The translations under genes and the position numbers were made by a program. Under the pieces are notes generated by a model that did not search any database, was not told where the DNA came from, and worked only from the letters and a program-made list of their open reading frames with translations. A DNA stretch of 47,027 nt from a virus. Positions 1 to 47,027 of this stretch are shown here, one piece after another (position 1 is the stretch's first letter; each line of letters starts with the position of its first letter). The stretch lies in IMG/VR virus record IMGVR_UViG_3300047496_000068, positions 1 through 47,027 of that record. One strand, 5' to 3'.

Positions 1-2
1 GC

Positions 3-1136
3 GTGCAGGAGGACTATAACCTCGCCTTTGGGGGCAACCTCAACCCCGCGCCTAACACTCCACAGGGCCAGCTTGTCGCGTCCACGGCGGCCATCGTGGA
101 CGACAGCAACAATCAGTTTGTAACCCTGCAAAATCTCGTGGACCCGGCTTACACATTCGGGCGCTTCCAAGATGGCATTGGGCGCATCTATTTCCTGACG
201 CGCAATCCTGCTTTGCCGACTGTGGTTCAATGCACCATTACGGGGCTGTCCGGCGTCGTCATTCCCATCGGCGCCATCGCGTCGGACACCGCTGGAAATC
301 TCTATACGGCGACCAGCTCGGGAACCATTGGCGTCGGTGGCACGGTATCTCTTCCCTTCGCTTGTTCGCTCACGGGGCCGGTCTCGTGTCCCGCCGGAAC
401 GCTGGTCACGATCTATCAGGCCATTCCGGGATGGGATGCGATCGCCAATCCCGCCGATGGCGTGCTGGGGAACAATGTCGAGACACGCCAAGAGTTTGAG
501 GCGCGCCGGGAGGCATCAGTAGCCTTGAATGCGCGCGGAACCGTGCAGTCCGTGCAGGCGAACGTCTTGGCTGTCGCTGGCGTGCTGGACGCCTACACTA
601 CGCAGAACGATACCGGATCGCCCGTGACCATTAACGGCGCGACTTTGGCCCCAAATTCAATCTATTGCGCTGTAGTGGGCGGTGACAGTCAACTCGTCGC
701 CAACGCCATCTGGGCGAAAAAGCCTCCCGGATGCGCCTATAATGGCAACACGACAGAAACGGTAGTTGACGACAATTCAGGGTATGAGGAGCCTTACCCA
801 TCTTATTCGGTGAGCTTTGAAATTCCTGATGACCTTGAGATTTACTTCGCCGTGTCGCTGGTCAACTCGGCGCTCGTTCCGGCCAATTATCAAACCCTCG
901 TGCAGAATGCGATTGTATCGGCCTTCGCGGGTGGAGATGGGGGTCCGCGCGCGCGGATTGGCTCGCTGGTTCTGGCGTCGCGTTTCTATTCGACAGTGAT
1001 GGCGCTTGGCGCGTGGGTGCAAATCCGGTCCATATTCATCGGAACGTCCGCCAGCCCGTCCGGGACTTCCGTTCAGGTCCAAATTAACCAAGCGCCCGTG
1101 ACAACTATCGGAAATATATCGGCGGTTGCGTCATGA
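3..1136 (+). CDS. Baseplate J-like protein (5' partial)
   Basis: This is a baseplate wedge protein of the Mu gp47 / P2 gpJ class, which builds the baseplate of contractile tails. The supporting segment is the central NNVETRQEFEARREASVAL stretch followed by a domain on testing for VAGVLDAY-type sequence, the usual layout of the family. The gene very probably starts before the left edge: the first codon in frame is an internal GTG with no ribosome site, and the usual N-terminal region is absent. It overlaps the next gene by 4 bp (ATGA), as expected for a tail operon. The family call is firm; only the true start is unknown. Confidence 0.85.
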   Translation: MQEDYNLAFGGNLNPAPNTPQGQLVASTAAIVDDSNNQFVTLQNLVDPAYTFGRFQDGIGRIYFLTRNPALPTVVQCTITGLSGVVIPIGAIASDTAGNLYTATSSGTIGVGGTVSLPFACSLTGPVSCPAGTLVTIYQAIPGWDAIANPADGVLGNNVETRQEFEARREASVALNARGTVQSVQANVLAVAGVLDAYTTQNDTGSPVTINGATLAPNSIYCAVVGGDSQLVANAIWAKKPPGCAYNGNTTETVVDDNSGYEEPYPSYSVSFEIPDDLEIYFAVSLVNSALVPANYQTLVQNAIVSAFAGGDGGPRARIGSLVLASRFYSTVMALGAWVQIRSIFIGTSASPSGTSVQVQINQAPVTTIGNISAVAS

Positions 1137-1705
1137 TCAATTTCGATCAGACCATCATCTCGCAATATGCTTCAGCGCCGACCCTTAATCGGCTGATTTA
1201 TAACTTCAACCAGTATATAGACCCGGCTGCAAACATAGACCTATTCTATAATAACATCTGGAATATAGATACTGCGGTTGGCAAAGGTCTGATTATATGG
1301 GGCGAAATCGTTGGCGTTTCCAACGTGGTTCAAATTCCAAACTCGCCTCTCTATTTCGGTTTTGAGGGTGCGCTTCCCTACGGATCGGTCGGATTTGATC
1401 AGGGTCCGTTCTATAATGGAGAAGCCTCAATCGCGGGGGCGTATGATCTTGATGACGATGAATATCGAACCCTGATTCTCGCCAAGGCGCTGGCGAATAT
1501 CTCTGACGGCTCTATTCCAGCGCAAAATCAAATCCTGCTCAATCTATTTCCCGGACGCGGAAACTGCTACGTTACTGACGGGCAGGACATGACGATGCAA
1601 TATGTGTTCAACTTCACGCTCACGCAGGTCGAATACGCCATCGTCACACAATCTGGCGTGCTGCCCAAACCGGCCGGCGTCTCCGCAAATTTCGTGGTGA
1701 ATTAA
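1133..1705 (+). CDS. DUF2612-type tail/baseplate protein
   Basis: A 190-aa protein that follows baseplate J in many myophages and resembles DUF2612 (P2 gpI-like position). Visible family traits are a central WGEIVGV motif, an acidic LDDDEYRTLILAKAL segment near residue 105-120, and a C-terminal part that ends in a LPKPAGV motif. It probably links baseplate and tail fibre. The start ATG overlaps the stop of baseplate J, and the stop overlaps the next ATG (TAATG). The exact role is inferred from position. Confidence 0.8.
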   Translation: MINFDQTIISQYASAPTLNRLIYNFNQYIDPAANIDLFYNNIWNIDTAVGKGLIIWGEIVGVSNVVQIPNSPLYFGFEGALPYGSVGFDQGPFYNGEASIAGAYDLDDDEYRTLILAKALANISDGSIPAQNQILLNLFPGRGNCYVTDGQDMTMQYVFNFTLTQVEYAIVTQSGVLPKPAGVSANFVVN

Positions 1706-2625
1706 TGCAGTCCTCACAAATTCCCGTCAAGTTTGTAGCTCCATTCGCCTACGCAGCGGGCGGCGCTTACATCACGACGCCCGTTCCCCGCACGAGTCCT
1801 GGGGGAAACGCGACTGGTCTTGATACGGGATTTCCGCCGCAAACCGATCAAGTCGGCGGCGCGCCGCGCATTCAGGATTTCAACGGGGTTCTCAATCAAA
1901 CGACCGGATGGAACCTCTGGCAGGGAGGGCAGGGCGTCCCATACGACGCGACCTATCAAACGGCCATTGGCGGTTACTGGGAGGGAGCTTACGTTCTGGC
2001 GGCGACGGGAACCCATTTCTGGGTTTCAACGGTCGATAATAATATGTCAGACCCTGACACCGGGGGCGCAAACTGGCTGACGCTCAGTCCGACGAGTCTG
2101 CCGCCAAATGGACCGGCTGGGGGAGACCTTGCCGGGTCGTACCCGAATCCGACCGTGGCGGCGGGGGCCATAACGACCACCAAGATAGCCTCCAATGCGG
2201 CCACTAACGCCATTCTGGCCCCGATGGGGGCCAACACTTTCAAGGGGAATAATGGCGGCTCTACAGCAAACCCATCGGATCTTAGCATCGCCCAGTCGCT
2301 GACCTTGCTCGGCTATACTTTCGGCAGCAATTCAAACGGTTGGTGGGAGAAAAAGCCCAACGGCATCATCTATCAATTTGGTTTTGTGCTTGGTTCCTTT
2401 ACGGAAGGAACGCAGACGGTCACGCTTCCAATCGCGTTTCCGGGCTCATTCATTTGGTCGGCTGGCGTCGTTATCAATTCAGGGCCGGGATCAACGGTCG
2501 ATTATTGGCTTCAGGCTCAGACCCCGCCGACCGGGTCAGGACTTTCCTCGCTTAGCTTCTATATCGACAGCGGTACGGGCGGTGCAGCCTGTCAGGGCTT
2601 TATGTGGGAGGCGCGCGGCACATGA
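1705..2625 (+). CDS. Tail fibre protein, gp53-like C-terminus
   Basis: A 306-aa tail fibre. The N-terminal third carries a segment (GGVLNQTTGWNLWQGGQG style) typical of fibre attachment regions. A central linker GDLAGSYPNPTVAAG is the classic fibre repeat seen in many tailed phages. The C-terminal domain starts with NGWWEKKPNGIIYQFG and ends after an FP-rich strand, matching the small beta-sandwich receptor-binding tips of the gp53-like group. It probably contacts the host surface. It sits between DUF2612 and a small fibre-associated gene and overlaps the latter by 4 bp. Confidence 0.8.
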   Translation: MQSSQIPVKFVAPFAYAAGGAYITTPVPRTSPGGNATGLDTGFPPQTDQVGGAPRIQDFNGVLNQTTGWNLWQGGQGVPYDATYQTAIGGYWEGAYVLAATGTHFWVSTVDNNMSDPDTGGANWLTLSPTSLPPNGPAGGDLAGSYPNPTVAAGAITTTKIASNAATNAILAPMGANTFKGNNGGSTANPSDLSIAQSLTLLGYTFGSNSNGWWEKKPNGIIYQFGFVLGSFTEGTQTVTLPIAFPGSFIWSAGVVINSGPGSTVDYWLQAQTPPTGSGLSSLSFYIDSGTGGAACQGFMWEARGT

Positions 2626-2885
2626 GCGCCCCCATCCTGAATGTCTTTGCCGGATCGGGAGGGAAGGCGATAAATCTCTCTTTGCTGGATCAGAATTTTT
2701 CCATCCTGCTCGGGCTGATATTCGCCAATGTTCCGCTTCCGGCATACACTACGGCTCAGGTCACAACGATGCTGGCGGATGGAGATATAGGCTTCGGATT
2801 CGCCTATTCAGACAGCACGCTTGGATACCCTCGCTGGTGGAACGGAACGATATGGAACGGCTTTTCGATCAATCCCGGCACATGA
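2622..2885 (+). CDS. Small tail fibre-associated protein
   Basis: An 87-aa protein beginning MSAPILNVFAGSGG. I set the start at the ATG that overlaps the preceding stop (ATGA) rather than an upstream in-frame GTG-like extension. It holds a segment (YPRWWNGTIWNGF) shared by many short tail-fibre accessory proteins, and its stop overlaps the next start (ATGA). It may be a fibre chaperone or a short decoration subunit. No enzyme motif is visible. Confidence 0.6.
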   Translation: MSAPILNVFAGSGGKAINLSLLDQNFSILLGLIFANVPLPAYTTAQVTTMLADGDIGFGFAYSDSTLGYPRWWNGTIWNGFSINPGT

Positions 2886-5800
2886 TTAAGCGCGTCGCCC
2901 TCGTCTTCGCCGCCGCCCTATCTCTAGGCTCGACGGTCCATGCCCAGCCCCTTTCTGGGCTTCCGACAAATCCGTCGCCCGTGACCACGAGCGTCACTGA
3001 CTGCTGGAATGGAGCCGTTCCCTATAAATGTACGTTAAGCGCAGCCGTCGCAGCGGGCGCAGGAACCACGGGATCAAACACGATCACGGCGGGCGCAGGC
3101 CTGGCGGGCGGCGGGGCGGTGGCCTCGAACCCCACGATTTCTTTTGCGCCGACGGCGGCTAACACTGTGCTGGCAAACGCCACGGCGGGGTCGGCGGTTC
3201 CGACGGCAAAAACATTGCCGAGTTGTAATGGCTCAAGCAACGCTCTGACTTATACGTTAGCCACGGGCTTCGGTTGCAACACCATCAGCACGAGCGGAAC
3301 GCCGGGCGGGACCAACGGCCAGCTCCAATATAATAACGCCTCGGCCTTTGCGGGTTTCACGCTGGCGGGCGACTGCGCCATCGCCGTCCCGAATATCTCC
3401 TGCACGAAGACGGCGGGCGTTCTATTCGCGCCATCTGCAACGACGGATACGACGAACGCTACGAACATCACGGCGGGCACGTTGCCTAACGCGCGCATTG
3501 TGGCGCTTCCGAATGCAAGCCTGGCCAACTCTTCGATGACGCTGGCAGGCCACGCCGTCAGTCTGGGCGGAACACAGACTTTCTCGGCGTCAGACCTTAC
3601 TAACGGAACCACGGGCTCCGGCGCCGTTGTCTTGACGACATCTCCCACGCTTGTGGCGCCGGTTCTTGGAACGCCTGCCTCGGGCGTCGCAACCAATATC
3701 ACGGGCCTGCCACTCACGACGGGCGTGACGGGCGTTCTCCCCTCGCCTAGCGGTGGCCTGGGCGCAGCGTCCTTGACCGGTTATCTCTACGGCAACGGCG
3801 CGAGCGCGGCCACGGCTTCGACGACGATCCCCGGCTCGGCGATCAGCGGAAATATCACCGGCAACGCCGCGAACATCACCGGGACCTACAACGGGACGAT
3901 CACCAGTGGGCAAGTCACGGCAGGGCTAGGGTTTACCCCTGCGAACGCGGCCAGCCTCGCGGCGGTAGCGACGTCGGGTTCAGCGTCCGATCTCGCTACC
4001 GGAACGCTCCCCAACGCGCGGCTGGCTGCCGTGCCAAACTCCGCCTTGGCGAACAGCTCCACCACCGTCAACGGTCAGACTTGCGCGCTCGGTTCGACCT
4101 GCACGGTGACCGCCGCTGCGGCGTCCATTACCAATGGCGTGACTTCGGTTGGGAGCTGCACCAGCGGCTACTTCCTCTACAACAACGCCGGAACGCTGGG
4201 CTGCGACGCCACGACAGGGTCCGGCAGCGTCATGTTGGCGGCGTCTCCGACTTTCACAGGTACCCTTAGCGGCGGCTCGATTGGCCTTATCGGCTCAATC
4301 TCTACCGTCGATGTGGTCAACATCAAAGAGAAGGGCGCAGACCCTACAGGCGTCACGGACGCCACCACGATCATCAAGGCGGCTCTAGCGACGGGCGCAA
4401 CAGTCTATGCCCCGACCGGCTGCTACAAAGTCACGTCCGACCTTCTGATGACCTTCACCGGCCAGATCGTCTATGGCGACGGTCAGCGGACTTCGTGTTC
4501 AGCCTCATCCGGCACGCTGTTTTACGCGGCGAGCAACTCTTTCACCAACGGCGTTTTCGCTTACAGCGCGGGCGAGCCGGGGCCGCAATTCAGCAACTTC
4601 AGCGTCTTGTTCAACCAGCCCGACACGGCCACGCGCTCAAGCCTGACCAACTATCCGGCTGCGTTCTATCTTCCCAATTCCCCCCGTTTTCGCATGGACA
4701 ACATCGGGGCCTATGCCTGCGTGACGTGCCTTTCTATGTTGGGCAACTCCGGTGGAGCGTGGCTCAACAACGTCCAATTCAGCGGCTTCGGCACGACAAG
4801 CGCCAGCCCGCCCGCAACGGGCGCGGCCATCGTGGTAGGTGACGGGTCCATTGACGTTACTCACATTCAGGGCATCCAGATTTATCCGTTTGCGCTGACG
4901 GCAAACCAGCAGACGATCTTCTTCTCGTCCGGTACGCACGGCTTCGACTTCGGGCGCATGGACGGCGTGTTCATCACCAACGCTCTGATGATTGCGGGCA
5001 CAGACATGGTAGGCCATTGCAGCACGGCGCAGGCCAACACCGGCGTCCCCATCGTCTACATGGATACCTTCGATTTTGACACCTTCAACGGGATCGTTTC
5101 CTCGTCAGCGGCGGGGTGTTCAAACGTCCCCCCACAATGGCAGCTTTCCAACGGCGGGTTCTCCATGGGCTCGGGCACGCCACAGGGCATCGTCTCGACG
5201 GCAGGGCAGTACCTTCTCAGTAATGTGAGCGTGAACCAAGGGTACACCGGCTCGTCCGTTTTCCAGCTTAGCGACTCCACGGGCGTTTCCATCTTCACTT
5301 ACGCCATCGGCACTAATCAACGGGGCGCAGCCAGCACTAAGTTTGTCGATCAGTCTGGCACATCTCCAACCGCCAATATCTCAAACGTCTATTCGCAAAC
5401 CGCGAACTCAACCACGACCGCTCCGATTTACTCCTCCACGGCTGGCGTGATGAACATTATCGGGTCTGGCGCGACGGCCCTCAGCGGCGGCGCGACCGGC
5501 ACGCTCTACAGCATCACCACAGATACGACTCAAGTAGAGACGGCCAACGCCGCTCCGGGGTGGACTTGCAGCGCGCCGGGCTCGATCTCCAACGGAATAT
5601 ATGACTGTTCGGCGGGGGCGGGCCTTACAAGGTCAATCGGCAGCCAGACCTTTAACGGAGCGTTGACGGTCACCAGCACGCTTACGGGCGATACCCTTGT
5701 AGGCAGCGATACGGTCAATCCCCTGAACTTCTCGGGCCTAAGCGGGACTGGAACGGTCTATATCCACGGCGCGGGCGGTGGGGGTGATAATGTGGCGACG

Positions 5801-6292
5801 ATCACGCGCATCGCCAGCGGTAACTATCTTTGGGCTCTCTCGTCAGAGCTAGCCGTCGATGGTTGCGCGATCACAGCAGGCTATACCCTCTGTAATCAGG
5901 GGGCGACGGACCTTGTGGGGAATACCCTAGTCGGCGGAAATCTTGGGGTCGGCGGGACCGCGTCCTTTCCGCTAGACGTTTTCGACGGCGGCGGTCGCGT
6001 TCAGGTCCGTAATAATAGCGGAGTCAGTCAACTCACGTCTGTAAATACAGCAGGAAGCGCTTTTGCGACTCTTGATATTGACGCATCCCAAATAAATCTC
6101 AACACCCAAACGAACAGTCCAGTCACAACGGGTACAGGTCTATTCACCTTTGGCGGAACGGCGCAGTTACACACCGCGACTTGGGCCGATAATCAGACGT
6201 GTACGGCGGGCCAGATTAGCGTTGACGGCTCATATATTTATGTTTGTACGGCGACCAATACCGTCAAACGCGCCGCCCTCAACGCTTTCTAG
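2882..6292 (+). CDS. Tailspike / tail fibre with beta-helix domain
   Basis: An 1136-aa fibre. The start chosen (MIKRVALVFAAALSLG) overlaps the upstream stop by ATGA; a longer frame upstream is a shadow of two other genes. Residues 1-22 look exactly like a Sec signal peptide ending in VHAQP, which is odd for a virion protein. Residues about 50-470 are low-complexity Thr/Ala/Gly fibre repeats, including two related copies of a LPNARxxxxPNxxLANSS unit. From about residue 475 (VNIKEKGADPTGVTDAT) a right-handed beta-helix of the pectate-lyase superfamily begins, as in depolymerising tailspikes. The C-terminal 40 residues form a small Cys-containing tip. Probable role: host receptor binding or polysaccharide cleavage. 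Confidence 0.8.
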   Translation: MIKRVALVFAAALSLGSTVHAQPLSGLPTNPSPVTTSVTDCWNGAVPYKCTLSAAVAAGAGTTGSNTITAGAGLAGGGAVASNPTISFAPTAANTVLANATAGSAVPTAKTLPSCNGSSNALTYTLATGFGCNTISTSGTPGGTNGQLQYNNASAFAGFTLAGDCAIAVPNISCTKTAGVLFAPSATTDTTNATNITAGTLPNARIVALPNASLANSSMTLAGHAVSLGGTQTFSASDLTNGTTGSGAVVLTTSPTLVAPVLGTPASGVATNITGLPLTTGVTGVLPSPSGGLGAASLTGYLYGNGASAATASTTIPGSAISGNITGNAANITGTYNGTITSGQVTAGLGFTPANAASLAAVATSGSASDLATGTLPNARLAAVPNSALANSSTTVNGQTCALGSTCTVTAAAASITNGVTSVGSCTSGYFLYNNAGTLGCDATTGSGSVMLAASPTFTGTLSGGSIGLIGSISTVDVVNIKEKGADPTGVTDATTIIKAALATGATVYAPTGCYKVTSDLLMTFTGQIVYGDGQRTSCSASSGTLFYAASNSFTNGVFAYSAGEPGPQFSNFSVLFNQPDTATRSSLTNYPAAFYLPNSPRFRMDNIGAYACVTCLSMLGNSGGAWLNNVQFSGFGTTSASPPATGAAIVVGDGSIDVTHIQGIQIYPFALTANQQTIFFSSGTHGFDFGRMDGVFITNALMIAGTDMVGHCSTAQANTGVPIVYMDTFDFDTFNGIVSSSAAGCSNVPPQWQLSNGGFSMGSGTPQGIVSTAGQYLLSNVSVNQGYTGSSVFQLSDSTGVSIFTYAIGTNQRGAASTKFVDQSGTSPTANISNVYSQTANSTTTAPIYSSTAGVMNIIGSGATALSGGATGTLYSITTDTTQVETANAAPGWTCSAPGSISNGIYDCSAGAGLTRSIGSQTFNGALTVTSTLTGDTLVGSDTVNPLNFSGLSGTGTVYIHGAGGGGDNVATITRIASGNYLWALSSELAVDGCAITAGYTLCNQGATDLVGNTLVGGNLGVGGTASFPLDVFDGGGRVQVRNNSGVSQLTSVNTAGSAFATLDIDASQINLNTQTNSPVTTGTGLFTFGGTAQLHTATWADNQTCTAGQISVDGSYIYVCTATNTVKRAALNAF

Positions 6293-6301
6293 GAGAGCCC
6301 C

Positions 6302-6601
6302 GTGATCCTCCCTGCCCTCGCCGCCGTTACCCTTATGCTCCCCGCTCAGTGGGGCAACATTCCCACGCCCACCACGGCTGAGATTGTCCCGCCATGCCAC
6401 CTGATCGTAACCTCCAAAGACGGCAGGCAGACGACATGCCTGTGGTGGGGGCATCGGTCCGTCTCACAGAAGCGATATTTCGAGCCCGAGAAAAATGCCG
6501 CTATCTGGAAGGCGATGATGAATACGCCGAGCGGTCAGTGCGCTATTGGGACGATTGATCCTGATGGGCACACGGTCGATTGCGCTAAGAGGATGCCTTA
6601 A
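6302..6601 (+). CDS. Small secreted protein, unknown function
   Basis: A 99-aa protein starting at GTG with a good ribosome site (AGGAG about 7 bases upstream, just after the tailspike stop). The N-terminus (MILPALAAVTLMLPAQW) is hydrophobic and could be a signal peptide. Four cysteines lie in the remaining part, which would suit a periplasmic protein. It lies between the tailspike and the lysis genes. I do not recognise the family. Confidence 0.55.
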   Translation: MILPALAAVTLMLPAQWGNIPTPTTAEIVPPCHLIVTSKDGRQTTCLWWGHRSVSQKRYFEPEKNAAIWKAMMNTPSGQCAIGTIDPDGHTVDCAKRMP

Positions 6602-6611
6602 GAGTCAGCGT

Positions 6612-6749
6612 GTGACCACCACAACTGTCGTACTCCCCACGCTCCACCCCGGCCAGGTCAGAGCCTTCCGGGCCAAGGAGCCGAGCACAAGACTGACGTG
6701 CGAGACGGCGATGTCGTCGAAGTCCATTGATCTACAGGCGCAGGCATAG
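6612..6749 (+). pseudogene. Short ORF resembling a terminase N-terminus
   Basis: A 45-codon frame opening with GTG and reading TTTVVLPTLHPGQVRAFRAK. This resembles the first 20-25 residues of some phage large terminases, which begin with LxxLHxGQ and reach a GRRxGKS Walker loop about 15 residues later; here the corresponding segment reads CETAMSSKS. The frame then stops before the holin. It could be a terminase remnant, a coincidental resemblance, or a genuine small gene with its own role. The intact TerL lies far away at 30962. Low confidence. Confidence 0.3.
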
Positions 6750-6761
6750 GAAGGCGGGGTG

Positions 6762-7034
6762 ATGAGCGAACAAACCCAACCTAATCTCAGCGTCAACTCC
6801 AACCCCGCGTTGGAAAGCTGGCTCAGCATACTCCGCGCCATCTTGATCGCGCTTGGGCCGCTTGTAATCGCGCACGGCATCACATCCACGACCTGGGAGA
6901 TGTACGTTCAGGTCATCTTGGGGATTGCTATGGTGGCGGCCCCGGTAATCCAAGCTCAAGTGCAGCTCCGCATGGCCAAGCAACAGCTCGTAGCCGTAGC
7001 GAAGGCTGACCCGAATACGGTGACGGTGAAATGA
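6762..7034 (+). CDS. Putative holin
   Basis: A 90-aa protein with two likely membrane segments (about residues 22-40, ILRAILIALGPLVIAHGI, and 49-66, YVQVILGIAMVAAPVI) and a charged C-terminus, the plan of a class II-type holin. A strong ribosome site (AGGAAGG) precedes the ATG; a GTG directly upstream is an alternative start. Its stop overlaps the endolysin start (ATGA), so the pair is translationally coupled. Role: makes the inner-membrane lesion that triggers lysis. Confidence 0.65.
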   Translation: MSEQTQPNLSVNSNPALESWLSILRAILIALGPLVIAHGITSTTWEMYVQVILGIAMVAAPVIQAQVQLRMAKQQLVAVAKADPNTVTVK

Positions 7035-7489
7035 CGACGCCTCCCGTTGGCGTCATCGCGGCGGCTTGTACGGGCGCAGCCAAGTGGGGCGTCCCCGCCA
7101 GTGTCGCGCTCGCTCAATGGGCGCTCGAAAGCGGTTGGGGCCTGCACATGCCGATGGACAGTTTCAATCCCTTTGGCATCAAGGCCCGCACAAATCCCAA
7201 CGGGGTCATCATAGATCCATGCGTTTGGGCTGACACGACCGAGTGCATCGCGGGCAAAACCGAACACATCAAGGCGGCGTTCAGGAAATTCCCGTCAATC
7301 CTGGCGGCGTTTGATTATCACGACGAATTGCTTGCGACCGCACACGTCTACGCCAAGGCGATGGCGGTGAAGGATAATCCCAATGCATTCGCAAACGCCC
7401 TGTCCGGCGTCTACGCGACCGACCCCGATTATGGAGCCAAGCTCATCGCCATCATGAAGGGCTCAAATCTTTATCAGTATGACGTCTAG
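7031..7489 (+). CDS. Endolysin, GH73-type glucosaminidase
   Basis: A 152-aa single-domain lysin resembling the FlgJ / GH73 endo-beta-N-acetylglucosaminidase fold, which cuts peptidoglycan glycan chains. The catalytic glutamate is expected in ALAQWALESGWG (about residues 26-37), followed by the family's NPFGIKA motif and a later FRKFPSILAAFDYH segment. No signal peptide is visible, so export would depend on the holin immediately upstream. Length and domain order fit phage members of the family. Confidence 0.85.
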   Translation: MTTPPVGVIAAACTGAAKWGVPASVALAQWALESGWGLHMPMDSFNPFGIKARTNPNGVIIDPCVWADTTECIAGKTEHIKAAFRKFPSILAAFDYHDELLATAHVYAKAMAVKDNPNAFANALSGVYATDPDYGAKLIAIMKGSNLYQYDV

Positions 7490-7553
7490 ATAATTAATTT
7501 AATTTGTGCGAGGTTGGGGGCGGCATATCGCCTATTCTTGCAAGGAATGAACC

Positions 7554-7997
7554 ATGTCTATCCTCACGCAGCTTTTCAAAGGTCAGATCACCTTTTCGCA
7601 AGCCGCCACTCAAATTGAAACCTGGGGCGCGAACATCATCTCAAAGGACGCGACGCTCAAGACCGCCGTAACCGCTGTGGTTTCCGACGTGAAGCAAGGC
7701 GCTTCCAATGCGATCGACATGGCCGACAGTGCGCTTGGTCAGTATATCCAGCCTGCAACCGCCGCGACGGAGGCCGCCCTTGAAGGCGCGCTGTCGGCCA
7801 TCACCAAGGGTGCGTCCCTGCCGTTCAATCCGCTCATCACCGATGGCATCGACACCATCGCCAACGCCGTGAAGGCCGAGGCGGATGCGTGGGCGCTGAA
7901 GACTAAGGCGTCGCTTACTGTCCCGGCCACATCTGGCGTGAACACGCCCCCTCCCGCACCGGCCGCCGCCCCCCAGCCCCAACCCACGGCGCAATAA
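7554..7997 (+). CDS. Unknown protein in lysis cassette
   Basis: A 147-aa protein with a good AAGGA ribosome site. The bulk is Ala-rich and probably alpha-helical (residues 10-120), and the C-terminus is a Pro/Ala/Gln tail (PPPAPAAAPQPQP). There is no signal peptide or clear membrane segment. It lies between endolysin and spanins, so a role in late envelope events is possible. I do not recognise the family. The 64 bp before it are AT-rich but show no convincing promoter. Confidence 0.65.
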   Translation: MSILTQLFKGQITFSQAATQIETWGANIISKDATLKTAVTAVVSDVKQGASNAIDMADSALGQYIQPATAATEAALEGALSAITKGASLPFNPLITDGIDTIANAVKAEADAWALKTKASLTVPATSGVNTPPPAPAAAPQPQPTAQ

Positions 7998-7999
7998 CC

Positions 8000-8242
8000 G
8001 TGGGGCTCATCGCATGGCTGGTGCAGTTCATCCTAAAGGGGTTCGGGCTAGGTTCCGAATCCAAGCCATCGCAAGAGGCTGTCGCCACGCGGGAAGCGGG
8101 GTCATCGGCGGCCAAACTGGAAACCGTGGAGACGAGCGATGCTCAAGTTCAAAAGGCTAATGATGCTGGCGTTTCTGTCGCCACTAGCGAGTTGCGCAAC
8201 CCAGACGCCGCCCGCGCTCCCGACCCCTACAGCCGCGACTAG
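8000..8242 (+). CDS. Rz-like inner-membrane spanin
   Basis: An 80-aa protein starting at GTG two bases after the preceding stop. Residues 3-18 (LIAWLVQFILKGFGLG) form one N-terminal membrane anchor, followed by a charged, probably periplasmic helix. The next gene, an Rz1-like lipoprotein, starts inside it in another frame, the classic nested Rz/Rz1 arrangement. Role: with Rz1, fuses inner and outer membranes at the last step of lysis. It is short for an Rz, so the call relies on anchor plus context. Confidence 0.6.
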   Translation: MGLIAWLVQFILKGFGLGSESKPSQEAVATREAGSSAAKLETVETSDAQVQKANDAGVSVATSELRNPDAARAPDPYSRD

Positions 8243-8360
8243 CGCCTGCCTCGTTTGGCATCCGATCATTTTCAGCCGCCTTCACGACACGGTTGAGACC
8301 ATCAACCAGATAAAGGTGCAGAACGCCGCCCATGATGCGCTATGCGGCGCTAAGCCGTAG
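8139..8360 (+). CDS. Rz1-like outer-membrane spanin lipoprotein
   Basis: A 73-aa lipoprotein. The N-terminus carries a basic stretch, a hydrophobic core and a lipobox ending in LASC at about residues 16-19. A Pro-rich stretch (TPPALPTPT) follows, as in Rz1 proteins. The C-terminal half with W-HPI, DTVETINQIK and a final Cys matches a spanin-like family found in alphaproteobacterial phages. It overlaps the Rz-like gene by 104 bp in a different frame. It is the last gene before a strong terminator. Confidence 0.65.
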   Translation: MLKFKRLMMLAFLSPLASCATQTPPALPTPTAATSACLVWHPIIFSRLHDTVETINQIKVQNAAHDALCGAKP

Positions 8361-8381
8361 GCAAATACGAACGTATCGCAG

Positions 8382-8413
8382 AACCCCGCCAGTTCGCCGC
8401 TGGCGGGGTTTTT
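8382..8413 (+). terminator. Rho-independent terminator after lysis genes
   Basis: A perfect 11-bp stem (AACCCCGCCAG paired with CTGGCGGGGTT) with a 7-base loop, running into a short run of T. It lies 21 bp after the last lysis gene and ends the late rightward transcript. Confidence 0.9.
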
Positions 8414-8448
8414 CGTGCGCGTTGGTAGGTTGGTATAGCTGAGGGGTA

Positions 8449-8478
8449 TTGACACACCGCGTCTTAGACGCTTATGGT
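8449..8478 (+). promoter_or_regulatory. Putative rightward promoter
   Basis: TTGACA at 8449 and TATGGT at 8473 with 18-bp spacing, directly after the late terminator and ahead of four small genes. The -10 resembles TACGGT elements at 15818 and 25760, which suggests one promoter style in this phage. Confidence 0.5.
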
Positions 8479-8518
8479 GGTTTTGCGCCGATGGGGCGCG
8501 AGATTGGGAAATGGTGAG

Positions 8519-8683
8519 ATGAACCTGAGCGACGACGATTGGTCACGAATTGCAAACGCTCTTCGCGTGGCCGCGACCGTTAATGACGAATCATTTGGCA
8601 TGGGCGAAGGCGATTTTTGGCAAGCTGAAGCCAAAAGGCAGCGGCAACTTGCTGAAAAAATTGAAGCGGAGAGGGGCGTATGA
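8519..8683 (+). CDS. Small acidic/charged protein, unknown
   Basis: A 54-aa protein; I prefer the ATG at 8519 (MNLSDDDWSRIANAL) because the longer frame would begin inside the -10 of the promoter. It is probably helical with a charged C-terminus (EAKRQRQLAEKIEAERG). It overlaps the next gene by 4 bp. First gene of a promoter-led early-type group; no family recognised. Confidence 0.5.
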   Translation: MNLSDDDWSRIANALRVAATVNDESFGMGEGDFWQAEAKRQRQLAEKIEAERGV

Positions 8684-8883
8684 CCCGGACCACAGACTAC
8701 GCCGCCATCTCCAAACATGGCCGCGTCGTTCAAACCTTCGACTGCTACGAATCGGCAGAACGCTTCGCCGATCTCAACCCCGGCGTCGTGGTGCATCGGC
8801 GCACGATCACGCTCACGCCCATCGACGCGCGGGGGCGGTTTACAGCCGTTCGGCAGGGCGTGCGCATGGAGGTGAGGGCGTGA
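8680..8883 (+). CDS. Small protein, unknown
   Basis: A 67-aa protein starting with ATG overlapping the previous stop (ATGA). Contains a FDCYESAERFADLNPG stretch resembling small phage proteins with a mixed alpha/beta fold, and ends in the next gene's GTGA overlap. No known motif; coupled translation with its neighbours supports it being real. Confidence 0.55.
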   Translation: MTRTTDYAAISKHGRVVQTFDCYESAERFADLNPGVVVHRRTITLTPIDARGRFTAVRQGVRMEVRA

Positions 8884-9176
8884 GCGCGCGCACGCTGGAT
8901 GGCGACCTTCCTGGCGGCCGGATAATACTTCAGCAATCGTCCGGCGGCCATATAATGGTTAGCATGGTGGCCTTAAGCGAACCGCTGATTGGATGGATCA
9001 AAAACCATTGCGACAACCCGTCACGCGTAGACTTTGAAGTGTGTGGACTTGAATTTTCATGCACGCGGGCGTCATGGGGACCCTCTCGCGCGACGGCCAC
9101 ATATCATCTGTTGCGGAGGATACCGGCAAAGGTCACCCGAGTCCATCGGAATATAGTAGCCCGCTGGTGGATGTGA
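8880..9176 (+). CDS. Unknown protein, overlapping frame downstream
   Basis: A 98-aa frame beginning at a GTG that overlaps the previous stop (GTGA). The first two thirds look protein-like (SEPLIGWIKNHCDNP), but the last 35 residues are basic and aromatic and overlap another plausible frame at 9059-9211. The gene may therefore end by frameshift into that frame, or the two genes may simply overlap. A second internal ATG at 8955 is an alternative start. Confidence 0.4.
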   Translation: MSARTLDGDLPGGRIILQQSSGGHIMVSMVALSEPLIGWIKNHCDNPSRVDFEVCGLEFSCTRASWGPSRATATYHLLRRIPAKVTRVHRNIVARWWM

Positions 9177-9211
9177 TTTGGCGCGCCATGATTGACGAGG
9201 CCCTCGCATGA
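9059..9211 (+). CDS. Possible small overlapping gene
   Basis: A 50-aa frame (ATG at 9059) ending LVDVIWRAMIDEALA, whose stop overlaps the next start at 9208 by ATGA, the coupling used throughout this phage. The tail is more protein-like than the frame it overlaps. There is no clear ribosome site, so it may instead be the frameshifted C-terminus of the gene at 8880. Function unknown. Confidence 0.35.
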   Translation: MHAGVMGTLSRDGHISSVAEDTGKGHPSPSEYSSPLVDVIWRAMIDEALA

Positions 9212-9498
9212 CATGCGCCAACGGTTGCGGCCAACCCGCCTCCCGCCTGTTCTGCTCAACCGCGTGCCGCAGGGCTTTCCACAATCTGCAAATGAAACGC
9301 GGCGCCGTGCTAACCCCCCTCGTCCTGACTTGGCGAGGGGGGAAGCGTGGCGCGGGGGCTAACTCGACGTGGGCGTTTCGCGAGTTCTGTGCGCTGGCGG
9401 ATAGGTGGCGCGCGGAAGACGCCAAAGCCGGACGGCGAACAGATGATGTGATGACCGCTAAGCGGGAGGGCGGATGGCTGGCGGTGGATTTGGATTGA
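9208..9498 (+). CDS. Small zinc-binding protein
   Basis: A 96-aa protein with CANGC (residues 3-7) and CSTAC (16-20) spaced as a zinc-binding knuckle near the N-terminus (NGCGQPASRLFCSTACRRAF), followed by a basic, Gly-rich middle and an acidic end. Comparable short zinc finger proteins are common in alphaproteobacterial phages; a DNA-binding or modifying role is possible but unproven. It converges with the leftward operon and overlaps the gene at 9458 by about 40 bp. Confidence 0.6.
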   Translation: MTCANGCGQPASRLFCSTACRRAFHNLQMKRGAVLTPLVLTWRGGKRGAGANSTWAFREFCALADRWRAEDAKAGRRTDDVMTAKREGGWLAVDLD

Positions 9499-9607
9499 GG
9501 GCCAGTTTCGCTGCTTCATAAGCGGCGTTCCATATTTTTGCCTTCCAGCCCCAACAGCGGGCCGGTCTGCCACCGCACACCCTATCGGCAATTTCTAGCG
9601 GGGTCAT
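9458..9607 (-). CDS. Small protein downstream of Sak4-like gene
   Basis: A 49-aa protein MTPLEIADRVCGGRPARCWG... whose ATG overlaps the stop of the upstream recombinase (ATGA), which fixes the start and excludes a longer frame. It has two cysteines and a Pro-rich C-terminus. Last gene of the long leftward operon. Function unknown; the coupling is the main support. Confidence 0.5.
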   Translation of the reverse strand: MTPLEIADRVCGGRPARCWGWKAKIWNAAYEAAKLALNPNPPPAIRPPA

Positions 9608-10671
9608 CACGCCGCCACCTTCAACTCGCCGATCCGCTTGACGGCCAACTCGTATAAAGCCCTCGAACGTTTCAAGTCGGCTTCTCGCAACCTTCCCCAT
9701 TCCTCCGTTTTTATTTGCTGATTGATGTATTGACCCAAGACGATCGAATCCTTCGCCACCTCAATCTCAATTTGCAGCGCGTCGGCGTAGTCTGAGAGCT
9801 CGCTGGGGAGGTCTGTCGGCGCGTCGGGAGCGGCGTGGGCGGGTTCGGCGGGGCGCGGGGTGGCCTTACCAGATACTGGTGTCGAAACCCCTCCACGAGC
9901 CCACTGGGCGAGCCTGACGCCAATGTCTTCGGTAATGGGGCCGCTCAAATCCCGCATCCATCGAAATTGTGTCGGGCACTTAATCGCCAATCGCTCGCCG
10001 GGCTTGTTGCTTTCCCACGTCGGCACACCATCGGCGCCAGGCAGGAACAGCATGTTAACCGCCATCTCGAACAGCCATTCGTCCGCGCCGATGGACGTAA
10101 AGCCCATCTCGATTGGGTCTCTGCTAGCCGCCCCCCTTGGCGCTGGTTTCGTTCCCGTTTTTGCTCGGAAGCAGAAAATAACCGGCATCGCCAGTTCAGT
10201 CGTAATCGCCGTAATGAGTTGACGCCGAGCCGTTTTTGGTTTGGCCCACGCGAGCATACTCATCCGGTCGCGCTTGCCGAAGTCATTTCCCGCCATGCGC
10301 GTCAGTTCGGTCTCATGCTGTTCAAGCATCCCGCCAGGACCGTCGTGTTCGTGGGAGCAACTGTCAATCATCACCACGCCCGCACCCTGTTTTTTGCAGT
10401 AGCGCAGCGCCTCCAGATAATCGAGCGAGCTGTAAGGCGCTTGGAAATCAACGTGCTTGAACTTGAACTTGTCGGCATAGTGGAGCGAGCGCCGCTGCTC
10501 GGTATCGACCACGAAGATATCGCCGCCGTAAATGGACTGAATGCCCGTGGCGATGCGAAGGCCAGTGTAGGTTTTCCCGCTGGATGACGGACCGGTTAAC
10601 CCGACCATGAGCGGAACGGGGGCTTGTGCGCGAGCTTCAGATGCGTCTTGTGTTTGAAAGTTACGGGTCAT
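9607..10671 (-). CDS. Sak4-like single-strand annealing ATPase (RecA-fold)
   Basis: A 354-aa AAA_24 / Sak4-type ATPase. Walker A is GPSSSGKT at residues 27-34 and the Walker B-like GVVMIDS is at 98-104. A downstream region with FTSIGADEWLFEM and a Pro/Ala linker (about 270-290) leads to a small helical C-terminal domain. I chose the ATG preceded by an AGGAA ribosome site; a start eight codons upstream is possible. Sak4 proteins act with SSB in single-strand annealing and phage recombination, and this phage has both SSB and a RecE-like exonuclease. Confidence 0.75.
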   Translation of the reverse strand: MTRNFQTQDASEARAQAPVPLMVGLTGPSSSGKTYTGLRIATGIQSIYGGDIFVVDTEQRRSLHYADKFKFKHVDFQAPYSSLDYLEALRYCKKQGAGVVMIDSCSHEHDGPGGMLEQHETELTRMAGNDFGKRDRMSMLAWAKPKTARRQLITAITTELAMPVIFCFRAKTGTKPAPRGAASRDPIEMGFTSIGADEWLFEMAVNMLFLPGADGVPTWESNKPGERLAIKCPTQFRWMRDLSGPITEDIGVRLAQWARGGVSTPVSGKATPRPAEPAHAAPDAPTDLPSELSDYADALQIEIEVAKDSIVLGQYINQQIKTEEWGRLREADLKRSRALYELAVKRIGELKVAA

Positions 10672-10706
10672 TTGGTGGTTCCTTTTTAGTGCCAAAAAAC
10701 AGATGA

Positions 10707-11135
10707 TTATAGGTGGGATTTCTCGCGTTCGCCAAGACGGATAGAGGCTAGGGCCTCTTCAGCCATGTAGTGGATTTCGACGGCCACATTGAATACCAAG
10801 TCTTTTCTGGCGCGGGCATCGATGGATTGCAACGCCTTCACAGCCTCCGCCAGCTTGGATTCAGCAAGGGTGGCGCGGTTCTGCGCGCATAGGGCTTCTG
10901 TAGTCCATTTGCGCTCTAGGCTCCCAGCGCGATCCTCTATGCGTTTAACGGCAGCCGCCATTCCATCGGACTCGCGCTCCAACGTCTCCGCTCTAGCCCT
11001 TGCGGCGTCGAGTTCGGAGAGGATGGCGCGAATGTCCGCCAGCCTGTAGGTGCGAGATGCGCCGTCTGGGATCGGGCCGTCTTCATCGGTTGTGAGGCTC
11101 CGACGAAGCTCCGCCAGTGCGGTTTCGGAAATCAT
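10707..11135 (-). CDS. Coiled-coil protein, unknown
   Basis: A 142-aa protein dominated by heptad-like helices from about residue 35 to 105 (SELDAARARAETLERESDG and following). The upstream small gene ends across its start. Resembles Ead/Ea22-style accessory proteins in overall plan, without a firm family match. Lies in the leftward recombination operon. Confidence 0.55.
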   Translation of the reverse strand: MISETALAELRRSLTTDEDGPIPDGASRTYRLADIRAILSELDAARARAETLERESDGMAAAVKRIEDRAGSLERKWTTEALCAQNRATLAESKLAEAVKALQSIDARARKDLVFNVAVEIHYMAEEALASIRLGEREKSHL

Positions 11136-11239
11136 GGGCGCTCATCCTCCTCAATCAACCGTCGAGCTTCGCGGCAGGCGCTTTCCGCCAGTTCAATAGC
11201 CGAGTGAAGTCGAGTCGAATGGGCCGCGCCGGTTTCCAA
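11132..11239 (-). CDS. Short helical protein with TTG start
   Basis: A 35-codon frame (METGAAHSTRLHSAIELAES, ending in an acidic tail), too short for an automatic list. The TTG start has an AGGTGG ribosome site 7 bases upstream, its reading frame begins near the previous gene's stop, and its stop overlaps the next start at 11135. It looks like a small helical phage accessory protein. An upstream TTG at 11299 would add 20 residues. Confidence 0.4.
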   Translation of the reverse strand: METGAAHSTRLHSAIELAESACREARRLIEEDERP

Positions 11240-11250
11240 TGGTTTACCAC

Positions 11251-11454
11251 CTACTCGCCCTCCGCCATATCGCCGGGTGGGACAAGGACGCGCTTGCAAG
11301 ACCTTGTGGCCAGCCGCTCGTACACTTCGACGGCGCCGTCTTGCCCATATACAGCTGCGTAATGTCGGATTTCGCGGAGCGCGTCAGGGCGTGCACCGCG
11401 AGCTTGAGCGACGATCATTCCGCCTTGGTGAAGCTCAAACCAATGGTCTAGCAT
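11251..11454 (-). CDS. Small protein, unknown
   Basis: A 67-aa protein MLDHWFELHQGGMIVAQARG... rich in charged residues. It begins 3 bp after the stop of the upstream XRE-domain gene and ends just before the next small gene. No recognisable motif, but position and coding character support it. Confidence 0.5.
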   Translation of the reverse strand: MLDHWFELHQGGMIVAQARGARPDALREIRHYAAVYGQDGAVEVYERLATRSCKRVLVPPGDMAEGE

Positions 11455-11457
11455 TTC

Positions 11458-12426
11458 TCAACCCTCCTCCTTCAACGGCGACGGGGTGGGGAGCATGTAG
11501 CGGAACCCGATCACCGCTCGACTATTCATTGCCAAGATGATGTCGAAGTTATTGTCGATGCGCTCGTAAACGCTCGGCGCGTCTTCGGTGATATATTCGA
11601 GACGCGGGGGATCATCAAAGCGGATCAGAATTGGCGCGTAGGGCGTCGTCAGGTCAGATGCAGGGGATGCGGCCTCGGTGAGGCGGGAGAGGATGGCTTG
11701 GGCGAAAGTTAGCCAGCGGCCATCTTCGACAAGCCAAGGTATCTCGCCGTACTGGTCCATTTCTTCCACAAGCCAAATGGCGAAATCAGCCGCTGTTAGC
11801 GCGGGTTTTGGTGGGGCGATCTCTAAGCCGCGTTCATTTACCCACGCTTCGTATTGCTCTTGCGTAATGCGTCTATATTCGGGGCGCTCATATTCAGGTT
11901 TGCTTTTGACTAAGCAATAAACCGTTTCATCGTCTCCGTGAGCGATATCGAAACCAAATGTCCAGTCTGGCACCCCCCCATCCACGCGGGGCTTATCGGA
12001 GAGGACTTCGATCCGGTCAGCGAGCCTAGTAAGTAGCTTTCGCAGATACTCCGCGTAGCCCTTAACATCAGTTGCGCTAGCTACAACATCAGAGTTTTCC
12101 TCAGTATTAGATTCCTCGTACTCCGAGAGAATATCCTCAAATGGCTCAATAAGGACTCGTACGCGGGCGTCAAGCGCATCTGCAATCATGCGGATGGTGT
12201 TCAAATTCCAATTTTCATAATCGGCCTGTTCTGCGCGCGATATCGCTGGCTGCTTGGTCCCTATCATGTCGGCAACCTGCTTTTGATTTAGGTCTCGCCG
12301 CTTACGCAGATTCACTAGTTGGCCTGCAATCTCGGCAGCCGCCTGCGCCCAGAAGAAGTCCTTCCGGTATTCTCGATCTTTTAGCTTGTTTGAAAGGTCG
12401 AGATCAATGGATTGTGCGTTGGTCAT
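11458..12426 (-). CDS. XRE-family HTH protein with unknown C-terminal domain
   Basis: A 322-aa protein. Residues about 28-95 contain an XRE helix-turn-helix: LNQKQVADMIGTKQPAISRAE is the recognition region, followed by a helical linker. The C-terminal 200 residues (including an aromatic-rich DWTFGFDIAHGDDETVYCLV block) match no family I can name. Codon use fits its neighbours. It may be a regulator of the leftward operon, or an antitoxin-like protein. The previous small gene's stop overlaps its start by 4 bp. Confidence 0.65.
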   Translation of the reverse strand: MTNAQSIDLDLSNKLKDREYRKDFFWAQAAAEIAGQLVNLRKRRDLNQKQVADMIGTKQPAISRAEQADYENWNLNTIRMIADALDARVRVLIEPFEDILSEYEESNTEENSDVVASATDVKGYAEYLRKLLTRLADRIEVLSDKPRVDGGVPDWTFGFDIAHGDDETVYCLVKSKPEYERPEYRRITQEQYEAWVNERGLEIAPPKPALTAADFAIWLVEEMDQYGEIPWLVEDGRWLTFAQAILSRLTEAASPASDLTTPYAPILIRFDDPPRLEYITEDAPSVYERIDNNFDIILAMNSRAVIGFRYMLPTPSPLKEEG

Positions 12427-12545
12427 TTGGCTTTTTGTGGGTTTTGGTGATTGATTGTTCGTATTCGCGCTTTCGCCAGCCCGATCTGGGTCATGGCCTC
12501 GCAGCGCGCGATAATGTCCGCGAGGGATTGGTCGAAGCGGGTCAT
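12423..12545 (-). CDS. Very small helical protein
   Basis: A 40-aa protein MTRFDQSLADIIARCEAMTQ... The ATG at 12545 lies just after the previous lipoprotein's stop, and the stop overlaps the XRE gene start (ATGA). A longer frame upstream lacks coupling. Single helix with a basic end; function unknown. Confidence 0.45.
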   Translation of the reverse strand: MTRFDQSLADIIARCEAMTQIGLAKARIRTINHQNPQKAK

Positions 12546-12549
12546 GGCA

Positions 12550-12912
12550 CTAATAACCCCCTGCGTTCTTAAGCGCCCAACGTTGATAGGCGGCGTAAAC
12601 CAAATGACGATCAGGCCCAAAGGCGTCACCCGTCAAAGCCTTTGGGTCCCCTTCACTGTGTTCGGCGTCCAAGCCACCCTCTTCATTAGCGATCCAAATG
12701 CAGGGACCGATGCCGAACCGGCAAATCCGAAAACGGTCGCCTTGCCAAGACTTGGGCTCGTGATCCAGCGAATAAGCCAATGAGCGGCTTAGAGTGCCGC
12801 AATCTGGGCAAACATCTTGGGCGTAACCTTGCGGCGCATCGGGCAACTTTTGGACTACTGGGTCGCACCCCGCCAGCACGGCGCACGCAACGATGATTAG
12901 GGCGCGGGTCAT
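12550..12912 (-). CDS. Lipoprotein, unknown
   Basis: A 120-aa protein with a short signal peptide and lipobox LAGC at residues 13-16 (MTRALIIVACAVLAGCDP), so it is likely a membrane-anchored periplasmic lipoprotein. Two further CxxC-like cysteines (VCPDCG) suggest metal binding or a disulphide. Part of a run of secreted and membrane proteins (12550-13620). A superinfection-exclusion or envelope role is possible. Confidence 0.6.
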   Translation of the reverse strand: MTRALIIVACAVLAGCDPVVQKLPDAPQGYAQDVCPDCGTLSRSLAYSLDHEPKSWQGDRFRICRFGIGPCIWIANEEGGLDAEHSEGDPKALTGDAFGPDRHLVYAAYQRWALKNAGGY

Positions 12913-13313
12913 GGCTTCCTCACCACACTAACCACTTCCCCGCTCTCGCACGTCAGCGTGGCCTCGTCGGCCTCCATGCGGTAGGTTAGGTCTCCCGCAA
13001 TGGGGTACGAGGCGAGGCAAACGTCTTCGACGGAAGCTGAGATAGGAAAATGTACGTGGCCGTCGAGCAACGCGTCGGGAGGCAAGTGCTTGACGTAGAC
13101 GGTGTAGGTCGGCTCACCCGGCACAGTAATTAGAGGGACGGCTGTTGTTGGATCGCATCCATTGCTCAGCAGGGGCATTCCATCCGCATCAAAGCGAGGG
13201 CACGGCCTCAAGGGTGTGGTAATGGCTTTGGGCGGAAAGGCGCACCAGTTGTTGGCAGCATCACAGAGCGGGGGCGATTGCATAGCGGTAGCGGCTAAGA
13301 GGGCGAGGATCAT
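12909..13313 (-). CDS. Secreted protein, unknown
   Basis: A 134-aa protein with a hydrophobic N-terminus (MILALLAATAMQSP) and six cysteines, which fits export and disulphide formation in the periplasm. Overlaps the lipoprotein gene by 4 bp. No family recognised. Confidence 0.55.
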   Translation of the reverse strand: MILALLAATAMQSPPLCDAANNWCAFPPKAITTPLRPCPRFDADGMPLLSNGCDPTTAVPLITVPGEPTYTVYVKHLPPDALLDGHVHFPISASVEDVCLASYPIAGDLTYRMEADEATLTCESGEVVSVVRKP

Positions 13314-13462
13314 TTGCAGTACTCCTTCGTAAAATCAGAAAGGTTTTCTTGCTGCGCAAAATAACAGCGCTCGTCATGACGTCCGGAGAAATAGAAATGA
13401 GCGCTAATTGTGAACAAGAGCGCCAGCATTACGACAACCAAGCAAGAAAGGCGGAAAATCAC
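13310..13462 (-). CDS. Small membrane protein
   Basis: A 50-aa protein starting at GTG overlapping the upstream stop (GTGA). Residues 3-22 (FRLSCLVVVMLALLFTISAH) form one membrane segment; the C-terminus is polar with two cysteines. A much longer frame upstream overlaps two other genes and is a shadow. Confidence 0.5.
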   Translation of the reverse strand: MIFRLSCLVVVMLALLFTISAHFYFSGRHDERCYFAQQENLSDFTKEYCK

Positions 13463-13620
13463 AAATAGCTCCCAAGCAAAATGGCGACCGCAAACCCTGC
13501 GGCGGAGAACAGCAGCAGCGGCGCGCGGTCCTGCCAGTCTTTGACGATGCAGGCGGAGATGCCGCAGCAGATGCCGGTGACCAAAGCGAACAGAACGGCT
13601 ATGGCGAGGAGAGCGTGCAT
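13459..13620 (-). CDS. Small two-helix membrane protein
   Basis: A 53-aa protein MHALLAIAVLFALVTGICCG... with two likely membrane segments (about residues 2-23 and 34-52). Its ATG overlaps the stop of the upstream nuclease gene. Function unknown; the same kind of tiny membrane protein often tunes phage lysis or exclusion. Confidence 0.55.
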   Translation of the reverse strand: MHALLAIAVLFALVTGICCGISACIVKDWQDRAPLLLFSAAGFAVAILLGSYL

Positions 13621-14486
13621 CACTCCGCATCCTCCATCGCCGCGCGCGTCATCCGCTCGTTGATCGTCCGCGCCCGCGCAGTCCAAGGCTCAATCCCGCG
13701 CGGGTATCCAGGCCATTCATCGGCGTAGAGGCAACGCCCGAAAATCTCCTTGGCGCGGTCGATCTCCGTCTCGCAGGAATATCGCGTGGCCTCGTCGGCC
13801 TCCCGCGCTCGGCTGACATGGGGCGGATCGGGATGGACGCAGAGGTTCGCGAACCGGATGCGCCCCGCCATTTCAGGATGCAGGACCGTGGCGCCGCGTT
13901 GATACCAAGCGGCCTGAATATCCCATCCCATCGCGGTCGCGTGGGCCTCGAACACGCCATCTCCAAGACGCGACGTGAATTTCGGATCTAGGATAATCCC
14001 CAGCGACGCACACCACACGTCCGCCATGAGTTTACACCAAATCGGGCCAGCGGCGGTTTCCTCGCGCCAGACCATGACGGCTTCGGTTTGGTATTCGGGC
14101 AACACGCCCCCGTTCAAATCCGCCAGCGTCTGCTCAATTCGCACCCGCATCACGTCGGCCTGGCGCTCGCACTCGGCGAACTCGTGGGCCTTGACAGGCG
14201 TCAGCCCTGCGGCCTCGGCGTCGGCCTTGAATTTCTTCGCGTCGTTACTGTTCCACGCCGCGTATTCGCCGAACGCGTACCCGCGCCCCTTGCCGAGCGC
14301 CAGCTGGTGGCTGACGTCGCCACGCCGCTGGGCCGCGTTGGATTTCTTCGGCGGGGCGTGGAACTCTGCCGGCGTCGCGGTGAGAAGCGTTTTCACGCCG
14401 CTTGCCGATAGGGCGCGTTCGGGTGTGAGATTGCCGAAATATTCTTCGGGGGTGATGTCGAGATAGACGCCGGGGGCGGTGATCAT
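13620..14486 (-). CDS. RecE-like PD-(D/E)XK exonuclease
   Basis: A 288-aa nuclease of the DUF3799 / RecE-C type. Visible core: an N-terminal ASGVKTLL motif, a QTEA glutamate about residue 133-136, a conserved aspartate in KLMADVW (about 152-158) and IILDPKF (about 164-170), i.e. the (D/E)xK signature. It degrades one strand of linear DNA and would work with the Sak4-like annealing protein downstream. The start at 14486 overlaps the stop of a 32-aa zinc ribbon gene, which decides against an 11-residue longer version. Confidence 0.8.
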   Translation of the reverse strand: MITAPGVYLDITPEEYFGNLTPERALSASGVKTLLTATPAEFHAPPKKSNAAQRRGDVSHQLALGKGRGYAFGEYAAWNSNDAKKFKADAEAAGLTPVKAHEFAECERQADVMRVRIEQTLADLNGGVLPEYQTEAVMVWREETAAGPIWCKLMADVWCASLGIILDPKFTSRLGDGVFEAHATAMGWDIQAAWYQRGATVLHPEMAGRIRFANLCVHPDPPHVSRAREADEATRYSCETEIDRAKEIFGRCLYADEWPGYPRGIEPWTARARTINERMTRAAMEDAE

Positions 14487-14581
14487 TTGCGCTGTCCAAG
14501 GGGGCCGCAGCGACGGCACGATAGCGCGCTGGCGGGCTGCTTTTTGATTTTAACTCGTCCGCATTTTGGGCAGTTTGCCAT
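14483..14581 (-). CDS. 32-aa zinc ribbon protein
   Basis: A tiny gene (MANCPKCGRVKIKK... CRRCGPLGQRK) with two CxxC knuckles, at residues 4-7 and 24-27, forming a complete treble-clef or ribbon-like zinc site. It has a good AAAGGA ribosome site and its stop overlaps the nuclease start by ATGA. Function is unknown; coupling suggests it acts with the exonuclease or in DNA binding. Confidence 0.6.
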   Translation of the reverse strand: MANCPKCGRVKIKKQPASALSCRRCGPLGQRK

Positions 14582-14675
14582 CTTCAATCCTTTGGGAACT
14601 CAGGACGTCGCGAGTTCGCCCAAACGAACCACCCCGCAACGCCCCTTGTCCTCTTGGCACGACGTGTATTACTAA

Positions 14676-14697
14676 TAACTTATCGCATGATAAGTTA
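14676..14697. promoter_or_regulatory. Inverted repeat, candidate operator
   Basis: A perfect 9-bp arm pair (TAACTTATC and GATAAGTTA) around a 4-base centre. A minus-strand TTGAGC lies just upstream of the right arm, so the site could be an operator over the leftward promoter. Alternatively it is a simple hairpin. Confidence 0.45.
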
Positions 14698-14825
14698 AGC
14701 GCTCAACTTCTGTGGAACTTAGGGCACCAGATTACCAAGCGCTTGCCTTTTACTTTTAATTCGCCCGACCATCGGGTTCGCCTTGATTATCCTCACCCCT
14801 TTGGTCGGTTGAATTACTTACAATA

Positions 14826-14843
14826 AGATCGCGAATGCGATCT
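14826..14843 (-). terminator. Weak hairpin downstream of the gene at 14897
   Basis: A 7-bp perfect stem (AGATCGC with GCGATCT) with a 4-base loop, followed on the minus strand by a T-rich but mixed stretch. Its position after a leftward gene suggests termination, but it could be a regulatory hairpin. Confidence 0.35.
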
Positions 14844-14896
14844 CTCTTGGGCGACGCTCCTATGAGGCTAGGGCACTAGGGCACGCCGCCAAGCTC

Positions 14897-15391
14897 TTAG
14901 GTAACGGGCGTCTCCGTCTGGGGTGTGGCAGCAGGCGCGGCGCCAGCAGGGGTGGGCGAAGCGGGTAGCGTGGCGTGTCCGTTGAGCAAATCAATGTCGG
15001 ACACGTCGATGTCGGAAAGTCGCATGGTCTCCGCCAGTTCACGCCGCTTGCGGGTTTCTTCGGCAGTGCGGATACGGGACAAGACCGTTTCCTCCTTGGC
15101 GAGGATAGCCTTGTAGGCTTCCACGTCGAAATTGCCGCCAATCCATGCCCACTTGCCGGGCGCATCGAAGTCCACCGGGAAGTCGGCCTCAATCACCTTG
15201 GCGACCGTAAATTTGTAGCGCGTATCGGTGGGGACGATGACGAGATCATCCTTTTTGATGTTCGGGTCAAGGGTCTTGAAAAGGTGGGTTTGAACGTACC
15301 CCGCCTTCATCGGCGTGTCGGGATCGTACTCAACGCGGACGGATCGCACGCCGCTGTCCTTGAATAGAAATATTGCAGTATTGAGATTCAT
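14897..15391 (-). CDS. Phage protein of unknown function
   Basis: A 164-aa protein with an N-terminal beta-rich region and a helical middle (about residues 93-120), then a Pro/Ala/Thr-rich tail. N-terminal FLFKDSGVRSVRVEYD and the KWAWIGG segment recall small phage proteins of the leftward operon type. No enzyme motif. A good ribosome site (GGAG) precedes the start. Confidence 0.6.
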   Translation of the reverse strand: MNLNTAIFLFKDSGVRSVRVEYDPDTPMKAGYVQTHLFKTLDPNIKKDDLVIVPTDTRYKFTVAKVIEADFPVDFDAPGKWAWIGGNFDVEAYKAILAKEETVLSRIRTAEETRKRRELAETMRLSDIDVSDIDLLNGHATLPASPTPAGAAPAATPQTETPVT

Positions 15392-15420
15392 CGTCTTTTC
15401 TCCGGGTTGAAGGGTTAAGC

Positions 15421-15735
15421 CTAGTTACTGTGGATGGCGCGGCGCCGCCGAGGCGCACAAGCCCCCTGAACGGCACGCTCCAGCGCCGCGACGTCTGGGT
15501 CGATATACCGCCGCTCGTAAAACACGCCGAAATCTGACGGTTTCGATGGCCCGTTCGGATAAAGCGCGCCGTTAATTTCGTTCTGCGCGGCTTCGGCGAG
15601 CCGCTGAACGGCGGTTAGAACTTGACTATCGCCGGGCAAATAGCGGATTTCGCGGCGCACCATCTCAAGGTCGATCTTGAGCTTGTTCAGGTAGCCGTTG
15701 GCGCGGACTAGGGCCGCTTCGGTTTCGGGTTTCAT
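15421..15735 (-). CDS. Small helical protein, unknown
   Basis: A 104-aa protein starting MKPETEAALVRANG. I prefer this ATG because the GGAG ribosome site lies 6 bases before it; a start 6 codons upstream is possible. Largely helical with a basic C-terminus (PRRRRAIHSN). First gene of the leftward set and divergent from the clamp operon. Confidence 0.5.
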   Translation of the reverse strand: MKPETEAALVRANGYLNKLKIDLEMVRREIRYLPGDSQVLTAVQRLAEAAQNEINGALYPNGPSKPSDFGVFYERRYIDPDVAALERAVQGACAPRRRRAIHSN

Positions 15736-15770
15736 CGTCATCTCCAATTCCAACGCTCCCCATCAATCAC

Positions 15771-15823
15771 ACTAATTATTCGCGGTCAACCTCATTGACT
15801 AATTATTTTTACGTCGCTACGGT
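15771..15823 (+). promoter_or_regulatory. Divergent promoter region with direct repeat
   Basis: A rightward promoter candidate: TTGACT (15795) and TACGGT (15818) with 17-bp spacing, leading to the operon with clamp, helicases and methyltransferase. A 10-bp direct repeat ACTAATTATT occurs at 15771 and 15798, centred on the region between the two divergent operons; one copy overlaps the spacer. This looks like a shared control element. Confidence 0.5.
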
Positions 15824-15844
15824 CGGGGAAATGGAGACTATCAT

Positions 15845-16009
15845 ATGAGCGATGTGAAAAACCGTTGGCGCGATTTTCTAACGCCCGAGGAGGCCGATGA
15901 GGTCGCCAGATTGGAGGCGGAAATCGCTACGACGCAGCCCGCTCGTGATCGGCTGCTGGTTATCAAATCGCGCGCGACGCAGCGCGCTATTCGGCAGAGG
16001 GCGGGATGA
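15845..16009 (+). CDS. Small protein, unknown
   Basis: A 54-aa protein MSDVKNRWRDFLTPEEADEV... missing from longer-frame lists. It has a good ribosome site (GGAG 8 bases upstream) and a helical charged character; its stop overlaps the next ATG (ATGA). First gene of the clamp operon. Function unknown. Confidence 0.6.
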   Translation: MSDVKNRWRDFLTPEEADEVARLEAEIATTQPARDRLLVIKSRATQRAIRQRAG

Positions 16010-16332
16010 TGGACGAGCAGACGCGGACGCATTGTCGGGTGGATTTGCATAAGGTGCAAGACGGCTTGATGACGCCAGCCGTATTTATGCGGAAATGGAC
16101 GTCCGAGTTGAGCGAACTGCTGCTGTCCGAGGAAGTCGATGATTTGTCCGAGGAATTAAAAAATGCCGAAGATTACGCGACTAATGCCGAACAAGAGCGA
16201 GATGGCTTCCAATCGGCCTGCGAAACGGCGCTCCAAAAACTAGACGACATTGAAAGCGACGTCACAAAATCGGACGCTCTTGCGGCAATCAACGAGGCGG
16301 CCACCATTCTGGATAAGGCACTCAACAAGTGA
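16006..16332 (+). CDS. Acidic helical protein, unknown
   Basis: A 108-aa protein with an acidic, heptad-like central helix (SEEVDDLSEELKNAEDYATN). It overlaps both neighbours (ATGA upstream, GTGA with the clamp). Possibly a small clamp- or replication-associated accessory; function not known. Confidence 0.55.
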   Translation: MMDEQTRTHCRVDLHKVQDGLMTPAVFMRKWTSELSELLLSEEVDDLSEELKNAEDYATNAEQERDGFQSACETALQKLDDIESDVTKSDALAAINEAATILDKALNK

Positions 16333-17423
16333 AACTCACCATCGAACGCTCCCGCCTCCTGACGGCCATGTCCCGGCTGGCGAATATCATTCCCAAGCGC
16401 CACGGCGTCGCCGTCCTCTCGCACGTCCTGATCGACTGCGCCCCCGATGGCCGCGTGGTGTTTCGCGGGACCAATCTCGATATCGAAGCTACCGTGACCA
16501 CGCAGGCCGATGTCGAGACTGACGGCGCGTGCTGCGTCTTGGCGGATACGCTCTTGAACATCGCCAAAAACGCAGCAGAGGGCGCGGACATATCGCTCAC
16601 TCTGGGCGAGCGTCTGGCGGTGAAATCGGGACGATCTAGGTTCAACCTCGCCACGCTCCCCACGGCGGATTTCCCCGTCTTCGCTGCGATGGACGCTGCG
16701 GTGACATTCTCGCTGGCCCGCGGCGAGCTAGACGCGTTGATAGGGCGCGTGGCCTATGCTCAGCCGCGTGACGCCGCCAAGCAATTTATCTGCGGCGTGC
16801 GCCTGTTCGCGGAGGGCGATATTCTCGGCGCCGTGGCGACGGACGGGATACAGCTCGCTGTCGCCGAACGGGAGCATGAGGGCGATGAGTTCGCCGTCAC
16901 GATCCCAACGCCGATGGCCGCGGAAATGGTGCGCCTGCTGTCGGCCGGGGAGATCGCCCACGTCTCCGTCAACGAATCGAAAATCAGGCTGGAGGTCGGC
17001 GACGCGGCTATCACTGGGCGGCTACTCAGTCTGGGATATGCGAACTACAAGCCCGTAATCCCGGCCAATAACACCCGCGTCGTGACGGTCGGGCGCGAGG
17101 CGTTTCAGTCGTCAATCCGCCGCGCGATGGTGGCGATCGACAGCGACGACAAGGCGCGATCCGTCAAGCTGACCATCGAAAACGGAACCGCGATGATCAC
17201 GTCCCGCAGCATGGATTCCGACGCCGCCGACGAGACTGAGGTTCAGTACGACGGCGAGCCGATCAGCATGGGCGTCAACCCGTCGCGCATTCTGGACGCG
17301 CTCGCAGCGATTGGCTCCGAAACGGTGGAGATGGCGTTCGGAGAGAGCAACACCACGCCGCTGATTATGCGCGAGCCGGGGGATGCGCAGTTTATGGTGG
17401 TTAGTGCGGGGATGCGGGCGTGA
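16329..17423 (+). CDS. dnaN: DNA polymerase III sliding clamp, phage-encoded
   Basis: A 364-aa beta clamp, about the usual length (366 aa in Escherichia coli). It begins MKLTIERSRLLTAMSRLANI, the recognisable first clamp domain with conserved hydrophobic strands, and continues through the expected three domains (residues about 1-120, 121-245, 246-364). It starts at a GTG overlapping the previous gene. The window contains no DNA polymerase, so it likely serves host Pol III or a phage recombination or repair enzyme. Presence in a phage is unusual but known. Confidence 0.9.
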   Translation: MKLTIERSRLLTAMSRLANIIPKRHGVAVLSHVLIDCAPDGRVVFRGTNLDIEATVTTQADVETDGACCVLADTLLNIAKNAAEGADISLTLGERLAVKSGRSRFNLATLPTADFPVFAAMDAAVTFSLARGELDALIGRVAYAQPRDAAKQFICGVRLFAEGDILGAVATDGIQLAVAEREHEGDEFAVTIPTPMAAEMVRLLSAGEIAHVSVNESKIRLEVGDAAITGRLLSLGYANYKPVIPANNTRVVTVGREAFQSSIRRAMVAIDSDDKARSVKLTIENGTAMITSRSMDSDAADETEVQYDGEPISMGVNPSRILDALAAIGSETVEMAFGESNTTPLIMREPGDAQFMVVSAGMRA

Positions 17424-18808
17424 TGGACGCCTACGCAGAGTTTCTCGCCCGCAAGGCCATCACGGACCCGTCAACAGGGCTGGCGTCGTTTCCGCCGCTC
17501 CCTGAGCAGATGTTCCCGTTCCAGCGCGACATCACCGCCTGGGCGCTGCGCAGGGGTCGCGCGGCCCTATTTGAAGGCACTGGCCTCGGCAAGTCGTTCC
17601 AAGAGCTGGCGTGGGCCGATGCGGTATGCCGCGAGACGGGGCGCGATATCCTGCATCTGGCGCCGCTCGCCGTCACCGGCCAGATGGTGCGCGAGGCAGA
17701 CAAGTTCGGAATCGCCGCGCGCCAAGTCCGGTCTCAAGCGGACGTGCTGACGGGGACGAACATCACCAACTATCAGAAGCTTGAGCATTTTGACCTATCG
17801 AGGTTCGGGGGCGTCATTCTGGACGAGTCGAGCATCCTGAAAAACGAGAGCGGTCACTATCGAACGGCGCTAATCGAGGCGTGTCAGCAAATCCCGTTCC
17901 GCCTCGCCGCAACCGCTACGCCAGCGCCCAACGATTTTATGGAGCTGGGCAACCACGCCGAGTTTCTAGGGGTCATGTCCTACACCGACATGCTTGCGAC
18001 GTTTTTCACGCACGATGGCGGGGAGACGCAGAAGTGGCGGCTGAAGGGCCACGCCGAGAACGACTTCTGGAAATGGATGGCGTCATGGGCGGTGATGATC
18101 CGCAAGCCGTCCGACCTCGGATATTCGGACGAGGGCTACGACCTGCCGCCGCTGCATCTACATCAGCATACGGTGGGCGTAGATATCGAAGCGGCGAACG
18201 AAGCCGGGTTCCTGTTCGCCATGCCGGCGCAAACGTTGGCAGAGCGTCAGGCGGCGCGGAGGGATACGGTTGAAGCGAGGGTGCGCAAGGCCGTCGAGAT
18301 CAGCCCCACAGATCGGTCCGTCGTTCACTGGTGCAATCTGAACGTCGAGAGCGAGATGCTGACCAAGCTCATTCCCGGCGCCGTCGAGACGAAGGGATCT
18401 GATAGCGACGAGGAAAAAGAGCGCAAGTTGCTCGGCTTCTCGGATGGATCAATTCGCGTGCTAGTGACTAAGCCCAAGGTGGCCGGGTTCGGCATGAATT
18501 GGCAGCACTGCCACGATACATCGTTCGTCGGCCTAAACGATAGCTGGGAGCAATACTATCAGTCCGTCCGCCGCTTCTGGCGCTTCGGTCAAACCCAGCC
18601 CGTACACGCGCACCTTATCGCTGCCGAGACGGAAGGAAATGTCGTCCAGAACCTTCGCCGCAAGGAGGCGGACGCCGACCGCATGGCCGCTGCAATGGTG
18701 AGGCACATGCAAGACCTCTCGTCCCAGGCGGTGCGCGGACAGGTGCGCGACATACCCGGTTATAACCCTCAAAAAAAGATGGAACTGCCCGCATGGCTCG
18801 CAGCGTGA
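17423..18808 (+). CDS. SNF2/DEAD-like helicase
   Basis: A 461-aa SF2 helicase. Walker A is GTGLGKS at residues 52-58, motif II DESS at 134-137, motif III ATATP at 163-167 and motif VI QSVRRFWRFGQ at 380-390. The start is taken at the ATG overlapping the clamp's stop; a GTG three bases upstream is equally possible. It probably remodels DNA or protein-DNA complexes during phage replication. It lies directly next to a methyltransferase, with overlapping ends. Confidence 0.85.
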   Translation: MDAYAEFLARKAITDPSTGLASFPPLPEQMFPFQRDITAWALRRGRAALFEGTGLGKSFQELAWADAVCRETGRDILHLAPLAVTGQMVREADKFGIAARQVRSQADVLTGTNITNYQKLEHFDLSRFGGVILDESSILKNESGHYRTALIEACQQIPFRLAATATPAPNDFMELGNHAEFLGVMSYTDMLATFFTHDGGETQKWRLKGHAENDFWKWMASWAVMIRKPSDLGYSDEGYDLPPLHLHQHTVGVDIEAANEAGFLFAMPAQTLAERQAARRDTVEARVRKAVEISPTDRSVVHWCNLNVESEMLTKLIPGAVETKGSDSDEEKERKLLGFSDGSIRVLVTKPKVAGFGMNWQHCHDTSFVGLNDSWEQYYQSVRRFWRFGQTQPVHAHLIAAETEGNVVQNLRRKEADADRMAAAMVRHMQDLSSQAVRGQVRDIPGYNPQKKMELPAWLAA

Positions 18809-19791
18809 TCAACGTCCTCGCCGTCAATCAAAAGCTCACCGACAAGTACGCCATCTACGAAGGCGATAGCTGCGAGATTTTGCGCGGTATTCCGGGAGAT
18901 ACAATGCATTATAGTATCCACTCTCCCCCATTTTCTGGGCTTTACCGGTTCAGCAATTACCCGCAAGATGTTTCAAATTCAGACGGAACTGATTTTGATG
19001 CTCATTACAGCTTCATTATTCAAGAGTTATTTCGCATAACGCGGCCAGGCCGTTTAGCGAGCGTCCACGTCATGCAGCTCCCACGCAACAAGGGGCGAGA
19101 CGGTTTTATCGGGATGCGTGATTTTCGCGGCGAGGTTATCCGAAACTGGGAGGATGCAGGATGGCTCTTGCACTCCGAAGTCTGCATCTGGAAAGACCCC
19201 GTCGTTGCGCAGCAACGCACCAAATCGCTGCGGCTGCTTCACAAGCAAATCGTGAAGGACTCGGCCATGTCGGGCCAGGGCTTGGCGGATTACGTGGTGA
19301 CGTTCAGGAAGCCCGGCGATAATGATTTGCCGATCGCCGGCGAGCTTGACCAGTGGGTGGGTGACGAAAGCCTCGATATTTCCGAGGAAGCCTATCAGCG
19401 CCAGCTTAAGGGCGCGTCCGAATATGCGTGGTCCTATGAGAAGTGGAAATCCATCCTGATTTGGCAGCGCTACGCCTCGCCCGTCTGGTCGGACATTCGC
19501 CAAGGTCGCACGCTGCAATATCGTGGAGGTCGCGATCCTTCCGACGAAGTGCATATTTCGCCCCTCCAGCTCGACGTGATTGAGCGGTGTATCCAGCTTT
19601 GGAGCATTCCCGGCGAGACGGTCATCACGCCGTTCCTCGGCATTGGGAGCGAGGTTTTCGCAGCGGTGGAGATGGGGCGGTTTGGGCTGGGGATCGAACT
19701 CAAGCCCTCCTATTACCGTCAAGCCGTCAAAAACATCGCCAAAGCCGGAACCACGCAAGCCGCCCAAGTGCTGGATTTCGAGGCGGCGTAA
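18793..19791 (+). CDS. DNA methyltransferase (SPPF type)
   Basis: A 332-aa S-adenosylmethionine-dependent DNA methyltransferase. The catalytic motif IV is SPPF at residues 44-47, and the AdoMet-binding motif comes at the C-terminus (TPFLGIGSE at about 279-287): the beta-class order. SPP-type motifs are frequent in N4-cytosine enzymes but also occur in N6-adenine ones, so the base is uncertain. It overlaps the upstream helicase by 16 bp and directly precedes another helicase and a GcrA homologue. Confidence 0.85.
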   Translation: MARSVINVLAVNQKLTDKYAIYEGDSCEILRGIPGDTMHYSIHSPPFSGLYRFSNYPQDVSNSDGTDFDAHYSFIIQELFRITRPGRLASVHVMQLPRNKGRDGFIGMRDFRGEVIRNWEDAGWLLHSEVCIWKDPVVAQQRTKSLRLLHKQIVKDSAMSGQGLADYVVTFRKPGDNDLPIAGELDQWVGDESLDISEEAYQRQLKGASEYAWSYEKWKSILIWQRYASPVWSDIRQGRTLQYRGGRDPSDEVHISPLQLDVIERCIQLWSIPGETVITPFLGIGSEVFAAVEMGRFGLGIELKPSYYRQAVKNIAKAGTTQAAQVLDFEAA

Positions 19792-21182
19792 TGGTCGCGC
19801 TGCGGTCCGACCAGACGGCAGTGGTGGCGGATTTAGTCGCCGCCATGCGCGAGCATCAGTCCGTTTTGGTGCGCGCTCCATGCGGATGGGGTAAAACGGT
19901 TTTGGCCTCGCACATGGCGCTGGGAGCCTCTCGCAAACGTCGCAAGGTCATTTTCGCCGTTCACCGAAAAGAACTTCTCCGCCAGACCGCCAAGACGTTC
20001 GACCGCTTCGGCATCCGTTACGGCTATTTGGCTGGCGGATACGGGATGGACCCGTTCTGTGACGTCCATATCGCCACGGCACAGACGTTGGCGAACCGCC
20101 GCCGCCATTTGAAGTGCGACCTTTTCGTGCCGGACGAGGCCCATCTTTGGGGCTCGGGTGTTCGGCTAGAAATCATAAAAGAGGCGCGTGGGCACGGGGC
20201 CAAAATCGTTCCGCTCACAGCGACGCCCAAGCGCAGCGATGGCGTCGGCCTGAAATGCATAGCCGACACGATGGTTCAGGGGCCGGCTGAGGCGTGGCTA
20301 ATTGAGCAGGGCTTTCTAGCCAGGTATCGTGCATTCGCTCCCGATCAGCCTGACTTTTCCGGCCTGCACACGCGCAATTATGAATACGTGCAAGAGGAAC
20401 TAGAGGATCGCTTCAGCAAGCCCACGGTGACAGGAAATCGCGTCTTGGCTTATCGAAAATACGCCGATGGGAAGCGTCTGATCGGCTATTGTTACAGCCG
20501 AAAAAACGGCGAAGACACGGCTCGTGCATTCCGAGACGATGGAATATGGTCAAAATTCATAGACGGAGAAACACCAGACCATATCCGCCGCGAAGTGATT
20601 TCCGAATTTGCCGACAATGGCGGCGCGCTTATTAATTGTCAGCTTTTTGGTGAGGGTTTTGATCTTAGCGCGCAGATTGGTCGCACCGTTCCAATCCAGG
20701 CAGTGGGCTTATGGTGTCCGACGCAATCTGAGAGCAAGGCGATTCAGCAACAAATGCGGCCAATGCGGCCACAGCCCGATCCAGCAATTCTGCTAGATCA
20801 CGTCAATATGTTTCGCGACCACGGGTTCCCTGATGACGAACGAGAATATACTCTAGAAGACGCAGTAAAAAAGCCGAAGTCAGAGGGCGGTGAGGCATCC
20901 ATCCCTATGACGCAGTGCGCGAAGTGCTTTTATAGCGCTAGGGGTGCATTCACCGTCTGCCCGTCATGCAAGGCTGAGCGCGAGGTGAAATTCCGAAAGG
21001 TTGCGGAAACTGAGGGCGAGATTGTCGAGATTGATCGCGAGGCTGCGCGGCGAGCCAGACGGGCTGAACAGGGCGCCGCCCGCACCCTCGCCGACTTGGT
21101 AGCGCTAGGCCGATCCAAGGGGTATCGCGCCCCAGAGCAGTGGGCGCGGCACGTCTTAAAAGCTAGAGGGGTGATGGCATGA
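19791..21182 (+). CDS. DEAH-type SF2 helicase with zinc finger
   Basis: A 463-aa helicase starting at the ATG that overlaps the methyltransferase stop (TAATG). Motifs: Walker A APCGWGKT at residues 29-36, DEAH at 115-118, TATP at 143-146 and a late QQQMRPMRP (about 319-328). A C-terminal zinc finger is formed by CAKC (376-379) and CPSC (390-393). It resembles phage UvsW / RecG-like or nuclease-associated helicases. A longer frame starting inside the methyltransferase is a shadow. Confidence 0.85.
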   Translation: MVALRSDQTAVVADLVAAMREHQSVLVRAPCGWGKTVLASHMALGASRKRRKVIFAVHRKELLRQTAKTFDRFGIRYGYLAGGYGMDPFCDVHIATAQTLANRRRHLKCDLFVPDEAHLWGSGVRLEIIKEARGHGAKIVPLTATPKRSDGVGLKCIADTMVQGPAEAWLIEQGFLARYRAFAPDQPDFSGLHTRNYEYVQEELEDRFSKPTVTGNRVLAYRKYADGKRLIGYCYSRKNGEDTARAFRDDGIWSKFIDGETPDHIRREVISEFADNGGALINCQLFGEGFDLSAQIGRTVPIQAVGLWCPTQSESKAIQQQMRPMRPQPDPAILLDHVNMFRDHGFPDDEREYTLEDAVKKPKSEGGEASIPMTQCAKCFYSARGAFTVCPSCKAEREVKFRKVAETEGEIVEIDREAARRARRAEQGAARTLADLVALGRSKGYRAPEQWARHVLKARGVMA

Positions 21183-21622
21183 GTTTCTGGACCGAAGACC
21201 GCGAACGCAAACTAGTGCTCCTGGTGGCGGATGGATTTTCCGCAAGCCAGATCGCTGAAAAGATAGGCGCGAAAACCCGCATCGTCGTGATTGGAAAGGC
21301 GTCGAGAATGGGGCTTCAGTTGAAGGGCGCCTATACGCCGCCGAAATCCACCCGGCCGCCGCGTCTTATAAAAATGCCCAAACCCCGAAAAAAGGAAACC
21401 ACACACGCCCCAGTTAACCCCCTTCCGACCACCCTCACCGAACGCGGACGTGGTTGCGCGTTCCCCATATCGGGCGCTGGCGCCGACACGCTGTTCTGCG
21501 CCGGCCACACCGATGGCAAGCGGTACTGCGCCAAGCACCGCGCCGTGATGTATGAGCCGCCGAAACCGGCCAGTGTGCAGCGGCGGTCGGAGGAAGCGAG
21601 TTTGTGGGCAGCGGGGCGGTGA
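21179..21622 (+). CDS. gcrA: GcrA-family cell cycle regulator homologue
   Basis: A 147-aa protein of the GcrA family, which in Caulobacter controls transcription from promoters methylated at GANTC. The N-terminal region FSASQIAEKIGAKTRIVVIGKA (about 19-40) matches the family's helix-turn-helix, and a C-terminal block GCAFPISGAGAD...FCAGH contains the conserved Cys/His residues. The middle is an unusual basic Pro/Lys/Thr linker. It is ATGA-coupled to a helicase and lies close to a methyltransferase. I infer it helps the phage use or subvert host promoters. Confidence 0.85.
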   Translation: MSFWTEDRERKLVLLVADGFSASQIAEKIGAKTRIVVIGKASRMGLQLKGAYTPPKSTRPPRLIKMPKPRKKETTHAPVNPLPTTLTERGRGCAFPISGAGADTLFCAGHTDGKRYCAKHRAVMYEPPKPASVQRRSEEASLWAAGR

Positions 21623-21825
21623 ATTACGCCAAGCCCACTCAGCGCGGCGAATACGCCCCAGCTCATGCCGACGAACTTTACATAGAAGTGTATTTTCGCG
21701 GGCCCTTGGCCTCCTCAATTCTCCGCAACGCGAAGGGATTGGACCGACGCCCAATAGATTTGGTGGCGGACGTTATAGAAGCTGTCTTTCTTGGCGATCT
21801 CGTGAAGGCGGTGCTTGAAGAATGA
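21619..21825 (+). CDS. Small protein, unknown
   Basis: A 68-aa protein starting at the GTG that overlaps the GcrA stop (GTGA), MNYAKPTQRGEYAPAHADEL in frame. Acidic at the C-terminus (VADVIEAVFLGDLVKAVLEE). Coupled to both neighbours; no motif. Confidence 0.55.
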   Translation: MNYAKPTQRGEYAPAHADELYIEVYFRGPLASSILRNAKGLDRRPIDLVADVIEAVFLGDLVKAVLEE

Positions 21826-22193
21826 CGTCAGAGGGCCAGTTACAGCGCGAAATCATCCTAGCCGCCAGCGCCGCCGGCCATCGCCTGTTCAGGGTAAACA
21901 CCGCGATGGCCTGGGTCGGCGAAGTCATCCGCCGAGGCGGTGACACGCTCACGCTGAAAAACCCCCGCCCGTTGCGCGCCGGACTTGTGGTCGGGGGATC
22001 TGATACGGTGGGGTGGACGCGGACTGGCCGATTTGCGGCGATCGAGGTTAAGGTGCGGCCGAGACGGGCGACGGCAGAACAACTCGCCTTCATCCACGCC
22101 GTTCAGCAGGCCGGGGGACGCGCGTGCGTGGCTTACTCGGTGGCGGAGGCTCTGGACTGCCTTAACGCGCCAGATGTTCCAGTAGCGCCCTAA
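21822..22193 (+). CDS. VRR-NUC domain nuclease
   Basis: A 123-aa single-domain nuclease of the VRR-NUC family. The ExK catalytic signature appears in AIEVKVRPRRATAEQ (about residues 75-89) followed by a QLAFIHAVQQAGG helix, as in other phage members. Such nucleases are often next to phage helicases and act on branched or replicating DNA. Last gene of the rightward operon; convergent with the minus-strand operon, overlapping by about 30 bp. Confidence 0.85.
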   Translation: MTSEGQLQREIILAASAAGHRLFRVNTAMAWVGEVIRRGGDTLTLKNPRPLRAGLVVGGSDTVGWTRTGRFAAIEVKVRPRRATAEQLAFIHAVQQAGGRACVAYSVAEALDCLNAPDVPVAP

Positions 22194-22350
22194 CCGGGCC
22201 GGGGATCGCCACCTCTCCGCGCCGGTAGCGCCTTGCCGTTCGAACATCGACGCGAAGAATGGCAGAAGCCTGCCGGTCAAATTCCTTTGACGGCAGGCCC
22301 TGCTGTATTCCAGCCGCGTAAAGGGCCGCCGCGTATTCGTCAGTCGTCAT
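22162..22350 (-). CDS. Small HTH-like protein
   Basis: A 62-aa protein with a helix-turn-helix-like core, QASAILRVDVRTARRYRRGE (about residues 27-46). It starts directly upstream of its neighbour's stop. Probably a small DNA-binding regulator for the leftward operon. Confidence 0.6.
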   Translation of the reverse strand: MTTDEYAAALYAAGIQQGLPSKEFDRQASAILRVDVRTARRYRRGEVAIPGPVRALLEHLAR

Positions 22351-23943
22351 TTAATCCCAACGATCAATACGGTAATCGGCCACTCCAATAGCGCTCGTTA
22401 CGCGCAGGGTATATCCCGCCGCGCTCTTGCCAAGATGGAGGCCCGACGCCGCAGGACCGCCAGCATCGCCGAGTTTAGCGGCTTTTGAGTACGCCTCAAT
22501 CACCGAACGGGCGCCGTGAAGATCAGCCTTCAGGGTTTCGGGGAATAAACACGCGCTTTCATTGCGGGAATCCTGAGCACCCTCCAGCACAAGGATGACG
22601 CCCTCGTGCAAATAAGTCGGGGCATCAGTTCCCCACGACGAAGGTGAAAGAGAAATAGCCTCGACCTTACACCACCCCGCACGCAAACCCCATTGAGCGG
22701 CCGAAGACCCGCCATGATACACGTACCACGCAACCGGATTATCCCATTTCAAGATGAGCGGCGCATCGGCGTTAACGGCGGTCGTCATGGCGATGAAATT
22801 GCCATGGCCGGGAACCATGACTTGGATAGAGGTCGCGCCGGGCAAAGCCATCCGACAGAACTTCTCCCACGTCATAGTGGTGGGCGGAATAGATAGAGCG
22901 GACGCGGGCGTGTCGTCTTTTGCCTTCAGGTGGCCGAACACGCCGCCGGTTCCGCTTTTTGCTGCAACCGGCTTCGGGCGCCATATCGCCTCGATCTCAT
23001 CCAGGCGAGCCCAGCGACGTTCCAAAGACGGCGCGATACCAAGCTTCTCGACCAGCTTTTCGGCCGCTGCAATAGCGCCAGCCGCCGGGGCAGCTTGCGG
23101 ACGCTGGTATTGTAGCGGGTGCAGCTTGGCGTCGAAGCGAGCCTTCACATCTGCGAACGGGAGACCAGCGGAAATGTCCTCCAGAAGCGAACCGACGACA
23201 GACGCGCGGGGATGGCAATAGCCCTCCGGTGCGGTGGCGATGGCAGACCACAAAATGTTATCGCGAACGCGCGAATCCTTCGCGGCGGCGCGATCTTCAT
23301 GCAGTTTCATGAGCCAGCGAACCGGTCCGATGAAGCGTTCACTGCGCACCAGCTTTTCGCCTTCAAGGAGGCGAAGCGCTTGGGTCAATAGATCCGGGGT
23401 GAAGTCGGCCAGCGCCGAGGCTACCGTGCGGAAATCCTCGCGCTTGGACGCCATCGCCTGACCGGCCGTGAGGGCGCGCTCAACGAACACAGAAGCGCGT
23501 TCGGGCGTGGCGGAAAAGTGCGTCCATGCCCCGGTTTTTGGCATGCCGTAGCGCTTTTCCGCCGAATAGAACGGACCGGTGATGCGCGAGCGCTCGACCT
23601 CTTTGCGCATGGCGGTCACTGCCGGCGCATAAAAAGCGGGAGGCAAGCACGACCACATGGCGGAGCGAGCGCGACCGTTTTCGTCGATGGTCACCAAGCC
23701 ACCAAAGCCTTCGACAAACCGGCGACACGCCGTGCAGGTGTGAACGTTCTGCTCGCCGGGTAGCAGGCCCAGATAGATTTCATAGAGGCCAGCCGCGTTC
23801 GTGGTGAACAGCGGACCATCGACCGCATCGAAGGATTGGGTAACCGAGGCCAGAAGCGCGGCGTAATCAGTTTCGTGGTCGTGTTCTGCGCCAATAGAGG
23901 CGGCAACCTTGCTGCGGCGGGGGTGGTTGATCATGGTTCGCAT
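22351..23943 (-). CDS. Large conserved phage protein, unknown
   Basis: A 530-aa protein without a recognised domain. The first quarter has a HTCTACRRFVEGFGG segment (about residues 68-82) with a CxxC that may bind metal, next to GLVTIDENGR. The middle (about 250-300) is Ala-rich, and the C-terminal region (370-530) is dense with conserved-looking Trp/Gly/Tyr motifs, ending IGVADYRIDRWD. The ATG at 23943 has an AGGGG ribosome site. It is followed in the same transcript by two tRNA genes upstream of it (24061-24137 and 23982-24059). Similar proteins occur in other tailed phages; role unknown. Confidence 0.65.
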   Translation of the reverse strand: MRTMINHPRRSKVAASIGAEHDHETDYAALLASVTQSFDAVDGPLFTTNAAGLYEIYLGLLPGEQNVHTCTACRRFVEGFGGLVTIDENGRARSAMWSCLPPAFYAPAVTAMRKEVERSRITGPFYSAEKRYGMPKTGAWTHFSATPERASVFVERALTAGQAMASKREDFRTVASALADFTPDLLTQALRLLEGEKLVRSERFIGPVRWLMKLHEDRAAAKDSRVRDNILWSAIATAPEGYCHPRASVVGSLLEDISAGLPFADVKARFDAKLHPLQYQRPQAAPAAGAIAAAEKLVEKLGIAPSLERRWARLDEIEAIWRPKPVAAKSGTGGVFGHLKAKDDTPASALSIPPTTMTWEKFCRMALPGATSIQVMVPGHGNFIAMTTAVNADAPLILKWDNPVAWYVYHGGSSAAQWGLRAGWCKVEAISLSPSSWGTDAPTYLHEGVILVLEGAQDSRNESACLFPETLKADLHGARSVIEAYSKAAKLGDAGGPAASGLHLGKSAAGYTLRVTSAIGVADYRIDRWD

Positions 23944-23981
23944 CCATGCCCCTGAAAAGCCCCGAGGCGCAGGCAGAAAAT

Positions 23982-24059
23982 TGGCGCCGCTCGCAAGGAT
24001 TTGAACCTGCGACCCACGGTTTACAAAACCGTTGCTCTACCAGACTGAGCTAGAGCGGC
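23982..24059 (-). tRNA. tRNA-Thr(UGU)
   Basis: Minus-strand tRNA with encoded CCA. The acceptor stem is GCCGCTC paired with GAGCGGC, D-stem GCTC/GAGC, anticodon stem ACGGT/ACCGT around a loop with TGT, and a TTCAAAT T-loop. The 3' side of the T-stem has one extra base (CCTTGC against GCAGG), so a bulge is needed. Reads ACA codons. Lies 1 bp after tRNA-Arg. Confidence 0.8.
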
Positions 24060-24060
24060 T

Positions 24061-24137
24061 TGGCGTCCCATCCAGGAATTGAACCTGGGACCTTCGGCTC
24101 CGCAAGCCGACGCTCTATCCATCTGAGCTAACAGGAC
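24061..24137 (-). tRNA. tRNA-Arg(GCG)
   Basis: Minus-strand tRNA, 77 nt with encoded CCA. Acceptor GTCCTGT/ATGGGAC (with G-U pairs), D-stem GCTC/GAGC, anticodon stem TCGGC/GCCGA around TTGCGGA, T-stem CCAGG/CCTGG and T-loop TTCAATT. The anticodon is GCG, reading CGC and CGU; most bacteria use ACG (inosine) there. Confidence 0.9.
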
Positions 24138-24145
24138 GGGACCAT

Positions 24146-24703
24146 ATGGACAGATTGTCCAATTCACGTCAACGCTTATTTTTGCGCTGCTTCGGAATAA
24201 TTGGCGCCGCAACGGGACTGCCTCGCAGCAGAGTGACGCGACCGCTGGCGATGTTTTTGGGCGCGATAATTGTATTTATATGTTGCGGATTGGAGGGCCT
24301 CGCCGAGTTCAGGGGTGGGCTATTTGAATCTAAGCTCAGAACCGATGGTGCAAAAATAGAATCCATTTTATCTGACAGGGTGCTCGCGACGGCAGGCGAA
24401 GCGAGAGGCGCGAAAAGCGACGCGGACACAGCTATAACGAACGCGGGTATTGCCAAGGAAAAAGCTGACGCTGCAAATATGCTCGCCCAGGGCGCAATCG
24501 ACAAAATAGGTCCGCTTGGTGATCGGGTGGGCGCGGCAAACACTCGCCTTGGCGCTTTGACAAAGAACGAAACGGCCTTGAGCGCGAAGCTGACAACCGA
24601 AGAGCGGAATCTACTGGCCCAAATATCGTCGGCGCAGGCGACGGCGCGCGGGTTGACGAGCGCCCATTCGGAGGGGGTGCGATTCATAGGCGTGCGCTCC
24701 TAA
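24146..24703 (+). CDS. Membrane-anchored coiled-coil protein, unknown
   Basis: Up to 185 aa. About residues 35-50 (AMFLGAIIVFICCGLEG) form a membrane segment, and the rest is Ala/Lys/Glu-rich coiled coil (KSDADTAITNAGIAKEKADA) with heptad spacing. The true start is unsure: the first 30 residues overlap a promoter-like region and a palindrome, so GTG at 24233 or ATG at 24251 may be used. An opposite-strand frame of 172 codons is judged a shadow. Ends 4 bp inside ssb. Confidence 0.55.
   Translation: MDRLSNSRQRLFLRCFGIIGAATGLPRSRVTRPLAMFLGAIIVFICCGLEGLAEFRGGLFESKLRTDGAKIESILSDRVLATAGEARGAKSDADTAITNAGIAKEKADAANMLAQGAIDKIGPLGDRVGAANTRLGALTKNETALSAKLTTEERNLLAQISSAQATARGLTSAHSEGVRFIGVRS
24147..24161. 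promoter_or_regulatory. 15-bp palindrome at tRNA operon promoter
   Basis: TGGACA and TGTCCA around a 3-base centre. It lies between a minus-strand TTGACG (24172-24167) and the tRNA-Arg 5' end, where a leftward promoter would put its -10. It is a candidate operator and makes a start of the plus-strand gene at 24146 less likely. Confidence 0.35.
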
Positions 24704-25140
24704 AACGGAATCGGGTCGTCATCATCATACCCTCCCCCACTCGCCGCCGCATACCCTCTGGTGGTCTTAGACGCGGTGTCGTCGCGGGTCGAAGCGTCCT
24801 TGGGCTCGCCTAGTAGCTCGATGCGCCCGTCGAAGCCCTGCAACACGCACTCAGTCGTGTATCGGTCAACGCCGTCCTTCTCCCATTTGCGCGTCTGCAT
24901 CTTGCCGGAGACGTAGAGCTTGGAGCCCTTGTGGACGTACTTTCCGATGATGCCGATCAGGCCGTCCGACCACACGACGACGGAGACCCACTCGGTTTTC
25001 TCGCGGCGCTCACCCGATTTGTCCTTCCATTTCTCAGTGACGGCGAGGGAGAAATTGGCGACGCGCGTGCCTGATTGCGTGGATTTTATCTCGGGGTCTT
25101 TGCCGACGTGGCCGATGAATTGGCAGAGGTTTAGGGACAT
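24700..25140 (-). CDS. ssb: Single-stranded DNA-binding protein
   Basis: A 146-aa SSB. The N-terminal OB fold is complete (LNLCQFIGHVGKDPEIK, EWVSVVVW, KGSKLYVSGKM) and the C-terminal acidic tip reads DDDDPIPF, the usual partner-recruiting end. The linker is short and Gly/Ala rich. Works with the Sak4-like and RecE-like proteins and with replication. Lies downstream of a Gly-rich gene and a DUF6948-like gene in a leftward operon. Confidence 0.95.
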   Translation of the reverse strand: MSLNLCQFIGHVGKDPEIKSTQSGTRVANFSLAVTEKWKDKSGERREKTEWVSVVVWSDGLIGIIGKYVHKGSKLYVSGKMQTRKWEKDGVDRYTTECVLQGFDGRIELLGEPKDASTRDDTASKTTRGYAAASGGGYDDDDPIPF

Positions 25141-25275
25141 TTAATTTATTTCCGAGCCGGAGCCGTAGCCGTCGCCGGAGCCGGAGCCGGAGCCGAAGCC
25201 GGAGCCGTAGCCGTCGCCGGAGCCGAAGCCGAAGCCGTTGATAACCGTTTTGTTTCCAAAGAGAATCTCGGGCAT
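25141..25275 (-). CDS. Gly/Ser-rich repeat microprotein
   Basis: A 44-aa protein. A short N-terminal unit MPEILFGNKTVINGFGFG is followed by tandem GSGDGYGSG-type repeats, coded by a run of 6-bp CCGGAG-like repeats on the plus strand. The start is taken at the ATG before MPEILFGNK, with a longer shadow frame upstream rejected. Comparable small Gly-rich genes occur next to DUF6948-like genes in other phages. Confidence 0.5.
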   Translation of the reverse strand: MPEILFGNKTVINGFGFGSGDGYGSGFGSGSGSGDGYGSGSEIN

Positions 25276-25276
25276 G

Positions 25277-25660
25277 TCAGCGACCCTGAACCTTGGCCGA
25301 CACCCAAGCCTTTTCAGCGGGGCCATCTACTGAGAAAATAGCCGTCACGCCCTCAAGTGTTAGGGTGGATAGGGTGGCGGAGATTTTGCAATCCTTCGTC
25401 GGACCCTTCTCACCCAAACCGAAGACGCCGCCGACGTCCACCGACCAGTAGAGGCACATTCGAGCCTCAGTTAAAGTGATCGGGCGCGCCGAAACATCGA
25501 CGCAGTACCCAAAAACCACGCCCCGCTTGTCGGTGCAAACGACCACGGGGCGCGGTGGGTGCGCTTTGGTATTCTCATGGGCGTTAACGCCTAGCCCCGC
25601 CGCCAACGCTGCGATCTGGCGGATTTGGCCCACTGTTAGATTGTCGATGTCCATTTTCAT
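25277..25660 (-). CDS. DUF6948-like small protein
   Basis: A 127-aa protein with RPVVVCTDKRGVVFGYCVD, RMCLYWSVDVGGVFGLGEK and a CKISATL...GVTAIF core, which matches my memory of the DUF6948 family found in phages and prophages. Function unknown; always small and often near regulators or SSB. Good ribosome site (GGAG). Confidence 0.75.
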   Translation of the reverse strand: MKMDIDNLTVGQIRQIAALAAGLGVNAHENTKAHPPRPVVVCTDKRGVVFGYCVDVSARPITLTEARMCLYWSVDVGGVFGLGEKGPTKDCKISATLSTLTLEGVTAIFSVDGPAEKAWVSAKVQGR

Positions 25661-25737
25661 TCGCTCCGAATACGGCTTGCTTTTCCAGGGCTGACATTGG
25701 CAGTCAACGGGTCCGGGGTCAACACCTATTTAGAGAT

Positions 25738-25765
25738 TTGACCGCCACTCATTAAGTGATACGGT
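25738..25765 (+). promoter_or_regulatory. Promoter for XRE gene; possibly leaderless
   Basis: TTGACC (25738) and TACGGT (25760) with 16-bp spacing; the ATG of the downstream gene lies 7 bases after the -10, so transcription could begin at the start codon. A small inverted element CACT...AGTG sits in the spacer region and could be an operator for the XRE protein. Confidence 0.4.
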
Positions 25766-25771
25766 GCGGCC

Positions 25772-25981
25772 ATGCTTACAGATGATCATGTGCTTGAAAA
25801 GCTGAATTTGGCGATAAACGAGCATGGATCGCTTGGCGACTTCGCTCGTTCGAACGGCTTAAACCCTACGTTGCTCAGTGACATACGCGCAAGGCGCAAG
25901 AGGCCGACCGAGCGCCTATTGACGGCTTTGGGGTTGCGACGTGTTGTCCGATATGAGCGCAGTGATGTCTCGCTTCGTTGA
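25772..25981 (+). CDS. Small XRE/Cro-like DNA-binding protein
   Basis: A 69-aa protein with HTH features: LGDFARSNGLNPTLLSDIRARRK (about residues 21-43) gives the two helices, and the C-terminus is basic. It lacks a visible ribosome site and its ATG directly follows a promoter -10. It is divergent from the DUF6948/ssb operon, so it may control that switch. Confidence 0.65.
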   Translation: MLTDDHVLEKLNLAINEHGSLGDFARSNGLNPTLLSDIRARRKRPTERLLTALGLRRVVRYERSDVSLR

Positions 25982-26153
25982 GCAAGTCGGCGCACTTATA
26001 GAGGCCGAGCCGGACCGATCCGAAGCCGCCCGAATTGTCGCGCGGACTGCGCTTATGGCGCTGGTTTATCTGGATGGCCCGCACTCAGCGGCGGAGGTGG
26101 CCTATCGGCTTGCCGACGAGATGGCGGAGGCCATTCAGTCGGTGCGGCGATAA
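25953..26153 (+). CDS. Small helical protein, unknown
   Basis: About 66 aa; the start is ambiguous between GTG 25941, ATG 25953 and ATG 25965. Mostly helical (VEQVGALIEAEPDRSEAARI) with an ALMALVYLDGPHSAAEV stretch near the C-terminal end. Overlaps the XRE gene and converges with the primase. Confidence 0.5.
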   Translation: MSAVMSRFVEQVGALIEAEPDRSEAARIVARTALMALVYLDGPHSAAEVAYRLADEMAEAIQSVRR

Positions 26154-28294
26154 GTTCTCTGTTGCTTTCCATCGATATAAGACTTGCCGCGCTTATATCC
26201 CAGCTTGGTCAGAATGGCTGAAACCCGGTTTTTAAGCCGCTGCTCTTGGCGGGACCTTTCAACACCGAGCGCGTCGGAGAGGATTTGCGTTGCAGTAAAT
26301 TCGTTCGGCGCGTCTTGAATCCAGCGGACGACAAGCGGCTCCCAAACGTCTTCCTCGATTCGTTCTTCCTGCTCGCCTTGGACGATGTGCAGTTCGTCTT
26401 CGTCAATCCACCACGTCTCACCCATGCCCCATCTGTAATAGGCTTCGGCCCAAAGCTGCTCGCGATCGAGCCGCATCGCGTTCATGTCCACGCGAGTGCA
26501 TGCCACGGGCCAGAACCGTCGCGCGCCCGTGGGGTCTTTGATGTATCCAGCGCCCACAATGGGATTGATCGTTCCGAGAAACACGCAACGCCTGTCGCGC
26601 GTGACAACGTTTCGACCGTAAGGCGGCCGATAGCGATCCTCCTGACGCGCCAGAAAATCCTTGACTGCGTTGCTTTCGGCTCGGCTGAACTTATCCATTT
26701 CAGGAACCTCGATAATCCAGCGTCCTTGTATGAGCTGCGAGCTTTCCTTGCTGGTAATGTCGCCGATTTGGTCGCTGAAATATTCCATGCCGCAAAGTGT
26801 TCGCGCGAGGGTTGATTTCCGCAATCCTTGTGGACCTTCAAGGATCAGCATCGTGTCGCATTTGCACCCTGGAACCTTGGCGCGCGCAACGGCGGATATG
26901 AGGAACTTTCGCCCTACGGTACGGGAATACTCCGTCTCCTGAACGCCTGCATATTTGGTGAGCCATCGGTCAACGCGGTCAACGCCGTCCCATTCCAACG
27001 CTTCAAGCCAGTCAAGCATAGGGTTTTTCTTGTTCCGAAACGCGACCTCGCGCACCACTTGAGCGACGGTGTTTATGGCCGGCGATAACCCCTGATAGTT
27101 CAGCCACGCGGCCAGCGCTGTTTCGTCCTGATCGCACAGCTCGCGCGGATAATTGGTGCGATCGTCGCCGGGTAATCCCTTGGTGACGATAATCTGATCC
27201 TTGAACTCGTCGTAATAGAACATTGACAAGAGGGCCGGATGATTTTCGGTCATGGTTTTCAAATTCCACAACGCAGCGGGTTTGAGGACGCCATCCTCTT
27301 TCCAAATCCAGCGATGCGCCTCCATCCAGTCGCGCCCGTGGTGAACGGTGAGCGGCACGGGCTCTGGCGTTATCTCCCCAGTATCTGGGTCAACCCATTC
27401 TGCGTTGCTCACGATAAGCTGCGGCCTTGACGGCGAAGGTCGCGGCTCCGGCGCTGGAGTTGGGTCGCGCGAACCATACTCCATGCCCCGGCGTACGACG
27501 TCTTCCACCACAGCGCGTGTCCAAGGATCGCGCGGGTCTCCGTTCGACATGGACAGGCCAGCGGCGACGAGACTATCTCGTGCGTAGTCGCTCTGGATTG
27601 AGCCGCCCGCGCTGATAGATCCCAGCCGTGTCGCGGCCCGTATCAGCGCGTCGCTCTGGTTCCCTGGCGGACATGCTGCGATCTGATCGCACACAGAGCG
27701 CAGCGCGCCCTCTCCCCACGCGGACGCGCGCCCCTTTCCGTCCGGCCGCTGAACCGGCTTAACGCGTGACGGCTCGCGCGGCGCGGCGTGACCAACGATC
27801 ATATCCATCAGCCAAGCCGGAGCGGCGGCCAGCTCTATTTCGGGATCGATAATCCACTCATATGGGCCGCCAGATGTCAGGCGCGACGGCGCCACGAGGA
27901 TATATCCGCCCTCTCCACGCACGTCCAAACCGGGCGCGAACTTGCCCCTATTCCTGACGCCTTCGGTCCATTTGAACAGATAGTGACGGCCGCCGCGACC
28001 TGTGCGCTGGTGCGGCGTGAGCGGCAAATCTCCATGCTCAGCCTCAAGCGCGGCGAGCGTTTCAGCGCCGAGCGCTCCGTTGGAAACGTCCATGTCGAGC
28101 GCCCAAAACCCTGACGCCGGCCCGCACGCAACGCCGATATTGGCGTGGGGATTTCGCGTCCACCACTCGCGCACGTCCGTCGCATTGTGTGAGGCGTCCT
28201 TAAATCCATTCTTTGTGGCGGGTGTTTTTAAGCCAGGGCGGCAAGGGAAAATACCCCATCCGATGCCCGCAAGCTCTAGCGCGTCATTGAGCAT
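26135..28294 (-). CDS. PrimPol-type primase with VirE-like helicase domain
   Basis: A 719-aa replication protein. The N-terminal domain matches the bifunctional primase/polymerase family: GWGIFPCRPG (12-21), WALDMDV with the acidic metal-binding pair (64-70), HQRTGRGGRHYLFK (95-108). The C-terminal half matches the virulence-associated E family, with Walker A GPQGLRKST at 487-495 and a Walker B-like RWIIEVPEMD (525-534). It would prime and unwind DNA at the phage origin. The preceding XRE gene overlaps its start by ATGA, so the pair forms one leftward transcript. Confidence 0.85.
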   Translation of the reverse strand: MLNDALELAGIGWGIFPCRPGLKTPATKNGFKDASHNATDVREWWTRNPHANIGVACGPASGFWALDMDVSNGALGAETLAALEAEHGDLPLTPHQRTGRGGRHYLFKWTEGVRNRGKFAPGLDVRGEGGYILVAPSRLTSGGPYEWIIDPEIELAAAPAWLMDMIVGHAAPREPSRVKPVQRPDGKGRASAWGEGALRSVCDQIAACPPGNQSDALIRAATRLGSISAGGSIQSDYARDSLVAAGLSMSNGDPRDPWTRAVVEDVVRRGMEYGSRDPTPAPEPRPSPSRPQLIVSNAEWVDPDTGEITPEPVPLTVHHGRDWMEAHRWIWKEDGVLKPAALWNLKTMTENHPALLSMFYYDEFKDQIIVTKGLPGDDRTNYPRELCDQDETALAAWLNYQGLSPAINTVAQVVREVAFRNKKNPMLDWLEALEWDGVDRVDRWLTKYAGVQETEYSRTVGRKFLISAVARAKVPGCKCDTMLILEGPQGLRKSTLARTLCGMEYFSDQIGDITSKESSQLIQGRWIIEVPEMDKFSRAESNAVKDFLARQEDRYRPPYGRNVVTRDRRCVFLGTINPIVGAGYIKDPTGARRFWPVACTRVDMNAMRLDREQLWAEAYYRWGMGETWWIDEDELHIVQGEQEERIEEDVWEPLVVRWIQDAPNEFTATQILSDALGVERSRQEQRLKNRVSAILTKLGYKRGKSYIDGKQQRTYRRTD

Positions 28295-28476
28295 CAGGCC
28301 GCGACCGAACGTATCTCATCGGCGATCCGCTTCAGCGCCAAGACGGCGATTTCGTCCGGCTCGGGGTGCTGCTCCATCTGCCAAATGTATTGGCGCGATC
28401 GGCCCATCCGCTGGCCCAGAACGGTTTGCGAAAGGCCCAATTCCAGCCTCAATCTGCGAAAACTGGCTCCGTCCAT
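28294..28476 (-). CDS. XRE-family regulator
   Basis: A 60-aa repressor-like protein. LGLSQTVLGQRMGRSRQYIWQ (about residues 13-33) is the helix-turn-helix. Its stop overlaps the primase start (ATGA), so it is translated with the primase. The repeat-rich region upstream holds several copies of a motif that could be its operator. Confidence 0.75.
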   Translation of the reverse strand: MDGASFRRLRLELGLSQTVLGQRMGRSRQYIWQMEQHPEPDEIAVLALKRIADEIRSVAA

Positions 28477-28486
28477 GCCAAAACCT

Positions 28487-28539
28487 ATGTTTACACCGCT
28501 ACCATGTTAATGGCGTAAGCATAGTTACGCTGTTAACAT
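28487..28539. promoter_or_regulatory. Operator sites for the XRE regulator
   Basis: Three related sites: a degenerate ATGTTTACACCGCTA (28487-28501), ATGTTAATGGCGTAA (28504-28518) and, in reverse orientation, TTACGCTGTTAACAT (28525-28539). The last two face each other as an imperfect inverted pair (13 of 15 positions). Confidence 0.5.
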
Positions 28540-28580
28540 CGGCGGGGTCAATGGGCCATTTTGCCCCTATTTTTACCCCT

Positions 28581-28667
28581 TACTGTCCCTACTGTCTTGA
28601 TACTGTCTTGTTAACTAAACTATTGATATATATATATAAAATAATGATAAAGAACGTAGGGACAGTA
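28581..28667. repeat. Iteron-like TACTGTC repeats around an AT-rich core
   Basis: TACTGTC occurs at 28581, 28590 and 28601; the reverse form GACAGTA is at 28661, and another copy is at 28828. TACTGTCCCTAC (28581-28592) and GTAGGGACAGTA (28656-28667) form a 12-bp inverted pair around an AT-rich tract. This is what an iteron-controlled origin looks like. Confidence 0.5.
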
Positions 28668-28707
28668 TAGAACGCAGTTTGGTAACAAAAGGAAAATGAG
28701 GGGTGGA

Positions 28708-28722
28708 ATGTTAACAGCGTAA
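28708..28722. promoter_or_regulatory. Additional operator-like site
   Basis: ATGTTAACAGCGTAA matches the consensus of the sites near the XRE gene, but lies about 170 bp away. A repressor binding here could bridge to the others. Confidence 0.45.
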
Positions 28723-28870
28723 CTACTCGCTCCAAAATCATAGTCTTTTGAAAACGGCACTTGGATCGTTCTTACGTTCTTGTTGTGGAAATTAATCAAT
28801 TAATTCAGAAGTTTAACCACAAGACGGTACTGTCTTTTAGGCGAGACGGTGTGGAACGGGGAATAATTTG

Positions 28871-28900
28871 TTGACAATTAAGCCGCTTATATTTTATAAG
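28871..28900 (+). promoter_or_regulatory. Strong rightward promoter, probably leaderless
   Basis: TTGACA (28871) and TATAAG (28895), spacing 18. The downstream ATG is 6 bases from the -10 end, so the transcript may start at or within the start codon. This is the first promoter for the whole late rightward block. Confidence 0.6.
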
Positions 28901-28905
28901 TAAGA

Positions 28906-29118
28906 ATGACATTCAAAATAGAAGACAATATTCTGCCTCCCAGTGGTTCCCGTGGTCTAAATCAGGGGTTTTCGCAGGCGCTTAGGTCTCTTCAGCCGGG
29001 CCAATCGGTTTGGCTTCCTGTCGCCTCTACCTCCCGCCCGCCGCTAATGAAGCGAACAGGGTTCAAGATGGTATCTCGCAGAGAGGGGCACGGCTTCAGG
29101 TTTTGGCGGCTTGAGTAA
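28906..29118 (+). CDS. Small conserved phage protein
   Basis: A 70-aa protein MTFKIEDNILPPSG..., with SRREGHGFRFWRLE at its end. Small proteins of this plan (a LQPGQSVWLPV-like middle and a basic R..E..G.R.WR tail) occur in many phages and prophages, often near replication genes. No ribosome site is visible, which suits leaderless translation. Confidence 0.65.
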   Translation: MTFKIEDNILPPSGSRGLNQGFSQALRSLQPGQSVWLPVASTSRPPLMKRTGFKMVSRREGHGFRFWRLE

Positions 29119-29232
29119 ACCCCTCCCACCCCCCGACCCCACCCCGACGCGTGCGCGTATTTCATAAAGACAGCCGCGATTATGAACCCCGCGCATGACG
29201 GGCTGATGGCCCGCGCGTTGACTAAATAATTT

Positions 29233-29275
29233 GTCCGGGTGCGTTTTCTGCTTGACGCCATCAAGTCCGGGTGCG
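29233..29275. repeat. Direct repeat GTCCGGGTGCG
   Basis: Two identical 11-bp copies at 29233 and 29265, with a short CTTGA/TCAAG inverted element between them, immediately upstream of the gene at 29305. Likely a regulatory site. Confidence 0.35.
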
Positions 29276-29304
29276 ACAAGGGATCAACAACGGAGCAAGC
29301 CAAC

Positions 29305-29532
29305 ATGACCTCCCGCCAACGCACCCACGACGCCGCACGCATCGCCCAAGGCTGGCGGCGCGTGCCGGTCTGGCTTGATCCTGAGACGCTGATCGCTCTC
29401 GACATCATGAAGCGTCTCATGGCCAAAAAGCAAAGCGAGCAGTCGTGCCTGCGGTGGGCGATCCGCCAAGCCGCTCTTTCGCTTGCTGAGGCCGAGGCGA
29501 GGGTGTTGGAAATAATTACTCCACCCACTTGA
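29305..29532 (+). CDS. Small ribbon-helix-helix-like protein
   Basis: A 75-aa protein MTSRQRTHDAARIAQGWRRVPVW... with a short basic strand and two helices (ALDIMKRLMAKK, SCLRWAIRQAALSL), which resembles a ribbon-helix-helix DNA-binding protein. It has a GGAG ribosome site 9 bases upstream; a longer in-frame start at 29239 is unlikely. Confidence 0.55.
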   Translation: MTSRQRTHDAARIAQGWRRVPVWLDPETLIALDIMKRLMAKKQSEQSCLRWAIRQAALSLAEAEARVLEIITPPT

Positions 29533-29978
29533 CGCGCGCGCTCGCTGGCGTAGTGTGATCGCAGCAGACGCGGCCTCGGTCGCCGTTCCCCGATTGCCGG
29601 GGTCGCGTGGTGCATCGTTTGGATGGCGGAAAATCCATCGCAAGTGGGAGACGCTGAAAGTCGGGAAACTGGCAAAGCTGCGGGCGCAATGATGGTTAGC
29701 CAAGGAGCAGCGTAACTGCGGGTTCGAATCCCGCGCCTAACGATGACAGCCGGGAAAGACCGGCAACAGATTTGCCCTCGGGCATACAGATGCTGGGGAA
29801 AGTAGGCGCGTCACCATGGAAGGGCGCGCCGAGGATGACCCGGAAAAGGCGGATCAGTTTTCTTGGGTTCACCGCCCCGCATGGAAGGTATTGGATGGCC
29901 CCGCGCGAGCCCTCTAGCCCGACATGCAGGAGCCCATGCGAATTTCACCAGGCCAATCCCGGCCACAAAGGAACGAGA
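29533..29978. other. 446-bp non-coding structured region
   Basis: No coding potential on either strand. Several hairpins are visible, including CCCCG/CGGGG (29588-29602), GGAT/ATCC (near 29630), GCCGG/CCGGC (29749-29764), and a tRNA-like T-arm described separately. It precedes the gene at 29979 and could encode a regulatory or packaging RNA. Confidence 0.45.
29695..29741 (+). ncRNA. tRNA-like element (T-arm plus acceptor only)
   Basis: GTTAGCC pairs with GCCTAAC (one mismatch) around a perfect T-arm, GCGGG / TTCGAAT / CCCGC (29718-29734). Only about 16 bases separate the 5' strand from the T-arm, so there is no D-arm or normal anticodon arm, and no CCA. It may be a tRNA fragment used as an attachment site, a mimic, or part of a larger RNA. 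Confidence 0.45.
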
Positions 29979-30266
29979 ATGACGAAATCCACTGAGACCG
30001 AGACTGATGCGCCCGTGAACCAGCGCGTGACTGGTATCGCCGCCCAAACTGCCATCGAGACCGACGCTCCCCCCACCCCCGACCTCGACGCCGGCATCAA
30101 ACACCTGCGCGCCACCGACAGCGGCGCCATGAGGATCTGGACCGTGAAGGGGCCGAAGGACGTCGGCGGGACGATCTCGGCCGTGTTTCTGCAGGACGCC
30201 AGCCGCGTGGTGCTGTTGCACCAGCTCGCGAGCGGGAAGTTTGCGGTTTACGAGAAGGCGGTGTGA
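29979..30266 (+). CDS. Small protein, unknown
   Basis: A 95-aa protein starting MTKSTETETDAP, with an AAAGGAA ribosome site. Acidic, Thr-rich N-terminus and a small beta-rich C-terminal half (SGAMRIWTVKGPKDVGGTISAV...). Overlaps the next gene. No family recognised. Confidence 0.55.
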   Translation: MTKSTETETDAPVNQRVTGIAAQTAIETDAPPTPDLDAGIKHLRATDSGAMRIWTVKGPKDVGGTISAVFLQDASRVVLLHQLASGKFAVYEKAV

Positions 30267-30463
30267 TGGACGATGTAATAAAATTAGAACCGGGCGCTCC
30301 GGATGTGGCAAGTCGGCATGTAACGGAAGATATTTTGGCATCCATTGCGCTAAGCCCCGTCCGACTTGCAGACGCAATAGAAAGTATGCCTGACCTTAGT
30401 GGCTTAGAATGTGCCATCGACGAACTTTCTATTCAGCTCACCAATGAGCCCGACGCCGCATGA
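30266..30463 (+). CDS. Small acidic protein, unknown
   Basis: A 65-aa acidic protein MDDVIKLEPGAPDVAS...; a GTG three bases upstream is an alternative start. Coupled to both neighbours by TGATG and ATGA overlaps. Function unknown. Confidence 0.5.
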   Translation: MDDVIKLEPGAPDVASRHVTEDILASIALSPVRLADAIESMPDLSGLECAIDELSIQLTNEPDAA

Positions 30464-30543
30464 CCCCTTACCCCATCCCAGCCCGCGTCCTAGTCATCAT
30501 CGGCGGGAGCGTGCTAGGATGGGGCTGGTTATTTGGAGCGTGA
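30460..30543 (+). CDS. 27-aa membrane microprotein
   Basis: MTPYPIPARVLVIIGGSVLG..., one predicted membrane helix spanning most of the protein. The start overlaps the upstream stop (ATGA) and a ribosome site (GGAG) lies at its 3' end for the next gene. Too short for standard gene callers; function unknown. Confidence 0.45.
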   Translation: MTPYPIPARVLVIIGGSVLGWGWLFGA

Positions 30544-30546
30544 GCC

Positions 30547-31023
30547 GTGTCTGAGCCTCCCGACAACATCATCGACCTATCCGCCCCCTACGGCCGGAAA
30601 AAGGACGGCACACCCAAAAAGCCGCGCGGGTTTCAGCGCGGTGGCGCGGCGTTCACGAGCGGACCGAGTAGCATTCCTGCCGGCGGGTTTATAGCGTCGC
30701 CACCGCGTGGAGCGGGCGCTGGACCGGAGGTGCTGATACCGGGGCAACCACCGGAGAAGCGGGCGATGGGGGAGGCTAGCCGCATGACGCGCGAAGAAGC
30801 GGCAGAGCGCGCGTTTCAGGTTAACGTCGAAATAATGCTGGACCAGAATGAGCCAGGCGCTACTCGTTCAATGGCGGCCGAGCGTGTGGCCAATCGCGTT
30901 GAGGGAACTCCGGTTCAACGTGTGATAAACGCTACGCTGGACGATATCCAAAGGATGAAGGATGACGAGCTTGCAGCCGAGCTGGAGGCAGTCCGCCGAA
31001 AGGGAGCTTCTCCTAGCGCGTGA
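30547..31023 (+). CDS. terS: Probable terminase small subunit
   Basis: A 158-aa protein immediately upstream of the large terminase. The C-terminal half (AAERVANRVEGTPVQRVINATL) has the charged helical features common to TerS-like proteins, and the N-terminal part is a Pro/Gly-rich linker. It starts at a GTG with a GGAG site 9 bases upstream. The assignment rests mainly on position; sequence similarity is weak. Confidence 0.55.
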   Translation: MSEPPDNIIDLSAPYGRKKDGTPKKPRGFQRGGAAFTSGPSSIPAGGFIASPPRGAGAGPEVLIPGQPPEKRAMGEASRMTREEAAERAFQVNVEIMLDQNEPGATRSMAAERVANRVEGTPVQRVINATLDDIQRMKDDELAAELEAVRRKGASPSA

Positions 31024-32413
31024 GCTACGGCGGCGTGAGTGTCGGCGCTCGTTTCTGGCATGGTGTGAGGATGCGCTTGAGCCGCTAGGACAGGCGCCAG
31101 CTGCTCACCACCGACTGCTGATCCGCGAGCTTGAAATGGTGGCGGGGGGCGAGACGAAGCGACTGATGGTGAACATGCCGCCAGGTTCGGCGAAATCCAC
31201 CTACGGATCGGTTTTATTCCCGCCTTGGCTGCTATCCCGACGCGCCCATCTGAACATCATCGGCGCGTCGAACACGTCCACGATGGCGGAGGCGTTTTCT
31301 CGGCGCGTCATGCAGACCATCCGTGATTATCCCGCCACCCTGGGCTACACGCTTGGTCGTGAGAGCGCCGAGCAATGGGACACGTCGAACGGGGGGCGGT
31401 ATCGATCGGCTGGCATCGGCGGCGCTATCGCCGGCACGCGCGCCGACATCGTGCTGATCGACGACCCAACGCGCAGCCGTGCCGACGCTGAATCGGAAAC
31501 CGTGCGTGAGAGCCAGTGGGCGTGGTTCACGGGGGATCTTCGCACGCGGTTGAAACCGGACGCATCCATAGTCGTGATCATGACGCGATGGCATCCTGAC
31601 GATCTTGGCGGCCGGCTGCTGGATCGCCAGCCAGGATTGTGGCGCGTCATCTCGCTCCCCGCCGAAGCCGAGGAAAACGACGCGCTCGGCCGCCAGCCCG
31701 GCGAGTTTCTGTGGAGCGACGACACCTATGGCTACGGCCAAGAGCTGCGCCTAGCCAAGGCCGAGTACGAAGCCGCCGCCGCCATGCGCGATTGGTCGGC
31801 CCTATATCAGCAACGCCCCGTTTCCGCTGAAGGATCGCTGTTCAAAACAGCCCAAATTGGCGTGATGGAAGCCGCACCCGCTGGCGGCAACATCGCCCGC
31901 GCTTGGGACTTGGCCGCAACGGCGCAAATCGGCACGCGCGATCCCGACTGGACGGCAGGCGTAAAACTTGCCCGCTTGCCTGATGGCCGGTTCACCGTAC
32001 TGGACGTTGTTCGCGTGCGCGGCGGTCCTGACGAGGTTGAGGCCGCGATTGTGAACACGGCGGCGCAGGATGGGCGGGGCGTGCGGATAGGCTTGCCGCA
32101 AGACCCTGGACAGGCGGGCAAGGCGCAGGTTCTCTACCTCACCCGCAAGCTTGCCGGATACAGGATTGAAAGCAGCCCTGAAACAGGCGACAAGGCTACT
32201 AGAGCCGCGCCCGTCGCGTCACAGGTCAACGTGGGGAATTTCCACATCGTGCGCGCACAATGGAACGCTGCATTTCTGGACGAGCTGAGCGCGTTTCCGA
32301 GTGGCGTTCACGACGACCAAGTCGATGCGCTGGGTCGCGCCTTCTCAATGGTCGGCATGGCTCGCGCTCCCATCATCGTTGACCCACGCGCCCTGCACCG
32401 CGTGCGCCGATGA
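30962..32413 (+). CDS. terL: Terminase large subunit
   Basis: A 483-aa packaging motor and nuclease. Walker A-like MPPGSAKST at residues 72-80, Walker B VLIDDP at 164-169, and the C-terminal nuclease region with a DLAAT acidic block and the final HDDQVDALGRAF motif. It overlaps the TerS gene by 62 bp in another frame with an AAAGGA ribosome site 6 bases upstream, an unusually large overlap. It should cut and package DNA into the prohead. Confidence 0.9.
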   Translation: MTSLQPSWRQSAERELLLARELRRRECRRSFLAWCEDALEPLGQAPAAHHRLLIRELEMVAGGETKRLMVNMPPGSAKSTYGSVLFPPWLLSRRAHLNIIGASNTSTMAEAFSRRVMQTIRDYPATLGYTLGRESAEQWDTSNGGRYRSAGIGGAIAGTRADIVLIDDPTRSRADAESETVRESQWAWFTGDLRTRLKPDASIVVIMTRWHPDDLGGRLLDRQPGLWRVISLPAEAEENDALGRQPGEFLWSDDTYGYGQELRLAKAEYEAAAAMRDWSALYQQRPVSAEGSLFKTAQIGVMEAAPAGGNIARAWDLAATAQIGTRDPDWTAGVKLARLPDGRFTVLDVVRVRGGPDEVEAAIVNTAAQDGRGVRIGLPQDPGQAGKAQVLYLTRKLAGYRIESSPETGDKATRAAPVASQVNVGNFHIVRAQWNAAFLDELSAFPSGVHDDQVDALGRAFSMVGMARAPIIVDPRALHRVRR

Positions 32414-33930
32414 GCCTGCGCGCCTGGCTTTCCCGCGTGTGGAACGGACCCCCGGCGCCCCCCGCACCTGCCGTGGTCCGCAAACCCATCACCGTGCGCC
32501 AGATGGCCCGCGACGAGCCTGAGCAGCGGTCGTTCCGCGAACTCTACGCGCCCGCCCCCACGCCGCCTGGCGTCCCCGCGTCCGCCAAGATGGCGATGGA
32601 CTGGACTGGCGTTAACGATGGGTACGCTTACGGCGCGGGCGGCATCGGGCTTTGCTGCGACGGTGCGCAGTGGCCAGGGTTCGCCTACCTCGCCGAACTG
32701 ACGCAGCGCCCCGAATATCGCCTCTGCGCCGAGGTGTGGGCCAAGGAGATGACGCGCGAGTGGATTGAATTAGTCCACGAGGGTGACGACCCGGACGAAG
32801 ACAAGCTTGCCGAGTTGAATGCCGAGTTGGTGAAATTCGACGTGCGCGCGATCATGCGCACGGCCAAGGAACACGACGGGTTTTTCGGCGCCGGGCAGAT
32901 TTATGTGGACACGGGCGACACGGATAGGTCAGACGTGCTCGCCGCGCCGATGATTTTGGACCCGAAGACCTTCAAGAAGGGCTCGCTGAAGGCCCTACAC
33001 GTCGTCGAGCCGTTCTGGACCTATCCCAACGGCTACGAGAGTTTGAATCCGCTCGTGCGCGGCTATTACGAGCCCGTGACGTGGTTCGTGCAGGGGAACA
33101 TCGTTCACCGCTCCCGCCTACTACGGATTGTCTCGCGCGAGATGCCGGACATTCTGAAACCGGCCTATGCGTTCGCCGGCCTGTCGCTGTCGCAAGCGGT
33201 GCGTCCCTATATCGATAACTGGCTTCGCACGCGCCAGTCGGTGAGTGACCTGACGCACTCGTTCTCGGTGATGGTGCTGAAAACCACCCTTGGATCGCAG
33301 CTCGGAGCGCCCGAACAGGACAACCTGAACACCCGCGTCGATTGGGCCAGCCAGACCGCCGACAACAAGGGCTGGTGGATCATCGACAAGGAAACGGAGG
33401 AAATCGAGAATATCGCCGTGCCCATCGCCGGGCTGGATAAGTTGCAGGCGCAGGCGCTGGAGCAGATATGCGCGATTTCTCAGATACCGAAGGTGAAGCT
33501 TCTGGGGCTTGATCCTGGGGGGCTGAACGCGTCGAGTGAGGGAGAAATTAGGGTCTTTTACGACAACGTAAAGGCTCAGCAAGAGCACGATTTCGCACCA
33601 ATCCTGAAAAACATCCTCGACATTTTGCAGATGAACCTCTGGGGAAAAATCGACCCCGCGATTTCATTCCGATTCATCTCGCTGTGGCAGCTCGACGAAG
33701 CGGCGCAGGCTGCGGTACGCAAGACCGACGCGGACACGGACGCGGTTTACATTGAGGCTGGCGTGATTTCGAACGAGGAAGCGCGCGATAAGCTGCGGAA
33801 CGATAAGAAATCGGGTTACGACGGGCTAGAGGGTCCGGCGCCAGAACCGCCCGAGATGCAGGAGCCGGATGACAGCGGCGATCCGGCGAAGGGTGCGGAG
33901 CCGCGTGGGGCTGAGCGGGATGGCGTCTAA
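32410..33930 (+). CDS. Portal protein (DUF1073 type)
   Basis: A 506-aa portal. Supporting features include a long N-terminal Pro-rich leader, a central conserved domain with QICAISQIPKVKLLGLDPGGLNAS (about residues 350-373), and a C-terminal QQEHDFAPILKNILDILQMN segment, as in DUF1073 portal proteins. The C-terminus is an acidic, flexible tail. Directly downstream of TerL with an ATGA overlap. Confidence 0.9.
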   Translation: MSLRAWLSRVWNGPPAPPAPAVVRKPITVRQMARDEPEQRSFRELYAPAPTPPGVPASAKMAMDWTGVNDGYAYGAGGIGLCCDGAQWPGFAYLAELTQRPEYRLCAEVWAKEMTREWIELVHEGDDPDEDKLAELNAELVKFDVRAIMRTAKEHDGFFGAGQIYVDTGDTDRSDVLAAPMILDPKTFKKGSLKALHVVEPFWTYPNGYESLNPLVRGYYEPVTWFVQGNIVHRSRLLRIVSREMPDILKPAYAFAGLSLSQAVRPYIDNWLRTRQSVSDLTHSFSVMVLKTTLGSQLGAPEQDNLNTRVDWASQTADNKGWWIIDKETEEIENIAVPIAGLDKLQAQALEQICAISQIPKVKLLGLDPGGLNASSEGEIRVFYDNVKAQQEHDFAPILKNILDILQMNLWGKIDPAISFRFISLWQLDEAAQAAVRKTDADTDAVYIEAGVISNEEARDKLRNDKKSGYDGLEGPAPEPPEMQEPDDSGDPAKGAEPRGAERDGV

Positions 33931-34705
33931 CCCGCGCACTCTTCCCCCCATCCGCCCATCCGCCGCAATCCGAGCGGAGTACGACCGCCGCCTGATGGCG
34001 GAGGTTGACGCCATGCAGCGCGACGTGGCTGCGACGTTGGAGCGCGTGTATAAACGCAACACGCCTGAAATCGCTGAGGATGCCAGCCCAGCCCGCACGC
34101 TACAGGCGACCATGCGACGTCTGGGCCGCAAATGGCAGACGCGGTTCGACAAGTTGGCCCCTGAGCTGGCGGCGTATTTCGCCACCGCAACCGAGCGCCG
34201 TGTCTCGTCTGCGCTCATGGCGTCGCTCAAACGGGCCGGGTTCACGGTGAAATTCCAGATGACCCGCGCGCAGAACGACGTGATTCAAGCGACGATTGCC
34301 GAGAACGTGTCGCTGATTAAATCGATTCCAGCGCAATATCTGACGGAGGTGGAGGGCCTGACGATGCGATCAGTCACGGCGGGGCGGGATTTGCAGGTGC
34401 TGAGCGAGGGGTTGCAAGCGCGGTTTGGGGTGACGAAGCGGCGGGCGCGCCTGATATCGCGGGATCAGAATAACAAGGCGACGGCTATGCTGAGCCGTGC
34501 GCGCCATCTGGAATTGGGCGTTGAGGAGGCGATATGGCTGCACAGCGCCGGGGGCCGCCAGCCGAGACGATCGCACGTCGCGCACTCAGGGAAGCGCTAC
34601 AACGTGCGCGAGGGCTGGTATGACCCGGACGCGAAGGAGGTCTGCTGGCCGGGCACGCTGATAAATTGCCGATGCACTTACAAGGCGGTGATTCCAGGGT
34701 TCTAG
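33920..34705 (+). CDS. Head morphogenesis protein (MuF/SPP1 gp7-like)
   Basis: A 261-aa protein of the MuF/gp7 minor head family. I start at MASNPRTLPPIRPS because the longer frame upstream (17 residues) reads like a shadow of the portal tail. Features: a helical middle, then RRARLISRDQNNKATAML and a C-terminal GGRQPRRSHVAHSGKRYNV...CRC(T) block. Associated with minor capsid or DNA-injection roles. Last gene before the tRNA cluster. Confidence 0.8.
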   Translation: MASNPRTLPPIRPSAAIRAEYDRRLMAEVDAMQRDVAATLERVYKRNTPEIAEDASPARTLQATMRRLGRKWQTRFDKLAPELAAYFATATERRVSSALMASLKRAGFTVKFQMTRAQNDVIQATIAENVSLIKSIPAQYLTEVEGLTMRSVTAGRDLQVLSEGLQARFGVTKRRARLISRDQNNKATAMLSRARHLELGVEEAIWLHSAGGRQPRRSHVAHSGKRYNVREGWYDPDAKEVCWPGTLINCRCTYKAVIPGF

Positions 34706-34800
34706 GTTGACGTTCCGCGTTTGCCGTGGTTATTGAAGCGCATGGTTATCGCCCACCTTTCTTCAAGTAGCTCCTCGCGAACATAAAGCGGGTCGAACAC
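34702..34800 (-). CDS. Possible minus-strand microprotein
   Basis: A 32-codon frame starting at GTG (VFDPLYVREELLEERWAITM). It looks protein-like but overlaps the first tRNA at its start, ends on the stop of the plus-strand gene, and has no neighbours in its direction. Probably chance; recorded because the amino acid composition is convincing. Confidence 0.2.
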   Translation of the reverse strand: MFDPLYVREELLEERWAITMRFNNHGKRGTST

Positions 34801-34808
34801 CCGCGTCT

Positions 34809-34894
34809 GGCGGGTGGCGAGCAATGGCGCTCAAGTAGTCTCGAAAACTATGCCAACCGAAAGGTTGAGGGTTCGATTCCTTCACCCGCCGCCA
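34809..34894 (+). tRNA. tRNA-Ser(CGA), non-canonical
   Basis: Plus-strand tRNA with encoded CCA. Perfect 7-bp acceptor (GGCGGGT/ACCCGCC), long variable arm (CAACC/GGTTG with a GAAA loop), T-stem GAGGG/CCTTC with TTCGATT loop, anticodon stem GTAGT/ACTAT around CTCGAAA (anticodon CGA). The D-arm is short (GAGC/GCTC, 6-base loop) with an extra base in the connector, unlike a standard serine tRNA. Confidence 0.7.
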
Positions 34895-34898
34895 TTTC

Positions 34899-34985
34899 GG
34901 ATGGTGAACCGTGTTGGGAACCGGGATCGCCTGCTAAGCGCATCGAACCGCAAGGTTTGAGGATCGTGCCCTCCGCCATCCGCCA
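34899..34985 (+). tRNA. tRNA-Ser(GCU)-like, degenerate
   Basis: Type II arrangement with encoded CCA: acceptor GGATGGT/GCCATCC, a 3-bp D-stem, variable arm CGAACC/GGTTTG with a GCAA loop, and an anticodon loop CTGCTAA (GCU). The anticodon stem needs a bulge, and the T-loop (ATCGTGC) lacks the conserved A58. It may be a decayed or specialised tRNA. Confidence 0.45.
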
Positions 34986-34988
34986 ATC

Positions 34989-35062
34989 GCCCCTCAAGTA
35001 TTTAGGTGATGCACCGTCCTCGTAACTCGGTGAATGGCGTTCAAGTCGTCAGAGGGGCACCA
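34989..35062 (+). tRNA. tRNA-Thr(CGU), non-canonical
   Basis: 74 nt with encoded CCA. Perfect acceptor (GCCCCTC/GAGGGGC), D-stem GTAT/ATGC with a short loop, T-stem TGGCG/CGTCA with loop TTCAAGT. The anticodon loop is CTCGTAA (anticodon CGU), but the two stem pairs nearest the loop are T-T and C-C mismatches. Starts 3 bp after the preceding tRNA. Confidence 0.6.
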
Positions 35063-35098
35063 ATCGGAACCGCCACGCTTCCCATGCGTTCCACCCCC

Positions 35099-35257
35099 AT
35101 GACCCTGATCATCATCATCATCCTGATCCTCCTCCTCTTCGGCGGCCTCCCGTCCATGGGCTGGAACGCGGGCCGAAGCTGGGGCTATGGACCGTCCGGC
35201 TTCCTTGGCCTCATCCTCGTGGTTGTGGTCATTCTCGCGCTTCTCCACTACATCTAG
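35099..35257 (+). CDS. DUF3309 membrane protein
   Basis: A 52-aa protein MTLIIIIILILLLFGGLPSM... with two membrane helices joined by a Trp/Gly/Tyr-rich loop (WNAGRSWGYGPSGFLG), matching the small DUF3309 family common in alphaproteobacteria. An ATG at 35084 is an alternative start. No ribosome site is obvious. Presence in a phage late block is unusual; it may be a host-derived envelope protein. Confidence 0.6.
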   Translation: MTLIIIIILILLLFGGLPSMGWNAGRSWGYGPSGFLGLILVVVVILALLHYI

Positions 35258-35306
35258 ACCTGAAGCCCAACGGCGTGCATACATAGGCGTCCACAAGGAG
35301 CCGCCC

Positions 35307-35783
35307 ATGCGCCGCATCGTTCTAGGTCTCGCGCTGGCGTTCATGGCGTCCGCCGCGTCTGCTCAAGTCACACAGACGGGATCTGTGTTCGCCAACGGGC
35401 AATGGCAGTCTCCGCAACCGACGACAGCCTATTCTCAGGCGTGCGCGGGCGGTGCGGGCGGTGTGGTGGGCCAGTTGGGATGCGCCCAGCCCGTCTCCCC
35501 CGCCGATGGCGCATCGTTCGCCAACATCACCACGGCGACCACCACCGCCGTCAAGTCGGGCGCTGGAAGCCTCCACGCGTTGACGATCAACACCTACGTC
35601 GCATCCGCCACGATCACGATTTATAACAACACGGCGGCGTCGGGTGCGAAAATCGCCACCATCACGCTCCCGTCCACCATTACGGGCGACGCTCCGGTGA
35701 CAATCACCTACGACGTCGCTTTCTCGGCCGGCCTGACCGTCGTTACGTCTGGCGCGACGGACATCACCGTTTCTTATCGATGA
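35307..35783 (+). CDS. Secreted beta-rich protein with signal peptide
   Basis: A 158-aa protein with a Sec signal peptide (MRRIVLGLALAFMASAASAQ, cleavage after residue 20) and a beta-rich remainder of Thr/Ala/Ile-rich strands (ATITIYNNTAASGAKIATI). Good AGGAG ribosome site. A longer in-frame start (35187) is rejected. It resembles phage virion surface proteins, but signal peptides on such proteins are unusual. Confidence 0.6.
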   Translation: MRRIVLGLALAFMASAASAQVTQTGSVFANGQWQSPQPTTAYSQACAGGAGGVVGQLGCAQPVSPADGASFANITTATTTAVKSGAGSLHALTINTYVASATITIYNNTAASGAKIATITLPSTITGDAPVTITYDVAFSAGLTVVTSGATDITVSYR

Positions 35784-35786
35784 CGC

Positions 35787-36239
35787 GTGACTGAATCCGC
35801 CGGGAGCGCCCGAGAGCGCCTAGACATTAACGGCCTCATTCGCCAGCTCGCCGCTGACGTAGCGAAGATGCAGGGGCGCGATGAGGCGCGTGATCAACGG
35901 CTTTCGAGCATCGAAACCGATGTGCGTGAGGCGAGGGATGGCGTGCGCGAAATCGCGGCCGTTCAGGTTGAGCAGAACTTTCCCAAGCAGTTGATGGAGC
36001 TTCGTGCGGAACTGGAGAAGCGCGACACCGAGCGGCGCAGCGATTTGATAAACGCTTCGGATAAAATCAGAACCGAGCTTCGTGAAATCACAAAACGCGT
36101 CGATGTCCTGGAAAAAGAAGATACTCGGCAGGCCGCGACTTGGACTGTTTTCCGCGTCATCAAGGACTATTGGGCGCTGATTTCCTCTATCGCCATCTTG
36201 GGGGCTGGCGTCATATTTGGGAAAATCAAGATTGGGTGA
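35787..36239 (+). CDS. Coiled-coil protein with C-terminal membrane helix
   Basis: A 150-aa protein starting at GTG. Residues about 15-120 are strongly heptad-like (DARDQRLSSIETDVREARDG and following), and about 128-147 form a membrane segment (WALISSIAILGAGVIFGK). A regulator or spacer at the membrane is possible. Function unknown. Confidence 0.55.
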   Translation: MTESAGSARERLDINGLIRQLAADVAKMQGRDEARDQRLSSIETDVREARDGVREIAAVQVEQNFPKQLMELRAELEKRDTERRSDLINASDKIRTELREITKRVDVLEKEDTRQAATWTVFRVIKDYWALISSIAILGAGVIFGKIKIG

Positions 36240-36287
36240 CGGGGCGGCGTCTGTATTAGCGCTGCTCATACTGCTATGGTGGAGGCG

Positions 36288-37544
36288 ATGAACACAGAAG
36301 TTATTTTTGCGATTGATCGCTCCGCCCGGCGCATCGACAAGGACGGCCGCCTCCATGTCGCCGTAACCAACATCTCAAAGGCCACGGTAAACCCGTATTA
36401 CGGCCGCGAAATCCCGGATTCAGAAGCTCTGGGATTGGAGCCTGATATGATTTATCAGGTTTTTCGTGATCCTGAAGAATTGGCGAAGGCCGCCCCGACA
36501 TTCAACAATGTTCCGTTGCTTGACGAGCATGTGATCGTGTCGGCCGATGATCCGAAGAAACACAATATCGTCGGCTCAACCGGCACGGATGCGCGGTTCG
36601 ATGGGGAGTATTTGCAAAACTCCCTCGTGGTCTGGGATGCCGAGGCTATTCGTCGGATTGAAAGCGGCGAACAGAAGGAAATTTCCTGCGCCTATCGATA
36701 TGATGCGGTTAAGCGCAGCGGAACACACAAGGGATTGACGTTCACGTTGGCTATGTCCAATATGCATGGAAATCATGTCGCTCTCGTCAAAGAGGGGCGT
36801 GCTGGGCCTGATGTCGTTGTCGCCGACGCCAAACTTGGGGATGCCAAGATGAAATTTTCCGCCGTCAAGGGCAAAGTGGCCGCCAAGTTCGCCACCGATA
36901 AGGCGTTCAAGGCGGACCGCTCGCGCCTCTTCATCGCTCTTGATGAGATGGAAGAGGAAATGGACGGCGAGGACGAAGAGTGCACCGAAGCCGAGGTCGA
37001 AGAAAAGGCCAAGGATAAGGCTAAGGATGCCAAGGCTAAGGATGCGGCTCGCGACAAAAAGGCGCGAGATAAGGCCGCCAAGGACGCCGAAGAAAAAGAC
37101 GACGACAAAAAGGCGGAAGACGAATCCGAAGAAGACGACGACAAAAAGGAAGACAAGGCCGAAGATAAGAAGGCCATGGACGCCGCAATCGCCGCCGCCG
37201 TCGCCAAGGCCCTGAAGGGTTCCGACGCCCGCGTCACCCAAGCCGCCGACGCCGCCGCTAAGGCCACCATCGCCCGCATCGACGCCCTGAACGCAGCCCG
37301 CGCCCAGGTTCTGCCGCACGTCGGTGATGTGATGGGCATGGACAGCGCCGAGGCGGTTTATCGGTTCGCCTTCGACAAGCTCGACGTGGACGTGTCCGAC
37401 GTCGATCCGTCCGCCTTCCCCGCCATGATGCGCCTGCTTCCCAAGCCCGGCGCCACGCCCATCGCGCAGGACGCCGCAGCCGCTGCGACCGGTGAAGACT
37501 GGTTCGAGAAGAACTTCGGCGTTCGCGCCACGGCCAACGCGTAG
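36288..37544 (+). CDS. Prohead protease/scaffold fusion (DUF2213 type)
   Basis: A 418-aa protein. The first 190 residues match the DUF2213 prohead protease-like family ([42 protein letters not shown]); the rest is a highly charged Lys/Asp/Glu scaffold-like segment (about 205-310) followed by a helical end. It is the expected gene directly upstream of the cement and capsid proteins, with protease and scaffold in one polypeptide. An ATG 12 bases upstream is a possible start. Confidence 0.85.
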
Positions 37545-37555
37545 GAGCCGCCCCG

Positions 37556-38509
37556 ATGCCCTTTCCCTCTCAGGTCGGCTATAACGAAGCCCCCGCAGTC
37601 GTCGGCGACTTCTGCTCCGCCAATCCGCGCTGGTCCGCACTATCGCAGGATGGCGGCTTCGTCGCCGGTCCGTCGCTGTTCGTGGGCCGGTTCTGCTGGG
37701 CCGACGCCGCGACCAACTCCGTTCTGAACTCGATGGGCTCAGGTGCGCCGGCCGGGTTCGTGCATCGCCATTGGCAAGGGCTCGTCACCACGTTCCTCTC
37801 CGAAACGTCCATGCAGGTTTATCCCGGCATTCAGGCTGCGGCCATGTCCGGCGGCGACTTCTGGATGCTCAACGGCGGCGCGCTCACCACCACCGTGGGC
37901 ATGAAGGTTTACGCCAAGTATGCGGACGGGACCACGGCGTTCGGCCCGACCGGAACGCCGCCCTCAGCCGCTGTCGTCACTGGCTCCATCGCGCCGCAGG
38001 CCACCACGTCTGTCACCGCCTCCATCGCGCCTGTCACGTCCGGCGTTGGCTCGCTGACCACGGGCGTCATGACCGTGACCGCCGTGGGCTCGGGCACCAT
38101 CGTTCCCGGCGGCACGATCAGCGGCACGGGCATCCAAGCCGGAACCACGGTTCTGAACCAGCTTACCGGGACCACGGGCGGCATTGGAACCTACACCGTT
38201 TCCATTCCGCAAACGGTCGCCTCCACCACCGTCACGCAAACGTCGGGCCTTCTCACCGTCACTGCCGTCACGTCGGGCGTTCTGGGCGTCGGCGATGTGC
38301 TCTCCGGCACGGGCGTCACCGCAGGCACAACCATCGCTGCGCTCGGCACTGGCACGGGCGGCACGGGAACCTACGTCGTCAATACGTCGCAGACCGCCTC
38401 GTCCACCACCATCACCGCCACGGGCTACTACGAGACCAAGTGGTATGCGATGGACGTGGGCCGCGCGCCTGGCGAAATCGTTCGCTGCTCTGATCACCCT
38501 CTCGGCTAA
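37556..38509 (+). CDS. Structural cement protein with inserted repeats
   Basis: A 317-aa head decoration protein of the gp24-like cement type: [15 protein letters not shown]..., GDFWMLNG and the C-terminal [17 protein letters not shown] region match. Between these, about residues 150-295, two copies of a beta-rich unit ([11 protein letters not shown]...GTGTYVV) have been inserted. The same unit occurs in the terminator and the sheath of this phage. It probably decorates the capsid surface. Confidence 0.75.
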
Positions 38510-38522
38510 GGACCCATAAGCG

Positions 38523-39566
38523 ATGCTCACCCAAGCCGAAATTCGGGCCAACCGCTCTGTCCTTGCCAGCAAGGGCCTCATCGCCATGGATAGCCGCGTG
38601 TTCGGCGCCGCCGATGCGCAGCAACAGCTTACGGGCACGGCGCCTAACGCCGGCATCCCCGCCATGCTGACGACGTTCCTTGATCGGAATGCGCTCCGCG
38701 TCGTGTTCGCGCCCATGAAGATTGCGCAAATCCTCGGCGACGAACGCAAGGTCGGCGATTGGGTGACGGACACGGCCATGTTCCCGGTCATCGAAACCAC
38801 GGGCAACATCTCGGCCTATGACGACTATTCCGCCAACGGCTCGGCCGGTTACAACGCCGATTTCCCGCAGCGCCAATCCATGCACGTTCAGACCGTCATC
38901 GACTACGGCGAGCGGGAGACCGATCGATCCGCGCTCGCGGGCATCAACACGCCGGAAGAGAAAAAGAACGGCGCGCTGCTCGCCATCAACAAATGGCGCA
39001 ACCGTTCCTATGCGTTCGGCATCGCCAACCTTCAGAACTACGGCCTCCTGAACGACCCTGGTCTTCCCGCGTCGATCCAGCCTGGCCCTAAGGCGTATAA
39101 CACGCAGGCGCACGGCCCATGGATCACCAATGGCGTGATGACCGCGTCGCCGAACGAAGTCTATGCCGACGTGCAGGCGCTTTACTACCAGCTCGTCAAG
39201 CAGGCAGGCGGTGTGGTGGAGCTGTCCAAGGACGTTCCGCTCGTGCTGGCGATGGACCCGAACACCGAAGTCGCGCTCACCTCAGCGAACAGCTTCGGCG
39301 TGGTCGCCATCGACTTGATCAAGCGCACCTTCCCGAATATCCGCATCGAGACGGCGGTGGAATATGCGGGCACCGCGGGAAACCTCGTGCAGCTTATCGC
39401 CACTAACGTTGACGGCCAGCAAACCGCATGGCCGGCCTTCACCGAGAAGCTTCGCACGCACCGCATGGTCATCGACCTGTCGTCCTTCCGCATGAAGCTC
39501 TCGGCGGGGACGTGGGGATCTATCAATCGGCAACTGTGGGCCTTCGCGTCCATGCTGGGCGTGTAA
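38523..39566 (+). CDS. Major capsid protein (DUF2184 type)
   Basis: A 347-aa protein of the DUF2184 capsid family. Signature features: an N-terminal MLTQAEIRANRSVLASKG, a central YDYSANGSAGYN-type loop, a QRQSMHVQT segment, and a C-terminal domain ending RMKLSAGTWGSINRQLWAF. It forms the icosahedral shell. Length and context (cement protein before, connectors after) fit. Confidence 0.9.
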   Translation: MLTQAEIRANRSVLASKGLIAMDSRVFGAADAQQQLTGTAPNAGIPAMLTTFLDRNALRVVFAPMKIAQILGDERKVGDWVTDTAMFPVIETTGNISAYDDYSANGSAGYNADFPQRQSMHVQTVIDYGERETDRSALAGINTPEEKKNGALLAINKWRNRSYAFGIANLQNYGLLNDPGLPASIQPGPKAYNTQAHGPWITNGVMTASPNEVYADVQALYYQLVKQAGGVVELSKDVPLVLAMDPNTEVALTSANSFGVVAIDLIKRTFPNIRIETAVEYAGTAGNLVQLIATNVDGQQTAWPAFTEKLRTHRMVIDLSSFRMKLSAGTWGSINRQLWAFASMLGV

Positions 39567-39569
39567 AAA

Positions 39570-40109
39570 ATGGCTCGTATCGCGCTTGTAAACTGTGGCG
39601 TTCCCAATGGTCTTCGGCTCACGCTGGAGCGCCGCGAGGAAGAAGGCTTGACCGGCATTCAGCATGTCGAGCTTGAGCCAGGCCAGAACCATGTGGACCC
39701 GGATTTCTGGGAGGCGTGGATCGCGCAGAACGGAGCGTATGCGCCCGTCGTGAGCGGCGCCCTTACCGGCCAAGTGATTGACTTGGGCGATGAGCCGGAA
39801 GTCGCTCCCGAGCCGGAACCTGCACCTCCCGAGCCCGAGCCTGTCAACGAGACTGAAATCGAGGCGACCGAACTTCCTGCGCCCGCAGCGGTGATGAGCG
39901 GCGACAGCAACATGCACCTTGAGGACGGCGACCATGTTGCGGTGCAGCCGGACGCGCACGCCGAGCCCGAGCCTATCTCCACGCCCGAAAGCGAACTGCC
40001 GCTGGACGAGACGCAGCGCGCGTCCGCGCCTTCCGTGCAGGCTGAAGACGCTGCGGCGGTTCAGGGTACGCCCCTAGCCTCGCCTGCCGACGTTGTGGAG
40101 CCGGAATAA
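39570..40109 (+). CDS. Head protein with acidic Pro-rich tail, unknown
   Basis: A 179-aa protein. The first 90 residues are beta-rich (MARIALVNCGVPNGLRLTLE...) and resemble a small head or connector protein; the rest is a Pro/Glu/Ala-rich acidic tail (about 75-179). A good fit for a minor head component. Confidence 0.6.
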   Translation: MARIALVNCGVPNGLRLTLERREEEGLTGIQHVELEPGQNHVDPDFWEAWIAQNGAYAPVVSGALTGQVIDLGDEPEVAPEPEPAPPEPEPVNETEIEATELPAPAAVMSGDSNMHLEDGDHVAVQPDAHAEPEPISTPESELPLDETQRASAPSVQAEDAAAVQGTPLASPADVVEPE

Positions 40110-40537
40110 TGGCCGTCGATACCGTCACCGTCGCCTGCAAGCTCCCCACGGGGCTGATCGCCACGCTCTGCGAAGAAGCGCACATCATGGAGACGCCGCA
40201 GGGCAAGACCGCCATCGCGGGCGCCGTGAAGGAGGAAGTTTTCTTTCGTGGCCCCGGACTGCAACGTCGCATGGAATCGGGCGGCCAGGTTCTCGGCGAG
40301 CATCCGCTGGTCGCAGGCGGCTTTGGCCTGACCCCCAACGTCTCCAAGGCGTTTTGGGATCAATGGGCGATTGAGAACAAGAACTACGCCCCGTTCAAGA
40401 ACGGTTTCATTTTCGCCCTTGCCGGCGATGGCGCTAAGCGCGAAGCTATCAACCGCCGCGACCACAAATCCGGTTTCGAGCCCATCAATCCGCCGCGCGC
40501 GGATAAGGACGGCGTGGAGCCGCTCACCAAGGACTAG
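40109..40537 (+). CDS. Head-associated protein, unknown
   Basis: A 142-aa protein with a small beta domain (TVTVACKLPTGLIATLCEE, GPGLQRRM) and a C-terminus rich in charged residues. Overlaps the previous stop by 1 bp. Unknown. Confidence 0.6.
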   Translation: MAVDTVTVACKLPTGLIATLCEEAHIMETPQGKTAIAGAVKEEVFFRGPGLQRRMESGGQVLGEHPLVAGGFGLTPNVSKAFWDQWAIENKNYAPFKNGFIFALAGDGAKREAINRRDHKSGFEPINPPRADKDGVEPLTKD

Positions 40538-40539
40538 CC

Positions 40540-41013
40540 GTGACCGTCGTCGTCTTCGATCCAGAGGCGTTCAAGGCGGCCTACACAGCGTTTTCCACAG
40601 TGAGTGATGCGCAGCTTAACCTCGCGTTCGAGCTGGCGCAGAACTACGTCTCGAATGACGATTGCTCGCCGGTTCCGTACAATCCTCCGACCGTGAACAC
40701 GCGCGCCGACGTGCTGAACCTGCTCGTCGCGCACATCGCTCAGATTATGTTCGGGGTGAACGGGCAGCCGCCGTCTGGACTTGTCGGGCGCGTATCGAAC
40801 GCGTCCGAAGGTACTGTGAGCGTCGGGGTGGAGATGCCCACAACCCCGCAGACGGCATGGTGGTATCAGACGACCTGGGGCGCGCTGGCGTACGCCGCGC
40901 TCGCCCCCTACCGCACGGCGCGTTATCGCGCCAATCCGGGCAGGTTCGCGCAGGGTCCATACGGTCGCGGCCTTAGCGGCTTCGACGGGTTGGGGTCACG
41001 CGGATGGCGATGA
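40540..41013 (+). CDS. Head-tail connector, DUF4054 type
   Basis: A 157-aa connector. It has the helical core FDPEAFKAAYTAFSTVSDAQLNLAFELAQNYV... of the DUF4054 family and the ALVAHIAQIMFGVNG-like segment. Starts at a GTG shortly after the previous stop. Role: completes the head and joins the neck. Confidence 0.75.
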   Translation: MTVVVFDPEAFKAAYTAFSTVSDAQLNLAFELAQNYVSNDDCSPVPYNPPTVNTRADVLNLLVAHIAQIMFGVNGQPPSGLVGRVSNASEGTVSVGVEMPTTPQTAWWYQTTWGALAYAALAPYRTARYRANPGRFAQGPYGRGLSGFDGLGSRGWR

Positions 41014-41444
41014 GCGGCGGCGCGAGGGCCGACGCCTATCTGACTGCGCTCGCCAGCAAGATCACCAGCGCCAAGGAAGTCCGCGTCGGGTTTTTGGAGG
41101 GCGCGACTTACGATGAGGGAACCCCCGTGGCGCTCGTGGCGGCCATTCAAGAATTCGGAGCCCCATCCAAGGGCATACCGCCTCGCCCATTCATGCGCCC
41201 GACTGTCGCGAACCATAGCCGGGAGTGGCCCGAGCAGCTTGGCAAGACGCTGGTTCATTTCGATTATGACGCCGAGAAATCCCTTGGCGCGATGGGCGAA
41301 TTGATCGGCGGTGAAATCCGCCAGGCCATCGTGGACGTCACCGCACCCCCGCTAAAGCCCGCCACCATCAAGCGCAAGGGCTTCGACAAGCCCTTGGTGG
41401 ACACGGGCCACATGCTCGGCAGCGTCAATTACGAGGTCGTGTGA
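41004..41444 (+). CDS. Head-tail joining protein (HK97 gp10-like)
   Basis: A 146-aa protein with a GFLEGATYDEGTPVALVAAIQEFG segment and a Pro-rich PPRPFMRPTV region, matching the gp10/neck family. Start overlaps the connector stop; a second in-frame ATG (41010) exists. Probably joins the neck. Confidence 0.7.
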   Translation: MAMSGGARADAYLTALASKITSAKEVRVGFLEGATYDEGTPVALVAAIQEFGAPSKGIPPRPFMRPTVANHSREWPEQLGKTLVHFDYDAEKSLGAMGELIGGEIRQAIVDVTAPPLKPATIKRKGFDKPLVDTGHMLGSVNYEVV

Positions 41445-41653
41445 TGAAAATCTGGATTGTTGGAAAAGACCGCTCTGATCTTCACGTCGCCGCGTGGGAG
41501 TTTCAGGGCGCATATTCTGAAGAAGCGGACGCCGTAGAATCCTGCTCCGGTCATTCGGATTACTGGATTGCGCCAATCGAAATGGAGAAGGACGTCGGCG
41601 CTGAAACGACGGAATGGCCCGGCGCCTATTATCCGTTTGAGGCGTGGCAATGA
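41444..41653 (+). CDS. Small protein, unknown
   Basis: A 69-aa protein MKIWIVGKDRSDLHVAAWE..., with a mixed beta start and an acidic end. A GTG three bases upstream is a possible start. Coupled to both neighbours. No family recognised. Confidence 0.5.
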   Translation: MKIWIVGKDRSDLHVAAWEFQGAYSEEADAVESCSGHSDYWIAPIEMEKDVGAETTEWPGAYYPFEAWQ

Positions 41654-42048
41654 ACCTCCACGCCGTAGTCTCCTCCGCCATCAGCACCATCAATCCGCCG
41701 TTCATCGGATCTGTGAAGGTCTCCACCGGCTACACGGTCGCGGCGGACTTCACGCAGGTTCCAGCCTATACGCAGGTTGACGGAATTCCGATGCAAGTCC
41801 AGGCGCTGACCGGGCGGGAGATCGAACACCTCGACAGCCTGAATATCCAAGGGATCATACGGTCGGTTTATCTGAACGGCCAAATTCAGGGGATCAACCG
41901 ATCAGTTGGGCGCGGCGGCGACATCCTGCTGATTCCAACGGGCCTGTCTGGCGTGGCGCCGGACGTGTGGCTTGTGGTCGCCGTCCTTGAGGCATGGGAT
42001 GCGGACGGGTGGACGAAGGTCGCCGTCACGCTACAGAACAACGCATGA
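41650..42048 (+). CDS. Neck/tail completion protein, unknown
   Basis: A 132-aa protein [17 protein letters not shown]..., beta-rich with a hydrophobic N-terminal helix and repeated IQGI motifs. The ATG overlaps the upstream stop (ATGA). Position between connectors and terminator suggests a neck component. Confidence 0.6.
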
Positions 42049-42752
42049 CCCCCACCGTCACCGAATCCATGTGCCTTCAAGCCACGGGGAATTTCCTCCT
42101 AGCCGTGCTTCCGGCTGGGGCGACTGTGATCCGGGGACAGCCCAACCGCGTGCCCGAGCCTACCGCCGAGCGGTTCGTGGTCATGACGCCGCTCTCACGC
42201 ATGAGGCAGTCCACCAACGTTGATACGAGCGCGGATGTCTATTTCACCGGGGACATCGCTGGAACGACCCTCACCGTGTCCGCCGTGGCCTACGGGACCA
42301 TTCTCGTGGGCGCTACGGTGTTTGGCGCGAACGTGGCGCTGGGGACGACTATCACCGCACTGGGGACGGGTACGGGCGGCGTAGGAACATACACGGTATC
42401 GCCCAGTCAAACCGTCGCGTCTGAGGCGATGGCGGCGGGCGGAACGCAGCTTCTGGTAGCCACGCAAGTGACGATCCAGCTTGATTTCCACGATCAGGAC
42501 GGCGCGGCTGATGACGTGCAAACCGTGATGACCGCCTTCCGCGACAACTATGCGTGCGAGTTCTACACTGGCGTCGGGTTCGACATCCAGCCACTCTATA
42601 CCTCAGACCCCATGCAAGCTCCCTTTGTCAACGGCGAAAGCCAATATGAGGACCGATGGACGCTTGATTTGGTGATGCAGGCCAATCCGGTGATTTCGGT
42701 CCCACAACAGTATGCCGATCTTCTCATCCCCACTCTCTACGAGGTACAATGA
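42045..42752 (+). CDS. Tail terminator-like protein with inserted module
   Basis: A 235-aa protein of the gp12-like neck/tail terminator type: a conserved N-terminal region ([21 protein letters not shown]), a [19 protein letters not shown] segment, and a [15 protein letters not shown]-to-FDIQPLY C-terminal part. The middle (about residues 68-135) holds one copy of the beta-rich repeat (GTTLTVSAV...GVGTYTVS). The start overlaps the preceding stop (ATGA). Confidence 0.7.
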
Positions 42753-42761
42753 GCCGCGCTC

Positions 42762-42830
42762 ATGCCGATTGAATATCCTATGAATTGCGGCTACCTTCAC
42801 CTAGAGCGTTCGCTCGGCGGGAGCTACTGA
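42762..42830 (+). CDS. Possible 22-aa ORF before sheath
   Basis: MPIEYPMNCGYLHLERSLGG..., in the 81-bp gap between terminator and sheath, with a start 10 bp after the terminator stop and an end just before the sheath ATG. No ribosome site stands out. It could be real or chance. Confidence 0.25.
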   Translation: MPIEYPMNCGYLHLERSLGGSY

Positions 42831-42833
42831 CAC

Positions 42834-44771
42834 ATGACCCTTGCTATTCCTGCGAGCCAACTCGTCAATATCGTCCCCGGCGTCATCGGCGCTGGCGGCT
42901 CGGCGCTTGACCTTTCCGGCCTGATCCTGACGTTCAACACGCGCGTTCCCATCGGAACCGTGGCGAGCTTCACCAGCGCCGCCGCCGTGGCTGCATTCTT
43001 CGGCCAGAACACCATCGAAGCCAACCTGGCCTCTACCTATTTCTCCGGCTACACCAACGGGACCATGACGCCGGGCGCGCTCCTGTTCGCGCAATATCCG
43101 TGGAAGTCCGCCGTTGGCGCCTATCTTCGCGGTGGCGGCGGTCTCACGCTCGCCCAAGTTCAGGCCATCACGTCCGGCGTTCTGACCCTGACGATTGACG
43201 GCGCGAACGTCACGTCCGCCAGCTTCAACCTTTCGGCGGCCGGCTCCTACTCCGCCGCCGCCGCGCTGATCCAGACCGCCCTCGCCTCACAGGATGCGAG
43301 CTTCACGGGCGTGCTGGCCCCCGCCGTTGGCGTCACGGCGAACACCTCCACCATCAGCGGAACCACGCTGACGGTAGTGACGCAATCGTCGGGCTCCAAC
43401 GTCCCCGGTGCGGTTTTGACCGGGACCGGCGTGACGGCGGGAACGACCATTGTCTCCCAACTGGCGGGAACGCAAGGCGGTGCGGGCACCTATCAGGTTT
43501 CTGTCTCGCAGACTGTTTCGGCTACCGCCATCACGGCTACCAACGCCGCGCAGGCCCTGCTTACCGCATCATCCGTGACCGGAACCATCGCAGCCGGTCA
43601 ATCGCTGAATGGGGTCGGCGTCACGGCCGGGTCCGCCATCGTCTCTCAACTGACGGGTACGGTTGGGGGCGCTGGCGTCTATATTGTCACGCCGAGCCAG
43701 ACGGTATCCTCCGAAGCGATGACGGCTGGCCTTGTGACCGTGACCTACGACAGCGCGTCGGCGGCGTTCGTGATCGCGTCAGGGTCTACCGGACCAAACT
43801 CCACCATCGGCTTCGCCACGGGCTCGGCATCCGCCACGCTGCTCCTAACCGCCGCGACCGGCGCGACCTTGAGCCAAGGCGCGGCCATCGCGTCCCCCGC
43901 ATCCTTCATGGCGAACGTCGTGCAACAGACGCAGAATTTCGCGTCGTTCATGACGGCGTTTGAGCCCGTCACGGCGGACAAGATCGCCTTCGCGGCGTGG
44001 AACAATACGACCTCGCCCATCGATCGTTACGTCTATGCCATGTGGTCCACGGACGTGACCGACACCACCAACACAAACACGTCTTCGGCCATCTACGCCA
44101 TCCTTCAGGCTGGGTATTCAGGGACCGCCGGCATCTACGCTCCGATCAATAAGAACTTCGCCGCCGCCTTCCTATGCGGGTTCATCGCATCGGTGAATTT
44201 TCAGCAGACAAACGGGCGCGCGTCGGCGGCCTACAAGATTCAGTCTGGCCTCCCCGCCGACGTGACGAGCGGTCTTGTGGCGCCGCAACTTCTGCTCAAT
44301 GGGATGAATTTCATCGGGCAATACTCGGCGGCGAACAGCAATTATACATGGCTACAAAATGGGCAAATCACTGGCCCATTCCTCTGGATTGACAGCTATA
44401 TCGACCAAATCTGGCTGAACAATCAGCTTCAAATCGCCCTTCTGGCGCTCTTGGGGACCATCGGCTCGGTTCCCTATAATCCCGCCGGATATGCCCTGAT
44501 CGATGCGGCGTGCGCGGACCCCATCAACGCGGCCCTGAATTTCGGCGCCATTCGCCCGAACGTGAACTTATCCGCCCTACAGCTTGCTGAGATCAACACC
44601 ATCGCCGGAAAGCAAGTTGCATCGACGGTTCAATCTCGGGGCTGGTATCTGAACGTAGTCGCGCCATCCGCGCAGGTCCGCATCGCACGCGGGTCGCCGC
44701 TGATCCAGCTTTTCTACACGGATGGGCAGTCCATTCAGACCATCAGCCTTAGCTCCGAAGAGGTGCAGTGA
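42834..44771 (+). CDS. Tail sheath protein (DUF3383 type)
   Basis: A 645-aa contractile-tail sheath. N-terminus MTLAIPASQLVNIVPGVIG and the VASTVQSRGWYLNVVAP-type C-terminus fit the DUF3383 sheath family. Between about residues 165 and 300 two copies of the [11 protein letters not shown]...GAGTYQVS unit are inserted into what is normally one loop. The C-terminal half carries the polymerisation core. Followed by the tube gene. Confidence 0.9.
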   Translation: MTLAIPASQLVNIVPGVIGAGGSALDLSGLILTFNTRVPIGTVASFTSAAAVAAFFGQNTIEANLASTYFSGYTNGTMTPGALLFAQYPWKSAVGAYLRGGGGLTLAQVQAITSGVLTLTIDGANVTSASFNLSAAGSYSAAAALIQTALASQDASFTGVLAPAVGVTANTSTISGTTLTVVTQSSGSNVPGAVLTGTGVTAGTTIVSQLAGTQGGAGTYQVSVSQTVSATAITATNAAQALLTASSVTGTIAAGQSLNGVGVTAGSAIVSQLTGTVGGAGVYIVTPSQTVSSEAMTAGLVTVTYDSASAAFVIASGSTGPNSTIGFATGSASATLLLTAATGATLSQGAAIASPASFMANVVQQTQNFASFMTAFEPVTADKIAFAAWNNTTSPIDRYVYAMWSTDVTDTTNTNTSSAIYAILQAGYSGTAGIYAPINKNFAAAFLCGFIASVNFQQTNGRASAAYKIQSGLPADVTSGLVAPQLLLNGMNFIGQYSAANSNYTWLQNGQITGPFLWIDSYIDQIWLNNQLQIALLALLGTIGSVPYNPAGYALIDAACADPINAALNFGAIRPNVNLSALQLAEINTIAGKQVASTVQSRGWYLNVVAPSAQVRIARGSPLIQLFYTDGQSIQTISLSSEEVQ

Positions 44772-45208
44772 TGCCTGGCAACACGATCACCTCGGCCAAC
44801 GCTGTCGTCCAGCTTACCGTTGACGGGCTTTTTCCGACGCCGGTTCAGATCCAGCAATTCTCCGCTGATCGCATGTTCGAGACGCAGGCGGTGGAAGTTG
44901 CCATGCTGCAACTTGGCGCGGATGGCATCTTGTCGGCCGGCTGGATTCCCCGCGTCACGCCTCAAACGTTTGAGATGATGGCCGACAGCCCGTCCGGGTT
45001 CATCTTTGAGCAATGGGACGCGGCCCAGGTGGCAGCGCAGCAACTCTATCCGGCCAATGGGACGATCACGCTCCCCGGCATCGGGCGGAAATACGCCATG
45101 ACGAACGGCTTTCTGATGAGCGTCGTCACCATCCCATCAGCCGGTCGCGTGCTGGCCGCACGCGCGTTCACTATTCACTGGAATGCGGTGACGGGCGCTC
45201 CGATCTAA
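44771..45208 (+). CDS. Tail tube protein
   Basis: A 145-aa protein following the sheath, as expected for the tube subunit. Beta-rich (AVVQLTVDGLFPTPVQIQQF) with an ATFEMMADSPSG-like loop. A GTG three bases upstream is another possible start. Ends at TAATG, overlapping the chaperone start. Confidence 0.7.
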   Translation: MPGNTITSANAVVQLTVDGLFPTPVQIQQFSADRMFETQAVEVAMLQLGADGILSAGWIPRVTPQTFEMMADSPSGFIFEQWDAAQVAAQQLYPANGTITLPGIGRKYAMTNGFLMSVVTIPSAGRVLAARAFTIHWNAVTGAPI

Positions 45209-45723
45209 TGCGTAAGGTCATATCGGTCACGGTCCCGAACGATCCGCGATACGCGCGAGACATCGGCAAGACTTACCAAATCACCGAAATGCCCGCGTCT
45301 CAGGCCGAAGAATGGGCCATGAAGGCGATTGGAGCCATGTCCAGAAGCGGCGCCGACATTCCCCCCGAGTTCTTGGCGGGCGGATGGGCCGTGGTGGCTA
45401 TGGTGGGGCTGAAGGCCATATTCGCTGCATCGTTTGAGGATGCCAAGCCCCTGCTCGATGAGATGATGGGCTGCGTGATGTCGGTTCAAACTGCTGCGGT
45501 GCGGCCCATGATTGAGGAGGATATCGAGGAGGTTTCCACGCGGGTCTGGTTGCGAGATCAGGTGTTCGCGTGCCATGCGGGTTTTTCCGTGATCGAGCGC
45601 CTGTCGAATATCCTAGCGATGGCCCGCGCGCCGATCCAGGAAGACGATACGCCGAATACGCTAACGTCCCCGGAACCATCGGAATCGTGGTCTCTCACGG
45701 AAAATCCACCATCCACGAGCTAG
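45208..45723 (+). CDS. Tail assembly chaperone, first frame
   Basis: A 171-aa protein in the tail chaperone position between tube and tape measure, with an N-terminal MRKVISVTVPNDPRYARD, a helical middle and an acidic Pro/Ser C-terminus. A longer frame upstream is a shadow. Chaperone genes in this position usually make a second product by frameshift; a candidate GGGTTTT slippery site lies at 45579-45585, in the correct frame for -1 slippage. Confidence 0.65.
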   Translation: MRKVISVTVPNDPRYARDIGKTYQITEMPASQAEEWAMKAIGAMSRSGADIPPEFLAGGWAVVAMVGLKAIFAASFEDAKPLLDEMMGCVMSVQTAAVRPMIEEDIEEVSTRVWLRDQVFACHAGFSVIERLSNILAMARAPIQEDDTPNTLTSPEPSESWSLTENPPSTS

Positions 45724-45815
45724 ATACGGTCTATGGTGTGGCGGACCTCTATAAAATGCTGGAGATCATCGAAGTCGATAACTTCAATCAGTGGGTAGCA
45801 AACAAGAAGGATTAA
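45687..45815 (+). CDS. Chaperone second frame or small coupled gene
   Basis: The -1 frame reads VVSHGKSTIHELDTVYGVAD and ends with a QWVANKKD tail, which looks like a real second chaperone product. It could be expressed by frameshifting from the previous gene or from an independent GTG at 45687 (ribosome site weak). The stop lies 4 bp before the tape measure start. Confidence 0.5.
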   Translation: MVSHGKSTIHELDTVYGVADLYKMLEIIEVDNFNQWVANKKD

Positions 45816-45819
45816 GGCG

Positions 45820-47027
45820 TTGCCCACGGTTATCGACAGCCTCACCATTTCTCTGGGCCTGGACCCGTCCAAATTCACGGATGGCTCTCGCAAATACCGC
45901 GACGAGGATAAGAAAAACCGCGAGGAGGCATCCAAATCCGCGAAGGATATGGAGCGGTCCAATAAGAACGTCGCGGACAGCTTCACCAATATCAAGCGCG
46001 AGGCGCTAGGGGCGTTCGCCGTCATCGTCGGCACGGCGTCGATCGAGAAGTTTGTCGCCAGTAGCGTCTCCGGTTTCACCAAACTCAGCATCGCCGCACG
46101 CCAAGCCAATGTTGATGTTCGCCAGATGGCGGCCTTCGACCTGATGAACCAGCGCAACGGCGGCGCGGCCGGTGCGGCGCCGACATGGCTCTCTACAATG
46201 GCCGGCGTTATGGAGGCGTGGAAAACCGGCGTTCGGCCCGTCGATTCGCAAATGAATGCGGCGTTCAATCAAATCGGCGTCGGCGGCCCCACCGACCCGA
46301 TGAACGTCTATCGCCGGTTCGCGGCATGGGCGCAGAAGCAAAAAGACCCGACGCTGGTGGCTCAAACGGCTGGATGGCTCGGCATCACCGATCCGTCCAT
46401 GACCGATATGGCGATGAATGGTCAGGCGTCGGTGGACAAGGGCATGGCGAACGCTCTGAAAAACGTCCCGACCAATGACGCCATAAAAAAGATGAAGGAG
46501 CTTTACGGAGCCTTTTTCGATCTTCGCCAAGCCATAACGGGGGACGCTCAAGAATTACTTGGCGAGTGGGCTCCGGCCCTTATCGGTACGCTCGACGCGA
46601 CGACGAAATTTGTGAAGGAGAATAAGGCGCTGGTCGAGGGTATCATGGCCCTCACGGCGGCCATGATTGGGCTGAAGGCGGTCGGTCTAGGCATAGGCAT
46701 CTCTCGCGCTATAGGGGGCGGCGGTGCGGCCGCTGGCGCGGGCGCGGCTGCTGGCGGCGGATGGCTGGGCGCGCTCGGGCTTTGGGGATTTGACGCTTGG
46801 CTCGCCCATGAGGTTTTCAAGAGCGACACGGGAGATCACACGGAAGATGCGAGGGTTGCGAGGGTCAACGCAGCGTTCGCAGCGTCTAAGGGCGGTGGCG
46901 GGGGCGGAGACATAGCCACGGCTATGGCTTCTCACGGCGCGAGCCAGGCTGCTATCCAGGGCGTCCTGGCTGGCGTCTATGCCGAGGGCGGCGGTATCGG
47001 CATGTCTAAAAACGGAGCCTTTGGCAT
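45820..47027 (+). CDS. Tail tape measure protein (3' partial)
   Basis: A tape measure running off the right edge (402 codons here). The TTG start is supported by AAGG just upstream and by the family-typical opening MPTVIDSLTISLGLDPSKF (if TTG is read as Met). A charged helical stretch (about residues 25-60) is followed by a long helical middle, and about residues 268-295 are hydrophobic and could be membrane-associated. The last visible residues (LAGVYAEGGGIGMSKNGAFG) resemble the start of a phage tail lysozyme domain. Confidence 0.8.
   Translation, partial: MPTVIDSLTISLGLDPSKFTDGSRKYRDEDKKNREEASKSAKDMERSNKNVADSFTNIKREALGAFAVIVGTASIEKFVASSVSGFTKLSIAARQANVDVRQMAAFDLMNQRNGGAAGAAPTWLSTMAGVMEAWKTGVRPVDSQMNAAFNQIGVGGPTDPMNVYRRFAAWAQKQKDPTLVAQTAGWLGITDPSMTDMAMNGQASVDKGMANALKNVPTNDAIKKMKELYGAFFDLRQAITGDAQELLGEWAPALIGTLDATTKFVKENKALVEGIMALTAAMIGLKAVGLGIGISRAIGGGGAAAGAGAAAGGGWLGALGLWGFDAWLAHEVFKSDTGDHTEDARVARVNAAFAASKGGGGGGDIATAMASHGASQAAIQGVLAGVYAEGGGIGMSKNGAFG

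Follow-up and report, generated by a model that had tools for sequence, protein, structure and literature searches.

Serine tRNAs whose acceptor has 8 bp and whose T stem has 4 bp (hereafter, 8/4) have reportedly been found in bacteria and their phages by Mukai et al. in 2017 (Nucleic Acids Res. 45:2776). The two serine tRNAs of the phage locus analyzed here, tRNA-Ser(CGA) and tRNA-Ser(GCU), share with that group both stem lengths, the long variable arm, G73, the serine anticodons and the occurrence in a phage, and are assigned here to this already known kind. The subfamily of tRNA-Ser(GCU) is marked by a U7-G66 wobble that never varies, a T loop with A54 in most members, and a D stem of 4-6 bp.

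Two other classes resemble the serine pair in the acceptor branch. The 8/4 allo-tRNAs are SerRS substrates that carry mostly non-serine anticodons (reviewed in PMC7609411). With the allo-tRNAs (8/4 and 9/3; PMC7609411), the pair shares a 12-bp acceptor branch, which is split 8/4, and the SerRS identity elements; however, its anticodons are serine ones, so that no recoding is implied, and assignment to the allo-tRNA class was rejected. The resemblance to tRNA-Sec (RF01852) consists of the 8-bp acceptor, the lack of U8, a D stem that reaches 6 bp in members of the Ser-GCU type, and a score of 34.9 bits for Ser-CGA. In contrast to the serine tRNAs of the window, tRNA-Sec has a 13-bp branch (8/5) and a UCA anticodon, and the Ser-CGA score lies below the gathering score of 47 bits, so this assignment was rejected as well.

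The third tRNA of the locus, tRNA-Thr(CGU), is about 78% identical to the tRNA-Thr of PAK_P1-like Pseudomonas phages (Pakpunavirus) and has the same A8, D arm and C31-C39 mismatch, but differs in the anticodon, a D loop that is one base shorter, and an additional mismatch, 30-40. Phage tRNAs changed in the anticodon arm are known from T5, where tRNA-Lys resists AriB, the nuclease of PARIS, through changes at bases 39 and 41 (PMC12409363), and from mycobacteriophages, where the loops are changed (PMC10264068). Unlike these evading tRNAs, the serine tRNAs of the window have host-like anticodon loops.

The tRNA cluster and its genomic context

The window, that is, the entire stretch of 47,027 bases that was analyzed, is an IMG/VR virus contig. 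Judged from its genes, which include those for terminase, portal, Mu F-like head protein, head maturation protease, capsid, tail sheath and baseplate, it comes from a contractile-tail phage. The relatives of its terminase in cellular genomes include many Acetobacteraceae, so the host probably belongs to that group. The features relevant to the cluster are as follows.

33869..34705, plus strand: Mu F-like head morphogenesis protein gene, the upstream neighbor (PHROG 324, E=1.5e-80; PF04233)
34809..34894, plus strand: tRNA-Ser(CGA), 8/4 form, called by ARAGORN at default; acceptor 34809-34816 with 34883-34890, 4-bp T stem, anticodon 34842-34844, long variable arm, G73-CCA 34891-34894
34899..34985, plus strand: tRNA-Ser(GCU), 8/4 form, called by ARAGORN at the relaxed threshold only; acceptor 34899-34906 with 34974-34981, 4-bp T stem, T loop ATCGTGC, anticodon 34933-34935, bulged anticodon stem, G73-CCA 34982-34985
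34989..35062, plus strand: tRNA-Thr(CGU), 7/5 form, called by ARAGORN at default; A8 in place of U8, anticodon 35021-35023, mismatches 35017/35027 (30-40) and 35018/35026 (31-39)
35099..35257, plus strand: gene for a small DUF3309 protein of 52 aa, the downstream neighbor (PF11752, E=1.1e-16)
36276..37544, plus strand: head maturation protease gene, which closes the cargo interval that holds the tRNAs (PHROG 2229, E=2.5e-116)

The sequence-only reading of this DNA had placed three tRNA genes at 34809-35062, between the head morphogenesis and DUF3309 genes, with gaps of 3-4 bp and an encoded CCA on each. ARAGORN confirms the genes and their position, with the check proposed in that reading yielding Ser-CGA and Thr-CGU at default and Ser-GCU at the relaxed setting, which produces many chance calls and alone is not evidence. 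The spacing (4 nt between Ser-CGA and Ser-GCU, 3 nt between Ser-GCU and Thr-CGU) and the three encoded CCA ends are likewise borne out by the sequence; all three genes are on the plus strand and all anticodon loops are of the form CU-NNN-AA.

Between them, the Mu F-like and protease genes enclose an interval (34706-36275 in the window) that contains the three tRNAs, the DUF3309 gene and two ORFs without family matches. In relatives, this interval ranges from about 60 bases to 4 kb and is free of tRNAs; given this variation in size, it is a cargo site. The sequence-only reading had staked its account on related phages not having only intact standard tRNAs at this place; we found that the 17 loci with a related Mu F-like gene have no tRNA at all by default ARAGORN. 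A simple sigma-70 scan, which covers promoters of that type only, detected no promoter-like site near the cluster. Elsewhere in the window, on the minus strand, there is a second tRNA pair, Thr-UGU and Arg-GCG (23982-24137), both canonical and matched by Rfam, which shows that this phage carries ordinary tRNAs too.

Architecture of the serine tRNAs

Pairing of base 8 with base 65 in both serine tRNAs yields the 8-bp acceptor and the 4-bp T stem, and this pair appears unprompted in the ViennaRNA minimum-energy folds of both. The description of the acceptors as perfect thus holds for the pairing, but not for the length: the serine acceptors extend to 8 bp via 8-65 at the expense of the T stem. 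In this arrangement, base 8 becomes an acceptor base, the usual U8-A14 core contact is given up, and the D arm is compact or tRNA-Sec-like. Because the 8/4 arrangement takes up U8, which is almost universal in other tRNAs, it alters the core and the D arm, and it explains both why the core is odd and why these tRNAs are poorly detected. The 8/4 branch, to which the serine tRNAs chiefly owe their odd structure, was absent from the considerations of the sequence-only reading. The irregularities that it listed, namely, the compact D arm of Ser-CGA and the bulged anticodon stem and abnormal T loop of Ser-GCU, are all present.

The features expected of 8/4 serine tRNAs were found in both: G73 together with a variable arm of 4-5 bp, which are the SerRS identity elements; the serine anticodons CGA and GCU; and the 8-65 pair with the 4-bp T stem, evident from the sequence, the fold and covariation among homologs. 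The 49-65 pairing that the 7/5 form needs is possible in only 6 of 36 members. Ser-CGA of the window is among these six, with both 8-65 and 49-65 able to pair, so for its 8/4 form the homologs and its own fold are decisive.

The Rfam model RF00005 did not match any of the three tRNAs of the cluster at E<=1. A covariance model (R3) built from 21 homologs, with no window sequence included, matched Ser-GCU with 76.1 bits (E=3e-15) and Ser-CGA with 51.4 bits (E=1.1e-9), whereas the next-best place in the window was the canonical Thr-UGU at E=0.04, all these E-values being rough. Detection of the serine tRNAs by R3 is not due to chance. Among the 22 aligned sequences, Ser-GCU of the window deviates most: columns 14-24 and 15-23 of the D stem and column 30-44 of the anticodon stem are unpaired in it, and this copy may have undergone partial loss.

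Homologs and covariation

Distant BLASTN matches to Ser-CGA, some covering only the 3' two thirds, are represented in 55 phage records, with hosts in Streptomyces, Stenotrophomonas, Klebsiella, Brevundimonas, Escherichia, Pseudomonas, Xanthomonas, Erythrobacter and Salmonella. For Ser-GCU, the matches in Brevundimonas phage Bajun, Phaeobacter phage MD18, Stenotrophomonas phage DLP_6 and Rhodobacter phage RcXuper cover the full length, and the match in Caulobacter phage CcrColossus, at first confined to the 3' part, became full length once aligned. All five of these sites lack a tRNA annotation, though they lie within or adjoining tRNA arrays. Further members came from pattern scans of viral contigs, sorted by a purpose-written 8/4 scanner. 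Because the scanner requires an encoded CCA as well as pairing in the acceptor, the T stem and the inner part of the anticodon stem, these features are biased in the added members; pairing in the D stem and variable arm is not required, and 49-65 pairing is allowed.

In the Ser-GCU type (n=22; the A9 subfamily, with several serine anticodons), 94.3% of the cells hold standard pairs, compared to a shuffled mean of 72.2%, and both sides vary in 21 of the 27 pairs; neither value was reached in any of 500 shuffles. The D stem and the variable arm, features that were not selected for, are 87% and 97% paired, respectively, with both-side changes in all ten pairs. The 8-65 pair is GC in 14 sequences, AU in four and CG in four, and 7-66 is a U-G wobble in 22 of 22. 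The Ser-CGA type (n=13) is 96.7% paired, with 8-65 being GC in nine sequences and AU in four. A8-U65 occurs in DLP_6 and PPSC2, both found by BLAST and independent of the scanner. Across phages of Proteobacteria and Streptomyces, the homologs retain the 8/4 architecture, with 8-65 covarying.

The serine tRNAs inspected in proxy hosts are of the ordinary 7/5 form, and the best cellular match is a tRNA-Sec. The serine model R1 gave no strong match in 190 alphaproteobacterial genomes, and Thr-CGU had no match in 96 of them, both searches being made without a cellular positive control; a host origin of the cluster tRNAs was set aside on these results. A plasmid origin of Thr-CGU was rejected, with no match found.

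Two other sites in these phages deserve mention. A tRNA-Tyr of Bajun (L023:2885-2967) has a G8 able to pair with C65, so that the 8/4 form may extend to tyrosine tRNAs. In MD18 (L024:891-971), there is a match to the tRNA-Sec model at 47.7 bits, against a cut-off of 47, which is unannotated in the record.

Serine tRNAs in phage tRNA arrays

At default settings, ARAGORN found 12 of the 13 members of the Ser-CGA type but only 4 of the 22 of the Ser-GCU type, missing 18. In three phage contigs with near-complete tRNA sets (L153, L154 and L160), it reports at most one serine tRNA, and the serine gap is filled by 8/4 genes with anticodons GCU, CGA, UGA or GGA. PAK_P1 and its kin encode an 8/4 tRNA-Ser(GCU) with A1-U72, matched in 123 Pseudomonas phage records; among the matches listed, 0 of 47 have the Ser-GCU copy annotated as a tRNA (one of the 47 records is wholly unannotated).

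PAK_P1 itself has two 8/4 tRNA-Ser genes with A1-U72, for GCU and AGA (L166:1537-1624 and 1710-1799), neither of which is called by ARAGORN. Adjoining the near-complete tRNA set of L154, a tmRNA match is located at 388-797 (alpha_tmRNA, 120.6 bits; permuted tmRNA, 129.2 bits). Another viral contig rich in tRNAs (L155:187-260) contains an ARAGORN call with the anticodon CUA (amber).

The threonine tRNA

Relatives of Thr-CGU are the tRNA-Thr of 123 Pseudomonas phage records, that of Milchi, and those of three contigs, L178, L181 and L184, which were found by a D-arm pattern and in which D-arm conservation is by construction. The two anticodon-stem mismatches that had been noticed, U30-U40 (35017/35027) and C31-C39 (35018/35026), are real. 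Moreover, the tRNA-Thr(CGU) of L181 has an anticodon arm identical base for base to that of the window, including both mismatches, with both-side changes in the acceptor pairs 6-67 and 7-66 and in the T pairs 49-65 and 50-64. Judged from its ORFs as we read them, L181 appears to be an unrelated phage contig whose structural genes are P22-like. Of the 8 aligned family members, 7 have a pyrimidine mismatch at 31-39. In the eight-member alignment, Thr-CGU of the window has the A8, the D arm and the 31-39 pyrimidine mismatch of the Pakpunavirus-type lineage, and we classify it as a member of this phage tRNA-Thr lineage with an extra conserved mismatch.

Codon usage and the proposed role

From the anticodons, the three tRNAs would read UCG (Ser-CGA), AGC and AGU (Ser-GCU) and ACG (Thr-CGU). 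Among the serine and threonine codons of the window phage, UCG and ACG, respectively, are the most frequent. The codons of the three tRNAs occur at 70 per 1000 in late genes compared to 53 in early genes, because the late proteins are richer in threonine and serine; the synonymous shift between late and early genes is not significant. A supply of tRNAs for rare codons was rejected on these grounds. All three anticodons (CGA, GCU and CGU) also occur in the tRNAs of the proxy host, Acetobacter thailandicus; given this and the commonness of the codons, the cluster appears to boost or replace host tRNAs for the late operon.

Our main reading, to which we assign a probability of roughly 75%, is that the cluster provides three complete, late-expressed, host-charged tRNAs that top up or replace those of the host. 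Beyond the observed architecture, conservation, covariation, identity bases and placement between late genes, we infer transcription, processing, charging, decoding and a benefit to the phage. The three tRNAs would be cut from the late (structural) transcript. The host SerRS, which depends on the long variable arm and on G73 but not on the anticodon (reviewed in PMC7609411), would charge Ser-CGA and Ser-GCU, and the host ThrRS would charge Thr-CGU. The charged tRNAs would then read UCG, AGC/AGU and ACG in late protein synthesis, supplementing host tRNAs with the same anticodons or replacing them, possibly when defenses have cut the latter.

Alternative explanations

The sequence-only reading had offered decay, that is, tRNA remnants losing structure through drift, as one explanation. 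The two D-stem pairs missing from Ser-GCU of the window, its bulged anticodon stem, and the tRNA-free state of this site in phages with related head genes are in line with drift. However, the 8-bp acceptors are perfect, and G73, CCA and the anticodon loops are intact; the R3 model matches both serine tRNAs; and an outer anticodon-stem break like that of Ser-GCU is found in other members, such as Bajun. Furthermore, the homologs in unrelated phages are conserved and retain the non-standard architecture with compensatory helix changes, and the threonine mismatches are identical in a second phage in which the other stems covary. A tRNA pseudogene would display uncompensated pairing loss and relaxed constraint, whereas we found compensated changes and conserved signatures, with a few extra mismatches in Ser-GCU of the window. 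Decay thus appears very improbable, and the three look like intact tRNAs of unusual shape. About equally improbable, in our estimate, is a non-decoding structural RNA of the late transcript, serving, for example, as RNase P/RNase Z processing marks between head genes or as regulatory tRNA-like RNAs. The three tRNAs have a head gene on either side, on their own strand, and the promoter scan detected no site near them; both observations would fit this role, as would the finding that some soil 8/4 and 9/3 RNAs are unusable in E. coli translation (PMC7609411), but the decoding and identity features are complete, the homologs sit in tRNA arrays away from head genes, and serine isoacceptors of this kind fill the serine gap of full arrays.

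The other explanation in the sequence-only reading, escape from host anticodon nucleases, is a tentative possibility and is compatible with the role of the three tRNAs as decoders: their unusual bodies may have been selected because tRNA-cutting host defenses fail to recognize or cut them. Thr-CGU is the most concrete possible case. AriB cuts tRNA-Thr(UGU) and, weakly, tRNA-Thr(CGU) in the anticodon stem between bases 40 and 41 (PMC12409363), and the 30-40 and 31-39 mismatches could disrupt the stem at this position; where AriB reads and cuts, the window tRNA has C39-U40-C41 and that of the proxy host U39-G40-A41. With the host itself inferred, these differences are suggestive only, and bases 39-41 vary in ordinary tRNAs too; retention of the 31-39 mismatch in all but one of the aligned family members is consistent with escape. 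Enzymes that read tRNA shape might be evaded by the serine tRNAs through their 8/4 core and changed arms. Their anticodon loops, however, are host-like (Ser-CGA is identical to its counterpart in the Acetobacter proxy, and Ser-GCU, like Thr-CGU, differs at base 32 only), so that escape would have to act via the body. Phage tRNAs with altered nuclease sites are known (PMC10264068), but others are still cut by VapC52 (PMC13273310), and no PARIS, PrrC, RloC or VapC system has been linked to the window phage or its probable host.

Implications

A broader proposition, which we regard as doubtful, is that phages keep and exchange tRNAs with rebuilt bodies rather than rebuilt loops (the 8/4 core in serine tRNAs, the broken upper anticodon stem in threonine tRNA), which would make them unusable by tRNA-cutting defenses yet usable by synthetases and ribosomes. 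The conserved mismatches in the anticodon stem of the threonine tRNA adjoin a known nuclease cut site, which makes the escape idea cheaply testable in vitro. Because 8/4 serine tRNAs are systematically missed, counts of phage tRNAs are biased, and so are arguments from the tRNAs, serine tRNAs among them, that phages lack or avoid.
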